This document shows, in pieces, positions 1 through 64,000 of a DNA stretch of 64,000 nucleotides. This stretch comes from Acidobacteriota bacterium (GTDB lineage: Bacteria; Acidobacteriota; Terriglobia; Terriglobales; SCQP01). Position numbers and translations under genes: made by a program. Each line of letters begins with the position of its first letter. Position 1 is the stretch's first letter. The stretch lies in assembly GCA_021818955.1 (NCBI GenBank), contig JAKASR010000008.1:1-64000 (forward strand), in the 5' to 3' direction. Below the pieces are notes generated by a model. The model made no database searches, was not told the DNA's origin, and saw only the letters and a program-made list of their open reading frames with translations.

Positions 1-1
1 G

Positions 2-91
2 GCCGTACTCCCCGGTCTTGCCGATCGCTCGCATCGCCAGCTCATTGACCTCACACCTGCCGCCTGGCTTGCCGTCCGCCAGCAAGCCTGA
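2..91 (+). other. possible 3' end of an unidentified plus-strand gene
   Basis: An open frame enters from the left edge and stops at a TGA at 89-91, giving about 29 residues that end in LAVRQQA. I do not recognise the family. The opposite strand is also open over this stretch, so coding status is uncertain. It ends 49 bp before the CRISPR array, so it could be a neighbouring cas, transposase or unrelated gene. Confidence 0.2.
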
Positions 92-140
92 ATCCACCTG
101 CATACTGGGTTTGCCCTGACGCTTACGGCTGAACGTGCTC

Positions 141-2059
141 GCTTCAATGAGGCCGCGATCAATTGATCGCGGAAATGTCATCTCGATCGGCCGGATCTCA
201 CATGCGATCGTTGGCTTCAATGAGGCCGCGATCAATTGATCGCGGAAATCGGCCATCTGGAAATGGGGCACCTCGATCGAGCGCAAGCTTCAATGAGGCC
301 GCGATCAATTGATCGCGGAAATGTAATAACGCAAGTCCGGCAGCGCCGCCACTTTTCGGGCTTCAATGAGGCCGCGATCAATTGATCGCGGAAATGAAGA
401 CGCTGAGGGAAAGCTACAGCGCCGACCTTATCGCTTCAATGAGGCCGCGATCAATTGATCGCGGAAATGATAAGCGGTTCATATGATCCGTCAGGTGATG
501 ATGTGCTTCAATGAGGCCGCGATCAATTGATCGCGGAAATCTCGCATCCCGAGGCACCAAACGTTCCGCACTTAAACGCTTCAATGAGGCCGCGATCAAT
601 TGATCGCGGAAATGCTGAATGCGGAGATCGAAACCGCACGGCTCGACGTAGCTTCAATGAGGCCGCGATCAATTGATCGCGGAAATGAGATGACTTACCA
701 TGCCGCGGCGGAATATTGATGAGCTTCAATGAGGCCGCGATCAATTGATCGCGGAAATAGCCGGAAGAGCGGGAAACCTATGAACCGGATGTCGGCTTCA
801 ATGAGGCCGCGATCAATTGATCGCGGAAATGAAAGTTAGAGTGGTCATGCACCACCTCACGATCTTCGCTTCAATGAGGCCGCGATCAATTGATCGCGGA
901 AATCTCAGGCGTGCCAGGACATCCTCGTACGGATCGTCGCTTCAATGAGGCCGCGATCAATTGATCGCGGAAATGGGGGTGATCCATCCCTACGCGATCG
1001 GCGACATCCTGCTTCAATGAGGCCGCGATCAATTGATCGCGGAAATCCTGGCCGCGCATGGATTTCAGAAGTACGCATTGAAAGCTTCAATGAGGCCGCG
1101 ATCAATTGATCGCGGAAATGACGGAGTGGCGGATCATGGCCGAGATTGGACGTGTACGCTTCAATGAGGCCGCGATCAATTGATCGCGGAAATGCTGGCC
1201 GGTCTGGTTATCGGCTTGGGGTTTGGCGGCTTCAATGAGGCCGCGATCAATTGATCGCGGAAATCGATCAGGGAATGCTCGGCGTCGAGAATTGTTTGAG
1301 CTTCAATGAGGCCGCGATCAATTGATCGCGGAAATTACTGGCGGCGGCGACGTTCCGCCCGCTTATCCCTCGCTTCAATGAGGCCGCGATCAATTGATCG
1401 CGGAAATCGTCCCTGCCCCGCCAGGGTTGTACCCGGACGGGTTGCTTCAATGAGGCCGCGATCAATTGATCGCGGAAATAAATCCCATATCCGCAACGCC
1501 CTGGCGCGCTTCGGCGCTTCAATGAGGCCGCGATCAATTGATCGCGGAAATGATGCGACGGGCGGCGGCAAAAACTCGATTTTCACCAGCTTCAATGAGG
1601 CCGCGATCAATTGATCGCGGAAATGTAAGGAGCGGGCGCGGAAGGTGTGGCTACTCCTCGGCTTCAATGAGGCCGCGATCAATTGATCGCGGAAATGGTA
1701 CCAGGCGTGCGTGAACCACCATCCGGCCAGGTCGCTTCAATGAGGCCGCGATCAATTGATCGCGGAAATCGTCATGAGATCCGTTACGCCGGTTGTCGTT
1801 CCTTTTGCTTCAATGAGGCCGCGATCAATTGATCGCGGAAATGTTGACGATCTGCAGGAAACGCTCACCGGCGAAATGCGCTTCAATGAGGCCGCGATCA
1901 ATTGATCGCGGAAATGGTCACACGGCCTACGACGTTGCAGCCGCACGCCGTGCTTCAATGAGGCCGCGATCAATTGATCGCGGAAATGCGGCGGCAGTTG
2001 GCGCGATTGTCGGCGATAGTCGAGCTTCAATGAGGCCGCGATCAATTGATCGCGGAAAT
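141..2059 (-). CRISPR. CRISPR array, 27 identical 36-bp repeats and 26 spacers
   Basis: The plus-strand repeat is GCTTCAATGAGG followed by the palindrome CCGCGATCAATTGATCGCGG and then AAAT. Repeats start at 141, 214, 287, 360, 433, 505, 578, 651, 723, 795, 868, 939, 1011, 1084, 1158, 1229, 1300, 1372, 1444, 1516, 1589, 1661, 1734, 1807, 1880, 1952 and 2024, and I see no mismatch in any. Spacers are 35-38 bp and all look unique. Read on the minus strand the repeat ends in ATTGAAGC, the classical type I 5'-handle form, and the cas genes and AT-rich leader lie on that upstream side, so minus-strand transcription is preferred. The palindrome would fold as an 8-bp stem with an AATT loop. A Cas4-Cas1 fusion next door points to type I-G or V-B; I favour I-G, but no effector is visible to decide. 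Confidence 0.98.
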
Positions 2060-2475
2060 CGCGTTCAAACAACTCCTGAATTATCAACGCCGCACAACGC
2101 AATTTGCGAGCGCCCTTCCGGGACTACCCCGAAGACAGTCCACTGTCTCAGAGCCGCGGTGACGAAACGATTATAATCCCTAGACTTAGAGAGCGCGAGC
2201 GGTGACCGGGAATCGCGCAACACCGAGCCGCTCGCGGGCCATTGCGGGCAAGGAGAGGAAAAAGGAAGCAGTAAATTCACGGCTAAAAATCCTGGCCGAA
2301 AATATATTCCGAAATCCGCATTCCCAATTCAAGAACTGAAGTGAAAATAATTTGCCAAGAATGCCGGCAGAATAAAGAATCAACCGGCGCATAGCCAGCC
2401 GCGCTTGATCAACCGAGTTGATTCGATGCCTCGACGGTCACCCGACCCATCACGGACGGGAAAATAACGTGGAAA
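2060..2475 (-). promoter_or_regulatory. CRISPR leader region with dyads and a -10-like box
   Basis: This gene-free stretch lies between cas4-cas1 and the array. From the array outward it holds a dyad AGACAGT-CC-ACTGTCT at 2133-2148 and a self-complementary ATTATAAT at 2170-2177, which gives a perfect TATAAT on the minus strand about 110 bp before the first repeat. Next come a 9-bp hairpin CGCGAGCGG/CCGCTCGCG at 2194-2236 and an AT-rich segment at about 2270-2400. I see no convincing -35 box. Promoter and adaptation-signal roles are inferred from position. Confidence 0.6.
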
Positions 2476-4329
2476 TTATCGTGTGATGAAGGCCGGATAT
2501 TCTTGGATTTCCCCGGTGAGAAAGCGCGCCAGTAGCCGAGCTTGGATTTCCAACATGCGGCGATAGCTGACGCGATAATCAAACAGAGGATGAGTGACGA
2601 GCACATCCATACGCTGTTCATAAGCATGGAAGAACGCGCGCCGGCCTTCCGGTTTCAAGGCGACGGCGGCGCCGGCGCGGACAAAGTCGGATTCCCGCAG
2701 CATGCCGGTATTGATCGCAGTCAATACGACAGAATCGGCAATCAATGGGCGAAATGGCTCGATCAGATCGAGCGCAAGCGATGGACGTCCGAAGCGCGGC
2801 TGATGATAAAACCCCCAAAACGGGTCAAACCCGATGCTGTAACAGGCCAGGGTGGCATCCTTGGACAAGAGGCTATAAGCGAAGGACAATAAGGCATTGA
2901 CTGGGTCGCGCGGCGGCCGGCGATTACGGCCTTGAAAATCGAAGCTGAAATTTCGGGTAGCGGCCGCGCGCCTATCATCCAACTCATCCGGAGCGTCGAA
3001 TTTCAACATTCCGGCAAATGCGCCAAAATAAGCCCGGGCCGCAGCCCCTTCAATGCCCAACAGAGACTCCGCATTGGACGCGGATGCGGCCGAATCCGTG
3101 AGTGCGCGCAGCAAGCGTAAGACCTCTTCGGGCGGAGTCAGGTGATTGCGCTGCAGCAGGGTGCGTTGATTCCGGATTTTGCCGGCGATCAGGCGGCGGG
3201 CCAGCGCCAACGACAGCGCCGGATTATCGGCGGACAGAAACTGCATGCGGCGCAGAAACACATTGCGGGTATTCAAGCCGTTCGTGATGCCATAGAAGTA
3301 GCCGCCCTGGGAAAAATAGCAGATGGGGACTTCGGCTTCACAGAGCGCTTGAATCGCTTGAGTCGAAAGCTGCACATTGCCGAAAATGTTGATCTGGGAA
3401 ATCTCGCCGAGACGGAATTCTAATTTCAATTCATCCATTTTTCGCTTGCCCTTGCCTTCGGCAGGGCCGCGGACCTGGAAAACTTCACCGGCTTTTCCGA
3501 CGCGCCAGCCTTGAGAATTGAGATACACGGGACGCAGATCGTCACGCGGCACGATCAAAGGACGAACCGCCAGTCGAGACTGGGAACCGGCATCGCCAAA
3601 CAACGACAGTTGACGCGCCGGCGAAGGCGAAGCCCATTGCCATTGCTCCTGACGGGCGCGCAAAGCATTGGTTTCATCCGGCAAGCAGACGCCGACCAGC
3701 GAACAGCGGGGGCATTTGGGGCTGTCCACCAGCGGCGGCGGGATGCTCTCGGTGGCCGCAGCAGCGCGCGCCTGAGCGATCTGAATCACCGTCTCGGCTT
3801 CAAGCGCCGCATCCACGATCACCGGAATGCGCTGTTTCGTGGAGGCGTAATATAATACGCCGCCGTCGCAGGTATATCCGTTATCGCGAAGAATTAAGAC
3901 TTGCGCGGCGATCTGGGCTCGATCCGCAGGCCAAGGCTCGGGACCGGTATCGGTTTCCCGCGGATGCCCTTTTTTATAATCCACCGGTGTAATATTCGCC
4001 AGACCCTCCGCGCTTTCAATCAAATCAAGCCGCGCGATTAGCCCCAAACGCTCGCTGGAGAGTTCAATCGAGCGAGAATGGATCTTTTCTTCCTGCGCCG
4101 CGTCGGGCAAGGGCAGAGAATCCGAGGCTGCTTCGACACGCCGATGCCGGGCGTGGCCCTCCCGGGTATCCGCACTTGAGACAAAGATTTTATCGACCCA
4201 TTCGTAATAAAACAATCGCGGGCAATAAACGAACTCATTGAGCATGCGCGCCGGCAACAGTTCGGGCAAAGACTTGCCCAGATGATGCTCCAACGCGGGC
4301 ACGACCGCCGGTTTTGCATAAGGATTCAT
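2476..4329 (-). CDS. cas4-cas1: Cas4-Cas1 fusion protein (CRISPR adaptation)
   Basis: The 617-aa protein joins a Cas4 nuclease to a Cas1 integrase; such fusions select PAM-bearing prespacers and integrate them with Cas2. The Cas4 part (about 1-220) has Cys36 plus Cys206, Cys209 and Cys215 for an Fe-S cluster, and RecB-type residues Asp102, Asp117 and Lys119 in the VDYKK motif. The Cas1 part (about 255-617) carries the metal ligands Glu427 in GIEGAAARAYF, His509 in GFYHQPRFGRP and Asp521/Glu524 in LALDLIEPF. Both halves look catalytically intact. The gene begins 45 bp after cas2 on the same strand and its 3' end faces the leader. This fusion is known from types I-G and V-B; here it is second in order, after cas2. 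Confidence 0.96.
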   Translation of the reverse strand: MNPYAKPAVVPALEHHLGKSLPELLPARMLNEFVYCPRLFYYEWVDKIFVSSADTREGHARHRRVEAASDSLPLPDAAQEEKIHSRSIELSSERLGLIARLDLIESAEGLANITPVDYKKGHPRETDTGPEPWPADRAQIAAQVLILRDNGYTCDGGVLYYASTKQRIPVIVDAALEAETVIQIAQARAAAATESIPPPLVDSPKCPRCSLVGVCLPDETNALRARQEQWQWASPSPARQLSLFGDAGSQSRLAVRPLIVPRDDLRPVYLNSQGWRVGKAGEVFQVRGPAEGKGKRKMDELKLEFRLGEISQINIFGNVQLSTQAIQALCEAEVPICYFSQGGYFYGITNGLNTRNVFLRRMQFLSADNPALSLALARRLIAGKIRNQRTLLQRNHLTPPEEVLRLLRALTDSAASASNAESLLGIEGAAARAYFGAFAGMLKFDAPDELDDRRAAATRNFSFDFQGRNRRPPRDPVNALLSFAYSLLSKDATLACYSIGFDPFWGFYHQPRFGRPSLALDLIEPFRPLIADSVVLTAINTGMLRESDFVRAGAAVALKPEGRRAFFHAYEQRMDVLVTHPLFDYRVSYRRMLEIQARLLARFLTGEIQEYPAFITR

Positions 4330-4374
4330 GGCTTAGCGAATAATCCTATTTCAATGCAGATCAATACGCACCCC

Positions 4375-4668
4375 TCAGGCGACAATACAAGGCGCGTCCA
4401 GCTTGACCAGATAGGGCTTGCCAAGAGCGCTGATCACACGCTCGCCACGACCCTCAGCCGGACCCAAGCTGACAAACAAGACCTGATCTTCGGCATGGTT
4501 GATGATGCCGCGCAGGGATTCACGACAACGCACCAGATCGGAGGGGGTCAACTGGCATTCGAAAACGGAATACTGCAAATGATCGCCGAAATCACGCATC
4601 GCCTTGAAAACCTTTTTCAAACGCTTATCGTCGGCGATGTCGTAACAGACCAGATAGGAGGTGCGCAT
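4375..4668 (-). CDS. cas2: Cas2, CRISPR adaptation subunit
   Basis: The 97-aa product starts MRTSYLVCYDIADDKRL, with the conserved Asp10 at the end of strand beta1, followed by the ferredoxin-like pattern YSVFECQLT typical of Cas2. Cas2 forms the central dimer of the Cas1-Cas2 integration complex. It is the first gene of a two-gene minus-strand unit with cas4-cas1; in most loci I know of with this fusion, cas2 follows it. No interference gene lies upstream: the next gene is divergent and unrelated. Length and motif are normal for the family. Confidence 0.95.
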   Translation of the reverse strand: MRTSYLVCYDIADDKRLKKVFKAMRDFGDHLQYSVFECQLTPSDLVRCRESLRGIINHAEDQVLFVSLGPAEGRGERVISALGKPYLVKLDAPCIVA

Positions 4669-4784
4669 CTCAACCTCTTTCGACCTGAATTTAACCTACT
4701 ACAATGAGATCCAATTCAGCCAGTATATCTGCAAGAGCTCCGACCCCGAGAGATATAATCTTGCCGAAGGTAATTTGAAGGCTC

Positions 4785-6098
4785 ATGAAGATCACACGCG
4801 GATGGTGGATGCTGGGAACTATCGGCCTGCACATGGCGGCGATAGCCAAGCCAGCGTCACGCACAGTGACCGCAGCCATCAACGCGCAAGCTTGGACAAC
4901 GGTATCGCTGCCGGCGGAAGCCTTTACCCTGGCTTCACATCACGGCTGCATTTGGGCGGCGGGAAAGCAGGAAATGATTGCCAGTTCCTGCGATGGCGGC
5001 AAGCACTGGGTTATACGGCACTGGCATCGCCGCGGACAATGGATCTTCCATCTGGCGTTTGCCGGAACCCATACCGCCTATGCCTATGGCACCCACCACT
5101 GGCATGATTTGAGCCGGGATGACGGCAAAACCTGGAAACATCAAGGCCCCGGCCCGATACCGGTGAACTATGCGGATTTCGCCAATCGAAAAGACGGAAT
5201 GATAGCCCGATTCAAGGGCGTAGATTTTCGACTGAATGGACATGGATGGGAAAAATTAAACCTGCCAAAACCAAAATCGAAAGACCCGATCAAGGCACAG
5301 AACCCTATAAACGGAGTCGCGGTGCTGGATGCCAAGCATGCCGCGATTTTGTACATGAATAAGCCGCCAGATACCAGCTCTCGGAACCGCATCGTACTCA
5401 CCGAGGATGGCGGGCGGCATTGGTTGACGCTATCCTTAGCGGCGAAACTAAAACCCACAAACCTAACATCATTTGCGGGCATGTACCTGGTTAGCGGCTC
5501 AAGCGATCAAGGCCCATTCTTGTGGATCTCGAAAGACGGACAGACATGGAGCAAGATTCATGACGGATTTATCAGCGGATTGCGCCAGTGCCAGGGCGGG
5601 CATTGCCTGTTACAAAGCGGCTGGCTGCACTGGATCGCATCCGCGGCAGGAAATATGCGGGCGACAGGATACCGGCTAAAAACCATTCCTGCGAATTTAT
5701 TGGCTTGGGCGGCGGCACAAAATACGCTTTGCGTACTCGAGAACGGAATCCAGTGCGAAGCGGGAACACCGGCATTACCGGATACATTGAACGAGCCGGT
5801 AAAAGTTACCACCCTATCCAGTCAAAATGTAAGAAACGCCCGCTGCTTAAATTGTCAACCGCCGCAATACCCATACGACGCAATGATGAGTGGAAAAACC
5901 GGCACGGTGGTGCTGGGCGCCATCATCGGCCGCAGCGGCGAAATCAGGAATCTTAGCTTGATTTATGCGCCTTACCGCTCGCTGGCCGCCTCGTCCATGG
6001 CGGCCGTGAGCCATTGGCATTATGCTCCGACGCGGCTCAACCAGCAGCCGGTGAAAGTCGATACGATCATTCACGTGAATTTCACGCTGGGGAACTGA
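4785..6098 (+). CDS. exported BNR-like propeller protein with TonB C-terminal domain
   Basis: The 437-aa protein begins with a short basic stretch and a hydrophobic segment (about 6-22), probably a signal peptide. Its middle has recurring SxDGGKxW-like motifs (SSCDGGKHWV, SRDDGKTWK, TEDGGRHWL, SKDGQTWSK), the signature of BNR/sialidase-type beta-propeller blades. The last 85 residues (PPQYPYDAMMSGKTGTVVLGAIIG to VNFTLGN) match a TonB C-terminal domain, which usually contacts outer-membrane receptors. A TATAAT box at 4754-4759 may serve as its promoter. It is divergent from cas2 with about 115 bp between; a link to CRISPR is not indicated. Its function is unknown. Confidence 0.7.
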   Translation: MKITRGWWMLGTIGLHMAAIAKPASRTVTAAINAQAWTTVSLPAEAFTLASHHGCIWAAGKQEMIASSCDGGKHWVIRHWHRRGQWIFHLAFAGTHTAYAYGTHHWHDLSRDDGKTWKHQGPGPIPVNYADFANRKDGMIARFKGVDFRLNGHGWEKLNLPKPKSKDPIKAQNPINGVAVLDAKHAAILYMNKPPDTSSRNRIVLTEDGGRHWLTLSLAAKLKPTNLTSFAGMYLVSGSSDQGPFLWISKDGQTWSKIHDGFISGLRQCQGGHCLLQSGWLHWIASAAGNMRATGYRLKTIPANLLAWAAAQNTLCVLENGIQCEAGTPALPDTLNEPVKVTTLSSQNVRNARCLNCQPPQYPYDAMMSGKTGTVVLGAIIGRSGEIRNLSLIYAPYRSLAASSMAAVSHWHYAPTRLNQQPVKVDTIIHVNFTLGN

Positions 6099-6295
6099 GC
6101 GGACGGCAAATTGGCGGTGGCGCAATAGGGGGCCTATTAAGCAAGGTTTAGCCCGCCGCGGGGTGCGCGAGGGCACGGTGAGGCGCAGGCGGCTCTGCTA
6201 TACTGGCTGAGCTTTTGCCGCCAGACCTCGGGGCAGGAAAGTTCACTCCCGGAAACGGCGGCAGGTCAACCTCTTACCCCCGAGATTCCGCCGAC

Positions 6296-8080
6296 GTGAG
6301 CTCTTTTTCCCGCCGTCAATTTTTAAAGTTCGCGCCACTGGCCGCCGCCGGCTTGGCCGGTCCGGACAATGCCTGGGGCCAGCCCGGCTGGGGACGCACC
6401 GCGGCCGGGGTATGGGCGCCGGGGGCGGCCGCGCCCGGCGGCTCCATCTTCCATGACGTCAAGCCCGCCGAAAGCCATATCACCTGGGTGCATGACAACG
6501 CCAAATCGGCGATGCACTGGCTGCCGGAAAGCATGTGCTCCGGCTGCGCATTCATCGACTACGACAACGATGGCTGGATGGATATTTTCCTGGTGAACAC
6601 CGGGCGCTGCGATTTTTTCCAGCCGAAGCATCCGCCGCACAACGCGCTGTACAAAAACAACCGCGACGGCACCTTTACCGACGTCACCGCGAAAGCCGGG
6701 CTGCAGGGCGGCGAGACCTGGGGCGAAGGCGCGGCGGTGGGCGATTACGACGGCGACGGGTATCCCGACCTCTACGTCACCGGCTACGGCCGCAACCTGC
6801 TGTATCACAACAACGGCGACGGCACTTTTACCGACGTGACCGACAAGGCGGGGGTGGGCGATTCGGGCTGGTCCACCTCGGCCGCCTGGTTCGATTACGA
6901 TCACGACGGCAAGCTGGACCTGTTTGTCTGCAGCTTCGTCGTCTATAACGACCAGTTGAAGATCAGCTGCGGCGACAACAAGATGGGCAAGCGCTATTAC
7001 TGCATTCCGCGCCTGTTCGAGCCGCGACCCAGCAAGCTGTATCACAACAATGGCGACGGCACTTTCACCGAGGTGGGGCACCTGACCGCCATCGGGCGCA
7101 ATCCGGGCAAGTCGCACGGCGTGGTGGCCAGCGATATCAACAACGACGGCCGGCTGGATTTGTTCGTTTCCAACGACACCACCGCCAACTTTCTCTTCAT
7201 CAACAAGGGCAAGGACGCCCACGGGCAGGCGCAGTGGGAAGAAGCGGGCTTCATGGCGGGGGTGGCCTACAGCGAGGAAGGGACGCCGCGCTCCGGCATG
7301 GGGCTGGACGCGGGCGACTACGACAACGACGGCTGGATGGACCTTTACGTCGCCAACATCGACCACGAGCGTTTCTCGCTCTACCACAACAACCACGACG
7401 AGACGTTCACCGACATGGCGGCGCAGAGCGGGATTGGCATGGCCAGCTACCTGCGCAGCGGCTGGGGCGTGCGCTTTTTCGATTACGACAACGACGGCGA
7501 ACTGGACCTGCTGCAGGCTTGCGCGCATCCGGACGACATGGTGCAAAACTACGACGAGGGCGTGCACTGGTACGAGAAGCCAATGCTGTTTCATGGCAAC
7601 GGCCAGGGGAAATTCAACTTTCTCGGGGGCGCCGCCGGCAGCGCCTTCCGCCGGCGCTGGAGCGCGCGCGGCATGGCAATTGGCGATTACGACAACGACG
7701 GCGGAGTGGACGCGCTGATCAGCAACAACGGCGCGCGCCCGCTGCTGCTGCACAACCAGGTGGGACGCCGCAAAAACTGGCTGGGCGTCTTTCTGGTAGG
7801 CAAAAAATGCCATCGCGACGCGGTGGGCGCGAAAGTGACCTGGAAATTCGGCGAGCGCACGCGCAGCCGGGAAAAGAGCGCCGGCGGCAGCTATCTTTCC
7901 TCGCACGATCCGCGGCTGGTGCTGGGCGCCGACCGGACGCCGCAGATCGACTGGGTGGAAGTCCGCTGGCCGCAGCCTTCGGGCGCGGTGGAGCGCATTG
8001 CCAAGCCGCCGATGAACCGCTACGTCACGATTGTCGAAGGCGAGGGAATCAGGCCGTATCCGTTTAAAGGGAAAGTGTAG
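6296..8080 (+). CDS. Tat-exported FG-GAP/VCBS repeat protein with UnbV-ASPIC C-terminus (CRTAC1-like)
   Basis: I choose the GTG at 6296 because it places a twin-arginine signal, FSRRQFLKFAPLAAAGLAG, at the N-terminus; an upstream in-frame TTG at 6215 would add 27 unlikely residues. About 594 aa follow, with repeated calcium-binding blades such as DYDNDGWMDIFLVN, DYDGDGYPDLYVT and DINNDGRLDLFVSN, each followed by LYHNNGDGTFTDV-like strands. The C-terminus (KNWLGVFLVGKK to WVEVRWPQPSG) matches the ASPIC/UnbV domain. Such proteins are secreted seven-blade propellers of unclear role that are common in Acidobacteriota, Planctomycetes and Verrucomicrobia. The repeat field begins directly after the stop. 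Confidence 0.85.
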   Translation: MSSFSRRQFLKFAPLAAAGLAGPDNAWGQPGWGRTAAGVWAPGAAAPGGSIFHDVKPAESHITWVHDNAKSAMHWLPESMCSGCAFIDYDNDGWMDIFLVNTGRCDFFQPKHPPHNALYKNNRDGTFTDVTAKAGLQGGETWGEGAAVGDYDGDGYPDLYVTGYGRNLLYHNNGDGTFTDVTDKAGVGDSGWSTSAAWFDYDHDGKLDLFVCSFVVYNDQLKISCGDNKMGKRYYCIPRLFEPRPSKLYHNNGDGTFTEVGHLTAIGRNPGKSHGVVASDINNDGRLDLFVSNDTTANFLFINKGKDAHGQAQWEEAGFMAGVAYSEEGTPRSGMGLDAGDYDNDGWMDLYVANIDHERFSLYHNNHDETFTDMAAQSGIGMASYLRSGWGVRFFDYDNDGELDLLQACAHPDDMVQNYDEGVHWYEKPMLFHGNGQGKFNFLGGAAGSAFRRRWSARGMAIGDYDNDGGVDALISNNGARPLLLHNQVGRRKNWLGVFLVGKKCHRDAVGAKVTWKFGERTRSREKSAGGSYLSSHDPRLVLGADRTPQIDWVEVRWPQPSGAVERIAKPPMNRYVTIVEGEGIRPYPFKGKV

Positions 8081-8700
8081 GAAGCGCAGAGCGCAAAGCG
8101 CAGAGCGCAAAGCGCAGGGCGCAAAGCGCAGGGCGCAGAGCACAGAGCACAGAGCACAGAGCACAAAGCGCAAAGCACAGAGCACAGAGCACAGAGCGCA
8201 GAGCGCAGAGCACAAAGCACAAAGCACAAAGCGCAAAGCGCAAAGAGCAGAGCGCAGAGCGCAGGGCCAGAATTAGTCTGGGCGCAGCCCGCAAGCGGGC
8301 TGCTTTCCACGGAAGGAAAAGCACAGAGCGCAGAGCGCAGAGCACAAAGCACAAAGCGCAAAGCGCAGAGCGCAGAGCGCAGGGCCAGAATTAGTCTGGG
8401 CGCAGCCCGCAAGCGGGCTGCTTTCCACGGAAGGAAAAGCACAGAGCGCAGAGCGCAGGGCGCAGAGCACAGAGCACAGAGCACAAAGCGCAAAGCACAA
8501 AGAGCAGAGCGCAGGGCGCAGAGCACAGAGCACAGAGCACAAAGCGCAAAGCACAAAGAGCAGAGCGCAGGGCACAGAGCGCAGGGCGCAGGGCGCAGAG
8601 CGCAGGGCCAGAATTAGTCTGGGCGCAGCCCGCAAGCGGGCTGCTTTCCACGGAAGGAAAAGCGCAGCAATGCAGATGCTTTTCACGGAAGGAAAAGAGC
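8081..8700. repeat. heptanucleotide minisatellite with three embedded hairpin cassettes
   Basis: The region is built of head-to-tail 7-mers of form GCRCARR (GCGCAGA, GCGCAAA, GCACAGA, GCACAAA, GCGCAGG). It is interrupted by three near-identical cassettes of about 59 bp at about 8264-8322, 8392-8440 onward, and 8604-8662. Each cassette contains the hairpin GCAGCCCGC-AA-GCGGGCTGC followed by TTTCCACGGAAGGAAAAGC, and a partial fourth tail lies at about 8675-8696. Because 7 is not a multiple of 3, long frames are open on both strands and give low-complexity Ala-Leu-Cys repeats; I treat those as non-coding. Confidence 0.9.
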
Positions 8701-8725
8701 AGCAATAAGGATTTGCGCTGACAAC

Positions 8726-8806
8726 GGGCGGCACGGCCGCTTTTACTTTTAGGCGCTGACGCTTTCGCAAAGGTCCGGCCGAAACCGGACGCATGGCGAA
8801 TACTCA
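8726..8806 (+). repeat. 81-bp structured direct repeat, copy 1
   Basis: This element matches 10037-10117 at 73 of 81 positions with no gaps. It begins with a GCGGC-ACG-GCCGC hairpin followed by TTTTACTTTT, like an intrinsic terminator. It then carries GTCCGG-CCGAAA-CCGGAC inside an outer TTCGC/GCGAA pairing and ends in GAATACTCA. It lies 27 bp upstream of the sugar-isomerase-like gene, so it could be a 5' leader element, a terminator pair or a dispersed repeat. Confidence 0.75.
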
Positions 8807-8833
8807 AGGAAGAAGACTAAGGCAGGAGACGCC

Positions 8834-9991
8834 GTGAGCAAAAACAAAAGCATGGAGCTGAGCGACAAAAGCCAGGGACTCAGCCGGCGGGACTTTCTGG
8901 CGCGGTCGGCGGGCACGCTGGCGGCCGGCACGGTGGCGGCCGGCGGCGAGAGCGCGGCGGCGGGCACGGGACAGACGGCGGCGGCGCCACAAAATCAGCC
9001 CAATCCGGCGGGCGAGGTGGAGCACAAGAACCCACGCTACCGGTCGCGCCTGCGGGTGGGGATGTTTACCTGGCCGTTCAACGACAAGCCGCTGGGCTGG
9101 GTGCTGGATTACGCGCAGTCACTCAAGCTGGAAATGCTGGAGATCGGCGCCGGCAACGATCCCGGGGCGGCGCATTGTCCGGTGGAGTCGTTGCTGGCCG
9201 ACGCCGGCGCGCGCCGGCGCTACCTGAAGCAATTTGCCGATCACGGCCTGGCCATCAGCGCGCTCAGCTGCCACGGCAACCCGCTGCATCCGGACACGAA
9301 AATCGCGCGCGCCCGCAATACGGTTTACGAGCGCACGCTGCGCCTGGCGGAACTGCTCGAGGTGCCGGTGGTGAACTGCTTTAGCGGCTGCCCAGGCGAC
9401 GACCGCGGCGGCGGACGCCCGAATTGGGTGGTCAGCCTGGAGACTCCGGAATACGTCAACCTGCTGCGCTGGCAATGGAAAGAGCGCGTGCTGCCTTACT
9501 GGCGGGGCGCGGCGGCGCTGGCGGCGCGGCATGGGCGGCGGGTGGGATTGGAGTTCGACCCCGGCTATTCCGTCTTCAACGTCAACAGCCTGTTACGCTT
9601 GCGCCAGGCCACCAACGACGCCATCGGCTGCAATCTCGATTTGAGCAACATGTTCGCCCAGGGGGTGGAGGCGGAGGCGGTGATCCGCGCGCTGACCGGC
9701 GCCGGAGCGCTGTTTCATTTTCACGCCAAAGACGCCGTGCTCGATTACGCCAACATCGCCGTCAACGGCGTGCTCGACACCACGCCGTACGATCAGGTCG
9801 AACGGCGCGTCTGGTCGTATGCCGCCGTCGGCTATGGGCATGACGTGCTGTATTGGAAGCGCACGCTGGCAGCGCTCAAGACGGGCGGCTACGATTATGT
9901 GCTCTCGATCGAGCACGAGGATCCCATCACCGCTCCGGAAGTGGGAGTGAGGCTGTCGGCGAAGTTTTTGCAGGGAATACTACTGAGCTGA
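8834..9991 (+). CDS. Tat-exported sugar phosphate isomerase/epimerase-like TIM-barrel protein
   Basis: The 385-aa protein starts at a GTG preceded by AGGAG seven bases upstream. Residues about 15-40 form a twin-arginine signal (SRRDFLARSAGTLAAGTVAAG). The rest fits the xylose-isomerase-like TIM barrel family (AP endonuclease 2 type): conserved pieces include LEMLEIGAGN, ISALSCHGNPLHP, VGLEFDPGYSVFN, IGCNLDLSNMF, LFHFHAKDAVLD and YVLSIEHEDP, whose Glu, Asp and His residues are the usual metal ligands. The substrate cannot be told from sequence. Its flanks carry the two copies of the 81-bp structured repeat. Secreted members of this family are abundant in Acidobacteriota and Planctomycetes. Confidence 0.85.
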   Translation: MSKNKSMELSDKSQGLSRRDFLARSAGTLAAGTVAAGGESAAAGTGQTAAAPQNQPNPAGEVEHKNPRYRSRLRVGMFTWPFNDKPLGWVLDYAQSLKLEMLEIGAGNDPGAAHCPVESLLADAGARRRYLKQFADHGLAISALSCHGNPLHPDTKIARARNTVYERTLRLAELLEVPVVNCFSGCPGDDRGGGRPNWVVSLETPEYVNLLRWQWKERVLPYWRGAAALAARHGRRVGLEFDPGYSVFNVNSLLRLRQATNDAIGCNLDLSNMFAQGVEAEAVIRALTGAGALFHFHAKDAVLDYANIAVNGVLDTTPYDQVERRVWSYAAVGYGHDVLYWKRTLAALKTGGYDYVLSIEHEDPITAPEVGVRLSAKFLQGILLS

Positions 9992-10036
9992 GCCTTTCAT
10001 AGAGGCGAGGCGATCAGAAACCAGGCCGGCGCCGCG

Positions 10037-10117
10037 GGGCGGCTCGGCCGTTTTTACTTTTAAGCGCTGATGCTTGCGCAATGGACCGGCCGAAACCGGA
10101 CGCATTGCGAATACTCA
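10037..10117 (+). repeat. 81-bp structured direct repeat, copy 2
   Basis: This is the second copy of the element at 8726-8806, 46 bp after the isomerase stop. The first half, GCGGC-TCG-GCCG followed by TTTTTACTTTT, could terminate the isomerase transcript. The second half folds with outer arms CGCAATG/CATTGCG around CCGG-CCGAAA-CCGG. Base changes relative to copy 1 keep an outer pairing possible in both copies. Confidence 0.75.
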
Positions 10118-10246
10118 TGGCTGCCGAAAGTTTATTGTCGTTAATAGGCGCGGGACCTAACCGGAACCCCGCGCTTCGGCCTGCGATCTCGGACGAAAAC
10201 TGCTGTCCGACTCGGCCGTTAACGCTTTATGATTTATAGTTAAGCC

Positions 10247-10516
10247 ATGAAAAGATCAATAAAATTAACCAAAGTTGGAGAAGCGGCGATACGCATTCGC
10301 ATTAAACGTCTTAAAGCCGGACGATATTTGGGAACAAGTCCGGACGTGCCCGGACTAGTAGCCGAGGGCAGAAATGTATCCGAAACCATCGCTATCGCGC
10401 AGGATTTAGCCCGAAAAATTGTGGAATCCTGCCTGGAGCACGGCGATCCGCTGCCCGCAGTATTTCGAAAACACCAATATAAAAATGAATATTTGATACC
10501 GGTTTCGATTGCTTAA
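10247..10516 (+). CDS. hicB: HicB-like antitoxin
   Basis: The 89-aa product fits the short HicB/DUF1902-type partial RNase-H fold: AIRIRIKRLKAGRYLGTSPDVPGLVAEGRNVSE-like spacing followed by an amphipathic helix (TIAIAQDLARKIVESCLEHGD). Such proteins neutralise HicA mRNA interferases. The gene precedes a damaged hicA by 9 bp in the same orientation, so the order is antitoxin-toxin. No DNA-binding domain is evident at the C-terminus. An orphan antitoxin may protect against incoming HicA toxins, but that is speculation. Confidence 0.75.
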   Translation: MKRSIKLTKVGEAAIRIRIKRLKAGRYLGTSPDVPGLVAEGRNVSETIAIAQDLARKIVESCLEHGDPLPAVFRKHQYKNEYLIPVSIA

Positions 10517-10525
10517 CTCCTTGAT

Positions 10526-10754
10526 ATGGGGCGCTTAGCGGGATTTCGTTATCAAAGAAGTTATAAGACGCATGCGCCAATTCGGGTAACGCTTCGATCG
10601 ATCCGCAGCAGGCAGCCATGAAATCTGGAGGCATACAACAACAGGACGGAAGATTACACTTCCCCATCATGCTCACGACATGGCCGAAGGAACATTACGC
10701 GCAATATTGCGTGAAGCCGGCATTAAGGTTGAAGATTTCCTAAAGCCGCTATAA
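10526..10754 (+). pseudogene. hicA: hicA toxin remnant (frameshift plus nonsense)
   Basis: From ATG at 10526 the frame reads MGRLAGFRYQ and then goes wrong. Removing one A from the A-run near 10553-10556 restores EVIRRMRQFG. A TAA follows, after which the same frame continues as RFDRSAAGSHEIWRHTTTG, then RKITLPHHAHDMAEGTLRAI and LREAGIKVEDFLKPL. This is a HicA double-stranded-RNA-binding-like toxin with its catalytic His in SHEIWRH. Two lesions are needed to rebuild it, so it is a pseudogene; the stop is TAA, which rules out selenocysteine. Confidence 0.8.
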
Positions 10755-10771
10755 ACGTTCCCTTCCACAAC

Positions 10772-11350
10772 TCATTTCGCCGCGCGGTGCTTCAGGTTGA
10801 GGCAGAAAGTGACGGCGTTGTTGGGGTTGAGGGCGGTGTCGCTGATCTCGACGTGGCGGATGATGCCGCGCTTGTCGATGACGAAGCTGGTGCGGCGCGC
10901 CAGGGCATACTTCACGCCCTTGATGTTGGCTTGCTTGATGAGCACGCCGTAACGGCGCTCGATGGCGCCCTGAGGGTCGCTCAACAGCGGGAAGGTGACG
11001 CCGATCTGCTTGGCGAAGGCGGCGTTGGCCGCGGGCGAATCCATGCTCATGCCCAGCACCACCGTATCGGACGCGGCCAATTTGCGGCTATCAGACTGAT
11101 AGCCCTGGAGCTCGTGCTTTCAACCCGAGGTGAAGGCGAGCACGTAGATGGCCAGGATGACGTTTTTTTTGCCACGAAACTGGCGCAGGGAAACCGGCTG
11201 GAAATGATCGTCGAGCAGGGTAAAGCCGGGCGCTTTTTGACCCGGCTTGAGCTGGGTATGGGCGATAGGCGGCACGGCGGGACGGAGCGCCAGCAGCGCC
11301 GGCGCCGACAGGCCCAACAGCACCGCCAGAACAGCGAAACGAGCACGCAT
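10772..11350 (-). CDS. selenocysteine-containing peroxiredoxin (AhpC/TSA-BCP type), exported
   Basis: The reading frame runs 193 codons from ATG at 11350 to the stop at 10772, interrupted only by TGA at 11120-11122 (codon 77). Around it the translation is LAFTSG-[TGA]-KHELQGYQSD, matching the peroxiredoxin active site in which FTxxC holds the peroxidatic cysteine. Downstream family features are all in frame: LGMSMDSP, FPLLSDPQGAIERRYGV, the conserved Arg in LARRTSFVIDKRG, and HVEISD. The N-terminus (MRARFAVLAVLLGLSAPALLA) is a signal peptide, so the enzyme should act outside the cytoplasm. A SECIS-like hairpin follows the TGA, and a tRNA-Sec gene lies at 17149. The cytochrome c gene 34 bp upstream on the same strand is probably in the same operon. 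A nonsense mutation is the alternative, but no other lesion is present. Confidence 0.88.
11086..11104 (-). promoter_or_regulatory. bacterial SECIS-like hairpin after the in-frame TGA
   Basis: On the minus strand the sequence is GGCTATC-AGTCT-GATAGCC: a perfect 7-bp stem, or 8 bp if the loop closes to GTC. The loop starts 23 nt after the TGA. Known bacterial SECIS elements place a small apical loop containing GU about 16-37 nt after the UGA, where it recruits SelB. The position and the GU in the loop agree. Confidence 0.7.
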
Positions 11351-11384
11351 GGCCTAGCCTCCTTGAAGAACGAAAGGGTCGTGA

Positions 11385-11720
11385 TTATTTTTTGGCGAAG
11401 CCGCGCACCACGCAATGCACCAGGGCATCGATCATCCGGGGGCTCAACTGGCCCTGCCAGGCGGGCATGCGCCCCTTGCCCTGCTTGCCGTGAGTGACGG
11501 CGGCGATCAATTCCGCATCGTTATGCTGCGCCTGCCATTTGCGGTCGGTGAAGTCGGGGGTGTGAATGGCGGGATAACCGGCGCCGTTGACGCCATGACA
11601 CATGGCGCAGGTTTCCATGTACTGCCGGTGCGCGGCGGCGCAACCGGGTTTGGCGGCGAACAGCATGCCGGCCAGGGACATCAAGGTGAAAAGGGTGAGG
11701 GGAAAGCGTAGGCGGAGCAT
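11385..11720 (-). CDS. small monoheme c-type cytochrome
   Basis: The 111-aa protein has a signal peptide (about 1-28, ending near CAAA) and one heme site, CAMCH in YMETCAMCHGVNGAGYPAIH. A probable Met ligand lies in GKGRMPAWQGQL, the usual class I cytochrome c (cytochrome_CBB3-type) layout. It should be a periplasmic electron carrier. It ends 34 bp before the selenocysteine peroxiredoxin start on the same strand, suggesting co-transcription and possibly a peroxide-related electron route. Confidence 0.85.
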   Translation of the reverse strand: MLRLRFPLTLFTLMSLAGMLFAAKPGCAAAHRQYMETCAMCHGVNGAGYPAIHTPDFTDRKWQAQHNDAELIAAVTHGKQGKGRMPAWQGQLSPRMIDALVHCVVRGFAKK

Positions 11721-11786
11721 GGAATTGAGAGAGAATGAAACGAAATTCTATAATGCCAGAAAAAAAATGATGGTTGTCAAGTTGGC

Positions 11787-12248
11787 TTATTTTTCCACTT
11801 CTTCGGTTTCGGCCTTAATCAGATTTTCCCAGAGGCTTTGATAGCCGACCCAGACGGCTTTGCGCCCGCTGGCCAGATGCACGTCGGGGATATAGAGATT
11901 GCCATGTCCCCAAGTGCAGACGTATTCGGTGTAGGGGGCGCCCCCCAGCCAGACCGAGCTGTAGTTGCCTTCGGTCGTGGGTAACCGCAGGCGTGACAAG
12001 CAGATACGGCAGCGATAGCGCTGGTCCCAGAGGGCCAGGCGAAGCAAGCCGTAATCGGCCAGCACACAGATCAGGAGGGCGAGGGTATAGGGCCAACTGG
12101 TGCCCAGGCGCGGCCAGTCGTGAAGCAATCCGGGAGGAGGGGGGAAAAGGACATTCACGGCCAAGATCATCGCGGCCAGAATGCCGGCTACCACCAAGAT
12201 TTTGGCCACCAGCAAGACCAAATAACGGGCGCTGAAACGCACCTTCAT
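11787..12248 (-). CDS. conserved two-TM membrane protein, function unknown
   Basis: The 153-aa product has two hydrophobic segments (about 8-30 and 48-70). A soluble part follows with a CRICLSRLRLP motif near residue 80 and a third cysteine in YVCTWGHGNLYIP. The two Cys in CxxC plus the later Cys-His could bind metal, but no known family is apparent to me. It lies 66 bp upstream of the cytochrome c gene on the same strand and could belong to the same unit. Confidence 0.6.
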   Translation of the reverse strand: MKVRFSARYLVLLVAKILVVAGILAAMILAVNVLFPPPPGLLHDWPRLGTSWPYTLALLICVLADYGLLRLALWDQRYRCRICLSRLRLPTTEGNYSSVWLGGAPYTEYVCTWGHGNLYIPDVHLASGRKAVWVGYQSLWENLIKAETEEVEK

Positions 12249-12403
12249 TCAGACTCCCGTTGGGGCAATTAAGTTCCCCCCCCCCTACTAATTAAAATCT
12301 AGCGCCAATTGCGGGCGGGTGCAAAAGGCAGGGGGCACAAGGCGCGGCGACGCACAGGAAAAGCAGGGGGCGGGAAGGCGAGGGAGCCAGGGAAGCCGGC
12401 GAG

Positions 12404-14401
12404 CTATTCGGCGGCGGGGAAGGACTGAGGGGTGAGCAGGGGAGCCAGCGCGGATTCATCGAAGACGCAACCGCCCCAGACGCCGCCGGAAGCGGACTGC
12501 AAGCGGGCCCAGAGGCGGGTATCGGCCGGCAAATCCGGATCGGGCGAGAGCGCGGGGAAGGGGGAACGGGCGGCGAGCAGGCGGGCGGCTTGGGCGGGCG
12601 GCAGCGGGTGCGCGCGCGTGCCGACGAAATCGACGCGGCCGGTGAGGTTGCGGCAATCGATTTCGATGTCGATGCAATCGCCGTCGCGCAGGCGTCCGAG
12701 CGGGCCGCCTTCAAGCGCTTCGGGACTGATGTGCCCAATGCAGGCGCCGGTGGAGACGCCGGAAAAGCGGGCGTCGGTCAGCACGGCGATGCGACCGCCG
12801 ATGGGAAGATGGCGGAGGGCGGCGGTGACCTGGTAAATCTCCTCCATGCCGGAGCCAAGCGGGCCGCGGCCCATGAGCACCAGCACGTCGCCGGGGCGCA
12901 AGGCATCGGCGCCGCGGCTTTTGATGGCGGCGATGGCGTCGGCTTCGCGGGTAAAGACGCGAGCGGGGCCGCGGTGGCGATAGACGCCGTTGGCATCCAG
13001 GCCATCGGGGGCAATGGCGGTGCTTTTGACCACCGCGCCGGCGGGCGCCAGATTGCCCTGGGGAAAAGTGGTGGTGCCGTAGATGCCGCGGGCGCGGGCG
13101 CGCCGGGGCGGCAGGATCACGTCGCCGGGATCAATGCCCATTTGCCGGCGCAGCAGGCGGCGCAGGCGGGCGCGGCGCTCGGATTGTTCCCACCAGTCGA
13201 GGCAAGCGTTCCAGGAAACGCCGGCGGCGGTGAGGCATTCGCCGCGCCAGAGGCCGAGGCGGCGCAGGTGGAGCAGCACCTCGGGCACGCCGCCGGCGAG
13301 AAAGACGTAAACGGTGGCAAAGCCGATGGGGCCATTGGGCAAGGCGTCCACCAGGCGGGGGACGGCGCGATTGACGCGCTGCCAGTCGGCGAGCGCGGGA
13401 CGAGCGAGCGAGGCGGCGTGAGCGATGGCGGGCAGATGCAGCAGCAGATTGGTGGAGCCGCCAAAGGCGGCATGGGCAACCATGGCGTTTTCCATGGCGG
13501 CGGAGGTAAGCAGATCGCGGGCGCGCAGCCCGGCGCGATCGAGCGCGCGCAGGGCGCGGGCGGAGCGGCGGGCCATATCCAGCCAAATGGGCTGGCCGGA
13601 AGGGGACAGGGCGGCATGGGGCAAGGCGAGGCCGAGGGCTTCGGCGGCGACTTGCATGCTGGCGGCGGTGCCGAGGAACTGGCACCCCCCGCCGGGGCTG
13701 GCGCAGGCGCGGCAACCCAATTCGGCGGCGGCTTCCAGGGTGATCAGGCCATGAGCGGCGCGAGCGCCGAGGGTCTGGATTTTGCCGGTATCCTCGGCAC
13801 CAGCTTCGGCGGCGAGCATGACCCCGCCGGGAGCGAGCACGACGGGCAGATCGCCGCATCCGGCCAGAGCCATCAGCATGGCCGGGAGGCCTTTATCGCA
13901 AGTGGCGATGCCGAGCACGCCGCGGCGGCGAGGCAGGGAACGAATGAGGCGGCGGAAAACGATGGCGGCGTCGTTGCGATAGGGGAGGCTATCCATCATG
14001 CCGCGCGTGCCCTGAGTGCGGCCGTCGCAAGGGTCGCTACAGAAGGCGGCGAAAGGAGTGGCGTGCAGGGCGCGCAACTCCTCGGCGGCAGCGCGCATGA
14101 GGTATTCCACTTCCCAATGTCCGGTATGGTAGCCCAGCGCCAGCGGCTCGCCATGAGCGCCGCGCAAACCGCCTTGAGTGGAAAGCAACAGGTATTCGGG
14201 CTGGTTCAGCTTTTCCGGCGCCCAACCCATGCCGACATTCTGGCTCCAGGCAAACAGATCGCCGCTGGCGAAGGCGGCGAGTTGCCCGGCGCTCAGTGGC
14301 AAGACGCCGGCGGGGCCGGGAGCGTGCGCGCGCAACCGATAAATATCGGCATCGCCGGAATCGAGCAAGGCGGCGAGATCCGCTTCCCGGCCGGCGCTCA
14401 T
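12404..14401 (-). CDS. IlvD/Edd-family dehydratase, YjhG/YagF (D-xylonate dehydratase) type
   Basis: The 665-aa length fits the YjhG/YagF branch rather than the 560-620 aa of IlvD or Edd. Cluster and active-site motifs are present: [30 protein letters not shown], and [14 protein letters not shown], each contributing a cysteine for the Fe-S cluster. The C-terminal domain carries [13 protein letters not shown] and [11 protein letters not shown], the latter with the catalytic Ser. The family removes water from sugar acids such as xylonate, yielding a 2-keto-3-deoxy acid. Its start overlaps the stop of a 35-codon membrane ORF by ATGA. The sugar acid is inferred from subfamily only. Confidence 0.85.
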
Positions 14402-14505
14402 GTTCCACTCATCGCGCCCATGGGGGATAGCCCGGCCATCAGCACGATCACCAGCAACAGCAGGAAAACCCCGGCGATTATATAAAACAAGATTTTAGAG
14501 CTCAC
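14398..14505 (-). CDS. small single-TM protein coupled to the dehydratase gene
   Basis: A GTG at 14505 opens a 35-aa frame: a basic N-terminus (VSSKI), one long hydrophobic helix ([20 protein letters not shown]), then [10 protein letters not shown]. Its TGA overlaps the dehydratase ATG as ATGA, suggesting translational coupling. A GAGGA lies about 13 bases upstream of the GTG. It is too short to assign to a family; the coupling and the hydrophobic pattern are the only support. Confidence 0.45.
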
Positions 14506-14673
14506 GAGGCCAGTTCCTCATGAATATGCTACCAGTTGGCAGCTATCCGCCGCCAGCGCAAGGAAACGCAGCCTGGAAAAGCGAGGCGGGGCGTAGAAGT
14601 GACGGCAGTCATCGCCCGTGTGGGTTGAAGTGGAGAGAATAAAGGAATAGAAATAACTAGAGCTAGAAAAAAC

Positions 14674-16992
<2,319 letters not shown>

Positions 16993-17148
16993 AAGCAGGG
17001 GCCAGGAGACGACAGCCGGGAGCCCGAAGTACGGCGGGGCCAGCGGCGGAGCCTGGCTGTGAGATGGGGAATGGCCGGCACGATGCCCATAACCCGGCCA
17101 ATCCAAATAAAACCTGTATAAAGGCGGCGGACTTGTAGAATCGAAACT

Positions 17149-17245
17149 GGAGGCGCTTGTGGCCCGGTGGCTGTCACGGTCTTCAAAACCGCTGGGGCCC
17201 CGCTCCGCGGGGTTCGATCGGTTCGACTCCGATGCGCCTCCGCCA
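17149..17245 (+). tRNA. selC: tRNA-Sec (anticodon TCA)
   Basis: The 97-nt gene has an 8-bp acceptor stem GGAGGCGC/GCGCCTCC, discriminator G and encoded CCA. The anticodon loop is CTTCAAA, with anticodon TCA reading UGA. A D-arm with CCGGTG in the loop, a long extra arm (CCCCGC-TC-CGCGGGG) and a T-arm ATCGG-TTCGACT-CCGAT complete it. An 8-bp acceptor plus 5-bp T stem and a long variable arm are diagnostic of bacterial tRNA-Sec. It implies that SelA, SelB and SelD are encoded elsewhere in the genome. Confidence 0.96.
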
Positions 17246-17463
17246 AAATTAAAGGAAGCGGATCGAAGGTTAGCCCTATACGAGAGAATGGGATGGCATG
17301 GCCGCTTGGCGGAAGCGCTTTCACCCGCGGCCGCGAGCGCACAGCCCAACGTAATTGCGAAAGCAGCGGCATTTGACGCTCGTCACAGCCGGAACGGCGG
17401 GAATTATCGACAATGAGAGTGGACACCACCGCCGACAGCACAGCCGGCAAAAGGACACTCAAG

Positions 17464-17790
17464 ATGAAAAGCATGCATAAAAAACTCGGCATCGCGATGC
17501 TGGTGATCAGCGCGGGCGCGATCTCATTGTTTGCCGCCAAGCCCTCGGCCGCGGCGGGCAAGGCCGTATACGCCTCCAAGTGCGAGGGCTGCCATGCCGC
17601 CACCGGCAAAGGACAGAGCTTTATGGCGAACTCCGATCTGACGGCGCCGGCGGCGAAGAAGAAATCCAATGCGGCGCTCGCGGCCATCATCCGTAAAGGC
17701 GCGCCGCCGATGCCCAGCTTCTCCAGCCTGAGCGCCAGCGAAATCCATAACCTGGTGGCGTACGTGCGCGAACTGCAGCACCAAAAGTAA
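17464..17790 (+). CDS. small monoheme c-type cytochrome
   Basis: I prefer ATG 17464 (MKSMHKKLGIAMLVISAG) over an upstream ATG at 17413, because AGGACACTCAAG places a ribosome site 9 bases before it and it starts a proper signal peptide. The 108-aa product has CEGCH in YASKCEGCHAATGKGQSF and a probable Met ligand in GAPPMPSFSSL, so it is a class I periplasmic cytochrome c. A strong hairpin (GCCCCTCCGCG/CGCGGAGGGGC, about 17832-17860) separates it from the NapC-like gene 145 bp downstream. It resembles the cytochromes at 11385 and 51087. Confidence 0.85.
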   Translation: MKSMHKKLGIAMLVISAGAISLFAAKPSAAAGKAVYASKCEGCHAATGKGQSFMANSDLTAPAAKKKSNAALAAIIRKGAPPMPSFSSLSASEIHNLVAYVRELQHQK

Positions 17791-17934
17791 GCACAGCCCA
17801 CGCAGTCAAACCCAGACAAGCCGCTGCCCCTCCGCGACGACCGCGCGCGGAGGGGCGGAGGAGAATCCGCGCCGTTCCGGAAAAAAACGTCCGGCGCTTC
17901 ATGATATACATGATGGGAGAATAAGGCTTAAATC

Positions 17935-19413
17935 ATGCCGCCAGAGCCCACTCACGCCCGATTCCGAGAGTGGTTTTCGCCGATCGTTCACCTCTCCAGC
18001 AATTTCATCAGCCGCGTCGGCGTGGTCCTGGTCACCATTGGCGGCGTGCTCTGGCTCTACCTGCTGCCGATGGCGTTGCGGGGCGAGGTGGTTCACCCCT
18101 ATATCGGGATTTTGATCTTCATGGGCCTGCCGGCGGTGTTTTTCGGCGGCCTGTTGCTCATCGCGGCGGGAATCGCCATACAAAAGCACCGAGAGCTGCG
18201 CCGGGGGGTGTACCCGGCGAAATTTCCGCCGCTGGATTTCAACAATCGGGAATTTCGCCACCTGCTGCTATTCGTCGGCATCGCCACCATGGCCAATATC
18301 GTCATCGGCACCCAGCTCGTTTATGGGGGCGTTACCTATATGGATAGCGTCACGTTTTGCGGCCGCACCTGCCACACGGTGATGAAGCCGGAATACGTCA
18401 CCTATCTGCACTCGCCGCACGCGCGGGTAGCCTGCGTGCAATGCCACATCGGGCCGGGCGCCTCGTGGTTCGTGCGCAGCAAGCTGTCGGGAGTACACCA
18501 GGTTTTTGCGGTGCTGTTGAACACCTATCCACGGCCGATTCCGGTACCGATTTCCAATTTGCGCCCGGCGCGCGAGACCTGCGAACAGTGCCACTGGCCG
18601 GCGCGATTCGAGGGCAATCGCCTGGTGATCATTCCGCACTATGCCACGGACCAGGCCAACACGCGCACCACCACGGTGTTGTTGATGCACATCGGCGGCG
18701 GCAACGGCCAAGGCGGCATTCACGGCGCGCATGTCGCCGCCGGCGTGCGAATCCTCTATGGCGCCGACCCCAGCCGGCAAAAGGTGCATTGGGTAGAGTA
18801 CGAAAACACGCGGACGGGAAAAAAATTGCTGTACGTGGATAATCAAACCCATTCCGCCACCATTCATTTTCAAACCGGCAGAAGCATGGATTGTATTGAT
18901 TGCCACAATCAGCCCGCGCACCAATTCCACCTGCCCAATGAAGCGATGAACACGGAGCTGGCGGCGGGGCGGATCGATGCCCAACTGCCCTATATCAAGC
19001 GGGAAGGCGTGGCGCTGCTGAAGGCCAGCTATCGCACCCAGCAGGAAGCCACGCAGTCGATTCCCCGGGCGCTGACGGAATTTTACCGGACAAAATTTCC
19101 GGTGGTGGCGGCCCGCCAACAGCAGGCGATTGCCCGTTCCGCCAGCGCCCTCGCGCAGATTTATCGCGACAATGTATTTCCCCGGATGAAAATCGGCTGG
19201 GGCTATTATCCCAACAACCTGGGCCATATGGCGTTTCCCGGCTGCTTCCGTTGCCACGGCAATTTGCATCTGGCCGGACACGCCGATGAAACCCTGACCC
19301 AGGATTGCACCGTGTGCCACAACCCGCTGGCGATCCAATCGCCCAACCCCGCCATTTTGCAGCAGTTAGGTTTGACCGGAACCCAGCCGCAAGGAGTCAA
19401 TCCCGGCCAGTAG
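17935..19413 (+). CDS. membrane multiheme cytochrome c, NapC/NirT-like
   Basis: The 492-aa protein has TM helices at about 25-48, 55-80 and 102-125, then a periplasmic heme domain. Heme motifs are CGRTCH (a CxxxCH), CVQCH, CEQCH, CIDCH, CFRCH and CTVCH, so up to six hemes. The first part, SVTFCGRTCHTVMKPEYVTY then SPHARVACVQCH, follows the NapC/NirT/NrfH pattern for taking electrons from quinol. The C-terminal pair (CFRCHGNLH and CTVCHNP) adds further hemes. It could hand electrons to periplasmic or outer-membrane acceptors. Its 3' end overlaps the convergent methyltransferase gene by 17 bp. No nitrate or nitrite reductase gene is nearby. Confidence 0.85.
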   Translation: MPPEPTHARFREWFSPIVHLSSNFISRVGVVLVTIGGVLWLYLLPMALRGEVVHPYIGILIFMGLPAVFFGGLLLIAAGIAIQKHRELRRGVYPAKFPPLDFNNREFRHLLLFVGIATMANIVIGTQLVYGGVTYMDSVTFCGRTCHTVMKPEYVTYLHSPHARVACVQCHIGPGASWFVRSKLSGVHQVFAVLLNTYPRPIPVPISNLRPARETCEQCHWPARFEGNRLVIIPHYATDQANTRTTTVLLMHIGGGNGQGGIHGAHVAAGVRILYGADPSRQKVHWVEYENTRTGKKLLYVDNQTHSATIHFQTGRSMDCIDCHNQPAHQFHLPNEAMNTELAAGRIDAQLPYIKREGVALLKASYRTQQEATQSIPRALTEFYRTKFPVVAARQQQAIARSASALAQIYRDNVFPRMKIGWGYYPNNLGHMAFPGCFRCHGNLHLAGHADETLTQDCTVCHNPLAIQSPNPAILQQLGLTGTQPQGVNPGQ

Positions 19414-20152
19414 GCGGTTTTTCGGCAACGGCCAAGAGCGAAACGCCAAAGGGAAACGAGAGTTTCCTCAAGAGCCAGCCTTCCAGCCGGAACAACGCCA
19501 GCAAGGCCTGACCGAGCGCGGGCGGCGGCAAGGCTTCCAAATGACTCACGGGATGATCGCCATAGCGCCAAGCGTCGCAGCGCTTGCGCAACCAGGCGGG
19601 GAAGAATAAAAAAAAGTTGAAGTAAGAAAGCTTGCGAATGCGAAAGCCGGCGGCGGCCAGGCGCCTGGACAGTTGGCGCCGGGTATAGCGGCGAAGGTGG
19701 TGATTGGCACGATCGTGCGGCGACCAGAGAAAAGCAAAGGCCGGAACCGTGATCAGGACAAACCCGCCGGGACGCAGCAGGCGGAAGATATGGCGCAAGG
19801 CGCCATCATCATCGGATAAATGCTCGAGCATGTCGAGCGCAGTGATCAGGTCAAAACCGGCGGGGACCGCGGCCGGCAGGGCACAGGGAAAATTGCCCTG
19901 GACGAGGCGATCCAAGCCGCGCCGCCGGCAATACTCGAGCGCCTGGCGGCTGCAGTCCAGGCCCCAGACTTCACCCAGCGGACGCATGGCCTGGAGGGTT
20001 CCGCCGGTGCCGCACCCCAAATCGAGAATGCGCAAGCCGCCGCGCCAGCCCAGCCAGATGCGGACCTGGCCCAGCACAATGCGCCGGCGCCCCTGAAACC
20101 ACCAATGCCGGTCTTCCTGTTCAAAGAACAGATCGTAGAGTCGGGAGTCCAT
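19397..20152 (-). CDS. class I SAM-dependent methyltransferase
   Basis: The 251-aa protein shows the SAM-binding motif ILDLGCGTGGTLQAM near residues 40-54, followed by GLDCSRQAL and DLITALDMLEHLSDDDGALR, the Methyltransf_11/12 layout. Further on, LRPGGFVLITVPAFAFLWSP is the usual post-motif. The N-terminus EQEDRHWWFQGRR is common in methyltransferases that accompany GT2 enzymes in glycolipid gene pairs. It follows the GT2 gene by 24 bp on the same strand, so both may modify the same lipid-linked or cell-surface sugar. Confidence 0.85.
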   Translation of the reverse strand: MDSRLYDLFFEQEDRHWWFQGRRRIVLGQVRIWLGWRGGLRILDLGCGTGGTLQAMRPLGEVWGLDCSRQALEYCRRRGLDRLVQGNFPCALPAAVPAGFDLITALDMLEHLSDDDGALRHIFRLLRPGGFVLITVPAFAFLWSPHDRANHHLRRYTRRQLSRRLAAAGFRIRKLSYFNFFLFFPAWLRKRCDAWRYGDHPVSHLEALPPPALGQALLALFRLEGWLLRKLSFPFGVSLLAVAEKPPTGRD

Positions 20153-20176
20153 AAGCAGTCCGGCGCGCAGCGCATA

Positions 20177-21211
20177 TCATGAACCGCCGCCGCGGCAGCG
20201 AAGCACATAGAGGGGGCGATGCTTGCCTTGCTGAAAAGCGCGGCCGAGATACTCGCCCAGAATGCCGACGGTAAGCAGTTGCACGCCGCCGAGCAACAGC
20301 ATCACCGTCATCAGCGACGCCCAACCGGTGAGGGTGGATTTCCAGGCGAGTTTGGCGAACAGCACCCAAGCCAAGCCAGCCAGGCTGGCCAAGCCGGCCG
20401 CAGCGCCCACGAAGGTAGCCAAGCGCAGCGGCAAAATCGAAAACGAGACCAGGGAATCCAGCGCCAAGCGCAGCATTTTGCGCAGCGGATATTTGGAGCA
20501 GCCGGCCAGGCGCGGCGGACGGCAATATTCCAGGCGCGCCTGGCGAAAGCCGGTCCAGGCGATCATGCCGCGCAGATAGCGATGGGGCTCGGGCATGCGG
20601 CGCAGGATGCGGGCGACCTGGCGGTCAATGAGTTTGAAATCGCCGGCATTTTCGGGCAGCGCCACGCCTGAAAGCCGGCACATGAGTTGATAAAAGAGGG
20701 CGGCGCTAAGCTGTTTGAAGCGGCTTTCGCCCTCGCGCCGGGTGCGCACCGTATGCACCACCTCGAAGCCGCGCTCCCAGAGCGCGACCAGCGCCGGAAT
20801 GGTTTCGGGCGGATCCTGCAGGTCGGCGTCGCAAACGATCAGGGCATCGGCGCGGGTACGATCAATGCCGGCGCTGATGGCGATCTGCTGGCCGAAGTTG
20901 CGGGATAACGTCAGCACGCGCACGCGCGGGTCGGCAGATGCAAAGCCGTCGAGCATCCGGGGGGTCTCATCGCTGCTGCCGTCATCGATGAAGGTGATCC
21001 GCCAATCATAGGGCAGGGCATCGAGCGCAGCCCGCGCGCGACGCAGGAATTCAGGCAGCACGGCGGCTTCATTAAAGACCGGGACAACCAGGGCCAAGCG
21101 GCGGCGAGGCGCGCCTTCAGCATCACGGGCGGGACGGCGCGCAGGGCGCAGGGCGCCGGACAAGCGCTGCAAGGCGCGATTTCGGCGAGACTGAACGGGC
21201 ATAGGTTTCAC
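20177..21211 (-). CDS. GT2 glycosyltransferase with C-terminal TM helices (polyprenyl-phosphate type)
   Basis: The 344-aa protein carries a GT-A fold: LALVVPVFNEAAVLPEFLRR, ITFIDDGSSDETPRML, and the DxD site in IVCDADLQDPPETIPAL. ISAGIDRTRADA and DFKLIDRQVARIL complete the DPM1/GtrB/ArnC pattern. Two hydrophobic helices at about 245-310 anchor it. Such enzymes move a sugar onto undecaprenyl phosphate. It overlaps the DUF192 gene by 4 bp and lies at the distal end of the Tad gene run, so pilin or surface glycosylation is possible but not shown. Confidence 0.88.
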   Translation of the reverse strand: MKPMPVQSRRNRALQRLSGALRPARRPARDAEGAPRRRLALVVPVFNEAAVLPEFLRRARAALDALPYDWRITFIDDGSSDETPRMLDGFASADPRVRVLTLSRNFGQQIAISAGIDRTRADALIVCDADLQDPPETIPALVALWERGFEVVHTVRTRREGESRFKQLSAALFYQLMCRLSGVALPENAGDFKLIDRQVARILRRMPEPHRYLRGMIAWTGFRQARLEYCRPPRLAGCSKYPLRKMLRLALDSLVSFSILPLRLATFVGAAAGLASLAGLAWVLFAKLAWKSTLTGWASLMTVMLLLGGVQLLTVGILGEYLGRAFQQGKHRPLYVLRCRGGGS

Positions 21212-21603
21212 CCTCCGCCATTTACCAAGGGCTTAAGCACGAGGCTGCGATCGTCAATCACCAATTGATCGCCCGGTTCGGTGCGGCTGCGAAAAATGGT
21301 GTGCGCCGGCAACTCGATCAGGCTATAGGCCCGCAAACGCGGGCGGGTGATTGAGAAAGGGCGCACATGCTCGCGCACGCCCACCACGATTTGCCGACGA
21401 TCCAGCAACACCAGATCGATGGGGTACGACATGCCAATGGTATGGATCGAGTTGCCGGGAACGATCCACAGGCCGGCATCGGGTTTAAGCGGCCCGGCGC
21501 CCAGCAAGCCGACTAGGCGGCTGAAGTAGGTATCGGCCACGCGGACATGAATCCCCAGGAAGGTTTCCTTGGTGCGGTTATAGACGAACATTTCCCGAGG
21601 CAT
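21208..21603 (-). CDS. DUF192 family protein
   Basis: I take ATG 21603 (MPREMFVYNRTKETFLG) with GGAG eight bases upstream; a TTG at 21681 would add 26 residues of low conservation. DUF192 features are clear: RLVGLLGAGPL, GLWIVPGNSIHTIGMSYPID, LVLLDRRQIVVGV and AYSLIELPAHTI. The biochemical role of this family is not established. The stop overlaps the GT2 start by 4 bp. DUF192 genes beside Tad operons occur in other genomes, which suggests a link to secretion or pilus maturation. Confidence 0.8.
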   Translation of the reverse strand: MPREMFVYNRTKETFLGIHVRVADTYFSRLVGLLGAGPLKPDAGLWIVPGNSIHTIGMSYPIDLVLLDRRQIVVGVREHVRPFSITRPRLRAYSLIELPAHTIFRSRTEPGDQLVIDDRSLVLKPLVNGGG

Positions 21604-21684
21604 GACGGCAACTCCAGCCGTAGCTTCAAGCCGACCAAGCGGGCCGGTCGCGTTTTGCGGGGCGAGCGCGCTGGCGGGCAATGG

Positions 21685-21783
21685 CTAGCGGGGCGCCCGC
21701 CGTTTCATGCGGTACACCAGGACGACCAGCACCACCACGGCCAGAAAACCGGAAATCATTCGAATGAGCGTGACGTTATCCAT
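21685..21783 (-). CDS. 32-aa single-TM protein in the Tad operon
   Basis: ATG 21783 opens a frame reading MDNVTLIRMISGF, then LAVVVLVVLVYRMKRRAPR, with one TM helix and a basic tail. It lies between tadC (48 bp upstream) and DUF192 on the same strand, inside an otherwise tightly packed operon. A tight fit between genes and a clean topology support it; no homologue is recognised. Confidence 0.45.
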   Translation of the reverse strand: MDNVTLIRMISGFLAVVVLVVLVYRMKRRAPR

Positions 21784-21830
21784 AACGATTACCTTTGCCT
21801 TTCCTTTCGCTTGCCCGCCGGCGGCGGGGG

Positions 21831-22718
21831 TTAAGGCCGCAATCCGGCGAAACCTTTCATGATGTTGATTACCGCGGGGGCGATGGTCACGATAAAGATG
21901 CTGGGAAAAATGAACAAGACCAGCGGCACCACCAGTTTGATCGTGGTTTTCGCGCCCAATTCCTCAGCCTTTTGCCGGCGCTGAGTGCGCAGCGCATCGG
22001 CATAGGTTGCCAGCGCGCGCGAGACCGGGGTGCCGAAGCGCTCGGTATAGACCAGCATGTTGACGAACGATTGCGTGCCCGGATCATGCACGCGTTCGGA
22101 CATATTGCGCCAGGCCTGCAGCCGGGGAACGCCGGCGCTTTGCTCCAAGCTGATTAGCATCCACTCCTGGCTCAGATCGGGATGGCTGAAGACGATCTCC
22201 TGAGCGACGCGGAGCATGGCCTGATCGAGCCCCAGTCCGGCTTCCATGCAGATGGAAAGCAGGTCGAGGGCGTCGGGCAGGGCCAGCCGAATGCGCTCGC
22301 GGCGGCGCAGAATGGCGCGGTTGAGCCATAAATCCGGCAGCAGGAGACTCACCACCACGGCCAGCAGCAGCCAGAGCCAGAGCGAATGACGGACCCAAAA
22401 GGAAACCGCTACCGCCGCCAGAACCGGCAGCACCAGGCGAATGCTCTGAAACAAGTCGGCAGCGGCGGGCCGGCGATAGCCGGCCAGCATCAGGCGGCGC
22501 AGCAGTTGGGGATCGCGCTGACTGCCGAACAGCCGTCGCACCCCGGCCAGCGGCGTGGCCAGGCGTTCAAGAGCAAAATGAGAGCTTTCCCGCCCGTCAT
22601 CCGCCGCGGTCAACTGATGCAGCCGCAAGCTTTCGGGGGATTCATGTCCGGCCCAAAGAAACAGCAGGAAGAGCCCGGCCAACAAAACAAACACCAGCAA
22701 GCTTGCCCAGATCCACAT
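21831..22718 (-). CDS. tadC: TadC-like type II/IV secretion inner-membrane protein
   Basis: The 295-aa protein has a T2SSF domain: LALPDALDLLSICMEAGLGLDQAM, then SQEWMLISLEQSAGVPRLQAW and FVNMLVYTERFGTPVSRAL, flanked by TM helices at about 2-20, 105-140 and 265-290. In Tad systems TadB and TadC form the platform that couples the CpaF ATPase to pilin assembly. It follows tadB with 4 bp between. Length and topology are normal for TadC. Confidence 0.92.
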   Translation of the reverse strand: MWIWASLLVFVLLAGLFLLFLWAGHESPESLRLHQLTAADDGRESSHFALERLATPLAGVRRLFGSQRDPQLLRRLMLAGYRRPAAADLFQSIRLVLPVLAAVAVSFWVRHSLWLWLLLAVVVSLLLPDLWLNRAILRRRERIRLALPDALDLLSICMEAGLGLDQAMLRVAQEIVFSHPDLSQEWMLISLEQSAGVPRLQAWRNMSERVHDPGTQSFVNMLVYTERFGTPVSRALATYADALRTQRRQKAEELGAKTTIKLVVPLVLFIFPSIFIVTIAPAVINIMKGFAGLRP

Positions 22719-22722
22719 CGGT

Positions 22723-23697
22723 TCACACCCGAATCTTGAGAATCTTGCGCATCACCATGACGCCCAGCGCCATCATGACGAGGGCGAGGATGACCAGATG
22801 CCGGCCGAGCGGCACGGACAGCAGTTCGTGCTCATAGCCGGGGTTGACCGCATCGAGCATTAAAAACAAGACAAACGGCAGCAGGCACAGAATCCAGCCG
22901 GTGAGCCGTCCCTGGGCCGAATAGATACGGAGCTGGCCGCGCAGACGGATACGCTGGCGCATCAGGTGGGCGGTGTTATCCAGGATTTCGGCCAGATTGC
23001 CGCCGGTTTCACGCTGGATCAGAATGGCCGCGACCAGGAAGCGCACGTCATCAATGGGGACGCGCGCCAACAGATGGCGCAAGCCCTCGCGCAGCGGCAA
23101 TCCCAGGGCTTGCTGCTTAAACAGAGTGCGAAACTCGCCGCCGATGGGCGGCGGCAATTCTTCTGCCACCATCTCGATGGCGGCGGTAACGGCATGGCCG
23201 GCCTTGAGCGCGCGCGAGAGCAGGTCAATGGTTTCGGGCAACTGCGCATCGAGCGCCTGAAAGCGGCGATAGCGCAAAACCACCAGGGCGAGGGTGGGCA
23301 GGCCGGCGCCGACGGGCAGGCCGACAAGCGCGACCGCGCCCCAGCCCAACGCGTGCAACAGCAAGGCCAGCAAGAACGCGCCCGCGCCGGATGCAAAGAC
23401 CACCGCGGCGACGGTCCAGCGCGGGCCCGCGCCCGCCTGCCCCAGGAGCAGTTGCAGGCGATATATGCCCGGCCAGGGACTCATCAGGTTATGCAGCCAG
23501 GGCAGGCTGCTGAGCGCCGGCGGTTTGAGAATCGTTTGCTCCGCCGCCGCAGCGTTCGGAACTTGACCGATGCGCTCCAATTGGCGCAGCAGTTCCGCTT
23601 CCTGACGGCTGGGGCGCAGCGCCAGCGCCGCCGCAGCAAACGAGAGCAGCAGCAGCAGCAGGAAGATCAGGATGAGGTCGAAGAGGGTCATACGCAA
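22723..23697 (-). CDS. tadB: TadB-like inner-membrane platform protein
   Basis: The 324-aa protein has N-terminal TM helices (about 5-25, 95-135), a T2SSF domain (LPETIDLLSRALKAGHAVTAAIEMV to FLVAAILIQRETGGNLAEIL) and C-terminal helices (about 265-320). TadB pairs with TadC below the secretin channel. The gene sits 6 bp after cpaF and 4 bp before tadC, consistent with a single transcript. Confidence 0.92.
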   Translation of the reverse strand: MRMTLFDLILIFLLLLLLSFAAAALALRPSRQEAELLRQLERIGQVPNAAAAEQTILKPPALSSLPWLHNLMSPWPGIYRLQLLLGQAGAGPRWTVAAVVFASGAGAFLLALLLHALGWGAVALVGLPVGAGLPTLALVVLRYRRFQALDAQLPETIDLLSRALKAGHAVTAAIEMVAEELPPPIGGEFRTLFKQQALGLPLREGLRHLLARVPIDDVRFLVAAILIQRETGGNLAEILDNTAHLMRQRIRLRGQLRIYSAQGRLTGWILCLLPFVLFLMLDAVNPGYEHELLSVPLGRHLVILALVMMALGVMVMRKILKIRV

Positions 23698-23703
23698 CGG
23701 CGG

Positions 23704-25044
23704 CTAGAGCTTGGCGCCATGTTGAAACATGCCGGGCGGCAGGTGAATACCCATCAGCTTGAGTTTTTCGGCAAACCGGGGCCGGATACCGGTAGCGATA
23801 AACGATCCCAGCACTTTGCCTTGCTCATTGAGGCCTTTTTTCTCGAACAGAAAAATGTCCTGCAGGCTGACAACGTCTTCGTCCATGCCGGCAATTTCGG
23901 TCACATGGGTAATGCGGCGAGTGCCGTCGCTCATGCGCGAGACCTGCACGATCAGGGAAATGGCGGAGGCCACCTGCTGGCGCAAGGCGCGTTCCGGCAG
24001 GTTAAGGTTGGCCATCAACGCCATGGTTTCGATGCGAGCAATGGCGTCGCGCGGGCTGTTGGCATGCACGGTCGTCAGCGAGCCGTCGTGGCCGGTATTC
24101 ATCGCCTGCAGCATGTCCAGCGCCTCTTCACCGCGCACCTCGCCGATCACGATGCGGTCGGGGCGCATGCGCAGAGCATTGATCACCAACTGCCGCTGCC
24201 GCACCGCGCCTTTGCCTTCGACATTGGGCGGACGGCATTCCAACCGGACCACATGTTTCTGTTTCAGCTGCAGTTCGGCGGAATCCTCGATGGTCACAAT
24301 CCGCTCGCGCTGCGAGATGTAGCTGGAAAGCACGTTGAGCAGCGTGGTTTTGCCGGCGCCGGTGCCGCCGGAAATGACCAGGCTCAGCCGCGCCCGCACC
24401 GCGCCGCGCAGCAGCTCCAGCATGGGCGAGGACAGGGTGTGGTTTTCCAGCAGGTCTTCGGCGGCCAGCGGCACGCGGCCAAAACGGCGAATCGAGAGCA
24501 CCGGGCCATCGAGCGCCAGCGGGGGAATGATGACATTGACGCGCGAGCCATCGGCCAGCCGGGCATCCACCATGGGCGAGGATTCATCCACCCGGCGTCC
24601 CACCGCGGAAACGATCTTTTCGATGATGTGCATCAGGTGGGCATCATCTTTGAAGACCACCGCCGTTTCCTCGAGCACGCCCTTGCGCTCGACATAAATG
24701 CTGCGATAGTTGTTGACCAGGATGTCGTTAATGGTGGGATCCTGGAGCAGCGGTTCCAGCGGGCCCAGGCCAAAAACCTCATCCAGCACCTCGCGCGCCA
24801 GGCGATCGCGTTCGCCGCCGCTCAGCGGCACGTTCAGCTTTCCCACCAACTCCTGCACGACGGCAAAGACCTGCTGCCGCACCTGGCCATCGCGCAGCCG
24901 CGCCACCTTTTCCAGATCGATGCGGGTGAGCAGGTCGCGATGCAGGCTGGTCTTCAGCTCCTGATAGAGCTGCAAGTCGCGACCGCTTTTGGGGGCATCC
25001 TCCGCCCGCGGCGCGGGCGCCGGCAAGGCCATCTCCGCTTTCAT
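23704..25044 (-). CDS. cpaF: TadA/CpaF pilus assembly ATPase
   Basis: I start at ATG 25044 ([16 protein letters not shown]), which overlaps the cpaE stop by 4 bp; the longer frame above it merely shadows cpaE. The 446-aa protein has the secretion ATPase core: Walker [16 protein letters not shown], Asp box [14 protein letters not shown], Walker [20 protein letters not shown] and His box [16 protein letters not shown]. It powers assembly and retraction of Flp pili in the cytoplasm. The N-terminal segment [20 protein letters not shown] is typical of CpaF. Confidence 0.95.
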
Positions 25045-26303
25045 GCCGCCATCCTTTCCCGGGAGGAGGCCGGCGTGCGGGACAACCGCCCCAGCCAGCC
25101 GCGGGCGCCCGGCCGCGCGCCGTCTACCGCGCCCGGCGCCGCGAGCATTTCCGCCCAAGCCTGCAGGTTCCGGGTCAGTTCCGAGCCGGCGAGCGCGGAA
25201 GCATCCCCGGCGCTGAGGGCGCGCAACAACTGCGGATACTGATTCGGGATTTTGCGAAACAGTTCCTGCTTGAGTGCGCGGGTTATTTGCGCGTCGGCGA
25301 AGGCGGCGCGTTTGGCGTAGCGATTGAGCACCACCTGAGTTTTTTCCCGGGGCACATCCTTTTCCGCCAGCAACTGCAGCAGGCGGGCGGCATTGCGCAG
25401 CGCAACCAGTTCGGCCACCGTGATCAGATAGAGACGCTGGCAGGCGCGGACCAGCTCGAGGTTGAGTTCGTCCAGCCCGTAGGGGCAATCGAGCAGCAAA
25501 AAATCATATTGGCCGCGGAGAAAGTCGAGCGTCTGCAATACCGCCGAGGTTGACAGCCGGGGCGGGATCGCGCTTTCCGGCCCGGGTAACAGGTCAAGCC
25601 CGCTGGCGTGGCGGGCCAGAAAGCTGGGCAGCAACTCCTGATCGAGGCGATTGGCATTGTCGGCGAGATCAAAAAAATGATAGGGAGGCTGGGCTATGCC
25701 CAGGTACAGGGCGGCGGCACCGGCCACCGGCTGCAAATCGGCCAGCAACGTCCGGCGATGGCAGTGCTGCGCCAGATGCATGCCCAGTTGCGTGGCCAGC
25801 GCCGTCGCGCCCACGCCGCCCTTGCTGCCCATGAACAGCAATACTTGGGCTCCGGAGCGGGCGGCGCCCAGTTCGCGTTTGCGGCTGCGCACGCGTTCCA
25901 AGGCCTGGCCCAACTCGTCTGCCGCGAGCGGTTTGCTCAGGTACTCGCCGCAGCCGCTGCGCATGGCCAGCAAGATGGCCTGGCTGTGCCCGTCTTGCGA
26001 GATAGCTATCAAATCCGTATCCGGCAGTTCGGCATGGATACGCGCCGCGGCCCGGGCGGCGCCCGCCGGATCGGAATCAAAATCCACCAGGCAGATATCG
26101 GGCCGCTCGCCTTCCAGGCTGGCGAGCAGGGAATCGCCGGGCGCAAGCAAATAGGTATGCAACTCGAGCGGTGGGCGCAAGCCTCCCCGGCTAACGGCAA
26201 AGTCGCGCAACGCCTCGGCCGTATCCGCATCCAGGCAAAGCGCGGCCAGGCTGAGCGCGCCCGCGGCGGTGAAATGGGAAGGCGAAGAAAGCTGAGTGCT
26301 CAT
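25041..26303 (-). CDS. cpaE: CpaE/TadZ-like pilus localisation ATPase
   Basis: The 420-aa protein has an N-terminal receiver-like domain (about 50-150; [14 protein letters not shown] and [14 protein letters not shown]) followed by a MinD/ParA-type domain starting [40 protein letters not shown] supplies Walker B. The P-loop ends GAT where GKT/S is common, as in several TadZ proteins whose ATP use is reduced. TadZ/CpaE places the pilus machine at a pole or focus. It lies 6 bp after the secretin gene. Confidence 0.9.
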
Positions 26304-26309
26304 GATGAC

Positions 26310-27743
26310 CTAGCGCGGCCGGCCCGGCTGCGAGGCATGGCCGGGCAAATGACGGTCATATTTTTGCGGGTTCAGGTATGGCAGCGCCGGCGCGGGCAGG
26401 CTGGGCGCGGAGGCGCCGGTATGCGCCGGATCCACAATGAACGGCTGCACCATCACCATCAGCTCGGTCCGAGAGCGATTGAGCGAGTGGGAACGGAATA
26501 AATGTCCCAGGATGGGGATATTCGCGATACCGGGCATTTTGCGCAAATCCGCGGTGACGCGCTGGTCGAGCAAACCGGCAATGCCAAACGCCTGGCCATC
26601 TTTCAGTTCGATCACCGAATCCGCGCTCCGGGTCGAAAACGCCGGCACGGTAAAGCCGGAAATGTTGACGGCGTTGGCGTAATCCAGGGTGCTGACTTCC
26701 GGTTTGACCTGCAGCCGCACGATCCGGCCCGGCTCGATCGTGCCTTGAAAATTCAGGCGCACGCCGAAGGGGCGATAGATGATCGTCACCGCGCCCACGT
26801 TCACCCCGCCCTGCACCACCGGCACCGGAATTTCTCCGCCGGCAAGAAAGCTGGCGGGCGCGCCATCCAACGCCATGAGATTAGGTTGCGCGAGAATCTG
26901 CAGAATATTTTTCTGTTGCAGGAGCGCCAGCGTGGCGCCCAGATTCAGGTCGGGCCGGAAAAAAAAGAAGTTAAGCAAGTTATTGACGCCAAATTGCGTC
27001 TGATAACCCTGTAAGTGCCCATCAATGGTTCCCGTCACCTTTAAGGGTTGGCCGCCTTCGCCGGCAATCGTGCCGAACTGCTGAGTTGAAATCACGCCCG
27101 GGGTATTGCCGGCCCCGGTGCTGATCAGGTTGACGCCAAACTGGTTCAATTTCGCGCGATCCACCTCGACGAAACGCACCTTCAGCAGAATCTGGCGCCG
27201 GGGCGGGGGATCGCCAACCTGCAGGGTATCCACCACTTTGGCGGCATACAGGTGAGCCAGCCCCTCCAGCGCCTTGGCGGTAGCGGCATCAGGCGCTTGG
27301 CCAGCCAGGACGATCCGGTTGCGATCGGCGCGCAGGCGGACAGGCACATTCGGCCAGGCGCGGTGAATCGCGCGGCGCAAGGCGGTAATGCCCAAATCCA
27401 CCTGCACCGGCATCATCTTGAACCGGCCATCGCGGCTCCACAAAATCAGACTGCAGGAGCCCGCCTTGCGCGCTTCGATGACGACCTGGCGGGGAGAAAC
27501 GGCGACGGCGGCAACAATTTTGGGATTGCTGACCAGGACCCGCGCCAGCGGGGAGGCGGATTCAATCACCGCCGAACCGCCTACCACTAAGCGCAAAGGA
27601 TGGCGCCGGGGAAGGGCGATGTGAACTCCCGTAGCCGCGGGCACGCGCGCCGCCGCCGTCTTTACGCCGCACAACGGCCAGGGGAGAAGCAAGCCAAGCG
27701 CGACGGACGAAAACAATAGTCGAGCGAATCGACGGGAGTTCAA
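26310..27743 (-). CDS. cpaC: RcpA/CpaC-like outer-membrane secretin of the Tad system
   Basis: The 477-aa protein has a signal peptide (about 1-34), a pilus-assembly N-domain (HPLRLVVGGSAVIESASPLARVLVSNPKIV), a BON-like segment and a C-terminal secretin domain. That domain spans ILAQPNLMALDGAPASFLAGGEIPVPV and VSTLDYANAVNISGFTVPAF to FGIAGLLDQRVTADLRKMPG and PILGHLFRS. It forms the outer-membrane pore through which Flp pili exit. It overlaps cpaB by 4 bp. Confidence 0.93.
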   Translation of the reverse strand: MNSRRFARLLFSSVALGLLLPWPLCGVKTAAARVPAATGVHIALPRRHPLRLVVGGSAVIESASPLARVLVSNPKIVAAVAVSPRQVVIEARKAGSCSLILWSRDGRFKMMPVQVDLGITALRRAIHRAWPNVPVRLRADRNRIVLAGQAPDAATAKALEGLAHLYAAKVVDTLQVGDPPPRRQILLKVRFVEVDRAKLNQFGVNLISTGAGNTPGVISTQQFGTIAGEGGQPLKVTGTIDGHLQGYQTQFGVNNLLNFFFFRPDLNLGATLALLQQKNILQILAQPNLMALDGAPASFLAGGEIPVPVVQGGVNVGAVTIIYRPFGVRLNFQGTIEPGRIVRLQVKPEVSTLDYANAVNISGFTVPAFSTRSADSVIELKDGQAFGIAGLLDQRVTADLRKMPGIANIPILGHLFRSHSLNRSRTELMVMVQPFIVDPAHTGASAPSLPAPALPYLNPQKYDRHLPGHASQPGRPR

Positions 27744-28540
27744 AATTTGACCTCGCTGCGTTTCGTGCCCTGAATCATTTGCACCACGTTGAGCGGCTTG
27801 GGGGGCAGGTGCGGGCGCCAGCCATGCCTGGCCGGGGGGGGAGTTTGCCCGTTCAACAGCTGTCCCAGGCGGATCGGCGGCGGTTGCAGGGTTTTGGCGT
27901 CCGCGCCATTGCGCAACACGAACTGAATGCTGCTGCTGGCGCTGGCCAGCAGCAGTTTTTCCGCATCGACCGGATGCAGCAACAGGGTCACCACGCTGAC
28001 GGTATGCGGCTTGCCCGCGGGATCGGGCTGAATTTCCTCGCCCGCGGTCAAGACTTCGACGTTTTGCAAAATGGTCTGCGTCAGCGGTTGTTTCAAGGGC
28101 ATGCCGGGCTGGTTATTGTGGAAAGTCGCGAGCACGTCCACATGCGAGCCGGGAAACAGAAACCCGGCCACGCCCACCACGGCATTGGATTTCACCGAGG
28201 TGGCGCGCATGCCGGGCGGGATATGCACCGCAAGCCCGATGCCGGCTCCCGGGATAGCCAGATCTTTTTTCAAAACCGGCTCGCTGGCGCTGAGCGGATA
28301 GATCAAAGGTCTACCCGCCAAAGGCGGGATGGCATGATAGGCGCCGGGGAGGGGAATATTGGCAGGCCAGCTGATCAGTTCCAGATCGGAGGCTTTCAGC
28401 GCAACCCCGGCGGGCAATTTTTTGGCGGCGGTCACAATGGAAACCGTCCGCAAGGAAGGCATGCCGCCGCGGTTGAGCCAGTGATAGAGCAGGTAGGTAG
28501 CGCCGGTCGCCAGCATGAGCGCGGCCAACAGAGCGATCAC
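27740..28540 (-). CDS. cpaB: CpaB/RcpC-like periplasmic Tad protein
   Basis: The 266-aa protein begins with a TM anchor (ALLAALMLATGATYLLYHWL), then an SAF domain (AAKKLPAGVALKASDLELISWP) and the RcpC/CpaB domain (IPPGMRATSVKSNAVVGVAGFLFPGSHVDVLAT and QTILQNVEVLTAGEEIQ). CpaB is thought to stabilise the secretin and bind peptidoglycan. It follows the prepilin peptidase gene by 21 bp and overlaps cpaC. Confidence 0.92.
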   Translation of the reverse strand: MIALLAALMLATGATYLLYHWLNRGGMPSLRTVSIVTAAKKLPAGVALKASDLELISWPANIPLPGAYHAIPPLAGRPLIYPLSASEPVLKKDLAIPGAGIGLAVHIPPGMRATSVKSNAVVGVAGFLFPGSHVDVLATFHNNQPGMPLKQPLTQTILQNVEVLTAGEEIQPDPAGKPHTVSVVTLLLHPVDAEKLLLASASSSIQFVLRNGADAKTLQPPPIRLGQLLNGQTPPPARHGWRPHLPPKPLNVVQMIQGTKRSEVKF

Positions 28541-28561
28541 TACACGACGCGGAGACGTAAT

Positions 28562-29089
28562 TCACCTCCCCAGCGGCCCGGCCAGCCAGGCATAGGCGGC
28601 GCCAAGCGCAATGGCCAGCGCGTAAGGCAGCCGCAACGCGGCCGGCGATTCCAGGTTCCATTCCGGATGCGGCCGCAGGCGGGTGGTGAAATGGAAACGC
28701 GCCAGGCGCAGGGCATTGCGCAACGTTTCGACCGTGCGGGCGCGCAGCCAGATCAGCCCCAGAGCCAAGAGCAGGCCGGCTAACGCCGTAGCTTGCAACA
28801 CCAGCAGTCCACCGCGGGCGCCGGCCCAGGCGCCGACGGCGGCCATCAGCTTGACATCGCCGCCGCCCATGCCGCCACGCAGAAAGAACAGCAACAACAG
28901 TCCGGCGCAGATCAGCATGCCCAACAGGCCATCAACCATGCCCCGCCAACCAGACCAGAGGAGGCGGGCCGTCAATGCCGTCGCCAGGCCGCCATAACTG
29001 AGCCAGTTGGGAATCCGCCGGCGGCGCAGATCCAGAACCGCCCCTCCTATCGCGCAGCCGGTTGCGATTGCCATCCAAGCGGTTTGCAT
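28562..29089 (-). CDS. cpaA: CpaA/TadV prepilin peptidase (A24 family)
   Basis: The 175-aa membrane protein contains the two catalytic aspartates of A24 peptidases: Asp in LDLRRRRIPNWLSY near residue 20, and the GxGD-type GGMGGGDVKLMAAVGAW near residue 77. Several TM helices fill the rest. It removes the leader of the Flp prepilin after Gly. It lies 107 bp after the pilin gene and opens the run of tightly spaced machinery genes. Confidence 0.92.
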   Translation of the reverse strand: MQTAWMAIATGCAIGGAVLDLRRRRIPNWLSYGGLATALTARLLWSGWRGMVDGLLGMLICAGLLLLFFLRGGMGGGDVKLMAAVGAWAGARGGLLVLQATALAGLLLALGLIWLRARTVETLRNALRLARFHFTTRLRPHPEWNLESPAALRLPYALAIALGAAYAWLAGPLGR

Positions 29090-29196
29090 AAATATCGCGG
29101 TTGTGCCGGGCGCCGGCCTGAAAACAATTCAGATCCGGCGCCCCTGAGAACGGATCGCGCCGGACCGGCAACTGCAAGGCCCGGACGCACGGGGTT

Positions 29197-29385
29197 TTAG
29201 GAGATGTACTGCGCCAGGAAAGTGCCCACCTGCATAAAGGCGCTATTTATGGAGGTGGCCAGCGAAGTCATGCCGGCGGTGGCGGCAAAAGCAATCAGCG
29301 CCACCAGCAACACATACTCAATCAACCCCTGACCGGATTCATCCCGATATAAGCGAGCCCAAATTTCCTGCATGCGTTGTCTCAT
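29197..29385 (-). CDS. flp: Flp-family type IVb pilin
   Basis: The 62-aa protein reads DESGQGLIEYVLLVALIAF: the Flp signature with processing after the Gly of ESG, Glu at +5 and Tyr at +6. It is followed by a hydrophobic assembly helix and a short tail. The start ATG has AGGAGAAAG upstream. It is the main pilus subunit and the first gene of the minus-strand Tad unit. The upstream region carries a sigma-54 type element and a dyad about 100 bp further out. Confidence 0.95.
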   Translation of the reverse strand: MRQRMQEIWARLYRDESGQGLIEYVLLVALIAFAATAGMTSLATSINSAFMQVGTFLAQYIS

Positions 29386-29463
29386 GGTTCTTTCTCCTCG
29401 TTTTCCTGCCCGGCCTGCACGCTGCCCGTTCGGCCAGGCGCGACCCGGGTCAGCGGGGAAACA

Positions 29464-29479
29464 TGCAAGTCAGTGACCG
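29464..29479 (-). promoter_or_regulatory. sigma-54 (-24/-12) promoter candidate for flp
   Basis: The minus strand reads CGGTCACTGACTTGCA: GG, ten bases, then GC, within a perfect TTGCA -12 box. The expected start is near 29453, giving a leader of about 68 nt before the flp ATG. The -24 side keeps GG but departs from TGGCAC. An AAA+ sigma-54 activator is encoded 3.8 kb away within the same Tad locus. Confidence 0.55.
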
Positions 29480-29564
29480 CGGCAGTAGTCACAGCCAGCC
29501 AGGCCCGGAAATCAGGTTATGCCGGGCTGTAAATTCGCCCTTTGACGCAAGCCGCGGCCGATTG

Positions 29565-29578
29565 CATCAGGACTGATG
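29565..29578. promoter_or_regulatory. possible upstream activator site of flp (CATCAG-GA-CTGATG dyad)
   Basis: A perfect 6+6 dyad separated by GA lies about 118 bp upstream of the predicted sigma-54 start of flp, the usual distance for enhancer-binding-protein sites. No second copy was found nearby, so binding by the local regulator is inferred from position only. Confidence 0.4.
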
Positions 29579-29637
29579 ACTACATTCGTGGACACCAGCG
29601 CATTCAGCAGATGACACCCGCCTTGGACAAGGACGAG

Positions 29638-31296
29638 TTAAAGAGTTGCAGGGCAGACGAGATGCCGCGGGGTTAATAAAAGGTAAGTCCAGCCAGTGGC
29701 GCCCAAAAGGCGGCCGCACACGCGGTCATTGCGCAACAGATAATCTTCGACCGGGGTGAAGTGCGCCAGCGCGGAGGGGGCAATTGCCGGCCAATCCGCG
29801 CCGTTTTGAGCATAAAACTCCAAGTCGAACAGCACAAAACGTGGCGGCCGGCGTTGAAGCTCGCGCACTGCGCGCCGATACTGCCGGTTAGAATGCATGC
29901 CGAGCGCAAGGAAATCGTAGCGGGTAGGATTACGGGTGGCAGTCAGGAAGTAATAAATCGGCTGATAAGGGTAAATATAGGTTGCCTCGCCAGGGGAAGT
30001 GTGGGAATTCAGAAAAGCCATGATGGCATCCTGAGCCGGAGCCACGATTTGGCCGCGGCGGGTCAGGATCGGCGCGCCGGCGGCGTGGCGCATCTGCAGC
30101 CAAGCCATACCTAAGCCGGTAAATGCCAGCCCACCCAGCAACGCGAGGGCCGGCATCCAGCGGCGCCAACGCGATCCGGGCGGGCGGTCCCAAATCCAGG
30201 CTAGAGCCGGGGCATACAGCGGAAAATCCATCAGCAGTTCCGCTCCGCCAGGCCGGTTGGTGGCCAGCAAGCCAAGCAGGCTGCCGGACATGAGTCCAGA
30301 GAGCAGGGCGAAATAGGCGCGTCTCCGGCCCCGCGGCGCCGCCGGGCGGCAATGGGCCAGTTGAAACGCAGCGACCGCGACCGCCAGCCAAGGGAGCAGA
30401 TCCACAACGAGCAAGGGGCTTAACAGCAGCCCGATTAAAATTTGGGCGGCCAGGTGGGGAGCGGAAAAAATCGTCTGGCCGTTGGGCCCGGGCGGGAAAA
30501 AACCATAGGGACAGGCATTAGGCGAGCGGTAATGATAGAGCGGCCAAAACCAGGCGCGCCACATGAGCGTCACACTGCGGTGCGCGGTAAAAAAAACGAA
30601 GACCCCGGCGAGGGGCGTCGCCAGGCCGGCGGCAAACGACCGGGCTTGGGCGGGTGACCAACGCCAGCGCCAGCCTTCATTGCGCGCCAACAGCATCCAG
30701 GCCAGCAGCCAACCCAGCACCAGACCGGCGCCTTTGGCTTGGTTAAAGAGAAAAGTCAGCGCGGTCAGCGATCCCGCGGCCAAGGCCGCCAAGCGTGTGG
30801 GGCGCTGCCACCAGCCGACGGCGGCATAGAAGGCCAGCAGGGCCAACAGGGTGCTGTCCCAATTGTGCAGCATCATAAACCTAAAGGGCAGGGCGGCCAG
30901 CACCACAATAGAGGCGGCCAGCAGGGAATAACTCCGGCTGGCCACCCGTCGCGACAGCAGGTAAGTCACCGCGGCAAAAACGGCGCCATAGGCGACCAAG
31001 GCGGCGTGTGCGGTGCGAATCGAGTTACCGAAGAGGCGAAACAGCAAAGCCAGCCAATAGCTCGAACCGGGGGTCAAGAAGCAGGAAAAATCGCGATACA
31101 TGACCTGGCCGCGGAGAATTCGCTGCGCCGCCTCGAGTCCGATGCCCTCATCCGAATGCAACGCGTCGTAGGGCACGAAATAGAGCAAATATAGGGCGGC
31201 AAACGCTGCGGCTGAGGCCGCCATCAGCCATTCACGCCGCGAGCCTTCGGGAAAGCGAACGCTGTCGTCGCAAGCTGCCGCGCCGCCGCGGTTCAT
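29638..31296 (-). CDS. multi-TM glycosyltransferase-like protein (GT39/ArnT-type)
   Basis: I start at ATG 31296 (MNRGGAAACDDSVRF), which overlaps the stop of the upstream gene by ATGA; an upstream frame start at 31380 only overlaps that gene. The approximately 552-aa product has about ten TM helices. The first periplasmic loop has YDALHSDEGIGLEAAQRILRG, with the acidic pair typical of GT-C glycosyltransferases using lipid-linked sugars. The C-terminal soluble part (AIMAFLNSHTSPGEATYIYPY) matches the periplasmic domain of such proteins. The donor and acceptor are unknown. Pairing with the 502-aa protein upstream suggests joint function, perhaps pilin or envelope glycosylation. Confidence 0.65.
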   Translation of the reverse strand: MNRGGAAACDDSVRFPEGSRREWLMAASAAAFAALYLLYFVPYDALHSDEGIGLEAAQRILRGQVMYRDFSCFLTPGSSYWLALLFRLFGNSIRTAHAALVAYGAVFAAVTYLLSRRVASRSYSLLAASIVVLAALPFRFMMLHNWDSTLLALLAFYAAVGWWQRPTRLAALAAGSLTALTFLFNQAKGAGLVLGWLLAWMLLARNEGWRWRWSPAQARSFAAGLATPLAGVFVFFTAHRSVTLMWRAWFWPLYHYRSPNACPYGFFPPGPNGQTIFSAPHLAAQILIGLLLSPLLVVDLLPWLAVAVAAFQLAHCRPAAPRGRRRAYFALLSGLMSGSLLGLLATNRPGGAELLMDFPLYAPALAWIWDRPPGSRWRRWMPALALLGGLAFTGLGMAWLQMRHAAGAPILTRRGQIVAPAQDAIMAFLNSHTSPGEATYIYPYQPIYYFLTATRNPTRYDFLALGMHSNRQYRRAVRELQRRPPRFVLFDLEFYAQNGADWPAIAPSALAHFTPVEDYLLRNDRVCGRLLGATGWTYLLLTPRHLVCPATL

Positions 31297-32801
31297 TGCG
31301 AACCCCGGGTGGCTGCTACGCGAACTATGCGGCGGCGCACCAGCAAGGCGCTGAGGCGGCCGCGATAGGCCATTTTCCAATCCGGATCGCGTTCAAGATA
31401 TAGAATGACAGGCGAGTTTTGGGGAAACAGCACGGCTTGAATGCGATATTTCGCCAGCACCGGATTCAGCCGGCGCAGCACGATCGCGTTGAGGTAATCC
31501 TGAAAGACACCAGTTTGGACGAACACATCGGCGCGGCTGTCAATAAAATCGCGATACCCAGGCGTTTGCCAGTCTAAATAGCCACCCCAATCATAGGCAT
31601 TCAGCACCCGGGGAATGGGATGGCGGACAAGATAAGCAGCCGCACCTTGAGGAAAGTGTGCCTGTATTTCGGCATGCAGACGGCGCGAGCTCGGAAAGAC
31701 GACAACCAACCATCCGGTCAGGCCGAGCGCTAGGGCCAGGTTCAGCCATGGCCGGTCCAATTGGGGGCGGTAGGGCGGGAAAAAATCGAGCCTCTCGGCC
31801 AGCATCGGCGTGACTACAATCGCCGTCAGGACCAGGAAGCGTTCGTAAGTCAGGCCGCAGTAGAGGGCAAAGCCGGCCCAAAGCAGATCGCTTACACGCC
31901 AGGCGCGCCGGCGGATCAAGGTCAGCAGAAATAAGCCCAGCAGCAATAGCAGCAATAGCTTGCCGCGCAAGAGATGAAAGTTGATGGTCCGCCACTCCTG
32001 CACGTGGTTAATGGCCACCATCTCGCGCAAGCTTACCCAAAACGGGTAAAGCAGCATGTGCAAACCATAGGGGTTAAGCAGCAAGGCCAGACAGGAGCCC
32101 AGGGTGGCGAGCAAAAGCTCGCGGCGTTGGCGGGGTGTCCAGGCATCAGCGTGAAGCCAGCCCCAGACGCCGGCGCGCCAGCCGGAGATCGTAAATAAAG
32201 CCAAAAGGGCCAGGCCAAGCGCCCAGGAGCCATGCAGGTTTACCCAAAGCGCAAACAGCAGCGGCAATAGCCATAAGGGAGCGTGTCGCTGCCGGCGATA
32301 ACGTTCCAACAAAGCTAACAGCCCGATAGTGCAGAGATAGCCGAAGATAATCGTGCGCGGCCCGAAGCTCACCGTCGCCAGCAGCAGAGCGCCGGCGCCG
32401 GCGGCCGCGGCCGCCTTGATATTGCGCGCGCGCTGCCATGCCAGCCCAACGATGCCCAGCTCCAAGGCCACCAGTGAAGCGGTCATCAAAGCCTGTAAAC
32501 CTGCCAAGCCGCCAGCCCGCCAGGCGCCGTAAAAGAACAATTCCGAAAGCCATTCCGTGTCGGTCCAGGCATGGCCGCGCACGCTAAACGACAGAAAATC
32601 ACGATGCGGCAAATGCCCGGTTGTCAGCGCGCGGGCGGCGATGCGTAAATGCCACCAAAGGTCGGGATCGGCAAGTTTATTGCTGGCCAGGAAAGCCGCA
32701 AGAAAGCCGATGCCAATCAGCAATAATGCTGGAAATCTCAGTGCGCAGCGGGTTCGGGTTGCCGGTTCGCGAAGCGAGACCGGAGTACAGGTAGCCATCA
32801 A
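31293..32801 (-). CDS. polytopic membrane protein, GT-C-like, function unknown
   Basis: The 502-aa protein has about ten TM helices. An early motif KLADPDLWWHLRIAARALTTGHLPHRDFLSFS sits in the first large loop. This acidic/aromatic loop and the soluble C-terminal tail (VLNAYDWGGYLDWQTPGYRDFIDSRADVF) occur in a family of acidobacterial membrane proteins often placed near glycosyltransferases. ATGs at 32801 and 32798 are both possible starts. It overlaps the next gene by 4 bp. Confidence 0.6.
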   Translation of the reverse strand: MMATCTPVSLREPATRTRCALRFPALLLIGIGFLAAFLASNKLADPDLWWHLRIAARALTTGHLPHRDFLSFSVRGHAWTDTEWLSELFFYGAWRAGGLAGLQALMTASLVALELGIVGLAWQRARNIKAAAAAGAGALLLATVSFGPRTIIFGYLCTIGLLALLERYRRQRHAPLWLLPLLFALWVNLHGSWALGLALLALFTISGWRAGVWGWLHADAWTPRQRRELLLATLGSCLALLLNPYGLHMLLYPFWVSLREMVAINHVQEWRTINFHLLRGKLLLLLLLGLFLLTLIRRRAWRVSDLLWAGFALYCGLTYERFLVLTAIVVTPMLAERLDFFPPYRPQLDRPWLNLALALGLTGWLVVVFPSSRRLHAEIQAHFPQGAAAYLVRHPIPRVLNAYDWGGYLDWQTPGYRDFIDSRADVFVQTGVFQDYLNAIVLRRLNPVLAKYRIQAVLFPQNSPVILYLERDPDWKMAYRGRLSALLVRRRIVRVAATRGSQ

Positions 32802-33161
32802 TGGGGGATGACTGCAGCTCGATCACCATTAGGGGCCGGTGGTCACGAATCAGCTTAAAGTCAGGATTTCTCGCGACTAAATCATCTACCCCTTTCAGCG
32901 TTAGAAGGCGATTGACTGAAAGGTCCGACGCTAAGCCCGGCGCCAAGTGTAACCGGTAGTGAACGGCCTAAATCCGGGCAGTAACGCACCGGAAAGCGCA
33001 TTCCAGGTTGGGATCGCTTCCAAAATACCAATTTTGCATACCGGTAAACACCCTTTAGAGCGGCATGATTCATCCATCGCCAGAGATTCCTCTTTGAGTC
33101 GAGGGGAATACTTTAAACACCCGCCAATGCGTACCTGATCGCGGGCGAGCCCAAGAACGGA
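32802..33161. other. 360-bp gene-free region between divergent units
   Basis: This separates the minus-strand membrane-protein pair from the plus-strand sigma-54 activator operon. A minus-strand frame of about 90 codons covers part of it (with VDDLVARNPDFKLIRDHRPL), but it runs into the start of the 502-aa gene in another frame and lacks a recognisable fold. I see no RNA gene. It presumably holds both promoters. Confidence 0.4.
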
Positions 33162-34598
33162 ATGGAACCCACCACCTCGCTACGAATCATCCTGCTGGAC
33201 CGCGATCCGGATTATGGCGTGTTACTGAAAAATCTGCTGAGCGCCGAATACCAGATACAACTGGGGGAGAGTGAAACGGCGCTATTTGAATATATTGCGT
33301 CGGCGGCAGTAGATATTGTGCTGATCAACTGGGACCGTGTTCCGATTTCGGGCAACTCCGCCAATCCGGCCCAGGGCATACCTGCCCTGATCGCAAGGCT
33401 GGCGAAGTTGCCTCGGGAGTTACCGTTGTTGGCGTTTGGCTGGGATCCGCAGCGGGAGCATGCGTTGCAGTTCATGCGCTGGGGGGGGTTGGATTTTTTT
33501 CCTCAACCTCTGGACGTGCAGGAGGTGAAATTCGGGCTGATCCGGGCCGGCCGCCGGCTGCAACTGTTGCATGATCTGGAGCGCATCCGTTCCTATTCCT
33601 CCACATCCCCGGTTCCCGGACTGCTGGGCAACAGCAAACAAATGCAGCGCATTCACCAGATGATCCAAAAGGTGGCGCCCGTTTCGACCAGCGTGCTGGT
33701 TACCGGGGAAAGCGGGACCGGCAAGGAGTTGGTCGCGCGCGCCATCCATCAATTGAGTTCACGCGCCGAGCGTCCCTTTGTGGCGTTTTCGATCTGCGCC
33801 TTAAATGAGGCGTTGATCGAGGATGAGCTGTTTGGCCATACCAAAGGGGCATTCACCGGCGCCCAGCAGCCTCGCATCGGACGCTTTGAGGAGGCTCAGG
33901 GCGGAACGATTTTCCTCGATGAGATTGGCGATCTGTCGCTGGCCTTACAGCCCAAGCTGTTGCGCGTATTGCAAGACCGCAGCCTGCAGCGCCTGGGTTC
34001 GAATCAGACGGTGCCGCTGGACGTGCGCCTGATCTGCGCCACGAATCAGCCGCTGGAAACCTTGCAGGACGAAAGCCGCTTTCGCCGCGACTTGTTTTTC
34101 CGGGTGGCGGTGATGCGGCTGGAACTGCCGCCGCTGCGCGACCGCGCGGAAGACATTCCGCTGCTGGCCGGGTATTACTTGCGCGAGTACGCCAGCCGCT
34201 ATCGCCGTCCGGTGCGGGGCATGTCGCCCGGATATTTATGCGCCTTGGCCGGTTATAGCTGGCCCGGCAACGTGCGCCAGTTACAAAACGTCATCGAGCG
34301 CGGGGTGGTGCTGTGCGAAGGGAGCGAGCTGGGGGTGGAAGACCTGCCGGCAGAAATTCGTCCGCTTGCCGACGCCGATTGGCCAGGCGGCTCGTTTCAC
34401 CAGAGCCTGCGCAGCTTCAAACGCGAGCTGGTGCGCAAGGCGTTACGCGCGCAGGGGGGCAACAAATTGCGCGCCGCGCGCGAGTTGCAAATCAGCCGAG
34501 GGTACTTGCATCGTCTGTTGCACGAACTCGATCTGATCCGGGAAGAGGCGCCGGTTTCCACCGTAGTCGAAGCGGAGACCACAATGGCCGCAGCATAG
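33162..34598 (+). CDS. sigma-54 enhancer-binding regulator with degenerate receiver domain
   Basis: The 478-aa protein has three parts. An N-terminal receiver-like domain (about 7-125) keeps acidic Asp13 and Asp15, but the phospho-acceptor position reads DIVLIN56WD (Asn for Asp) and the switch lysine is Gln in FFPQPLD. An AAA+ domain (about 150-385) has GESGTGKE, the sigma-54 contact loop KGAFTGAQ and Walker [13 protein letters not shown] Fis-type HTH ends the protein ([20 protein letters not shown]). Phosphorylation control is therefore unlikely; activity may be set by level or by a partner. It is the first gene of the plus-strand Tad unit and likely drives flp. Confidence 0.92.
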
Positions 34599-34605
34599 GA
34601 ATGCC

Positions 34606-35187
34606 ATGACCAACCCCGGCTGCCCAACCGCGAGGGCTGCAAGGCATGATCGCGCCAGCGGTCAGAGCCTGGTGGAGACCGCCATACTGATTCCCCTGCT
34701 GGTGTTTCTGATATTCAACGGCGTGAACTTCGGTTACGTCTTTCTGGTGGCGCTGAATCTGACCGCCGCGCCGCGCAGCGGGGTGGAATACTCCATTCTG
34801 GGCGGTTCCACGCCTTCCAGCCTGTCGCTGCCGCCGCCGGGACCGGTTTCGCAATTAACCTATCAGGACTTACTCGGGGCTCTGCCGGCCACCGCCAATG
34901 CGCCTGTGCAAGTCTGCACGCTTTCGGCGGGCGTTAGCGGCACAGGCGCCACTCAGGTCTCGAACTGCGACAGCTATGGCAACGCCGGCAACTTTTCAGT
35001 TTTGCCGCCAGATCCCGAAGCGCCATCGTTTGTGCTTAACCGGGTGGAAATCGTCTATCAATTCCAGCCGTTGTTTCCCGCTACGGTTTTTAACCTGGGC
35101 TTATTGTCGATTCCGGTTTGCGCCACGAGCGGAGGCAACGTGAGTTGCACCTTTCGCCGCCAGGCGCTGATGCGGGCTATGAACTGA
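34606..35187 (+). CDS. TadE-like pseudopilin
   Basis: The 193-aa protein carries the TadE signature GQSLVETAILIPLLVFLIFNGVNFGYVF: a class III-like prepilin helix with Glu at +5 of the processing site. A periplasmic domain follows with four cysteines (QVCTL, SNCDSY, VCATS, VSCTFRR) that could form disulphides. TadE/TadF minor pilins assist Flp pilus assembly. It lies 7 bp after the regulator gene and just before a second TadE-like gene. Confidence 0.85.
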   Translation: MTNPGCPTARAARHDRASGQSLVETAILIPLLVFLIFNGVNFGYVFLVALNLTAAPRSGVEYSILGGSTPSSLSLPPPGPVSQLTYQDLLGALPATANAPVQVCTLSAGVSGTGATQVSNCDSYGNAGNFSVLPPDPEAPSFVLNRVEIVYQFQPLFPATVFNLGLLSIPVCATSGGNVSCTFRRQALMRAMN

Positions 35188-35192
35188 AGGCG

Positions 35193-35654
35193 ATGATGAT
35201 GCGCGCCCGCCGCCCCATTGCGTTCTCAAGCCGCCGCGGACAAGCTGTCATTGAATTCCTGCTCAGCATACTGATGGTGCTGCTGCTGGTGTTCATGATG
35301 TTCGAAGCGGCGCTGATGGTCTACACCTACAACGTTTTGGGCGATGCGGCCAAAGAGGGCGTGCGCTACGCCATCGTGCATGGCTGCGATGTCGCCACGC
35401 CCAGCGGAACGTGCGGCGCCGGGGGCGGGGGCGACCCCGGCGGCGCAAATGTCCAGTCCGTGGTGACGCAGTACGCGGCCTACTCGTTTCACGATATTTC
35501 CGGGATGACGGTAAGCGTGACCTATCCCGATGGCGCGGCGAATGCCGCCGACCGGGTGCGAGTCACGGTGAGCTATCCGTATCGCCCGCTGATTAATTTC
35601 GGCTGGCCAGCCATTGAAGTCAATGCGGTCGCCGAAGGCCGCATTGTTTATTGA
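35193..35654 (+). CDS. second TadE-like pseudopilin
   Basis: Three consecutive ATGs lie at 35193, 35196 and 35199; the last is best spaced (8 bases) from GAAGG. About 153 aa follow, with RRGQAVIEFLLSILMVLLLVFMMFEAALMVYTY as the prepilin-type helix, then a small periplasmic domain (GVRYAIVHGCD to VNAVAEGRIVY). It fits the TadE/TadF family. It follows the first TadE gene by 5 bp. Two different TadE-like proteins in tandem probably form a heteromeric minor-pilin complex. Confidence 0.85.
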   Translation: MMMRARRPIAFSSRRGQAVIEFLLSILMVLLLVFMMFEAALMVYTYNVLGDAAKEGVRYAIVHGCDVATPSGTCGAGGGGDPGGANVQSVVTQYAAYSFHDISGMTVSVTYPDGAANAADRVRVTVSYPYRPLINFGWPAIEVNAVAEGRIVY

Positions 35655-35697
35655 AGCCTGGGAGGCCTTGAATGGCCAAGGCTTGTGCTGGGAGGCC

Positions 35698-37419
35698 ATG
35701 GTGAAACTCGCTTGGGATCTTCCCCGTTTCCGCCGGCGCCAGAAAGGGCAAATCAGCATTTTTGTCGTGCTGGCGCTGGGTATATTTTTGCTCGCCACGA
35801 TCGGTTTCGGGGTGGATGTCGCCGGGCTTTGGTTCCACCGCCAGTCGGCGCAGACTGCCGCCGATGCGGCCTGCACCGCCGGCGCGATGGACATGCTGGT
35901 GGATCGCGACGGCGGGATTACCTCCCAAGGCGGGTTTACGCCCGGCGCAGGTTTCGATTGCGCCGGCCAAGCCACCGTGACGCCCTGTGCTTACGCCAAT
36001 TTAAACGGCTACAATGGCGCCGGTTTGCAAGCAGGGCAGGCTTCCAGCGATGTCGCGGTCAGCTTTCCGGCGTCTCTCAACGGCATTGATGCCCCGCCGC
36101 CCAATCTCGCCGGCAATTCGCCATTCATGCGGGTGGATGTTATCGACCGCGTGCGGGTATTTTTTATGGCGTTGCTGACGGGTTCCCGCACGCAAGACGT
36201 GCATGCTTTTGCCGCCTGCGGGCTGGTGCAGGCTAAAGCCCCAGTTCCTATTCTCGTATTGCACCCCAGCAATCCGCAATCGCTCTACATCTACGGCACG
36301 CCCAATATCAATCTGGTGGGCGGACCCATCACCAGCATTCAAGTCAATTCCAGCAGCCCCACCGCAGTGGATATTCAAGGCGCCGCCATCATCAATCTTA
36401 TGCAGGGCGGGCCCACATTCAACGGCAGCAGCCTGGGCGTTTTCGGCGGCCCCAATCTGCCGCCGCCGGGCTTTTTAACCCAGAATGCCGGCCAGTGGCT
36501 CTCGCCGCAATCACCGCTCACGGATCCTTTTGCCACAATAGCCGCGCCTGCCCAACCCACAGGCATCGGGGGTGCGCCGCCGGATTACGGCTGTACGACC
36601 GCCGCGGGATGCAGGGTGGCTTATCAGCAAGATGGATGTCCCGATCCCACCGGCTGCACCGAATATTCGCCCGGCTACTATCCAGCAGGAATCCGAGTGA
36701 AAAATACTACCGGAATATTCGACCCCGGAATTTATTACATTGTGGGTGGACTAGGAATTGACGCCAATGGGATGGTGCGTCCCAGCGGGCTTAATGGCGA
36801 CGGCAGCGGAGGCGCGATCTTTTATTTTTCCGGAACCAGCTCGGTCTCAGTTGCCGCCAATGCCGGCACGCGCACGATCGATGCTTACAATACCGGCCCC
36901 TCCGGCACAACTTATGCCTATACCGACCCTGCCGGAGTTACTTATACCTATACGGTGCCAGGCGTGACCTGTTCCGGGGGAATGCCGCCCGACAGCCAAT
37001 TGAATCTGCCGGACACGCTATCCGGATCAGTACTTATGGGCCCCTGTGACGGGCGGTATGGCACTTTTACCGCGGATAGCGGCGGCACGACTTATCCCGC
37101 CCACGGCATGCTGTTTTTTCAGGACCGCTCCGCCGATGGCGCCAACGGCAATTGGGGTGGCGGCGGGCAAATGCTGCTGATGGGCGATATGTACTTTCAC
37201 CAGTGCGCTTCCGCGACCGCCGGTTCCGGCGAAAGCTGCGCGCCAGCGCCGGCCGCATTTAACGATACCTTTACGCTCAGCGGCAATTCCGGCTCCGGCA
37301 CCTTCATTCTTGGCGACATTGTAACCGACACGCTGCTGATGAACGGCACGCCAACCATCAATATGCAGCTCAATAACGCCTTTACTTCCTATGTGCTCAA
37401 GGCCAGCCTGCTGGAATAA
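35698..37419 (+). CDS. TadG-like pilus-associated protein
   Basis: I choose ATG 35698 (MVKLAWDLPRFRRRQKGQ) because GGAGG sits two bases before it; an ATG at 35614 would overlap the previous gene. The 573-aa protein starts with the Tad/TadG N-terminal domain: KGQISIFVVLALGIFLLATIGF, then VDVAGLWFHRQSAQTAADAA CTAGA. The large remainder is rich in Gly, Ser, Thr and Asn with repeating beta-strand-like segments, suggesting a surface-exposed beta-helix. No von Willebrand A domain is evident. It ends the plus-strand Tad unit. Confidence 0.75.
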   Translation: MVKLAWDLPRFRRRQKGQISIFVVLALGIFLLATIGFGVDVAGLWFHRQSAQTAADAACTAGAMDMLVDRDGGITSQGGFTPGAGFDCAGQATVTPCAYANLNGYNGAGLQAGQASSDVAVSFPASLNGIDAPPPNLAGNSPFMRVDVIDRVRVFFMALLTGSRTQDVHAFAACGLVQAKAPVPILVLHPSNPQSLYIYGTPNINLVGGPITSIQVNSSSPTAVDIQGAAIINLMQGGPTFNGSSLGVFGGPNLPPPGFLTQNAGQWLSPQSPLTDPFATIAAPAQPTGIGGAPPDYGCTTAAGCRVAYQQDGCPDPTGCTEYSPGYYPAGIRVKNTTGIFDPGIYYIVGGLGIDANGMVRPSGLNGDGSGGAIFYFSGTSSVSVAANAGTRTIDAYNTGPSGTTYAYTDPAGVTYTYTVPGVTCSGGMPPDSQLNLPDTLSGSVLMGPCDGRYGTFTADSGGTTYPAHGMLFFQDRSADGANGNWGGGGQMLLMGDMYFHQCASATAGSGESCAPAPAAFNDTFTLSGNSGSGTFILGDIVTDTLLMNGTPTINMQLNNAFTSYVLKASLLE

Positions 37420-37554
37420 AGCAAGCCAGTCTGGTAGAGCCAAGGGGCAGATCAGCGAAATACGACCAAGCCATTGAACCCGAAAAAATAATTTGCGTAT
37501 TGTAATTTGTATGCAGCACCTTCCAGGGCCATGATCTGGATTTAAACTACGCCC

Positions 37555-38526
37555 ATGCCTGACGTCATCGAGCTTGAGAACCTGAGCGTGCGCCTGGGCG
37601 GACGTGAAATTCTGCACGCGCTTACCGGCGTGCTGCAGGGTTCGGCGATTGGCTTATTGGGCCCGAATGGGGCGGGGAAGTCCACGCTGATTCATACTTT
37701 GCTGGGATTTTTTCCATCTTCGGGCGGCAGCGCCCGGATCATGGGCGAGCCGATCGGCGGCCGCAACAAGTCCCGACTGGCCCGCCTCGGGTACATGCCG
37801 GAGTATGACGCGTATATTCCAGGCTTGACCGGGGTGGAATTTGTCAAGCTGATGGCTGAACTTTCCGGCCTGCCCGCCGAGGCGGCGCTGGAACGAGCCC
37901 ATGAAGCGTTGTTTCACGCCGGGCTGGGAGAAGCCCGTTACCGCCGGGTGGAGACCTACTCGACCGGGATGAAACAAATGCTAAAGCTGGCGCAGGCGAT
38001 CGTGCACAGCCCGCGACTGGTCTTTCTCGACGAGCCCACCAACGGGCTCGATCCGGCGGCGCGGCGGCGCATGCTGCACCTGATCCGTGCATTGCGCGAC
38101 GGCGGCGAGACCCGGCTGGTGCTCAGCTCGCATCTGTTGCGCGATGTCGAGGAATGCTGCGATGAAATTCTGGTGCTGCACCTTGGGCGCATCGCCGCCA
38201 TTCGCGATCTGGAAGCCGAGCGCCGCGCCCGGCGGGGGTATTGGCAAGTGCAGCTAGTCAGCGAACAGCCGTCCGCACGCGAAGCCTGGCAGGCGGCGCT
38301 GCGGCAAGCCGGCCGCGAAATTAGCGAGTTGCCGGGCGGGCGGCTGCGGGTATCGATGCCGCCCGATGGCAGCCCGCGCGAGCTGTATCAATTGGCGCAA
38401 CGCTGGGGAGTGCAGATTCGCCGGCTCGAGCCCAAACACGACGACCTCGAAGCGATCTTCTTACGCGCGATCGAGGCCGCGCCCGAGAATCCGCACGCTG
38501 GAGGCGTCGCTTCTGCCCATTCATGA
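37555..38526 (+). CDS. ABC transporter ATP-binding protein (ABC-2 exporter type)
   Basis: The 323-aa protein has Walker A GPNGAGKST, Q-loop near LGYMPEYDAY, signature YSTGMKQMLKLAQ, Walker B LVFLDEPTNGLDP and the His switch LVLSSHLL. The STGMKQ form of the signature is usual for NatA-like exporters. A C-terminal 90-residue extension may contact the permease. It is followed by an overlapping permease gene, then a second ATPase/permease pair, forming a four-gene exporter operon. The substrate is unknown. Confidence 0.9.
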   Translation: MPDVIELENLSVRLGGREILHALTGVLQGSAIGLLGPNGAGKSTLIHTLLGFFPSSGGSARIMGEPIGGRNKSRLARLGYMPEYDAYIPGLTGVEFVKLMAELSGLPAEAALERAHEALFHAGLGEARYRRVETYSTGMKQMLKLAQAIVHSPRLVFLDEPTNGLDPAARRRMLHLIRALRDGGETRLVLSSHLLRDVEECCDEILVLHLGRIAAIRDLEAERRARRGYWQVQLVSEQPSAREAWQAALRQAGREISELPGGRLRVSMPPDGSPRELYQLAQRWGVQIRRLEPKHDDLEAIFLRAIEAAPENPHAGGVASAHS

Positions 38527-39424
38527 ACTCAAATTCGGAGCGTATCGCGGGCCGTTAACCGGACAACGCGCGCGGCCCTGGGTGCTGGCGCGGCTGAGCT
38601 GGAAACAGGTGCGCGGATCGCGCCTGCTGATGGGGCTATTGAGCGCGGCGGCGATTTCCTGGCTGGTTTTCGCCATTCTGATCTATTTGCACTTTAATAC
38701 CGGCGCGATCGAACTGCTAAACCTGGTGGTGAGCCGCCTGGTGCCGATCAACTCGCGATTTTTCCTGACGTTTCTCGGCATTCAGGCGGTGCTGGCGTTT
38801 TTTTTGGTCCTGCTGCTGGTGCCACCGGTGTTTTCCCGCGACTTGGCGCACCAGGCGCTGGCTTACTATCTTTCACGGCCGCTCTCGAAGCTGGAATACG
38901 CCTGGGGCAAGCTGGCGGTGGCCGCCGGCCTGCTTTCGGCCGTGACCTGGATTCCGGGGCTGCTACTGTTCGGCTTGCAAGCCGGGCTGGAGGGACAGGG
39001 TTGGGGCCGCCAGCATGCCCATATCGCCGTCGCATTGTTTTTAGGCAGCCTGATCTGGATGGCGGTGATCGCGCTGCCCGCCGCCGCGCTCTCGACCTGG
39101 ATGCGCCGCCGGCTCTCGGCTACCGCCGCGTTACTTGGCTGGTTTTTCGTGCCGGGCATCATCGCCGGGATTATCAACCGAGGCTTGACGACGCCCTGGG
39201 GAAACCTGTTCAGCCCGCTGAGCCTAGCCCGCATTGCCTGGCTCGCACTGTTTCAAATAACCACGCCGAGCGCGCATCCGGTTTTGCATCACGGCCGGAT
39301 GCCGCTGCAGGCCATCAAACCGGTGCCGGCCTGGTGCGCTTACCTGACTATTACTATGCTGGCCGCAGTTTGCATCGCGATTCTCTGGCGACGGCTGGAA
39401 CCGATACGGGGCGTGAGGGGTTGA
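38513..39424 (+). CDS. ABC-2 type permease
   Basis: The start is uncertain. No ATG fits; a CTG at 38513 preceded by GGAGG, or an ATT at 38519, would give about 303 aa beginning LPIHELKFGAYRG, overlapping the ATPase by a few codons. An in-frame ATG at 38366 would overlap deeply into the ATPase and is unlikely. Six TM helices are visible (for example AAAISWLVFAILIYLHF, AVLAFFLVLLLVPPVF, ALFLGSLIWMAVIALPAAAL). This matches ABC-2 membrane subunits. Confidence 0.75.
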   Translation: MPIHELKFGAYRGPLTGQRARPWVLARLSWKQVRGSRLLMGLLSAAAISWLVFAILIYLHFNTGAIELLNLVVSRLVPINSRFFLTFLGIQAVLAFFLVLLLVPPVFSRDLAHQALAYYLSRPLSKLEYAWGKLAVAAGLLSAVTWIPGLLLFGLQAGLEGQGWGRQHAHIAVALFLGSLIWMAVIALPAAALSTWMRRRLSATAALLGWFFVPGIIAGIINRGLTTPWGNLFSPLSLARIAWLALFQITTPSAHPVLHHGRMPLQAIKPVPAWCAYLTITMLAAVCIAILWRRLEPIRGVRG

Positions 39425-39428
39425 GGGC

Positions 39429-40421
39429 ATGAGCGCATCCATTCCGATGGCGGCGGGCAGAGAAGCCGAGCCGATGATTCGGCTGGAATCGGTGTCGCGA
39501 TTTTATGGCGACGTGCTGGGGGTCAACCGCATCAGCCTCGAAGTGAGCGGCGGCATCACCAGCCTGATTGGACCCAACGGAGCGGGCAAGAGCACGCTGA
39601 TGAACCTGATCGCCGGCTTGATTCCGCCGACGCGAGGGCGCATTACCGTTCTGGGGGTGACGCCATCGGAGGCCGAATCACTGTTTCCGCAATTGGGGTT
39701 TTGCACTCAATACGACGTATTTCCCGCCGGCGCGCGCGGCCGCGATTGGGTGCGGCAAAACCTGTTATGGCATGGATACAGCCGCGGCGACGCCGCGGCG
39801 ATGTGCGAGCGCGCGCTAGCGCGGGTGGGGATGACGGCGGCGGCGGCCAAGAAGCTGGAAAGCTACAGCAAGGGCATGCGCCAGCGGATTCGGCTGGCGC
39901 AGATCCTGGCATTCGAACCGCGGCTGCTGATCCTGGATGAACCGCTCAACGGGCTCGATCCGCTGGCCCGGACTGAAATGGCCGCGTTGTTTCGTTCGCT
40001 GGCCGCCGAAGGCCGCGGCTTGTTGATTTCGAGTCACATTCTGCACGAGGTCGAAGCGATGTCGGACCGGGTCATTCTGTTGCGCGATGGCTACCTAGCC
40101 GGCGAGGGCGGCATTGGGAGTGTCCGGGAAGAGATTCAGGAACACGAGTTGCAATGGCTGGTGCGCTGCCCCAAGCCGGCGCGACTGGCGGCTCTGGGGC
40201 TGGAAGCCCGAGCGGAAAACGGCCGTCCGCTGATCAACCAGGCGCGGGTTTTCGATCGCCCGGAGCCGGCGCTGCTGCTCGGCACTCCGGCCCCGGCCGC
40301 ATTTTTCCTGGCGTTAAACGCGTGGATCGCGCGGGGGGAAATCGAAGTCGAGACGATTACTCCCGCCGACGACGATCTCGATGCGGTGTACCGCTATTTG
40401 TTCGGGCAGGAGGGCGCATGA
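39429..40421 (+). CDS. ABC transporter ATP-binding protein, second of the exporter cluster
   Basis: The 330-aa protein has Walker A GPNGAGKST, signature YSKGMRQRIRLAQ, Walker B LLILDEPLNGLDP and LLISSHILHEVEAM. An alternative ATG at 39474 (MIRLESVSRFYG) would match the first domain more tightly. A C-terminal extension (about 230-330) resembles that of the first ATPase. The stop overlaps the next permease start by ATGA. It likely forms a second ATPase of a related exporter. Confidence 0.88.
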   Translation: MSASIPMAAGREAEPMIRLESVSRFYGDVLGVNRISLEVSGGITSLIGPNGAGKSTLMNLIAGLIPPTRGRITVLGVTPSEAESLFPQLGFCTQYDVFPAGARGRDWVRQNLLWHGYSRGDAAAMCERALARVGMTAAAAKKLESYSKGMRQRIRLAQILAFEPRLLILDEPLNGLDPLARTEMAALFRSLAAEGRGLLISSHILHEVEAMSDRVILLRDGYLAGEGGIGSVREEIQEHELQWLVRCPKPARLAALGLEARAENGRPLINQARVFDRPEPALLLGTPAPAAFFLALNAWIARGEIEVETITPADDDLDAVYRYLFGQEGA

Positions 40422-41260
40422 ATTCGAGCGCGGCTTCTTTAACCCATGACGCCTTCCGGCCGCAACGCGACGCCGGGCGCGGTTTTCGCGCCTGGCTGGC
40501 TTACGAGTTCAAGCGCGCGCTCGCACCGCGCCGCGCCGGAGCGCTGGTGGCGCTGGCGCTGTTGCCGGCGGCGATCATTTTGCTGCTGGGCTGGGTGGCG
40601 CGATGGCATGGAGACAACCCCGCTTCCATGCTCAGCCCCGGTTTTTATGCGCGCCTGTTCGATGAGCTGCTGCTGCGCACGGTGGTGTTTTTTGGCTGCG
40701 CCTGGCTTTTTATTCAACTCGTCCGCGGCGAGTTGACCGCCCGCACGCTGCATTACGCCTGGCTGGTTCCGGTGCGGCGCACCCGGCTGGGCGGGGGCAA
40801 GTTTCTGGCCGGAATGGGAGCCGCGCTGCTTTTGTTTGGCGGCGGCACGCTCCTTTCCCGCCTGGCCATCGAGTACATGCGCGACCTGCCGCCGGCGGGA
40901 GCGGAGTGGGGCACGCTTGGGGGATATGTGGGGGTCGCTGCCCTAGCCTGCCTGGGATATGGGGCGGTATTTTTTCTGCTGGGCGCCGGCGTTCGCCAGC
41001 CGTTATTTCCCGCGCTCGCCTTTTATGGGTGGGAGCAGATCAATTTTCTGCTGCCCCCCTGGCTGCAGCGCTGCAGCATCATTTATTATTTGCATGCTCT
41101 GCATCCGGGCTCTATTCCGCAACATGAGTGGGGATTCGTTCCACCGCCGATTTCGTATGGCGCCGCCATAGCCTGGCTGTTGGGTATCGGCGCGCTATCG
41201 GCATGGCTGGGAGTAAGGCGTTTCGCACGCCTGGAAATCTCGTACGGCGGGGAAGAATGA
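40418..41260 (+). CDS. ABC-2 type permease, second of the exporter cluster
   Basis: ATG 40418 overlaps the upstream stop (ATGA), so I choose it over an earlier in-frame start that lies inside the ATPase gene. The 280-aa product has six TM helices (for example AGALVALALLPAAIILLLGWVAR and YVGVAALACLGYGAVFFLLGAG). No substrate-specific feature is seen. Confidence 0.8.
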   Translation: MNSSAASLTHDAFRPQRDAGRGFRAWLAYEFKRALAPRRAGALVALALLPAAIILLLGWVARWHGDNPASMLSPGFYARLFDELLLRTVVFFGCAWLFIQLVRGELTARTLHYAWLVPVRRTRLGGGKFLAGMGAALLLFGGGTLLSRLAIEYMRDLPPAGAEWGTLGGYVGVAALACLGYGAVFFLLGAGVRQPLFPALAFYGWEQINFLLPPWLQRCSIIYYLHALHPGSIPQHEWGFVPPPISYGAAIAWLLGIGALSAWLGVRRFARLEISYGGEE

Positions 41261-41386
41261 TCAATAAATTGAGGCTGCCCCGGACGAAATTTTCAACCAG
41301 AAGACAACATCAACCCTAGACGCGCGTGTACTTAAAATAAGCGACGCGCAGTGCCAAAATGCAGCGAGTAGAACAGGCGAACCCGG

Positions 41387-42388
41387 CTACGGCAGCTTAA
41401 CGCCCGCTTGCCGCAGCAACCGTTCGGCATAGTAATTGCGCACATGGGCGCGATCGCGCAGCGCGGTCAAAAACGCCGTGCGCAGCAGTTGCTGACGATT
41501 GCGGGTGAGGGCCTGGCGGATCGCCGCCTGCACCTGGGGATTGGAAAATTTGCGCCGTCCGGCAGGAATAATCTGCAGCAGTTTAAACAGAAAATAGCCC
41601 TTGGGGGTGTACACAACCGGCGAGACCTGGCCCGGCTTCAAGGCCATGATGGCGCTGCGCACGAGGGGGGGTTGTTGCATCAATTCCGTCTCGGGAATCA
41701 TCCCCAGGTCGCCGCCACTGGCGGCATTGTTGGGATTTTCCGAGTACTGTTCCGCCAGTTGTGCGAAATCGCCGCCCTGGCGCAAGCGCTGGGCGATCAT
41801 GCGAATTTTTTGGCGGGCCTGGGCGGGGCTGGAGGCTTTGTCTCGGGCAAGATTGGAAACCGGACCCGCCGCCGGGGTCACGACAATTTCAGCCAGATGG
41901 TATTCCGGCTGTTGCACATTGAACGCAGCGCGATGGCTATCGTAAAACGCGCGCACCTGCGCATCATTAACCTGCACCCGGTTGCTGATCACGCGCTCGA
42001 AAAGATGATTCAAAGTCAGCGCCACGCGGGCATCATGGCGTACGGCATCGGCGGGAACTCCGGGATGCTGCGCCTGATCCTGCACCACGCGCTGGTTGAG
42101 CTCGGCCGGTGGAATGGTGATATGCAGCCCGGCGGCATAGCTCAGCAAGATGCGGCGATCAATGATCTGCCGCAAAAGGCTGAGCTTGAGCACGCGCACC
42201 TGGTCCGGTGTCTGGGGTTGTTTTTGCCCCATCATCTGATATTTGTAAACCTGATTGAGATGGGCCATGGTAATCGTTTGCCCGTTCACGCTGGCGGCCA
42301 GGTTCGAGGCCGCCCGCTTGTGGCAGGCGGCGGAGAAGCCCAGAGCAGCGAAGAGCGAGACCAACAGAAGGCGGCGTGAGATCGGCAT
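41387..42388 (-). CDS. SurA/PpiC-type peptidyl-prolyl isomerase lipoprotein
   Basis: I start at ATG 42388 (MPISRRLLLVSLFAALGFSAACHK), which gives a lipoprotein signal with lipobox SAAC; an ATG at 42448 would add 20 residues ahead of it. The 333-aa protein has an N-terminal SurA-like helical domain (NGQTITMAHLNQVYKYQMMG) and a parvulin domain. That domain includes YHLAEIVVTPAAGP, GGDFAQLAEQYSENPNNAASGGDLG and GQVSPVVYTPKGYFLFKL. Such chaperones fold outer-membrane proteins in the periplasm. It is transcribed alone, convergent with the exporter cluster. Confidence 0.9.
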   Translation of the reverse strand: MPISRRLLLVSLFAALGFSAACHKRAASNLAASVNGQTITMAHLNQVYKYQMMGQKQPQTPDQVRVLKLSLLRQIIDRRILLSYAAGLHITIPPAELNQRVVQDQAQHPGVPADAVRHDARVALTLNHLFERVISNRVQVNDAQVRAFYDSHRAAFNVQQPEYHLAEIVVTPAAGPVSNLARDKASSPAQARQKIRMIAQRLRQGGDFAQLAEQYSENPNNAASGGDLGMIPETELMQQPPLVRSAIMALKPGQVSPVVYTPKGYFLFKLLQIIPAGRRKFSNPQVQAAIRQALTRNRQQLLRTAFLTALRDRAHVRNYYAERLLRQAGVKLP

Positions 42389-42493
42389 AGAGCAAACCCG
42401 CATACCAGCAGGCATAAGCTCGATTCTATGCCAGAGCCGCCGTGACATACAAAACTCATTGCCGCGGTTTGCTAAAATCGGCTTGGAAACAGC

Positions 42494-43678
42494 ATGAAAC
42501 CCTCCCCACTCGATACGGCTATGACCGCCGATGCCCGCCCGGTTGAATTTGCCGGCATTGAAGAAGCCCTAGCGGAATTGCGCGCCGGGCGCATGATCGT
42601 GGTGGTGGATGACGCCGATCGCGAAAACGAAGGCGATTTGACGCTGGCGGCCGAGAAGACCACACCCGAAGCGGTGGCGTTCATGGCGGCCCAGGGCCGT
42701 GGACTAATTTGCGCCGCGCTCACCCCGGAGCGGCTCGACCAACTGCATATCCGCATGATGACGGAACGCAATACCTCGCGTTTTGGCACCGCTTTTTGCG
42801 AATCGGTGGATGCCCGCGCCGGCGTGACCACCGGCATTTCCGCCGCCGACCGCGCCCGCACCATCCAGGCGCTGGTGGACGAGGCCACGCGTCCGGAAGA
42901 CCTGGCCCGGCCCGGACATATTTTTCCCTTGCGCGCCCGCCCCGGCGGGGTGCTGGCGCGAGCCGGGCAGACCGAAGCCGCGGTGGATCTGGCGCGGCTC
43001 GCCGGCATGCGGCCGGCGGGCGTGATTTGCGAAATCATGAATGCCGACGGCACCATGGCGCGAACCCCCCACCTGGCCGAATTTTGCCGCCAGCACCGCC
43101 TGAAAATGATTACGGTCGCCGACCTGATCCGGTACCGGCTGCAAAATGAACGTTCCGTGCACCGCATCGGGGAGACGCGGTTGCGGCTGGCGCAGGGCGA
43201 AGGGCGGCTGCTGGCCTATCGCAGCGACCTGGATGACGAAATCCACAGCGCGCTGGTAGTGGGACAACCTTCGCATGAACGCCCCGTGCTGGTGCGCGTA
43301 CAAACGCACTGTTTTGCCGGCGCGGTGCTGCATTCGCCCGACTGCAGTTGCGGGCTGGCGATTGAGCGCGCGCTAGAAATGATTAGCGAACAGGGCGAAG
43401 GCATTTTCATTTATTTGCATCAGACTTCACCCGGCTGGCGGATTGAAGGCGGTGAGATCCGCCATGGCTCGACCGCGATAGAGCCGGGCACCGAGCGCGA
43501 CCGCCAGATTCAGCGCCAGACTGGGCTGGGCGCACAAATTCTGCTCGATCTCGGCTGCCGCCAGATTCGGCTGTTGACCGACCACCCACGCCGTCTTGGC
43601 GGATTGGCCGGCTATGGGCTGGAAATTATTGAACAAGTACCGCTGGGAATCCGTGAACCAGGAAATGCGAGGCGATAA
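42494..43678 (+). CDS. ribBA: RibB (DHBP synthase) fused to a degenerate GTP cyclohydrolase II domain
   Basis: The 394-aa protein has an intact 3,4-dihydroxy-2-butanone-4-phosphate synthase half: VVDDADRENEGDLTLAAE, TERNTSRFGTAFCESVDAR, TTGISAADRARTI and the His of RPGHIFPLRA. The C-terminal half keeps the zinc-type cysteines (HCFAGAVLHSPDCSCG) and GAQILLDLGCRQIRLLT. It lacks the QEGRGIGL motif, reading IYLHQTSPGWRIEGGE there, and the DxRxYG catalytic segment reads RQIQRQTGLGAQ. It therefore likely supplies only the RibB step of riboflavin synthesis. This resembles the RibBX-type variants known from other bacteria. A separate GTP cyclohydrolase should exist elsewhere. Confidence 0.9.
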   Translation: MKPSPLDTAMTADARPVEFAGIEEALAELRAGRMIVVVDDADRENEGDLTLAAEKTTPEAVAFMAAQGRGLICAALTPERLDQLHIRMMTERNTSRFGTAFCESVDARAGVTTGISAADRARTIQALVDEATRPEDLARPGHIFPLRARPGGVLARAGQTEAAVDLARLAGMRPAGVICEIMNADGTMARTPHLAEFCRQHRLKMITVADLIRYRLQNERSVHRIGETRLRLAQGEGRLLAYRSDLDDEIHSALVVGQPSHERPVLVRVQTHCFAGAVLHSPDCSCGLAIERALEMISEQGEGIFIYLHQTSPGWRIEGGEIRHGSTAIEPGTERDRQIQRQTGLGAQILLDLGCRQIRLLTDHPRRLGGLAGYGLEIIEQVPLGIREPGNARR

Positions 43679-43824
43679 GCATCGCCTCTCACCAAGCCAC
43701 ATTTTGCAGCAGTGGTCGGGCGACAGGTTCCCCGGACATACCAGGCGTTCTCGGCCTCCTTAATTTCAAGCAGAGGACTCGTGGTTTGCGTCAATGCGGA
43801 GCAGAAGGCCCAAGCTAAAAATTT

Positions 43825-44661
43825 CTACGGCAATAAACGGCGGGCGAGGCGCAGTTGAGCGCGGTAATAATCCGCCAAGCCGAGCTTGCGCGCCGCTACC
43901 CGATGAGCGCGCAGCGTCCGGCGATCGCCACGGGACAGGGGGCCGGTCCAGGCCTCTTTGGGCAGCGAGCCGGGGCGCGCCAAGTTGCGCGCCGTCTGCG
44001 CCAGCAGCGCCATCAAGCCCTGCCGCAGCTTCCGGCGATATGGAGGCGAGAGCCGCCGCAAGCCGGCCGCTTGCGCCGCCGCCGCCAGAACGACCAGCCC
44101 GGGCGAGGCCAAACTAGCGGCCAGATGATAGGCTGGTTTGGCGGCGGCGCTCAATTCCAGCCACTCCCCTTTCCAATGGCGAATCAGCCGCCGCGCCAGG
44201 CGCCGGGCAGCGGGCGAGCCCTCGAAGGCGAAGAGCACGCCTTGCGGTTGGACGCGCACGCCCTGGGCAAAACTCATCAAGGGATGCAGGCTACCGGTGG
44301 CCGCACCGCGCCGCGCCAGCGGTTGCAGCACAGTGCTGGCGCACAGGCCACTTGAATGCAATACCACACGGCCGCGCCAATTTACATGCGAACGCGCCAA
44401 TTGGCGGGCAACGCCGGCGAGCGCGTCATCGGAGATCGCCAGCCAGTACAGCTCGGCCGGCGGCAACGGTTGTCCCAGCGCCAAGCCCTGGCGGGCATGC
44501 AGGCGGCGTGCGGCGGCACGGGCGCGCCGCGGATCACGGCTGACCACGGCGGCCAGTTCGTAGCCGCCCAAACGAGCCCAGCCGGCCAGCGCCTGCGCCA
44601 AGCGGCCGGCGCCGATGATGACCATACGCGGCATAAAGAAGAAGTTAACAGTTTTCAGCAT
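43825..44661 (-). CDS. Rossmann-like protein with DUF2520 domain
   Basis: The 278-aa protein begins with an NAD(P)-binding motif (MVIIGAGRLAQALAGWARLGGYEL), possibly from ATG 44634 (MPRMVIIGAG) rather than 44661. Further motifs are LYWLAISDDALAGVARQLA, VVLHSSGLCASTVLQPL and the DUF2520 core GSLHPLMSF. A helical C-terminal half (about 170-278) follows. This resembles pyrroline-5-carboxylate reductase-like or ketopantoate reductase-like oxidoreductases of unknown substrate. It lies 109 bp upstream of, and divergent from, holA. Confidence 0.75.
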   Translation of the reverse strand: MLKTVNFFFMPRMVIIGAGRLAQALAGWARLGGYELAAVVSRDPRRARAAARRLHARQGLALGQPLPPAELYWLAISDDALAGVARQLARSHVNWRGRVVLHSSGLCASTVLQPLARRGAATGSLHPLMSFAQGVRVQPQGVLFAFEGSPAARRLARRLIRHWKGEWLELSAAAKPAYHLAASLASPGLVVLAAAAQAAGLRRLSPPYRRKLRQGLMALLAQTARNLARPGSLPKEAWTGPLSRGDRRTLRAHRVAARKLGLADYYRAQLRLARRLLP

Positions 44662-44770
44662 TCAATTTTTCTGTAGCCAGCGGGAATGGGGGTGGCTAGA
44701 GCGAGACGCCGGCGCATCCCGGCATATCCCGTATTGCCGCCGGCGCCGGGCTTTGAAACAATAAGGCTCG

Positions 44771-45916
44771 ATGCCTTCGGCCGCGCCCTCTTCACCTCTC
44801 GAAGCCTGGCTGGCGCCGGCGCGCCAAGCGAAACTCAAGCCGGCTTACCTGCTGCTGGGCGACAATTTGTTTCTTCAAGCGCGCTTCCGGCGCGCTTTTC
44901 TCGATCGCGTCCTGCCCGAGCCCTTGCGCCCGCTGGGCAGTTTCGATTGCGACCTGGAGCGCGAGCCGCTGGATGAAATTCTCAGCCGGGCGCGCAACCG
45001 ATCTTTAATGTCGCCGGCGCAGGTTTTTCTGGTGCGCAATGTGGCTGAGCTGTTTACCCGCGGCGGCGCCGCCGCGGATGCCGCGGAAGGGGGAACGTCC
45101 CAGCCCAAGCGCGGCTCGCGCAAGCATGGCGATTTCCCCCAAAACCTCGCCGGCTATCTGGCCCTGCCCAGTCCCGACACCCACTTGCTGCTGATCGCCG
45201 ACCATCTTCACCTCACCGCCGATCCGCGGCGCATAGGCTTTGAAGATAAAAACAAGCTGGAGCGCATCGAACAGGTTTTCGAGGGGCTCTGCCCCATCGT
45301 TTATTGCCGGCCCTTTACCCAGGAAGACACGATGCAGGTGCTGGCCGAACTTACCCGGGAGCGGAATTTACAGATTGAACCAGCCGCCGCGGAATTGCTG
45401 TTGGAGTTGGTGGATTACGATTTATCGCAACTGGAAACGGAACTGGAAAAACTGGCCCTGCTGGCCGGCGGCCGCCAAGCCGATAGCGTCATGGTGCTGG
45501 CGTCATCGGCCGCCCTGCGCCAGCGCGCTTTGCCCGATTTACTGCCGCCGTGGGCGCGCCGCGACCGGCGGCGGCTGCTGGAAGTGCTGAACATGATCTG
45601 GCTCGATCAGGGCGAGGCCGCGGCCATCCCATTGGTTTATCAACTCAGCCGCGCGCTCAAACAAGCGCTGCTGGCGCGCCAATATCGCGTCTTCGATCGG
45701 GGCACGCTTTACCGCGTGCTGCCCCCCGGATTGAAACCGCCCTTATTTTTAGCCGACGCAATTGTGGATATAAGCCGAAACTGGAGCGAGGGGTTAATGT
45801 GCCATGCCCTGATTCGCCTGCAACACATGGATGCCGAGCTGCGCTCCAGCCCGGTATCCAGCCGCTGGTTATTTGAAAGCCTAATCTTCGATATCAGCCA
45901 AGCCGTCAAATCCTAA
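44771..45916 (+). CDS. holA: DNA polymerase III subunit delta
   Basis: The 381-aa protein matches HolA. KPAYLLLGDNLFLQARFRRAFL begins the first domain, LEREPLDEILSRARNRSLMSPAQVFLVRNV the sub-clamp-loader fold, and FTQEDTMQVLAELTRERNL with LLLELVDYDLSQLETELEKLALL the second. The C-terminal helical domain follows. HolA opens the beta sliding clamp in the clamp-loader complex. Its start follows the divergent Rossmann protein, and it ends before a 267-bp intergenic stretch with a terminator. Confidence 0.9.
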   Translation: MPSAAPSSPLEAWLAPARQAKLKPAYLLLGDNLFLQARFRRAFLDRVLPEPLRPLGSFDCDLEREPLDEILSRARNRSLMSPAQVFLVRNVAELFTRGGAAADAAEGGTSQPKRGSRKHGDFPQNLAGYLALPSPDTHLLLIADHLHLTADPRRIGFEDKNKLERIEQVFEGLCPIVYCRPFTQEDTMQVLAELTRERNLQIEPAAAELLLELVDYDLSQLETELEKLALLAGGRQADSVMVLASSAALRQRALPDLLPPWARRDRRRLLEVLNMIWLDQGEAAAIPLVYQLSRALKQALLARQYRVFDRGTLYRVLPPGLKPPLFLADAIVDISRNWSEGLMCHALIRLQHMDAELRSSPVSSRWLFESLIFDISQAVKS

Positions 45917-46043
45917 TGAAAACTAACGACTTATTCCATCCAGCACGAATATGATTTCATCCCGGCCTTTGCCAGCGTAGGGGAATTTTAAGCACTGAAA
46001 AAAATTCTGTTTTACGGAGAATAAAAACATGTAAAATACATTT

Positions 46044-46122
46044 ATCCACACACTTGACCGTGCCCGAAAGGGCAACGACCACTGACCGGAAGATCGAAAC
46101 TTCGATCTTCCGGGTTTTTTTT
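46044..46122 (+). ncRNA. candidate small RNA or glyA leader with intrinsic terminator
   Basis: Directly 5' of glyA lies a GNRA hairpin TGCCC-GAAA-GGGCA (46060-46073). It is followed by a perfect terminator stem CCGGAAGATCGAA/TTCGATCTTCCGG (46086-46113) and eight T residues (46115-46122). A TAAAAT -10-like box at 46032-46037 with TTTACG at 46011-46016 could start a transcript near 46044. The terminator ends 61 bp before glyA, so it either ends a short RNA or attenuates glyA. No known riboswitch fold was recognised. Confidence 0.4.
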
Positions 46123-46183
46123 GCGCTGGGGCAGGGCAGTCGAAAATCGGGGCGCGCGCAACTGAAACCTGCAATAATGAGCC

Positions 46184-47452
46184 ATGCCAGCGACCTCACT
46201 AGCCGCCGTGGATCCGGAAGTAGCCGCCGCCATACAAGCGGAAACCCAGCGCCAGCATGAACATCTGGAACTTATCGCCTCAGAAAATTTCGTCAGCGAG
46301 GCAGTGCTGGAAGCCGCCGGTTCGGTGTTGACCAATAAATACGCGGAAGGATATCCGGGCAAGCGCTATTACGGCGGTTGCGAGTATGCCGACCAGGTGG
46401 AAGAACTGGCGCGGCAGCGAGCCCAAAAGTTATTTGGCGCGGACCATGTGAATGTCCAGCCCCATTCCGGGTCGCAAGCCAACGATGCCGCCTACGCCGC
46501 CGTGCTTCAGCCCGGCGATACGGTTTTGGGCATGGATCTAGCGCACGGCGGCCATCTGACGCATGGACACCCGCTGAATTTTTCCGGCAAGCTCTATCAT
46601 TTTCATGGATATGGAGTCAGCCGGGAGAGCGAAATCATCGATTACGATGCGCTGGCGGCGCTAGCCCGGGAGCGCCGGCCCAAGCTGATTGTCGGCGGCG
46701 GCAGCGCGTATTCGCGCATTATCGACTTTGCGCGCCTGCGGGTGATCGCCAATGAGGTCGGCGCGAAATTGATGGTGGATATGGCGCATTTTGCCGGCCT
46801 GGTCGCTGCCGGCGTGCATCCCAGCCCGGTGCCGGATTGCGACCTAGTGACCACGACCACGCATAAAACGCTCCGCGGTCCGCGCGCGGGAATGATTCTC
46901 TGCCGCCAGGAATTAGCCGCGGCGGTGGATAAAGCCGTTTTTCCAGGCAAGCAAGGTGGGCCGCTGGTGCACATTATCGCCGCCAAGGCGGTTTGTTTCC
47001 GCGAAGCACTCCAGCCGGAATTTCGAGGCTATGCCGCGCAGATCATCGCCAACGCCCAGGCGCTGGCGGCGGCGCTTCAGGCCGAGGGCTGGCGGGTGGT
47101 TTCCGGCGGCACCGATACCCATCTGTTTCTGCTCGATGTCAATGCCGGGGGCTTGCGCGGGCGCGAAGCCGAAGATGCATTACACGCCGCCAACATCACC
47201 GTCAACAAAAACACCATACCCTTCGATCCCAATCCGCCGCTGAACCCGAGCGGAATCCGACTGGGCACGCCGGCGCTGACGACGCGCGGCATGCGGGAGA
47301 AAGAGATGCGGCAGATCGCCGGCTGGATCGCGCGCGTCTTACGCGCGCCGCGCGATACCGCCGTACTGGAGGGCGTGCGCCGCCAGGTGCTGGAGTTGGC
47401 GGAGGCGTTTCCACTTTACCCGGAGCGCCGGCTATCACCGGTAGCGCTCTAG
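46184..47452 (+). CDS. glyA: serine hydroxymethyltransferase
   Basis: The 422-aa protein matches GlyA throughout. Motifs include [74 protein letters not shown] and the PLP-lysine site [18 protein letters not shown]. The enzyme interconverts serine and glycine, feeding one-carbon units to tetrahydrofolate. It is preceded by a strong terminator hairpin and is followed by a glycosyltransferase 46 bp away on the same strand. Confidence 0.97.
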
Positions 47453-47498
47453 GCATCTGAACGGCCATAAGGCCGCTATTAGCCGTTCCCGTTCCATT

Positions 47499-48701
47499 AT
47501 GTCCGCAGCGCAACTCAGCCCCGCCGGAGCCGATTTTTCCATGACCGTGGCGCTGGATATGCGGCGGGTCAACCAGTTCGGCTACGGCACTTACATTCGG
47601 AACGTAGTGCGCAGCCTGGCGCGTCTGGATCATCACAGCCGCTATCTGTTATTGGGCGGCGAGGAACAATTCGCCGCCGAGCTGCCGCCCAATTTTCAGC
47701 GTGTCGCTTATCCTTTGCCCGAAGCTTCGCCGCGCAACCTTTATGCGCTCTATTGGCTGCTGCGCCGCCACGCGGTGGATGTGCTGCACGTGCCGCATTA
47801 CGATTGGATTCCGCAGCACCTGCCCTGCCCGCACGTGATCACGGTACACGACTTAGTGGATTTCCTCTACCCGGCCCGTTCCGGACGCAGGCTGCAGCGC
47901 TGGCTTAAATACCGTCTCATTCGCCGCTCGCTGCAGCATGCAGGACGCATCATCGCCGTCTCGCGCACCACCCGGCGTGATATCGAGCGTACTTTTGGCA
48001 TTTCCGACCGGGTTACGGTGGTGTACAACGCGATTGATGAGCGCTTTTTGCGCGGGCATGCCAGCCCGGCCGAGCGCGAAGCGGTGGAGGCGCGCTATGC
48101 CATGGACGCGCCTTTTGTGCTTTATACCGGCAGCGTGCGGCCGCATAAAAATGTGGTGCGATTGATCGAAGCCTTCGCCGCGCTGAAAGCCGAGCTGGCG
48201 GGCACCCCCTATGTCGCCTTGAAGCTGATCGTCATCGGCGACGAGGTTTCGCGCCAACCGGCACTGCGGCGCGCCGTAGTCCGCTGCCGCATGCAGAGCG
48301 AAGTGCGGTTTCTCGGTTTCGTGCCGGTGGATGTGCTCCGGGTTTTTTACGATACCGCCAGCATCTTTGCCTTTCCTTCGCTCTATGAAGGATTCGGATT
48401 GCCGCCGCTGGAGGCGATGGCGCACGGCACGCCGGTGCTGACCTCCAATACCAGTTCGCTGCCGGAAGTGCTGCAACAGGCGGCGCTAATGGTCAATCCG
48501 GATAACGTCTATGAAATCATGCGCGGCCTGCGCCGGCTGCTATTCGACGAGGAACTGCGGCGGAATCTAATCCAGGCCGGATACGCTCAGGCGGCGCGTT
48601 ATAGCTGGGATCTGGCCGCCGCCAGCCTGCGCGAAATCTATCAGCAAGTCGCCTCCACCGGTCCGCATGCCTTCCGCGCCGCCGCCGGCGCCGGCGCCTG
48701 A
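47499..48701 (+). CDS. GT4 family glycosyltransferase
   Basis: The 400-aa protein has GT-B features. The N-terminal domain has [19 protein letters not shown] and the [16 protein letters not shown] region. The C-terminal domain has [39 protein letters not shown] and the donor motif [27 protein letters not shown], with conserved EGFGLPxLE. Starts at 47499 or 47541 ([12 protein letters not shown]) are possible. It probably transfers a sugar from a nucleotide-sugar to a cytoplasmic acceptor in envelope polysaccharide synthesis. Neighbours give no specific partner. Confidence 0.88.
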
Positions 48702-48825
48702 ATCCCGTCCTAAACCGATCACCGCTTGACAGACGCCGGGGCGTGACTTCTACTAGCTCTTCCAGCTTCAGCCCTGCTGGAAGGCGTTTGCGCGCCGCCG
48801 GCCAAAATTCCGAGGAGAGATCCGT

Positions 48826-50493
48826 TTGCCCCTCCATCTCCACCTGCACTGGATCGACACGCTGATCATCGTGCTGTATTTCGTCTTCGTGGTGGCGATC
48901 GGTTTTTTGTTACGCCACCAGATGCACACCAGCGAGGACTTCTTTCTTTCCGGCCGGCGAGTGCCCGCCTGGATCACCGGGCTGGCGTTTCTTTCCGCCA
49001 ACCTGGGCGCGCTGGAGATGATCGGCATGGCGGCGGCGGGGGCCGAGTACGGCATGCTGACCAGTCATTTTTATTGGGTGGGCGCCGTGCCGGCGATGAT
49101 TTTCGTGGCGCTGTTCATGATGCCGTTTTACTACGGCAGCCGGGCCCGTTCCGTGCCCGAGTACCTGCGGATGCGTTTCGACGAAAAAACCCGCGCGCTC
49201 AACGCCATGACCTTCGCGGCGATGACGCTGCTGATGAGCGGCATCAACATGTACGCGATGGCGCTGCTGTTTCAGGCGGTGCTGGGCTGGAGCATGAGCC
49301 TGAGTTACTGGCTCTCGGCCGGAATCGTGCTGGCCTATACCATAACCGGCGGCCTGACCTCTTCCATCTACAACGAAGTGCTGCAATTTTTCCTGATCGT
49401 CTTTGGTTTTGCGCCGCTGACCTGGCTGGGGTTGCGCACGGTGCATGGCTGGAGCGGGCTCAAGGCGCGGCTGGCCGCCATGCATCTGCACGGCTACATG
49501 CACATGTGGCGCAACATGGCCCACCCGGGGCAGAACCCGATGGGGGTGGAATGGTTCGGGCTGGTGATGGGGCTGGGTTTTGTGCTCTCGTTCGGCTATT
49601 GGTGCACCGATTTCCTGGTGATCCAGCGCGCGATGGCGGCGGAGAACATGAGCGCGGCGCGGCGCACGCCGCTGATTGCCGCATTTCCGAAGATGCTGTT
49701 TCCCTTTATCGTGATTGTGCCCGGCATTCTCGCCCTCGCGCTGGTGCCGGCGGCGCAATGGCCCACCGTGAATGGGCACATCAACTACAACCAGGCCCTA
49801 TCGCTGATGATCGGGCGTTTTTATCCTTCCGGCATGATCGGGCTCGGGCTGGTGGCCTTGCTGGCCAGTTTCATGTCGGGCATGGCCGGCAATGTCACCG
49901 CCTTCAACGCCGTTTGGACTTACGACATTTATCAGAGCTATATCCGCCCCGGGCGTTCCGACCGCCATTACCTGCATGTCGGCCGCTGGGCGACGCTGGG
50001 CGGAATTCTGATCTCCATCGGCGGCGCCTACCTGGTCAGTAATTTCAACAGCCTGATGGATTACATGCAGTTGGTGTTCAGCTTCGTCAACGCGCCGCTG
50101 TTTGCCACTTTTTTACTGGGCATGTTCTGGAAGCGCACCACCGGGCACGGCGCCTTTTGGGGGCTGCTGGCCGGCATCGCCGCCGCCGCCGGGCATTTCT
50201 CACTCACCCGCTCCCTAGGCGGCCCCGGGGGCTGGCTGGGCGTCTGGCACACTTACCCCAGCAGCATGGCGCAGAATTTCTGGGGTGCGATCTGGGCCTG
50301 GAGCCTATGCATGATCGTGACCATGCTGATCAGCCTGCTGACCACGCCCCGGCCGGAAGCCGAGCTGGTGGGGCTGGTGCGCTCGCTGACGCCGCATCCG
50401 GAGGAAGCGTCCGTTGCCTGGTATCGCCGCCCCGCCTGGCTGGCGGGGCTGGTGATTGCCGCGCTGGTGTTTCTCAATCTCTGGTTCCGCTAG
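48826..50493 (+). CDS. sodium:solute symporter family protein
   Basis: The 555-aa protein starts at TTG (LPLHLHLHWIDTLIIVLYF) after GAGGAGAG. It has about 13 TM helices. SSS motifs include EDFFLSGRRVPAWITGLAFLSANLG, then AYTITGGLTSSIYNEVLQFFLIV, then LLASFMSGMAGNVTAFNAVWTYDIYQSYIRPG. The layout fits the sugar/vitamin branch of the SSS family with Na+ coupling. The substrate is not readable. A 64-aa membrane protein follows 30 bp downstream. Confidence 0.88.
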   Translation: MPLHLHLHWIDTLIIVLYFVFVVAIGFLLRHQMHTSEDFFLSGRRVPAWITGLAFLSANLGALEMIGMAAAGAEYGMLTSHFYWVGAVPAMIFVALFMMPFYYGSRARSVPEYLRMRFDEKTRALNAMTFAAMTLLMSGINMYAMALLFQAVLGWSMSLSYWLSAGIVLAYTITGGLTSSIYNEVLQFFLIVFGFAPLTWLGLRTVHGWSGLKARLAAMHLHGYMHMWRNMAHPGQNPMGVEWFGLVMGLGFVLSFGYWCTDFLVIQRAMAAENMSAARRTPLIAAFPKMLFPFIVIVPGILALALVPAAQWPTVNGHINYNQALSLMIGRFYPSGMIGLGLVALLASFMSGMAGNVTAFNAVWTYDIYQSYIRPGRSDRHYLHVGRWATLGGILISIGGAYLVSNFNSLMDYMQLVFSFVNAPLFATFLLGMFWKRTTGHGAFWGLLAGIAAAAGHFSLTRSLGGPGGWLGVWHTYPSSMAQNFWGAIWAWSLCMIVTMLISLLTTPRPEAELVGLVRSLTPHPEEASVAWYRRPAWLAGLVIAALVFLNLWFR

Positions 50494-50523
50494 CGTTTCG
50501 CGGCTGATGAGGAAATTACCGTC

Positions 50524-50718
50524 ATGGATCTGCGCCAACCGATAGGATTGTTGTTCAGCATCTTCGGCCTGTTATTGATTGCCTACGGCGTCTTGCATGC
50601 GGGCGCGGGCATGCTGCGCTCCGGCATCAACGTGGACCTGTTCTGGGGGGTGGTGCTGGCCGCGTTTGGAATGCTGATGTTGTGGCTGGCCGGGCGCGCC
50701 CGGGGGCGAAGCAAGTAA
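50524..50718 (+). CDS. small two-TM membrane protein, function unknown
   Basis: The 64-aa product has helices at about 8-28 (GLLFSIFGLLLIAYGVLHAG) and 39-57 (LFWGVVLAAFGMLMLWLAG), with a basic tail (RARGRSK). It begins 30 bp after the symporter stop. Small proteins of this shape often follow SSS permeases in Acidobacteriota and may be an accessory subunit; that is an inference from neighbourhood. Confidence 0.65.
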   Translation: MDLRQPIGLLFSIFGLLLIAYGVLHAGAGMLRSGINVDLFWGVVLAAFGMLMLWLAGRARGRSK

Positions 50719-51086
50719 ATTTCCAGTTACCGGTTGCCCGTTTCCAACACGAACTAAATTTTAAAAATACGGAATTTATTTTTCGGCGGGCTCAATTGAC
50801 ATCAAAAAACAGCGGACAGATTCGAGCAGCTTGATGGCGGCCGCGATGGCCATGGGCTTGGCGCGAGGCAGGCGATCAACTGCCGTTGCTTGAAGCGTTG
50901 GAGCAACTCCGGCGGCGCATAACACGCCGCCGCCCTGAGAAAATGAGAGACGGCGGCGAACGCCGAGGCTGCAGCAAGCTAGCAGGCGTCAGGCTTTTCG
51001 GCGGCTTGGCGGCACAGCCAAAGTCCGCGCCGCCCGGGTGCCCAGGCGCGGCGCGGGGTGTTTTCGGCATCGGGCCGGCGGCAAGC
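50719..51086. other. 368-bp region without a convincing gene; two strong hairpins
   Basis: It lies between the plus-strand symporter unit and the minus-strand cytochrome gene. Two hairpins are evident: GGCGGCG-CATAACA-CGCCGCC at 50911-50931 and CCGCGCCG/CGGCGCGG at 51025-51056. Either may terminate the cytochrome unit (minus), though neither has a clean T-run. A plus-strand frame at 50886-51155 lacks family features and is not called. Confidence 0.4.
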
Positions 51087-51458
51087 TTAACGCTTGGCCT
51101 GGGTCTTAAAGGTGCGAATAAAGCGGACCACGGAATGGATCTGCGCATCGCTTAACACGCCGTTCCAGGCGGGCATCGGCGGAAAGCCCTTCTTGATAAA
51201 GTCGGCCAATTGGGCATCGGTTTTCTTCTGCACCGCGGGACGATGCAGGTTGGCCTTGGCGGGAAGATAGCTTTGTCCGGTCCCGTCGTTTTTATGGCAG
51301 ACGGCGCATTTGGCCATGAACAAATCGCGCCCGGCGCTAACGGCGGCACCGGCATGAGTCGCCGTTTTGTTCCAGGCCCAAGCAGAAGCGGCCATTGAGA
51401 ACAGCAGCGCGGCCAGCGCCAGACGGCGAACAGAATTAGAAAAGCAGGTAAGCGTCAT
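51087..51458 (-). CDS. small monoheme c-type cytochrome
   Basis: The 123-aa protein has a signal peptide (about 1-28; RRLALAALLFSMAASAWAW) and one heme site CAVCH in FMAKCAVCHKNDGTGQSY. A probable Met ligand lies in GFPPMPAWNGVLSD. It is the second gene of a minus-strand pair with the larger cytochrome that begins 48 bp upstream. It shares the FPPMP motif with the cytochrome at 17464. It may act as a soluble carrier for the adjacent electron chain. Confidence 0.88.
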   Translation of the reverse strand: MTLTCFSNSVRRLALAALLFSMAASAWAWNKTATHAGAAVSAGRDLFMAKCAVCHKNDGTGQSYLPAKANLHRPAVQKKTDAQLADFIKKGFPPMPAWNGVLSDAQIHSVVRFIRTFKTQAKR

Positions 51459-51506
51459 AAGTTCATCCTTTCCCCGCAGGCGATATCCAGCGCGGATTTC
51501 GCCCGA

Positions 51507-52457
51507 TTAATGCAGATTCAAACTGAGCTGAGTATTGGCGCGCAGGCTGATATTGCGCACCACGGCGACGCTGCCGGGATGCCAGGCTACAAGTTGATAA
51601 TCTCCGGGCGGCGCCGGCGGCAGGCGATAGTTGCCGGCGGCATCGGTAATGGCGCAATACGGGCTAGGCGCGACGACGATGTAGGCCAACTCGTTGCTTT
51701 GCCCCTGAATGGCGAGGGGGTAAATACCCGGGTGGAGAAATGCGCGGATGCGGGACTCGCCAGGGGCAAGCCGGCCCAAGCTTTCACTGAGCCAGCCAGC
51801 GGCGCGGCGCGACTCGGCGCCGGGGGGGGGCAGAACGGTGCCCGCATTCATGGCCGGCAAAAGCTTAACGTAATGCACAATGCGCCGCAGTTCGGGATAG
51901 CTCAGCACCCGTTGCCAGCGCGGCATGCCGCTGCCGGCCTTGCCGCCCCAGACCACTTGCGCGAGGTGCAATTCGTTCCAGGTCTGAATGCCGGGGGAGA
52001 GCAGGTTCTCGGCGTGGGGCCGCATGCTGCCGCCCACCGGAGTGAGGGCCTCGCCATTGGCGCCATGGCAGATGGCGCAGTGGGCGAGGAAATGCCGCTG
52101 GCCGCGCGGGCGCAGCAGTTCGAGCGGCTCGGCCACGGTGCCGTCGTTTTCAAAAACCACCCGGGCGCCGGCGGGCACGGTGAGCAGTGGCGGGGCGAGA
52201 TGGTTCCAGGTGACGCGCAGCAGCGCCGACACCCGGGCGGCGGCGGGAGCAGGCCGCGCCGGCACCAGATAAACGGCGGCAGGCCAGGGCGCCGCGGTCG
52301 CCAGCGCGCCCGGCAGCCGGCGGGTGGCGGCGGCGGGGAAATGCACGCGGCCGCTGAGCTGGACCTTATTGAAATTTTGGGTAGTTGTAGTTTGGGCCGA
52401 TAACCCGGAGGCGAACAGTCCCAGCCCGATTCCCCATCCCAACCAGCGTCGCGGCAT
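51507..52457 (-). CDS. exported cytochrome c with cupredoxin-like and carboxypeptidase-regulatory-like domains
   Basis: I start at ATG 52457 (MPRRWLGWGIGLGLFASG), which follows GGAGG by five bases and opens a signal peptide; a frame start at 52550 would lie over the promoter palindromes. The 316-aa protein has an N-terminal beta domain (VQLSGRVHFPAAAT to FENDGTVAEPLELL), then one heme site CAICH in FLAHCAICHGANGEALTPVGG. A carboxypeptidase-regulatory-like fold ends it (GNYRLPPAPPGDYQLVAWHPG). Such modular cytochromes sit in the periplasm or at the outer membrane. It is divergent from the heme-porin across two CRP-like sites. Confidence 0.8.
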   Translation of the reverse strand: MPRRWLGWGIGLGLFASGLSAQTTTTQNFNKVQLSGRVHFPAAATRRLPGALATAAPWPAAVYLVPARPAPAAARVSALLRVTWNHLAPPLLTVPAGARVVFENDGTVAEPLELLRPRGQRHFLAHCAICHGANGEALTPVGGSMRPHAENLLSPGIQTWNELHLAQVVWGGKAGSGMPRWQRVLSYPELRRIVHYVKLLPAMNAGTVLPPPGAESRRAAGWLSESLGRLAPGESRIRAFLHPGIYPLAIQGQSNELAYIVVAPSPYCAITDAAGNYRLPPAPPGDYQLVAWHPGSVAVVRNISLRANTQLSLNLH

Positions 52458-52535
52458 AACATCCTCCCGCTTTCGATCTCGTCCCCATTGCAACACCCCG
52501 CCGCGGGCGCGTCGTTGCGCGGGCTTAATACGCTG

Positions 52536-52551
52536 TGTGATGCGCATCACA
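52536..52551. promoter_or_regulatory. CRP-family operator 1, perfect TGTGA-N6-TCACA
   Basis: The 16-bp palindrome TGTGATGCGCATCACA equals the CRP consensus on both arms and is a perfect inverted repeat. It lies in the divergent promoter region between the cytochrome unit (minus) and the heme-porin (plus). FNR sites would instead read TTGAT-N4-ATCAA, so a CRP-type recognition helix is expected. Confidence 0.75.
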
Positions 52552-52566
52552 GCATAATTTTTATGT

Positions 52567-52582
52567 TGTGACTTCGATCACT
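52567..52582. promoter_or_regulatory. CRP-family operator 2, TGTGA-N6-TCACT
   Basis: TGTGACTTCGATCACT matches the CRP arms at nine of ten positions. Its centre is 31 bp from that of operator 1, about three helical turns, so two dimers could bind the same face. It is 105 bp upstream of the heme-porin ATG. Confidence 0.65.
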
Positions 52583-52686
52583 TTCAACAATGGGGCATGT
52601 CACGGCAAGAAGAGCCGGGCGGCGTTTACTGTCACAAGTGTACCGGTGATGCTTGGCCGGAATCACAGCGAAAGGTGAGCTTATAT

Positions 52687-54042
52687 ATGTCTTTATCTCG
52701 CTTGGCTTTATATGCAAGCGCTCGCGGGTGGGCACGTTGGGCCATGGCTGTGGGCCTGCTCTCGGCGGCCGCCTGGGCGGTGCCGAGCTTTTCCCGCCAG
52801 ACCGGATTCCCTTGTTCCACCTGTCATACCACGCCTCCCGAGCTGACCGCATTTGGGCGCCAGTTCAAGTTGAACGGCTATACCCTGACCAACATGAAAA
52901 CCGTGCAGGCTCCCGGCAAGGGCAATCAAGCGGGCCTGCAACTGAACAGCTTTCTGCCGCTCTCGGTGATGTTTCAAATCTCCGACAGCCTGACCCGGAC
53001 GGCGATTCCGGGCACGCAAAACAACGCGGTCGAGTTTCCCCAGCAGTTGAGCCTATTTCTTGCCGGCGCCTGGTCGACTCATGCCGGCAGTTTTATGCAG
53101 ATCACCTATTCCGGACCGGGCGACCATCTCAGCATGGATAACACCGATATCCGGTTTGCCAACCAGGCCAAGCTGGGCGGCAAGACGCTGGTCTATGGGC
53201 TGGATTTCAACAACAATCCCACGGTCGAAGATTTGTGGAACTCCACCCCGGCCTGGGGCTTTCCTTATATTTCTTCCGACTCCGCGCCCGGACCGATTAC
53301 CGGCGCGCTGATTGACGGCGGTCTGGCGCAGGATGTGGCCGGCGTGGGCGTCTACGGGATGTACGACGATCATCTCTATCTCGACGTCACCGCCTATCGT
53401 TCCATGCACCTGGGCGGCGCCGAGCCGCCGGACGGCAACGGCTTCGGCATCAACATTCATGGGGTCGCGCCTTATGCCCGCCTGGCCTGGCAGCAGCAGA
53501 TGGGCAGCAACACGCTGTTCGAGATTGGCGGCTATGGGCTATATCTGCGCAGCTATCCCAACGCGATTACCGGGCCGCGGGACACCTATCGCGATATTGC
53601 CGCCGATTTCACCATCGATCAGCAACTCGGCGCCAATCAGCTCTCGATCTACGGCACCGATATTTACGAACACTCCAATCTGGACGCCAGCCTGATCGCC
53701 GGCGCCGCCGGCTTGAGCGTACACAAGCTCAATACCGCCCGCGCCAACGCCACCTATCATTGGGGCGACCGGTATGCGGCCACCGCCGGCGTGTTTGGCA
53801 TATCCGGAACCACCGACAGCACTCTATTCGGCCCCAATCCGGTTAGTGGCAGCCTCAGCGGCAGCCCGCAATCGGATGGATACATTATGCAGTTCGCCTA
53901 TTGGCCCTGGCAGAACATCAACTTCACGGCCCAATACACCGGCTACTGGAAATTCAACGGCGGCGGGACCAACTACGACGGCAGCGGCCGCAATGCCACC
54001 GACAACAACACCATCTATCTAGCGGGCTGGTTCATTTTCTAA
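52687..54042 (+). CDS. Cyc2-like fused monoheme cytochrome-porin
   Basis: I start at ATG 52687, six bases after AGGTGAGC, giving 451 aa with a signal peptide (about 1-38). Just after it comes one heme site in FSRQTGFPCSTCHTTPPELT followed by AFGRQFKLNGYTL. This TG-x-x-CxxCH and P-L-x-x-FGRxFKxxGY pattern is that of Cyc2-type outer-membrane proteins. In these a heme sits inside a 16-strand porin and moves electrons across the outer membrane, known for Fe(II) oxidation. The remaining 390 residues alternate hydrophobic and polar residues as in beta-barrels, ending with an aromatic residue (YLAGWFIF). It is divergent from a cytochrome pair and lies 98 bp before the complex III genes. A generic porin with heme is the alternative. 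Confidence 0.75.
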   Translation: MSLSRLALYASARGWARWAMAVGLLSAAAWAVPSFSRQTGFPCSTCHTTPPELTAFGRQFKLNGYTLTNMKTVQAPGKGNQAGLQLNSFLPLSVMFQISDSLTRTAIPGTQNNAVEFPQQLSLFLAGAWSTHAGSFMQITYSGPGDHLSMDNTDIRFANQAKLGGKTLVYGLDFNNNPTVEDLWNSTPAWGFPYISSDSAPGPITGALIDGGLAQDVAGVGVYGMYDDHLYLDVTAYRSMHLGGAEPPDGNGFGINIHGVAPYARLAWQQQMGSNTLFEIGGYGLYLRSYPNAITGPRDTYRDIAADFTIDQQLGANQLSIYGTDIYEHSNLDASLIAGAAGLSVHKLNTARANATYHWGDRYAATAGVFGISGTTDSTLFGPNPVSGSLSGSPQSDGYIMQFAYWPWQNINFTAQYTGYWKFNGGGTNYDGSGRNATDNNTIYLAGWFIF

Positions 54043-54061
54043 AGCTCCACGTTCCGGGGGA

Positions 54062-54095
54062 GCCGCGCGCGGCGACGAGTCCTCTCGCGCGCGGC
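54062..54095 (+). terminator. strong GC hairpin between heme-porin and actA
   Basis: GCCGCGCGCG and CGCGCGCGGC form a 10-bp stem with a 14-nt loop, 20 bp after the porin stop. There is no T-run, so it may act as a partial terminator or mRNA-stability element that lets the porin be made in excess over the complex III genes. Confidence 0.45.
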
Positions 54096-54140
54096 CCTTC
54101 CGGGCGGGAGAGAAAGCAAGTAGCAGAAGGAACGTTTCCA

Positions 54141-54635
54141 ATGACTCGATGGAAATATCTCCTGACGGCAGTCGTGTTGGCGGGCTTGGGCGCGGCTTAT
54201 CCGACGCTGACCCAGCGCGCCCCGCGCCAGCCCATAGCATTTCCGCACAAACTGCATCTGGCGGCCGGCATGCATTGCACCGATTGCCACCGCGACGCCG
54301 CGGTTTCCGCCAGCGCCGGGCTGCCGAGCGTGCGCGAGTGCGCGCTCTGCCACGCCCGCATCAAGACGCAGTCGCCCATGATTCGCCAGGTCATGGCCTA
54401 CGCGAAACGGGGCGAAGAGATTCCCTGGCAGCGGGTATATCGTTATCCAAAATCCGCGCATGTGATTTTTCGCCATAACATGCACATCGCGGCCGGTCTG
54501 GCCTGCGGCACTTGTCACGGCGACTTGCGGCACGCCACTACGGCGAGCGTCTGGAAGCCGCTGGACATGGGAGTCTGCATCGCCTGCCATCGGCAACACG
54601 GCGCCAAGGTCGAATGCCAGGCCTGCCATGACTAA
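54141..54635 (+). CDS. actA: ActA-like pentaheme cytochrome of alternative complex III
   Basis: I start at ATG 54141 (MTRWKYLLTAVVLAGLGAAY), which gives an N-terminal membrane anchor or signal. The 164-aa protein has five heme motifs: CTDCH, CALCH, CGTCH, CIACH and CQACH, with extra His residues (HKLHL and HNMHIAAG) as distal ligands. This is the normal ActA layout. ActA takes electrons within the quinol-oxidising ACIII complex on the periplasmic side. It precedes actB1 by 38 bp in an operon with actB2, actC, actD and actE. Confidence 0.92.
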   Translation: MTRWKYLLTAVVLAGLGAAYPTLTQRAPRQPIAFPHKLHLAAGMHCTDCHRDAAVSASAGLPSVRECALCHARIKTQSPMIRQVMAYAKRGEEIPWQRVYRYPKSAHVIFRHNMHIAAGLACGTCHGDLRHATTASVWKPLDMGVCIACHRQHGAKVECQACHD

Positions 54636-54673
54636 AGCGCGCAGAGCCAGCCGTCCCGGCTGGAGGAGGACTC

Positions 54674-56947
54674 ATGAGCGAATCGTTATCCCTGAAGCGG
54701 CGTGATTTTGTCAAGTTGACGCTGGCGGGCTCGGCGGGCGCGGCGGCGGCCGGCTGCCAGACGCATAACCGCGCGCTGGCGCCGCTGCTGGTGCCGGAAC
54801 AGCCGCTGATTCCCGACGTGGCTTATTGGTCGCGCGGGCTTTGCCGGCAATGCGAGGCCGGATGCGGCGTGCTGATCAAGCGCATGGAAGCCATCGTGCC
54901 GCTGAAACTCAACGGGCAGCCGTATCGCCAAGCACGCCTGGTGGCAAAAAAACTGGAGGGCAATCCCGAGCATCCCGTCAATCGCGGCGGACTTTGCGCC
55001 CGCGGGCAAGCGGGGTTGGAGGCGACCTATCATCCCCTGCGCTTGAGCGCGCCGATAGCGCGTCCGCGCCCGGGCGCCGGGCTGGAGCCGCAAAGTTGGG
55101 AGGCGGCGCTCGCCGGCCTGCGCCACGGGCTCGGTCATGCCCGGCCGGGCGAAGTGGCCTGGCTAGGACGTCCGCTACGCGGCACCGAAGCGGAAACTGT
55201 CGCCGCCTGGTTGGGCGGTTTGAAAGCCCGCTGGTGGGAATATCGCGCGCTGCCCGCACCGCGCGCCGCCGCCGACGCGGCGCGATGGATGCGGTTGCGC
55301 GATTCGGATTTCCTGCTCTCGTTTGGAAATTTTCTTGAAACCTGGCCCAATCAAGCGGGCGCGACCCGCGCCTATAGCCAGTTCCGGCGCAATCCTGCAA
55401 GCTATTTCATTCAGGCCGAGCCGCGCCTGTCGCTGACCGGCACCAATGCCGATGCCTGGGTGGCGTTGCGGCCGGGGTCGGAAGGCATTTTCGCGCTGGC
55501 GCTGGCCGCGCAATGGCTGGCGGCACGCGGCGGCCAAGCCGGAGCGCCGGCCTGGTTGAAAAGCTACACTCCCGATTTCGCCTGCCGCGCCTGCGATCTG
55601 CCGCGCGCGCAATTCAACGACACGCTTCACCACCTGCTGGAAGCGCAGCGGCCGCTGGTGCTGGGCGGACCGAATGCCTACGCGCATGCGCATGCCGGAT
55701 TTCAGGCGGAAGCCATACAGTTGCTAGCCCGGTTAGTGGAGCCGGAATATTCCTCCGCCGGCTCGCCCTCCCCGGCAGCCCTAGGGAAGGCTTCCGGCAA
55801 CTCTCGCGTGATCACGCCACAACCGTTTCCGGGGACCGGCGCGGCGCCGGCGCCGCGGCTGTTGTTTGTACACGAAGTTAACCCGGCGTTTTCCGCGCCC
55901 GCGGCGGAGAAGATGACGCAATGGCTGCGCGGCATTCCCCAAATGGTGGTATTAGGCACATGGCCCGATGAAACAATGCAGCTGGCCAGCCTGGCGTTGC
56001 CGCTCTCCACTCCGCTTGAAAGCTGGACGGACGACGAGCGCGCGGGCGAGGGAGGCGTGATTGCGAGCTTGAATCCACCCGCGATGCGGCCATTGCACGA
56101 TACCCGTTCGCTGCTGGAAATCGTGGATGCGCTCGCGCCGGCACCCCGGCCCGCGCAACCCACGTCCAGCCAATCTACTGCCGTCCAATCCACGCCGGCG
56201 GTCGCGGCGGCGGACGAAGAAGCCTCATACACCGATGCCGGCGAGCGCCTGATCCGCACGCATTGGCTGAGCTTACAGCAGCGGTACGCGCCGTCCGAGC
56301 CCTTTGCCGATTTCTGGGAGGCGGCCGTGCGGCGCGGCGGCTATTGGCCGACTACGACCGCCGGCGCGGCGGCCTCAAATTCTGCAGCCGCAGCGGCGAC
56401 TTTGTCCGCCGTCTCGCGGCCGCAGGCGCCGTCGGCGCCCCAGGAAGCGCCGCCGGCGCTCCATTCCCTGCCGCCGCTTGCGCATGAGAAAGCGTTTCCG
56501 CTGCACCTGCACATATATGAATCCTCGTTCATGGGGGATGGCGCGGGGAGCTGGTTGACCTGGCTGCAGGAATTGCCCGACCCGACCACCTCGGCAATGT
56601 GGTGCAACTGGGTCGAGGTGCATCCGCAACTGGCGGCCAAACTGGGATTGAAGCAGGGCGATGGAGTATGGGTGGAATCGGCCGCCGGCAAAGTCGAGTT
56701 GCCAGTCTTTTTCTATCCCGGCCTGCGCCCGGATACGGTCGCTATTCCCACCGGGCAGGGGCACACGGCGGGCGAGGCGCTAACGAACCGCGGCTCGAAT
56801 CCGTTCCCCTTGCTTGCCGACGTGCGCGATCCGGAAACGGGGGCGCTCGCCTGGGAAGCGAACTACGTCCGGCTGACGCCTTCCGGCCGCCGGCCGCCCT
56901 TACCGCTGTTTGGCCATAGCCTGCAGCGCCGCGTCACCCATCGCTAA
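54674..56947 (+). CDS. actB1: ActB1: molybdopterin-oxidoreductase-like subunit of alternative complex III
   Basis: The 757-aa protein has a Tat-type signal (LKRRDFVKLTLAGSAGAAAAGC), ending in a Cys that could be lipidated. One Fe-S motif follows (GLCRQCEAGCGVLIK and later GGLCARGQAGLE), then the DMSO-reductase-like fold ending with a molybdopterin-binding-type domain (NWVEVHPQLAAKLGLKQGDGVWVESAAG). In ACIII this subunit has no molybdenum and serves structure and electron transfer. Usually ActB is about 1000 aa with the ferredoxin domain attached; here that domain is a separate gene 9 bp downstream. An Ala/Pro-rich insert (about 490-610) is unusual. Confidence 0.9.
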   Translation: MSESLSLKRRDFVKLTLAGSAGAAAAGCQTHNRALAPLLVPEQPLIPDVAYWSRGLCRQCEAGCGVLIKRMEAIVPLKLNGQPYRQARLVAKKLEGNPEHPVNRGGLCARGQAGLEATYHPLRLSAPIARPRPGAGLEPQSWEAALAGLRHGLGHARPGEVAWLGRPLRGTEAETVAAWLGGLKARWWEYRALPAPRAAADAARWMRLRDSDFLLSFGNFLETWPNQAGATRAYSQFRRNPASYFIQAEPRLSLTGTNADAWVALRPGSEGIFALALAAQWLAARGGQAGAPAWLKSYTPDFACRACDLPRAQFNDTLHHLLEAQRPLVLGGPNAYAHAHAGFQAEAIQLLARLVEPEYSSAGSPSPAALGKASGNSRVITPQPFPGTGAAPAPRLLFVHEVNPAFSAPAAEKMTQWLRGIPQMVVLGTWPDETMQLASLALPLSTPLESWTDDERAGEGGVIASLNPPAMRPLHDTRSLLEIVDALAPAPRPAQPTSSQSTAVQSTPAVAAADEEASYTDAGERLIRTHWLSLQQRYAPSEPFADFWEAAVRRGGYWPTTTAGAAASNSAAAAATLSAVSRPQAPSAPQEAPPALHSLPPLAHEKAFPLHLHIYESSFMGDGAGSWLTWLQELPDPTTSAMWCNWVEVHPQLAAKLGLKQGDGVWVESAAGKVELPVFFYPGLRPDTVAIPTGQGHTAGEALTNRGSNPFPLLADVRDPETGALAWEANYVRLTPSGRRPPLPLFGHSLQRRVTHR

Positions 56948-56956
56948 GGACTCACC

Positions 56957-57736
56957 ATGTCTCAACCGAAAGTCAAATCTGCGCATACCCCCCGATGGGG
57001 CATGATCATTGACCTGAACGCCTGCACCGGCTGCTCCGCCTGCATGGTCGCCTGCCGGGCGGAAAACAATATCGCTATTACCGGACCCAAAGAAGCCGCT
57101 TATAACGGCACCATCCAGTGGATGCGAATCGAGCGAACCTGGAAAGGCCGGGGGCGCGATATCCGGGTCGAAAACCGCCCGGTCAATTGCCAGCAATGCT
57201 ACGATGCTCCCTGCGAGCCGGTCTGTCCGGTGCTGGCGACCTACACCAATGACGAAGGCGTGAGCGTGCAGGTGTACAACCGCTGCGTAGGCACGCGCTA
57301 TTGCGGGCTGAACTGTCCCTACCAGGGGCGCTTCTTCAACTGGTTCGATTACGCCTGGGCGCCGACGATGGAAGTGCAGCTCAATCCCGATGTTACCCGG
57401 CGCACGCGCGGCATTATGGAAAAATGCAGCTTCTGCATCCAGCGCATCACCGCCGCCGAGCGCCAGGCGGAGTTGGAGAAGCGCCCGGTGCGGGAAACCG
57501 ATATCCAGCCCGCCTGCGCGCAATCCTGCCCGGCACAGGCATTGCATTTCGGCGATTTAAATAACCCTGACGGCGTCCTGGGAACGGTTTGGAATGCACC
57601 CGGCCTGGAAGTGCTGCTGCCGGAAGTCGGGACCAGGCCCAAAGTGCGCTACGCGCGCCGCGTGCGGCCGCTGCGCGCGCCGCTGGCGGAGAGCACCGGC
57701 AATAGCATCGCGTCCGCTCCGGAGGTGAAAGCATGA
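56957..57736 (+). CDS. actB2: ActB2: four-cluster ferredoxin subunit of alternative complex III
   Basis: The 259-aa protein has cysteine sets for four Fe-S clusters: NACTGCSACMVACRAENN, NCQQCYDAPCEPVCPVLAT, RCVGTRYCGLNCPYQGRFFN and CSFCIQRI with ACAQSCPAQAL. This is the DmsB/NrfC-like module that is normally the C-terminal half of ActB. No signal peptide is seen, so it is probably exported with the Tat partner ActB1. The stop overlaps the actC start by 4 bp. Confidence 0.93.
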   Translation: MSQPKVKSAHTPRWGMIIDLNACTGCSACMVACRAENNIAITGPKEAAYNGTIQWMRIERTWKGRGRDIRVENRPVNCQQCYDAPCEPVCPVLATYTNDEGVSVQVYNRCVGTRYCGLNCPYQGRFFNWFDYAWAPTMEVQLNPDVTRRTRGIMEKCSFCIQRITAAERQAELEKRPVRETDIQPACAQSCPAQALHFGDLNNPDGVLGTVWNAPGLEVLLPEVGTRPKVRYARRVRPLRAPLAESTGNSIASAPEVKA

Positions 57737-59085
57737 GTTCCCCCGCAATTGCCGCATCGCCGGCCACCGAGAGCCGGGCGGCGGCCGAAACCTTACTGAA
57801 ACCGCTGCAATTCACCGGCAAGATGTATCGCCGCATGTCGATCCTGTTGCTGGCCGTGATCGGCTGGGGAATGTTCTGTTTTCTTTATCAAGCCTTCGTG
57901 GGCCTGGGCGTGACCGGATTGCGGCGGCCGGTGTTCTGGGGCTTTTTCGTCACCGATTTCGTGTTCTGGATCGGCATCAGCCACGCCGGCACGCTGATCT
58001 CCGCCATTCTGCGCCTGACCAACGCCACTTGGCGTTTCGCGGTGACACGCGCCGCCGAAGCGATCACGGTTTTCGCGCTGATGATCGGCGGCTTGTTTCC
58101 GATCGTGCATCTCGGCCGTCCCTGGCTATTTTTCTGGCTGGCGCCATACCCTAACGAGCGGCTGATCTGGCCCAACTTCCGCTCGCCGCTGGAATGGGAC
58201 TTTTTCGCCATCTCCACCTACATCACCGCCAGCACGATTTATCTCTTTCTGCCGCTGATTCCCGACCTGGCGCTGGCGCGCGACCGCGCCCGCGGCTGGC
58301 GACAGAAGCTCTATCGCTCTCTATCCATGAACTGGCAAGGCACCCAGACGCAATGGCACAAGCTGGAACTGGCCATACAACTGATGGCGGCGGTGGTGAT
58401 CGGGGTGGCGGTTTCGGTGCACACCATCGTGAGCTGGGATTTTGCCATGGCGGTGGTGCCCAGTTGGCATTCCACCATCTTCGGCCCCTACTTCGTCGCC
58501 GGCGCGATTTTCAGCGGCATCGCCGCGTTGATCATCATCATGGCGATTTTGCGTCGCGTCTATCACCTCGAAGCCTATCTCACGCCCAAGCACTTTTCCA
58601 ATCTGGGCAAGTTGCTGCTGACCATGACTCTGCTCTGGGGCTATTTCGTCACCAACGAGTTGATCACCACCTGGTACGGCAACCTGCCGGATGAAATGAG
58701 CACATTCTGGAGCAAGATCAGCGGGCATTATGCGCCGCTGTTCTGGACGATGGTGATTTGCAATTTCCTGATTCCATTTCCGATACTGGCGCTCAAGCGC
58801 CTGCGCACCATCACCGGCACGGTGATCGCTTCCATCACCATCATCATCGGCATGTGGCTGGAGCGCTTCCTGATCGTCGTGCCAGGCGCGGCCAATCAGC
58901 GCCTGAGCTTCAATAGCTGGTTTGGTTATTATCCGCACTGGACGGAGATCAGCATTACGCTGGCCACGCTTTCCGCCATGGCCTTGCTGTACATGGGCTT
59001 TTCCAAGCTCTTTCCTCTCATCTCGATTTGGGAACTGGGCGGCGGCAAGCATGCCGCCGCACCGGAAACCGGAGGCACGCAATGA
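57733..59085 (+). CDS. actC: ActC: NrfD/PsrC-like quinol-binding membrane subunit
   Basis: The 450-aa protein has about ten TM helices with NrfD features: WIGISHAGTLISAILRLTNATWRF in an early helix, then FPIVHLGRPWLFFWL and ISTYITASTIYLFLPLIPD. His and Asp residues in these helices form the quinol site. It delivers electrons to the Fe-S chain of ActB. Its end overlaps the actD start (ATGA), so translation is coupled. Confidence 0.93.
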   Translation: MSSPAIAASPATESRAAAETLLKPLQFTGKMYRRMSILLLAVIGWGMFCFLYQAFVGLGVTGLRRPVFWGFFVTDFVFWIGISHAGTLISAILRLTNATWRFAVTRAAEAITVFALMIGGLFPIVHLGRPWLFFWLAPYPNERLIWPNFRSPLEWDFFAISTYITASTIYLFLPLIPDLALARDRARGWRQKLYRSLSMNWQGTQTQWHKLELAIQLMAAVVIGVAVSVHTIVSWDFAMAVVPSWHSTIFGPYFVAGAIFSGIAALIIIMAILRRVYHLEAYLTPKHFSNLGKLLLTMTLLWGYFVTNELITTWYGNLPDEMSTFWSKISGHYAPLFWTMVICNFLIPFPILALKRLRTITGTVIASITIIIGMWLERFLIVVPGAANQRLSFNSWFGYYPHWTEISITLATLSAMALLYMGFSKLFPLISIWELGGGKHAAAPETGGTQ

Positions 59086-59585
59086 TCGAAGTCAGTCTAC
59101 GCCTGCCTTTACGGCAAAAAGCGGGTGAGGGCACGCCGGAGTTGCCGGCGCTGGTCGAGCACCTGCGCCAGGAAGGCATCGACGGCGAGCGCATCCAGGT
59201 GCTCAGCCGCGAGCCGCTGGCGGAATTTCCCGCGGCCCCCAGCCGCATGTCGAAGATCGGCATCCTGGGGGCGATGTTCGGCTTCAGCGCCGCGATTGGT
59301 TCGCTGGTGGCCATGACCCTGGGTTACAAGCTGAATACCGGCGGCATGCCTTTGATCTCGCCGTTTCCCATCGGGGTGATCACCTATGAAATGACCCTGC
59401 TGGGCTCGTTCATAGCCATGCTGCTTACGTTGTTCCTGGCAGCGAAGCTAGGTCCGGGACGCCGCGCTCCCGAACATCCCGAACTCGATTATGGCGAGGC
59501 CATCGTCAGCGTAGCTTGCGGTAACGCGGAACAAGCCCGGCAGGCGCGGCAATTGCTCGCCGGCTACGATTCAACCCAATCATAA
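59082..59585 (+). CDS. actD: ActD: DUF3341 membrane subunit of alternative complex III
   Basis: I choose ATG 59082 (MIEVSLRLPLRQKAGEG), overlapping the actC stop; an upstream frame start at 59028 lies inside actC. The 167-aa protein has a small N-terminal ferredoxin-like part and two TM helices (KIGILGAMFGFSAAIGSLVAMTLGY and YEMTLLGSFIAMLLTLFLAA), followed by a tail (YGEAIVSVACGNAEQARQA). This is the DUF3341/ActD pattern of a single-copy accessory subunit. Confidence 0.9.
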   Translation: MIEVSLRLPLRQKAGEGTPELPALVEHLRQEGIDGERIQVLSREPLAEFPAAPSRMSKIGILGAMFGFSAAIGSLVAMTLGYKLNTGGMPLISPFPIGVITYEMTLLGSFIAMLLTLFLAAKLGPGRRAPEHPELDYGEAIVSVACGNAEQARQARQLLAGYDSTQS

Positions 59586-59600
59586 AAGGGAGATTGGCTT

Positions 59601-60494
59601 ATGGCTTCAGGACTCAACCCGAATCTCCAACTGCAATCTAAAGCTGCGCCAGCATCGCGCCTTGGTTGCCTGTTTTTGCCGATAGTGGGCGGCGCGTTGG
59701 CCTTGGCTGCCGCCGGCATTGCGCATGCCGCGTTGCCGCACGCCAAAGCCAAAGCGGCGGTTACGCGCGCCGCCGCGCCGGTTGCCGCAGCGCCGGGCAC
59801 CAGCGCCAGGGTACAGGGGCTGTTTGCCACCCATTGCGCTCCCTGTCATGGCAATCGCGGCACGGGACGCATCGGCCCGCAACTGGCCGCTCGCAACTGG
59901 ACCGCCGCGGTGTTTGACAAGCAGGTGAGACAGGGCGGCTTGGTCATGCCCGCATTCCCGCCGGCGCGTGTTTCCGATGCACAACTGAATAGTTTGCTGA
60001 TCTATGTCAACGCAATGCCGCAGCCGCCGGCCACGGCGCTGTTGCCCGCGCCCGATGCCAAAGCTCCCGCGGCGACCGTGTTTCAAAACAATTGCCTGGC
60101 CTGCCATGGGATTGAAGCGCGCGGCGGCCTGGGGCCGGGCATTCTCAACACCTCGCTTTCGCTGCCGCGTTTTCTCAATCAGGTGCGTCATGGCGGCGGC
60201 GTGATGCCGGCCTTCGCGCCGGCGCAAATCAGCGCGCAACAGGCGCGCGCAATGTATGCCTGGCTACATCCGCCGCTGCCGCGCCCCGATCCCGGCCAGC
60301 GACCGGCTTTACCGAATGTGCCCGACTACGTCAACCTCTCGTTATTTGCCCTGGCCGGCATGGCTATCGTCGCCCAAATCGGCAGCGAGCATTTTCGCAA
60401 GCGCCGCCTGTCCATCGCGCAGGAAGCCGCCCAAAATCGGGACCTGACCCGGGGGGAGACGGAAGACTCGCGGGTGCGCACGAAATTTTATTGA
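59601..60494 (+). CDS. actE: ActE-like diheme cytochrome c subunit of alternative complex III
   Basis: The 297-aa protein has an N-terminal anchor (LGCLFLPIVGGALALAAAGIAH), two cytochrome c domains with CAPCH (LFATHCAPCHGNRGTGRIGP) and CLACH (FQNNCLACHGIEARGG), and probable Met ligands in GGLVMPAFPP and GGGVMPAFAP. A hydrophobic segment near 245-262 may anchor the C-terminus. It is the electron exit of ACIII. It is the last recognisable subunit: no ActF or oxidase gene follows, and the next gene is metabolic. Confidence 0.88.
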   Translation: MASGLNPNLQLQSKAAPASRLGCLFLPIVGGALALAAAGIAHAALPHAKAKAAVTRAAAPVAAAPGTSARVQGLFATHCAPCHGNRGTGRIGPQLAARNWTAAVFDKQVRQGGLVMPAFPPARVSDAQLNSLLIYVNAMPQPPATALLPAPDAKAPAATVFQNNCLACHGIEARGGLGPGILNTSLSLPRFLNQVRHGGGVMPAFAPAQISAQQARAMYAWLHPPLPRPDPGQRPALPNVPDYVNLSLFALAGMAIVAQIGSEHFRKRRLSIAQEAAQNRDLTRGETEDSRVRTKFY

Positions 60495-60588
60495 GAAGTT
60501 GTCAGTATTCAAAATAGTTTTCAGTGGGTGAAATAAATACGGGAAAAGTATTTTGCAACTGACGGCGGGATGCCGGAAACTGTTTTGC

Positions 60589-61794
60589 ATGCGTCCAGCT
60601 ACCCGCGCCGTACACGCCGGCGAGCGCCTTGCGCCCGCCGGCTGGAAATCCGTCACCACGCCAATTTACCCCAGCGCCACCTACATTTATGAAGACATTG
60701 CCACGCTCGAACGCGTGGCCGGAGGCGAAGAGAACGGCTATATGTACAGCCGCTACGCCCATCCCACCGGCCACGCGCTGGAGCTGGCGGTAGCGGCGCT
60801 GGAGGCCGGAGAAGACGAGGCCGCAGCGCCGGCCTGCGTCAGCTTCGCTTCCGGCATGGCGGCGTTGCATGCGGCGATACTGGCGTCCGGTTTGCAGGCC
60901 GGCGACGCGATCTTGTGCTCGCAAGACGTATATGGCGCGACGATCGGGTTATTGCGCAATCTGTTTACGCCGCTGGGGGTACGGATCGAGCTGGCCTCGC
61001 TCTCACAACCCGCCGCCTGGCCGGAACAGTTTGCCGCGGCGCGTCCCCGCCTGGTGCTGGTCGAAACCCTTTCCAACCCGCTGCTGCGCGTGCCGGACCT
61101 GGAGGCGCTGGCCGCAGCCGCGCATGCCGCGGGTGCGCGCCTGCTGGTGGATTCCACCTTTGCCACCCCGCTGCTTTGCCGTCCACTGGAGCTGGGCGCG
61201 GATTTTGTGGTGCACAGCGCCACCAAGTTTCTCGCCGGCCACGGCGACGTGCTGGGCGGAGTGGCGCTGGCGCGCGAGCCGGAAACCGCCGGCTTGGAGC
61301 TGCAACGCAAGCTGGCCGGCGGCGTGCTTGGGCCATTCGAGGCCTGGATGATCCTGCGCGGTCTGAAGACCCTGCCCTTGCGGCTGGAGCGCCAATGCCG
61401 CACCGCGCTGGAGCTGGCGCACTGGCTCGCCGCTCATCCCGCCATCGAGCGGGTGCATTATCCCGGTCTGGAATCCCACCCCGACCACGCCATCGCCCGC
61501 CGCCAGTTTCCCGCCGGGCAATTTGGCGGCATCCTCTCGTTCGAGTTGGGCGGCGCCGGACGGGAACGGGTGTATCGCTTTTTCAATGCGCTGCGGATCG
61601 TGCTGCCGGCGACCAGCCTGGGCGACGTGCAGTCGCTGGCGCTTTATCCGGCTGCCAGCTCGCATCGCGACCTATCGCCCAAGCAGCGCCGCGAGGCCGG
61701 CATTGGCGACAACCTGGTGCGGCTGAGCTGCGGCATCGAAGCGGTAGAAGACTTGCGCGAAGACCTGGAGCGGGCGCTAACTGTAATCGGTTGA
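60589..61794 (+). CDS. Cys/Met metabolism PLP-dependent enzyme (cystathionine gamma-synthase/lyase-like)
   Basis: I take ATG 60589 (MRPATRAVHAGERLAPAGW), matching the family start; a TTG at 60553 is less likely. The 401-aa protein has MYSRYAHPTGHALELAVAALEAG, then CVSFASGMAALHAAILASGLQAGD, then VVHSATKFLAGHGDVLGGVAL with the PLP lysine, and LGDVQSLALYPAASSHRDLS. This fits the trans-sulfuration group (MetB, MetC, MGL, MetZ). Exact reaction cannot be set from motifs alone. It lies 94 bp after actE on the same strand but appears functionally separate. Confidence 0.88.
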   Translation: MRPATRAVHAGERLAPAGWKSVTTPIYPSATYIYEDIATLERVAGGEENGYMYSRYAHPTGHALELAVAALEAGEDEAAAPACVSFASGMAALHAAILASGLQAGDAILCSQDVYGATIGLLRNLFTPLGVRIELASLSQPAAWPEQFAAARPRLVLVETLSNPLLRVPDLEALAAAAHAAGARLLVDSTFATPLLCRPLELGADFVVHSATKFLAGHGDVLGGVALAREPETAGLELQRKLAGGVLGPFEAWMILRGLKTLPLRLERQCRTALELAHWLAAHPAIERVHYPGLESHPDHAIARRQFPAGQFGGILSFELGGAGRERVYRFFNALRIVLPATSLGDVQSLALYPAASSHRDLSPKQRREAGIGDNLVRLSCGIEAVEDLREDLERALTVIG

Positions 61795-61861
61795 CGGCAA
61801 CGAAAACCGGTAAACAGCAGCCGGCCGCTAATCGCCGCAAGCATTAAGCGAACAGGCAGCC

Positions 61862-62866
61862 TTAATAGTTCCTGGTCAGCAGTTGCCATAGATTGGAGTT
61901 GATGGAAACTGCGAAAGTATTCAGCCCGTAATGCACGCTGCGGCTGTAGCTGATCTCCAGATTGACGGGCCGCACGGGAGAGACGTCGAGCCAGACGGCG
62001 CCGCCGTTGTCGCGATCGAGGCTCGAGTTGCCGGTGGACTTGGCGCCGCTTTTGCCATTGCTGCTGCCGCCAAGCATTCCACCTCCCATGCCGCCGCCAC
62101 TGCCCATGCCTCCACCTGTCAAGCCGCCTAAAACGTTGCCCATGCCATTGCCGCGCTGATATACCGTCTGCGAGCCGACAGGCAAGATGTCGTACGCCGC
62201 GGCACCGAGGCCAATATGCGAGTGGGGAAACAGCTCGCCGCCGGCCTCGAAATGTCCCACCCAGCCGTAGCTGGAGACCGGACGGACGAAGTAGGCCGTA
62301 TTGGCAATGCTGTCGGCGATGCCAGCGCTGCCAAATAATCCGACTGCGCCCCAGCGATGCGTCAAGCCGTTGGTGAAATCCACGGTGGCATGGCCGCTGG
62401 ACAGGCCGGCGCTTTTATTGCCGGTGGGCGCGGTCACCGTCAGGCTGGTGGTCAGTTGGCCGAGGGGCAGAACAGTCAGCAATTCCAACTCGCCAAAAAC
62501 GTCACCCAGACCGTGAACACTGCCCTGAGAACTGGAGACGTTATAAAACGGAAGGCCGACCGCAACGCTGAACCGCTTAGTGAGATGAAAACCGACGGCA
62601 TTGTTGATGAGCCAGATCTGGCCGTAGTGATTACTCGAAAACTGGGCTCCTTCCAGCCAGAAAAACTGCTGGCGCCAGCCGCTGCCCGCCGGCTGATTGT
62701 TGATTTGCGTGCTGGCAGCAGGCGTGCTGGCATCTCCGTTTGAGCCGGTCGGGTTGGCAGATGCCGCGCCACTGGATTGGTTTTGCGCCCAAATGCAACC
62801 ACTCACCAATAGAAAAAAAGAGGTGAGTCGGAGTAATTGATATAGATAATTGTTCTTTTGATTCAT
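61862..62866 (-). CDS. outer-membrane beta-barrel-like protein with glycine-rich insert
   Basis: The 334-aa protein has a signal peptide (about 1-27, ending CIWAQN) and alternating strands typical of a small beta-barrel: GQIWLINNAVGFHLTKRFSVAVGLPFYN, then GDVFGELELLTVLPLGQLTTSLTVTAPTG. A Gly/Met-rich loop (GGGMGSGGGMGGGMLGG) sits near residues 250-270. The C-terminus closes with NLEISYSRSVHYGLNTF. It resembles uncharacterised transporter-like barrels (MetA-pathway of phenol degradation type). It is convergent with the PLP enzyme. Confidence 0.6.
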   Translation of the reverse strand: MNQKNNYLYQLLRLTSFFLLVSGCIWAQNQSSGAASANPTGSNGDASTPAASTQINNQPAGSGWRQQFFWLEGAQFSSNHYGQIWLINNAVGFHLTKRFSVAVGLPFYNVSSSQGSVHGLGDVFGELELLTVLPLGQLTTSLTVTAPTGNKSAGLSSGHATVDFTNGLTHRWGAVGLFGSAGIADSIANTAYFVRPVSSYGWVGHFEAGGELFPHSHIGLGAAAYDILPVGSQTVYQRGNGMGNVLGGLTGGGMGSGGGMGGGMLGGSSNGKSGAKSTGNSSLDRDNGGAVWLDVSPVRPVNLEISYSRSVHYGLNTFAVSINSNLWQLLTRNY

Positions 62867-63121
62867 GCCGTATTACTGAGCAAACCTAAGGCCATTTTTT
62901 CAGGTGCGTTTTAAACCCTTTAATATCAAGAGCTTAAAAACTATGGCAGCGAGCCGGCATGACGGCCAGCCGGGTAAATAAGGATCGTGAAATTTCCAGC
63001 TTGGGTAGGGCAAGCCTTAACACGAAAAATCCACAGGTCAAGTTTATACTGTTTCAAACCTGCCGAAAAAAATGATGATGATCAAATTCCGGGTCAGCGG
63101 CAAGGCACAGGAGCAAACAGC
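62867..63121. other. 255-bp intergenic region, promoters for divergent genes
   Basis: It lies between the divergent beta-barrel gene and the propeller gene. It is AT-richer than its surroundings near 62900-62950. I see no RNA gene or ORF in it. Confidence 0.4.

Positions 63122-64000
<879 letters not shown>

Follow-up and report, generated by a model that had tools for sequence, protein, structure and literature searches.

A probable selenocysteine peroxiredoxin of Acidobacteriota with a predicted signal peptide and a conserved cysteine in the last helix

The 64,000-nucleotide stretch of DNA analysed here (the window) carries a peroxiredoxin gene with one in-frame TGA, and we are highly confident from sequence comparison that it encodes a Sec peroxiredoxin, with selenocysteine (Sec) at the peroxidatic site. 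The frame consists of 191 sense codons and the TGA, which is its sole internal stop, and selenocysteine insertion appears to be by far the best explanation of that codon. The sequence-only reading had the position of the gene right (10772–11350); its strand needs correcting to minus. The features concerned are:

10772–11350, minus strand: candidate gene for a Sec peroxiredoxin of 192 residues, Sec included (AhpC-TSA match, homologue alignment)
11358–11364, minus strand: Shine-Dalgarno AAGGAGG, ahead of the ATG (sequence)
11350–11348, minus strand: start codon ATG (sequence)
11285–11350, minus strand: predicted signal peptide, residues 1 to ~22 (sequence, clade N-termini)
11120–11122, minus strand: in-frame TGA, read as Sec77, at the peroxidatic position of FTSG-U (homologue column counts)
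11086–11104, minus strand: SECIS-like hairpin GGCUAUCA-GUC-UGAUAGCC (fold z-score, covariation in relatives)
10892–10894, minus strand: Arg153, invariant in alignment A2 (R in 80/80 Sec rows)
10802–10804, minus strand: Cys183, the sole other Cys of the window protein (alignment; last helix in the model)
10774–10772, minus strand: terminator TGA (sequence)
11385–11720, minus strand: upstream cytochrome c gene (Cytochrome_CBB3), ending 34 bases before the peroxiredoxin start
17149–17245, plus strand: tRNA-Sec, anticodon TCA (ARAGORN; Rfam RF01852, 65.7 bits)

The motif around the in-frame TGA, FTSG-U-KHEL, puts it on the Cys of FTxxC, and this placement, proposed from the sequence, was borne out by both the domain match and the homologous column. 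The read-through protein matches AhpC-TSA across the TGA (9.8e-32, 110 bits versus a cut-off of 26), and Redoxin is also matched across it. As had been expected, gene calling breaks the frame at this codon: the table-11 ORF list of the window has no ORF spanning the TGA, and the downstream part is listed alone, with a TTG start and 102 aa (10772–11080). Selenoprotein genes are routinely miscalled, and the window gene would be split or labelled a pseudogene.

Homologues came from 396 genomes within the phylum, a scan of ~85,000 species genomes and further regions taken. Across 94 homologous places, the TGA column holds TGA in 81, TGC in 10 and TGT in 3, and no other codon; the count of Cys or TGA that the sequence-only reading had suggested as a check thus gave both (Cys codons at 13/94) and nothing else. 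The same reading had named random stops and lesions in relatives as evidence against it, and the core of the Sec homologues proved clean, with a second lesion only in L068, one truncated copy from a MAG. In comparison with L042, dN/dS is ~0.08 before the TGA and ~0.25 after it, the latter value indicating that the part after the TGA is selected as protein; purifying selection acts on both sides. The 81 Sec genes end in TAG (37), TAA (29) or TGA (15, the window gene among them), showing that TGA has not simply been reassigned and still works as a stop. The use of TAG as a Sec codon in G376 was considered and rejected, as the column there is TGC (L070) and the TAG sits elsewhere.

The SECIS-like hairpin of the window gene lies 16–34 nt after the TGA (−11.4 kcal/mol), and the 25-nt piece that contains it is unusually stable (fold z = −3.71). 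Stability is unremarkable for longer folds of this region, of 51–52 nt (z = −0.66 and −1.05), and the case for a SECIS therefore rests on covariation and on absence from the Cys relatives. A hairpin is present at the same place after the TGA in 61 of 81 Sec genes and in 0 of 13 Cys genes, with 20/81 Sec genes showing no fit to the common hairpin. Its tip, CAG(G/U)(C/A/U)UG, is nearly invariant among the relatives and is CAGUCUG in the window gene. Standard pairs occupy 92.7% of the hairpin pair cells (26 distinct sequences), and pairing falls to 24–52% when the partner is slid by 1–3 columns. Furthermore, 26 double-change pair cells were observed, compared to 7.9 in shuffles and 0–5 when the partner was slid. 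The gene's own UGA terminator is without the conserved hairpin context. Given the CAGUCUG-tip hairpin just behind it, the UGA at codon 77 would be read by SelB and Sec-tRNA. In the same-clade Sec genes L032, L035, L036, L023, L024, L082 and L083, the RNA after the TGA adopts a fold other than the common hairpin; these genes possibly carry another SECIS form.

The tRNA-Sec gene in the window had been the ground for proposing Sec insertion, with a search for selA, selB and selD as the follow-up and their absence as the point that would speak against it. All three are present in the host genome (3.8 Mb, 96% complete), selA at 3.7e-157, selB above its cut-off and selD at 2.0e-110, which supports the proposal. 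In the phylum sample, selA was found in 56 of 60 genomes with a Sec peroxiredoxin versus 197 of 336 without one (p = 2e-8, kinship ignored), and the four Sec-peroxiredoxin genomes lacking selA are drafts of 72–91% completeness. The selD gene of this genome (L009, C12:164365–165282) has an in-frame TGA of its own, in KAAG-U-AGKLSP, and SelD is itself a probable selenoprotein.

These data bear on two other accounts of the TGA. One is a pseudogene or sequencing error, with the TGA arising from a Cys codon by plain nonsense mutation. A single base change turns TGC or TGT into TGA, and standard gene calling would split the frame here; we nevertheless give this account practically no credence, since the TGA is kept in 81 of the 94 places, in many genera of the phylum and without other core lesions, and both of its flanks are under purifying selection. 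Conservation of TGA at one single column already refutes it, and the homologue counts as a whole (81 TGA, 13 Cys, 0 other, no other core lesion bar L068) exclude chance or decay. Decoding of UGA as Cys, Trp or Gly, through an altered genetic code or a suppressor tRNA, would be consistent with the alternation of TGA with Cys codons in the relatives, and UGA recoding as Cys by unusual tRNAs is a known phenomenon. This is also very improbable, as selA, selB, selD and a tRNA-Sec with a TCA anticodon are all encoded in the genome, TGA terminates 15 of the 81 Sec genes, including the window's, and the SECIS-like hairpin covaries.

In a tree of 107 rows, the window protein belongs to an 85-member clade (84 Sec, one Cys; SH-aLRT 96) that extends into Myxococcota and stands apart from the cytosolic AhpE-like and BCP-like forms; both of these groups of cytosolic forms include independent Sec members. 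The signal peptide claimed from the sequence holds as a prediction: the window protein has a signal-like N-terminus, as do 72 of the 75 Acidobacteriota members of the clade by a simple hydrophobicity rule, and we infer from the sequence that the protein is exported. Export would be of interest in that the enzyme would work in the envelope while requiring both a supply of selenium and a trans-membrane thiol relay. Sec is retained in 84/85 members though Cys is one base change away, so that the reason for keeping it is directly testable, and the only Cys form of the clade, L118, provides a natural control for comparing the two residues. L118 is from a Myxococcota genome, has a lipoprotein-like N-terminus and keeps the C-terminal Cys. 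Independent Sec forms, cytosolic BCP-like and AhpE-like, were seen in Acidobacteriota and Myxococcota (L078, L079, L126 and L071, L075, L076).

The active site of the window protein comprises T74, U77 and R153. The residue three before U is T in 78/80 and S in 2/80 Sec rows, and Arg153 is taken here to be the active-site Arg of peroxiredoxins. At the Cys183 column, Cys occurs in 75 of 80 Sec rows and in none of the 13 Cys rows (the Cys relatives first collected). All 85 clade members, the Cys form L118 included, have a Cys 97–108 residues after the peroxidatic position, and the spacing from Sec77 to Cys183 is 106 residues. An AlphaFold2 model with Sec77 modelled as Cys (pLDDT 89) places Sec77 near the start of helix 75–86 and Cys183 inside the last helix, 176–191; among the solved structures listed as matches, Bcp1 and AhpE come closest in fold (Z ~25). 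This conservation and the modelled position in a helix suggest, with reasonable likelihood, that Cys183 is the resolving residue. After export, Sec77, presumably flanked by Thr74 and Arg153 in peroxide attack as in other peroxiredoxins, would attack and reduce the peroxide and become a selenenic acid, which Cys183 would most likely resolve to a Sec–Cys selenenylsulfide. An envelope thiol relay could then reduce the selenenylsulfide, for example one fed by the single DsbD/CcdA-type protein found in the genome.

The 1-Cys enzyme AhpE is among the closest folds, which would fit a one-Cys cycle, with Sec77 acting alone as Cys does in AhpE, Cys183 structural and an outside thiol reducing the selenenic acid directly. 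We consider such a cycle possible but rather unlikely, because the window protein has no further Cys besides Cys183, whose counterpart is found in 85/85 clade members including L118, with no Cys at this column in the 13 Cys relatives first collected. The source of electrons may also be asked of the cytochrome c gene, which is likely co-transcribed with the peroxiredoxin gene. The cytochrome link put forward by the sequence-only reading stands for the window, L042 and L043 and fails for the rest of the family; we therefore rejected it as a family trait, and it is of little help in understanding the family as a whole. Donation of electrons from the adjoining cytochrome c to the peroxiredoxin is thus improbable despite the 34-base spacing and the two conserved pairs, as nearly all other clade members are without such an adjoining gene. 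Resolution by Cys183 remains the favoured cycle, and it would probably differ from the cycles of AhpE and PrxQ.

We then compared the window protein with known peroxiredoxins. Peroxiredoxins with Sec in a TxxU motif are well established, e.g. PrxU of Eubacterium acidaminophilum, within COG1225/PF00578 (PMC1794560, PMC9312934, PMC13188914). The window protein resembles them in having Sec at the peroxidatic position of a T/SxxU motif and an AhpC/TSA fold, and at the sequence level it has the domain, the TGA with T and Arg, a candidate SECIS and the Sec machinery. In contrast to them, it adds a predicted signal peptide and the conserved last-helix Cys, and it scores 47.1 bits with NCBIfam PrxU (NF040737), far below the cut-off of 270, and 40.2 bits with Prx-SUH (NF045827), below the cut-off of 298. 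Zhang 2006 gives three selenoprotein families for Acidobacteria and three Sec peroxiredoxins for Anaeromyxobacter; the passages covered contain no description of an exported, last-helix-Cys architecture. The portion of the literature covered yielded nothing specific on an exported or Acidobacteriota Sec peroxiredoxin, and no description of the subfamily with a last-helix Cys. The apparently exported, last-helix-Cys subfamily would be a variant of the known Sec peroxiredoxins, some members of which are probably already in earlier catalogues as plain 'peroxiredoxin'. Whether it forms an undescribed envelope class, reaching from Acidobacteriota into Myxococcota, almost always with Sec and using an intramolecular selenenylsulfide between Sec and the Cys of the last helix, is in our judgement evenly balanced.

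AhpE of Mycobacterium tuberculosis (Rv2238c) is the closest solved sequence (1.8e-23) and shares the AFT motif; unlike the window protein, it uses Cys, is a 1-Cys peroxiredoxin by its entry titles and lacks any equivalent of the predicted signal peptide. BCP/PrxQ proteins have the same fold (Bcp1 and Bcp4 of Sulfolobus), and the NCBI model PRK09437 is the top match for the window protein, yet below its cut-off. However, the PrxQ resolving Cys lies five residues after the peroxidatic Cys, where the window protein has Gln82, and a Cys of this type occurs in only 1 of 80 Sec rows. The resolving Cys of typical 2-Cys peroxiredoxins (Prx1/AhpC), ~120 residues after the peroxidatic Cys in a C-terminal arm, is not found in the window protein. 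In Prx5, the second Cys is placed in the last helix, similar to Cys183. The two Cys of human PRDX5, Cys47 and Cys151, are 104 residues apart (PMC7920247), compared to 106 in the window protein. Prx5 differs in that no sequence closeness to the window protein is shown, and the likeness is likely a parallel solution. Prx5 is absent from the 50 structural matches listed, which does not speak against a match beyond them.

Two other regions of the window were noted. At 10247–10756 there is a HicB-like antitoxin gene (sub-cut-off Pfam match), followed by an apparent frameshifted remnant of its HicA partner. The region 8020–8800 is repetitive, and its minus-strand frames read as CALRSALCALRFVLCAL repeats.
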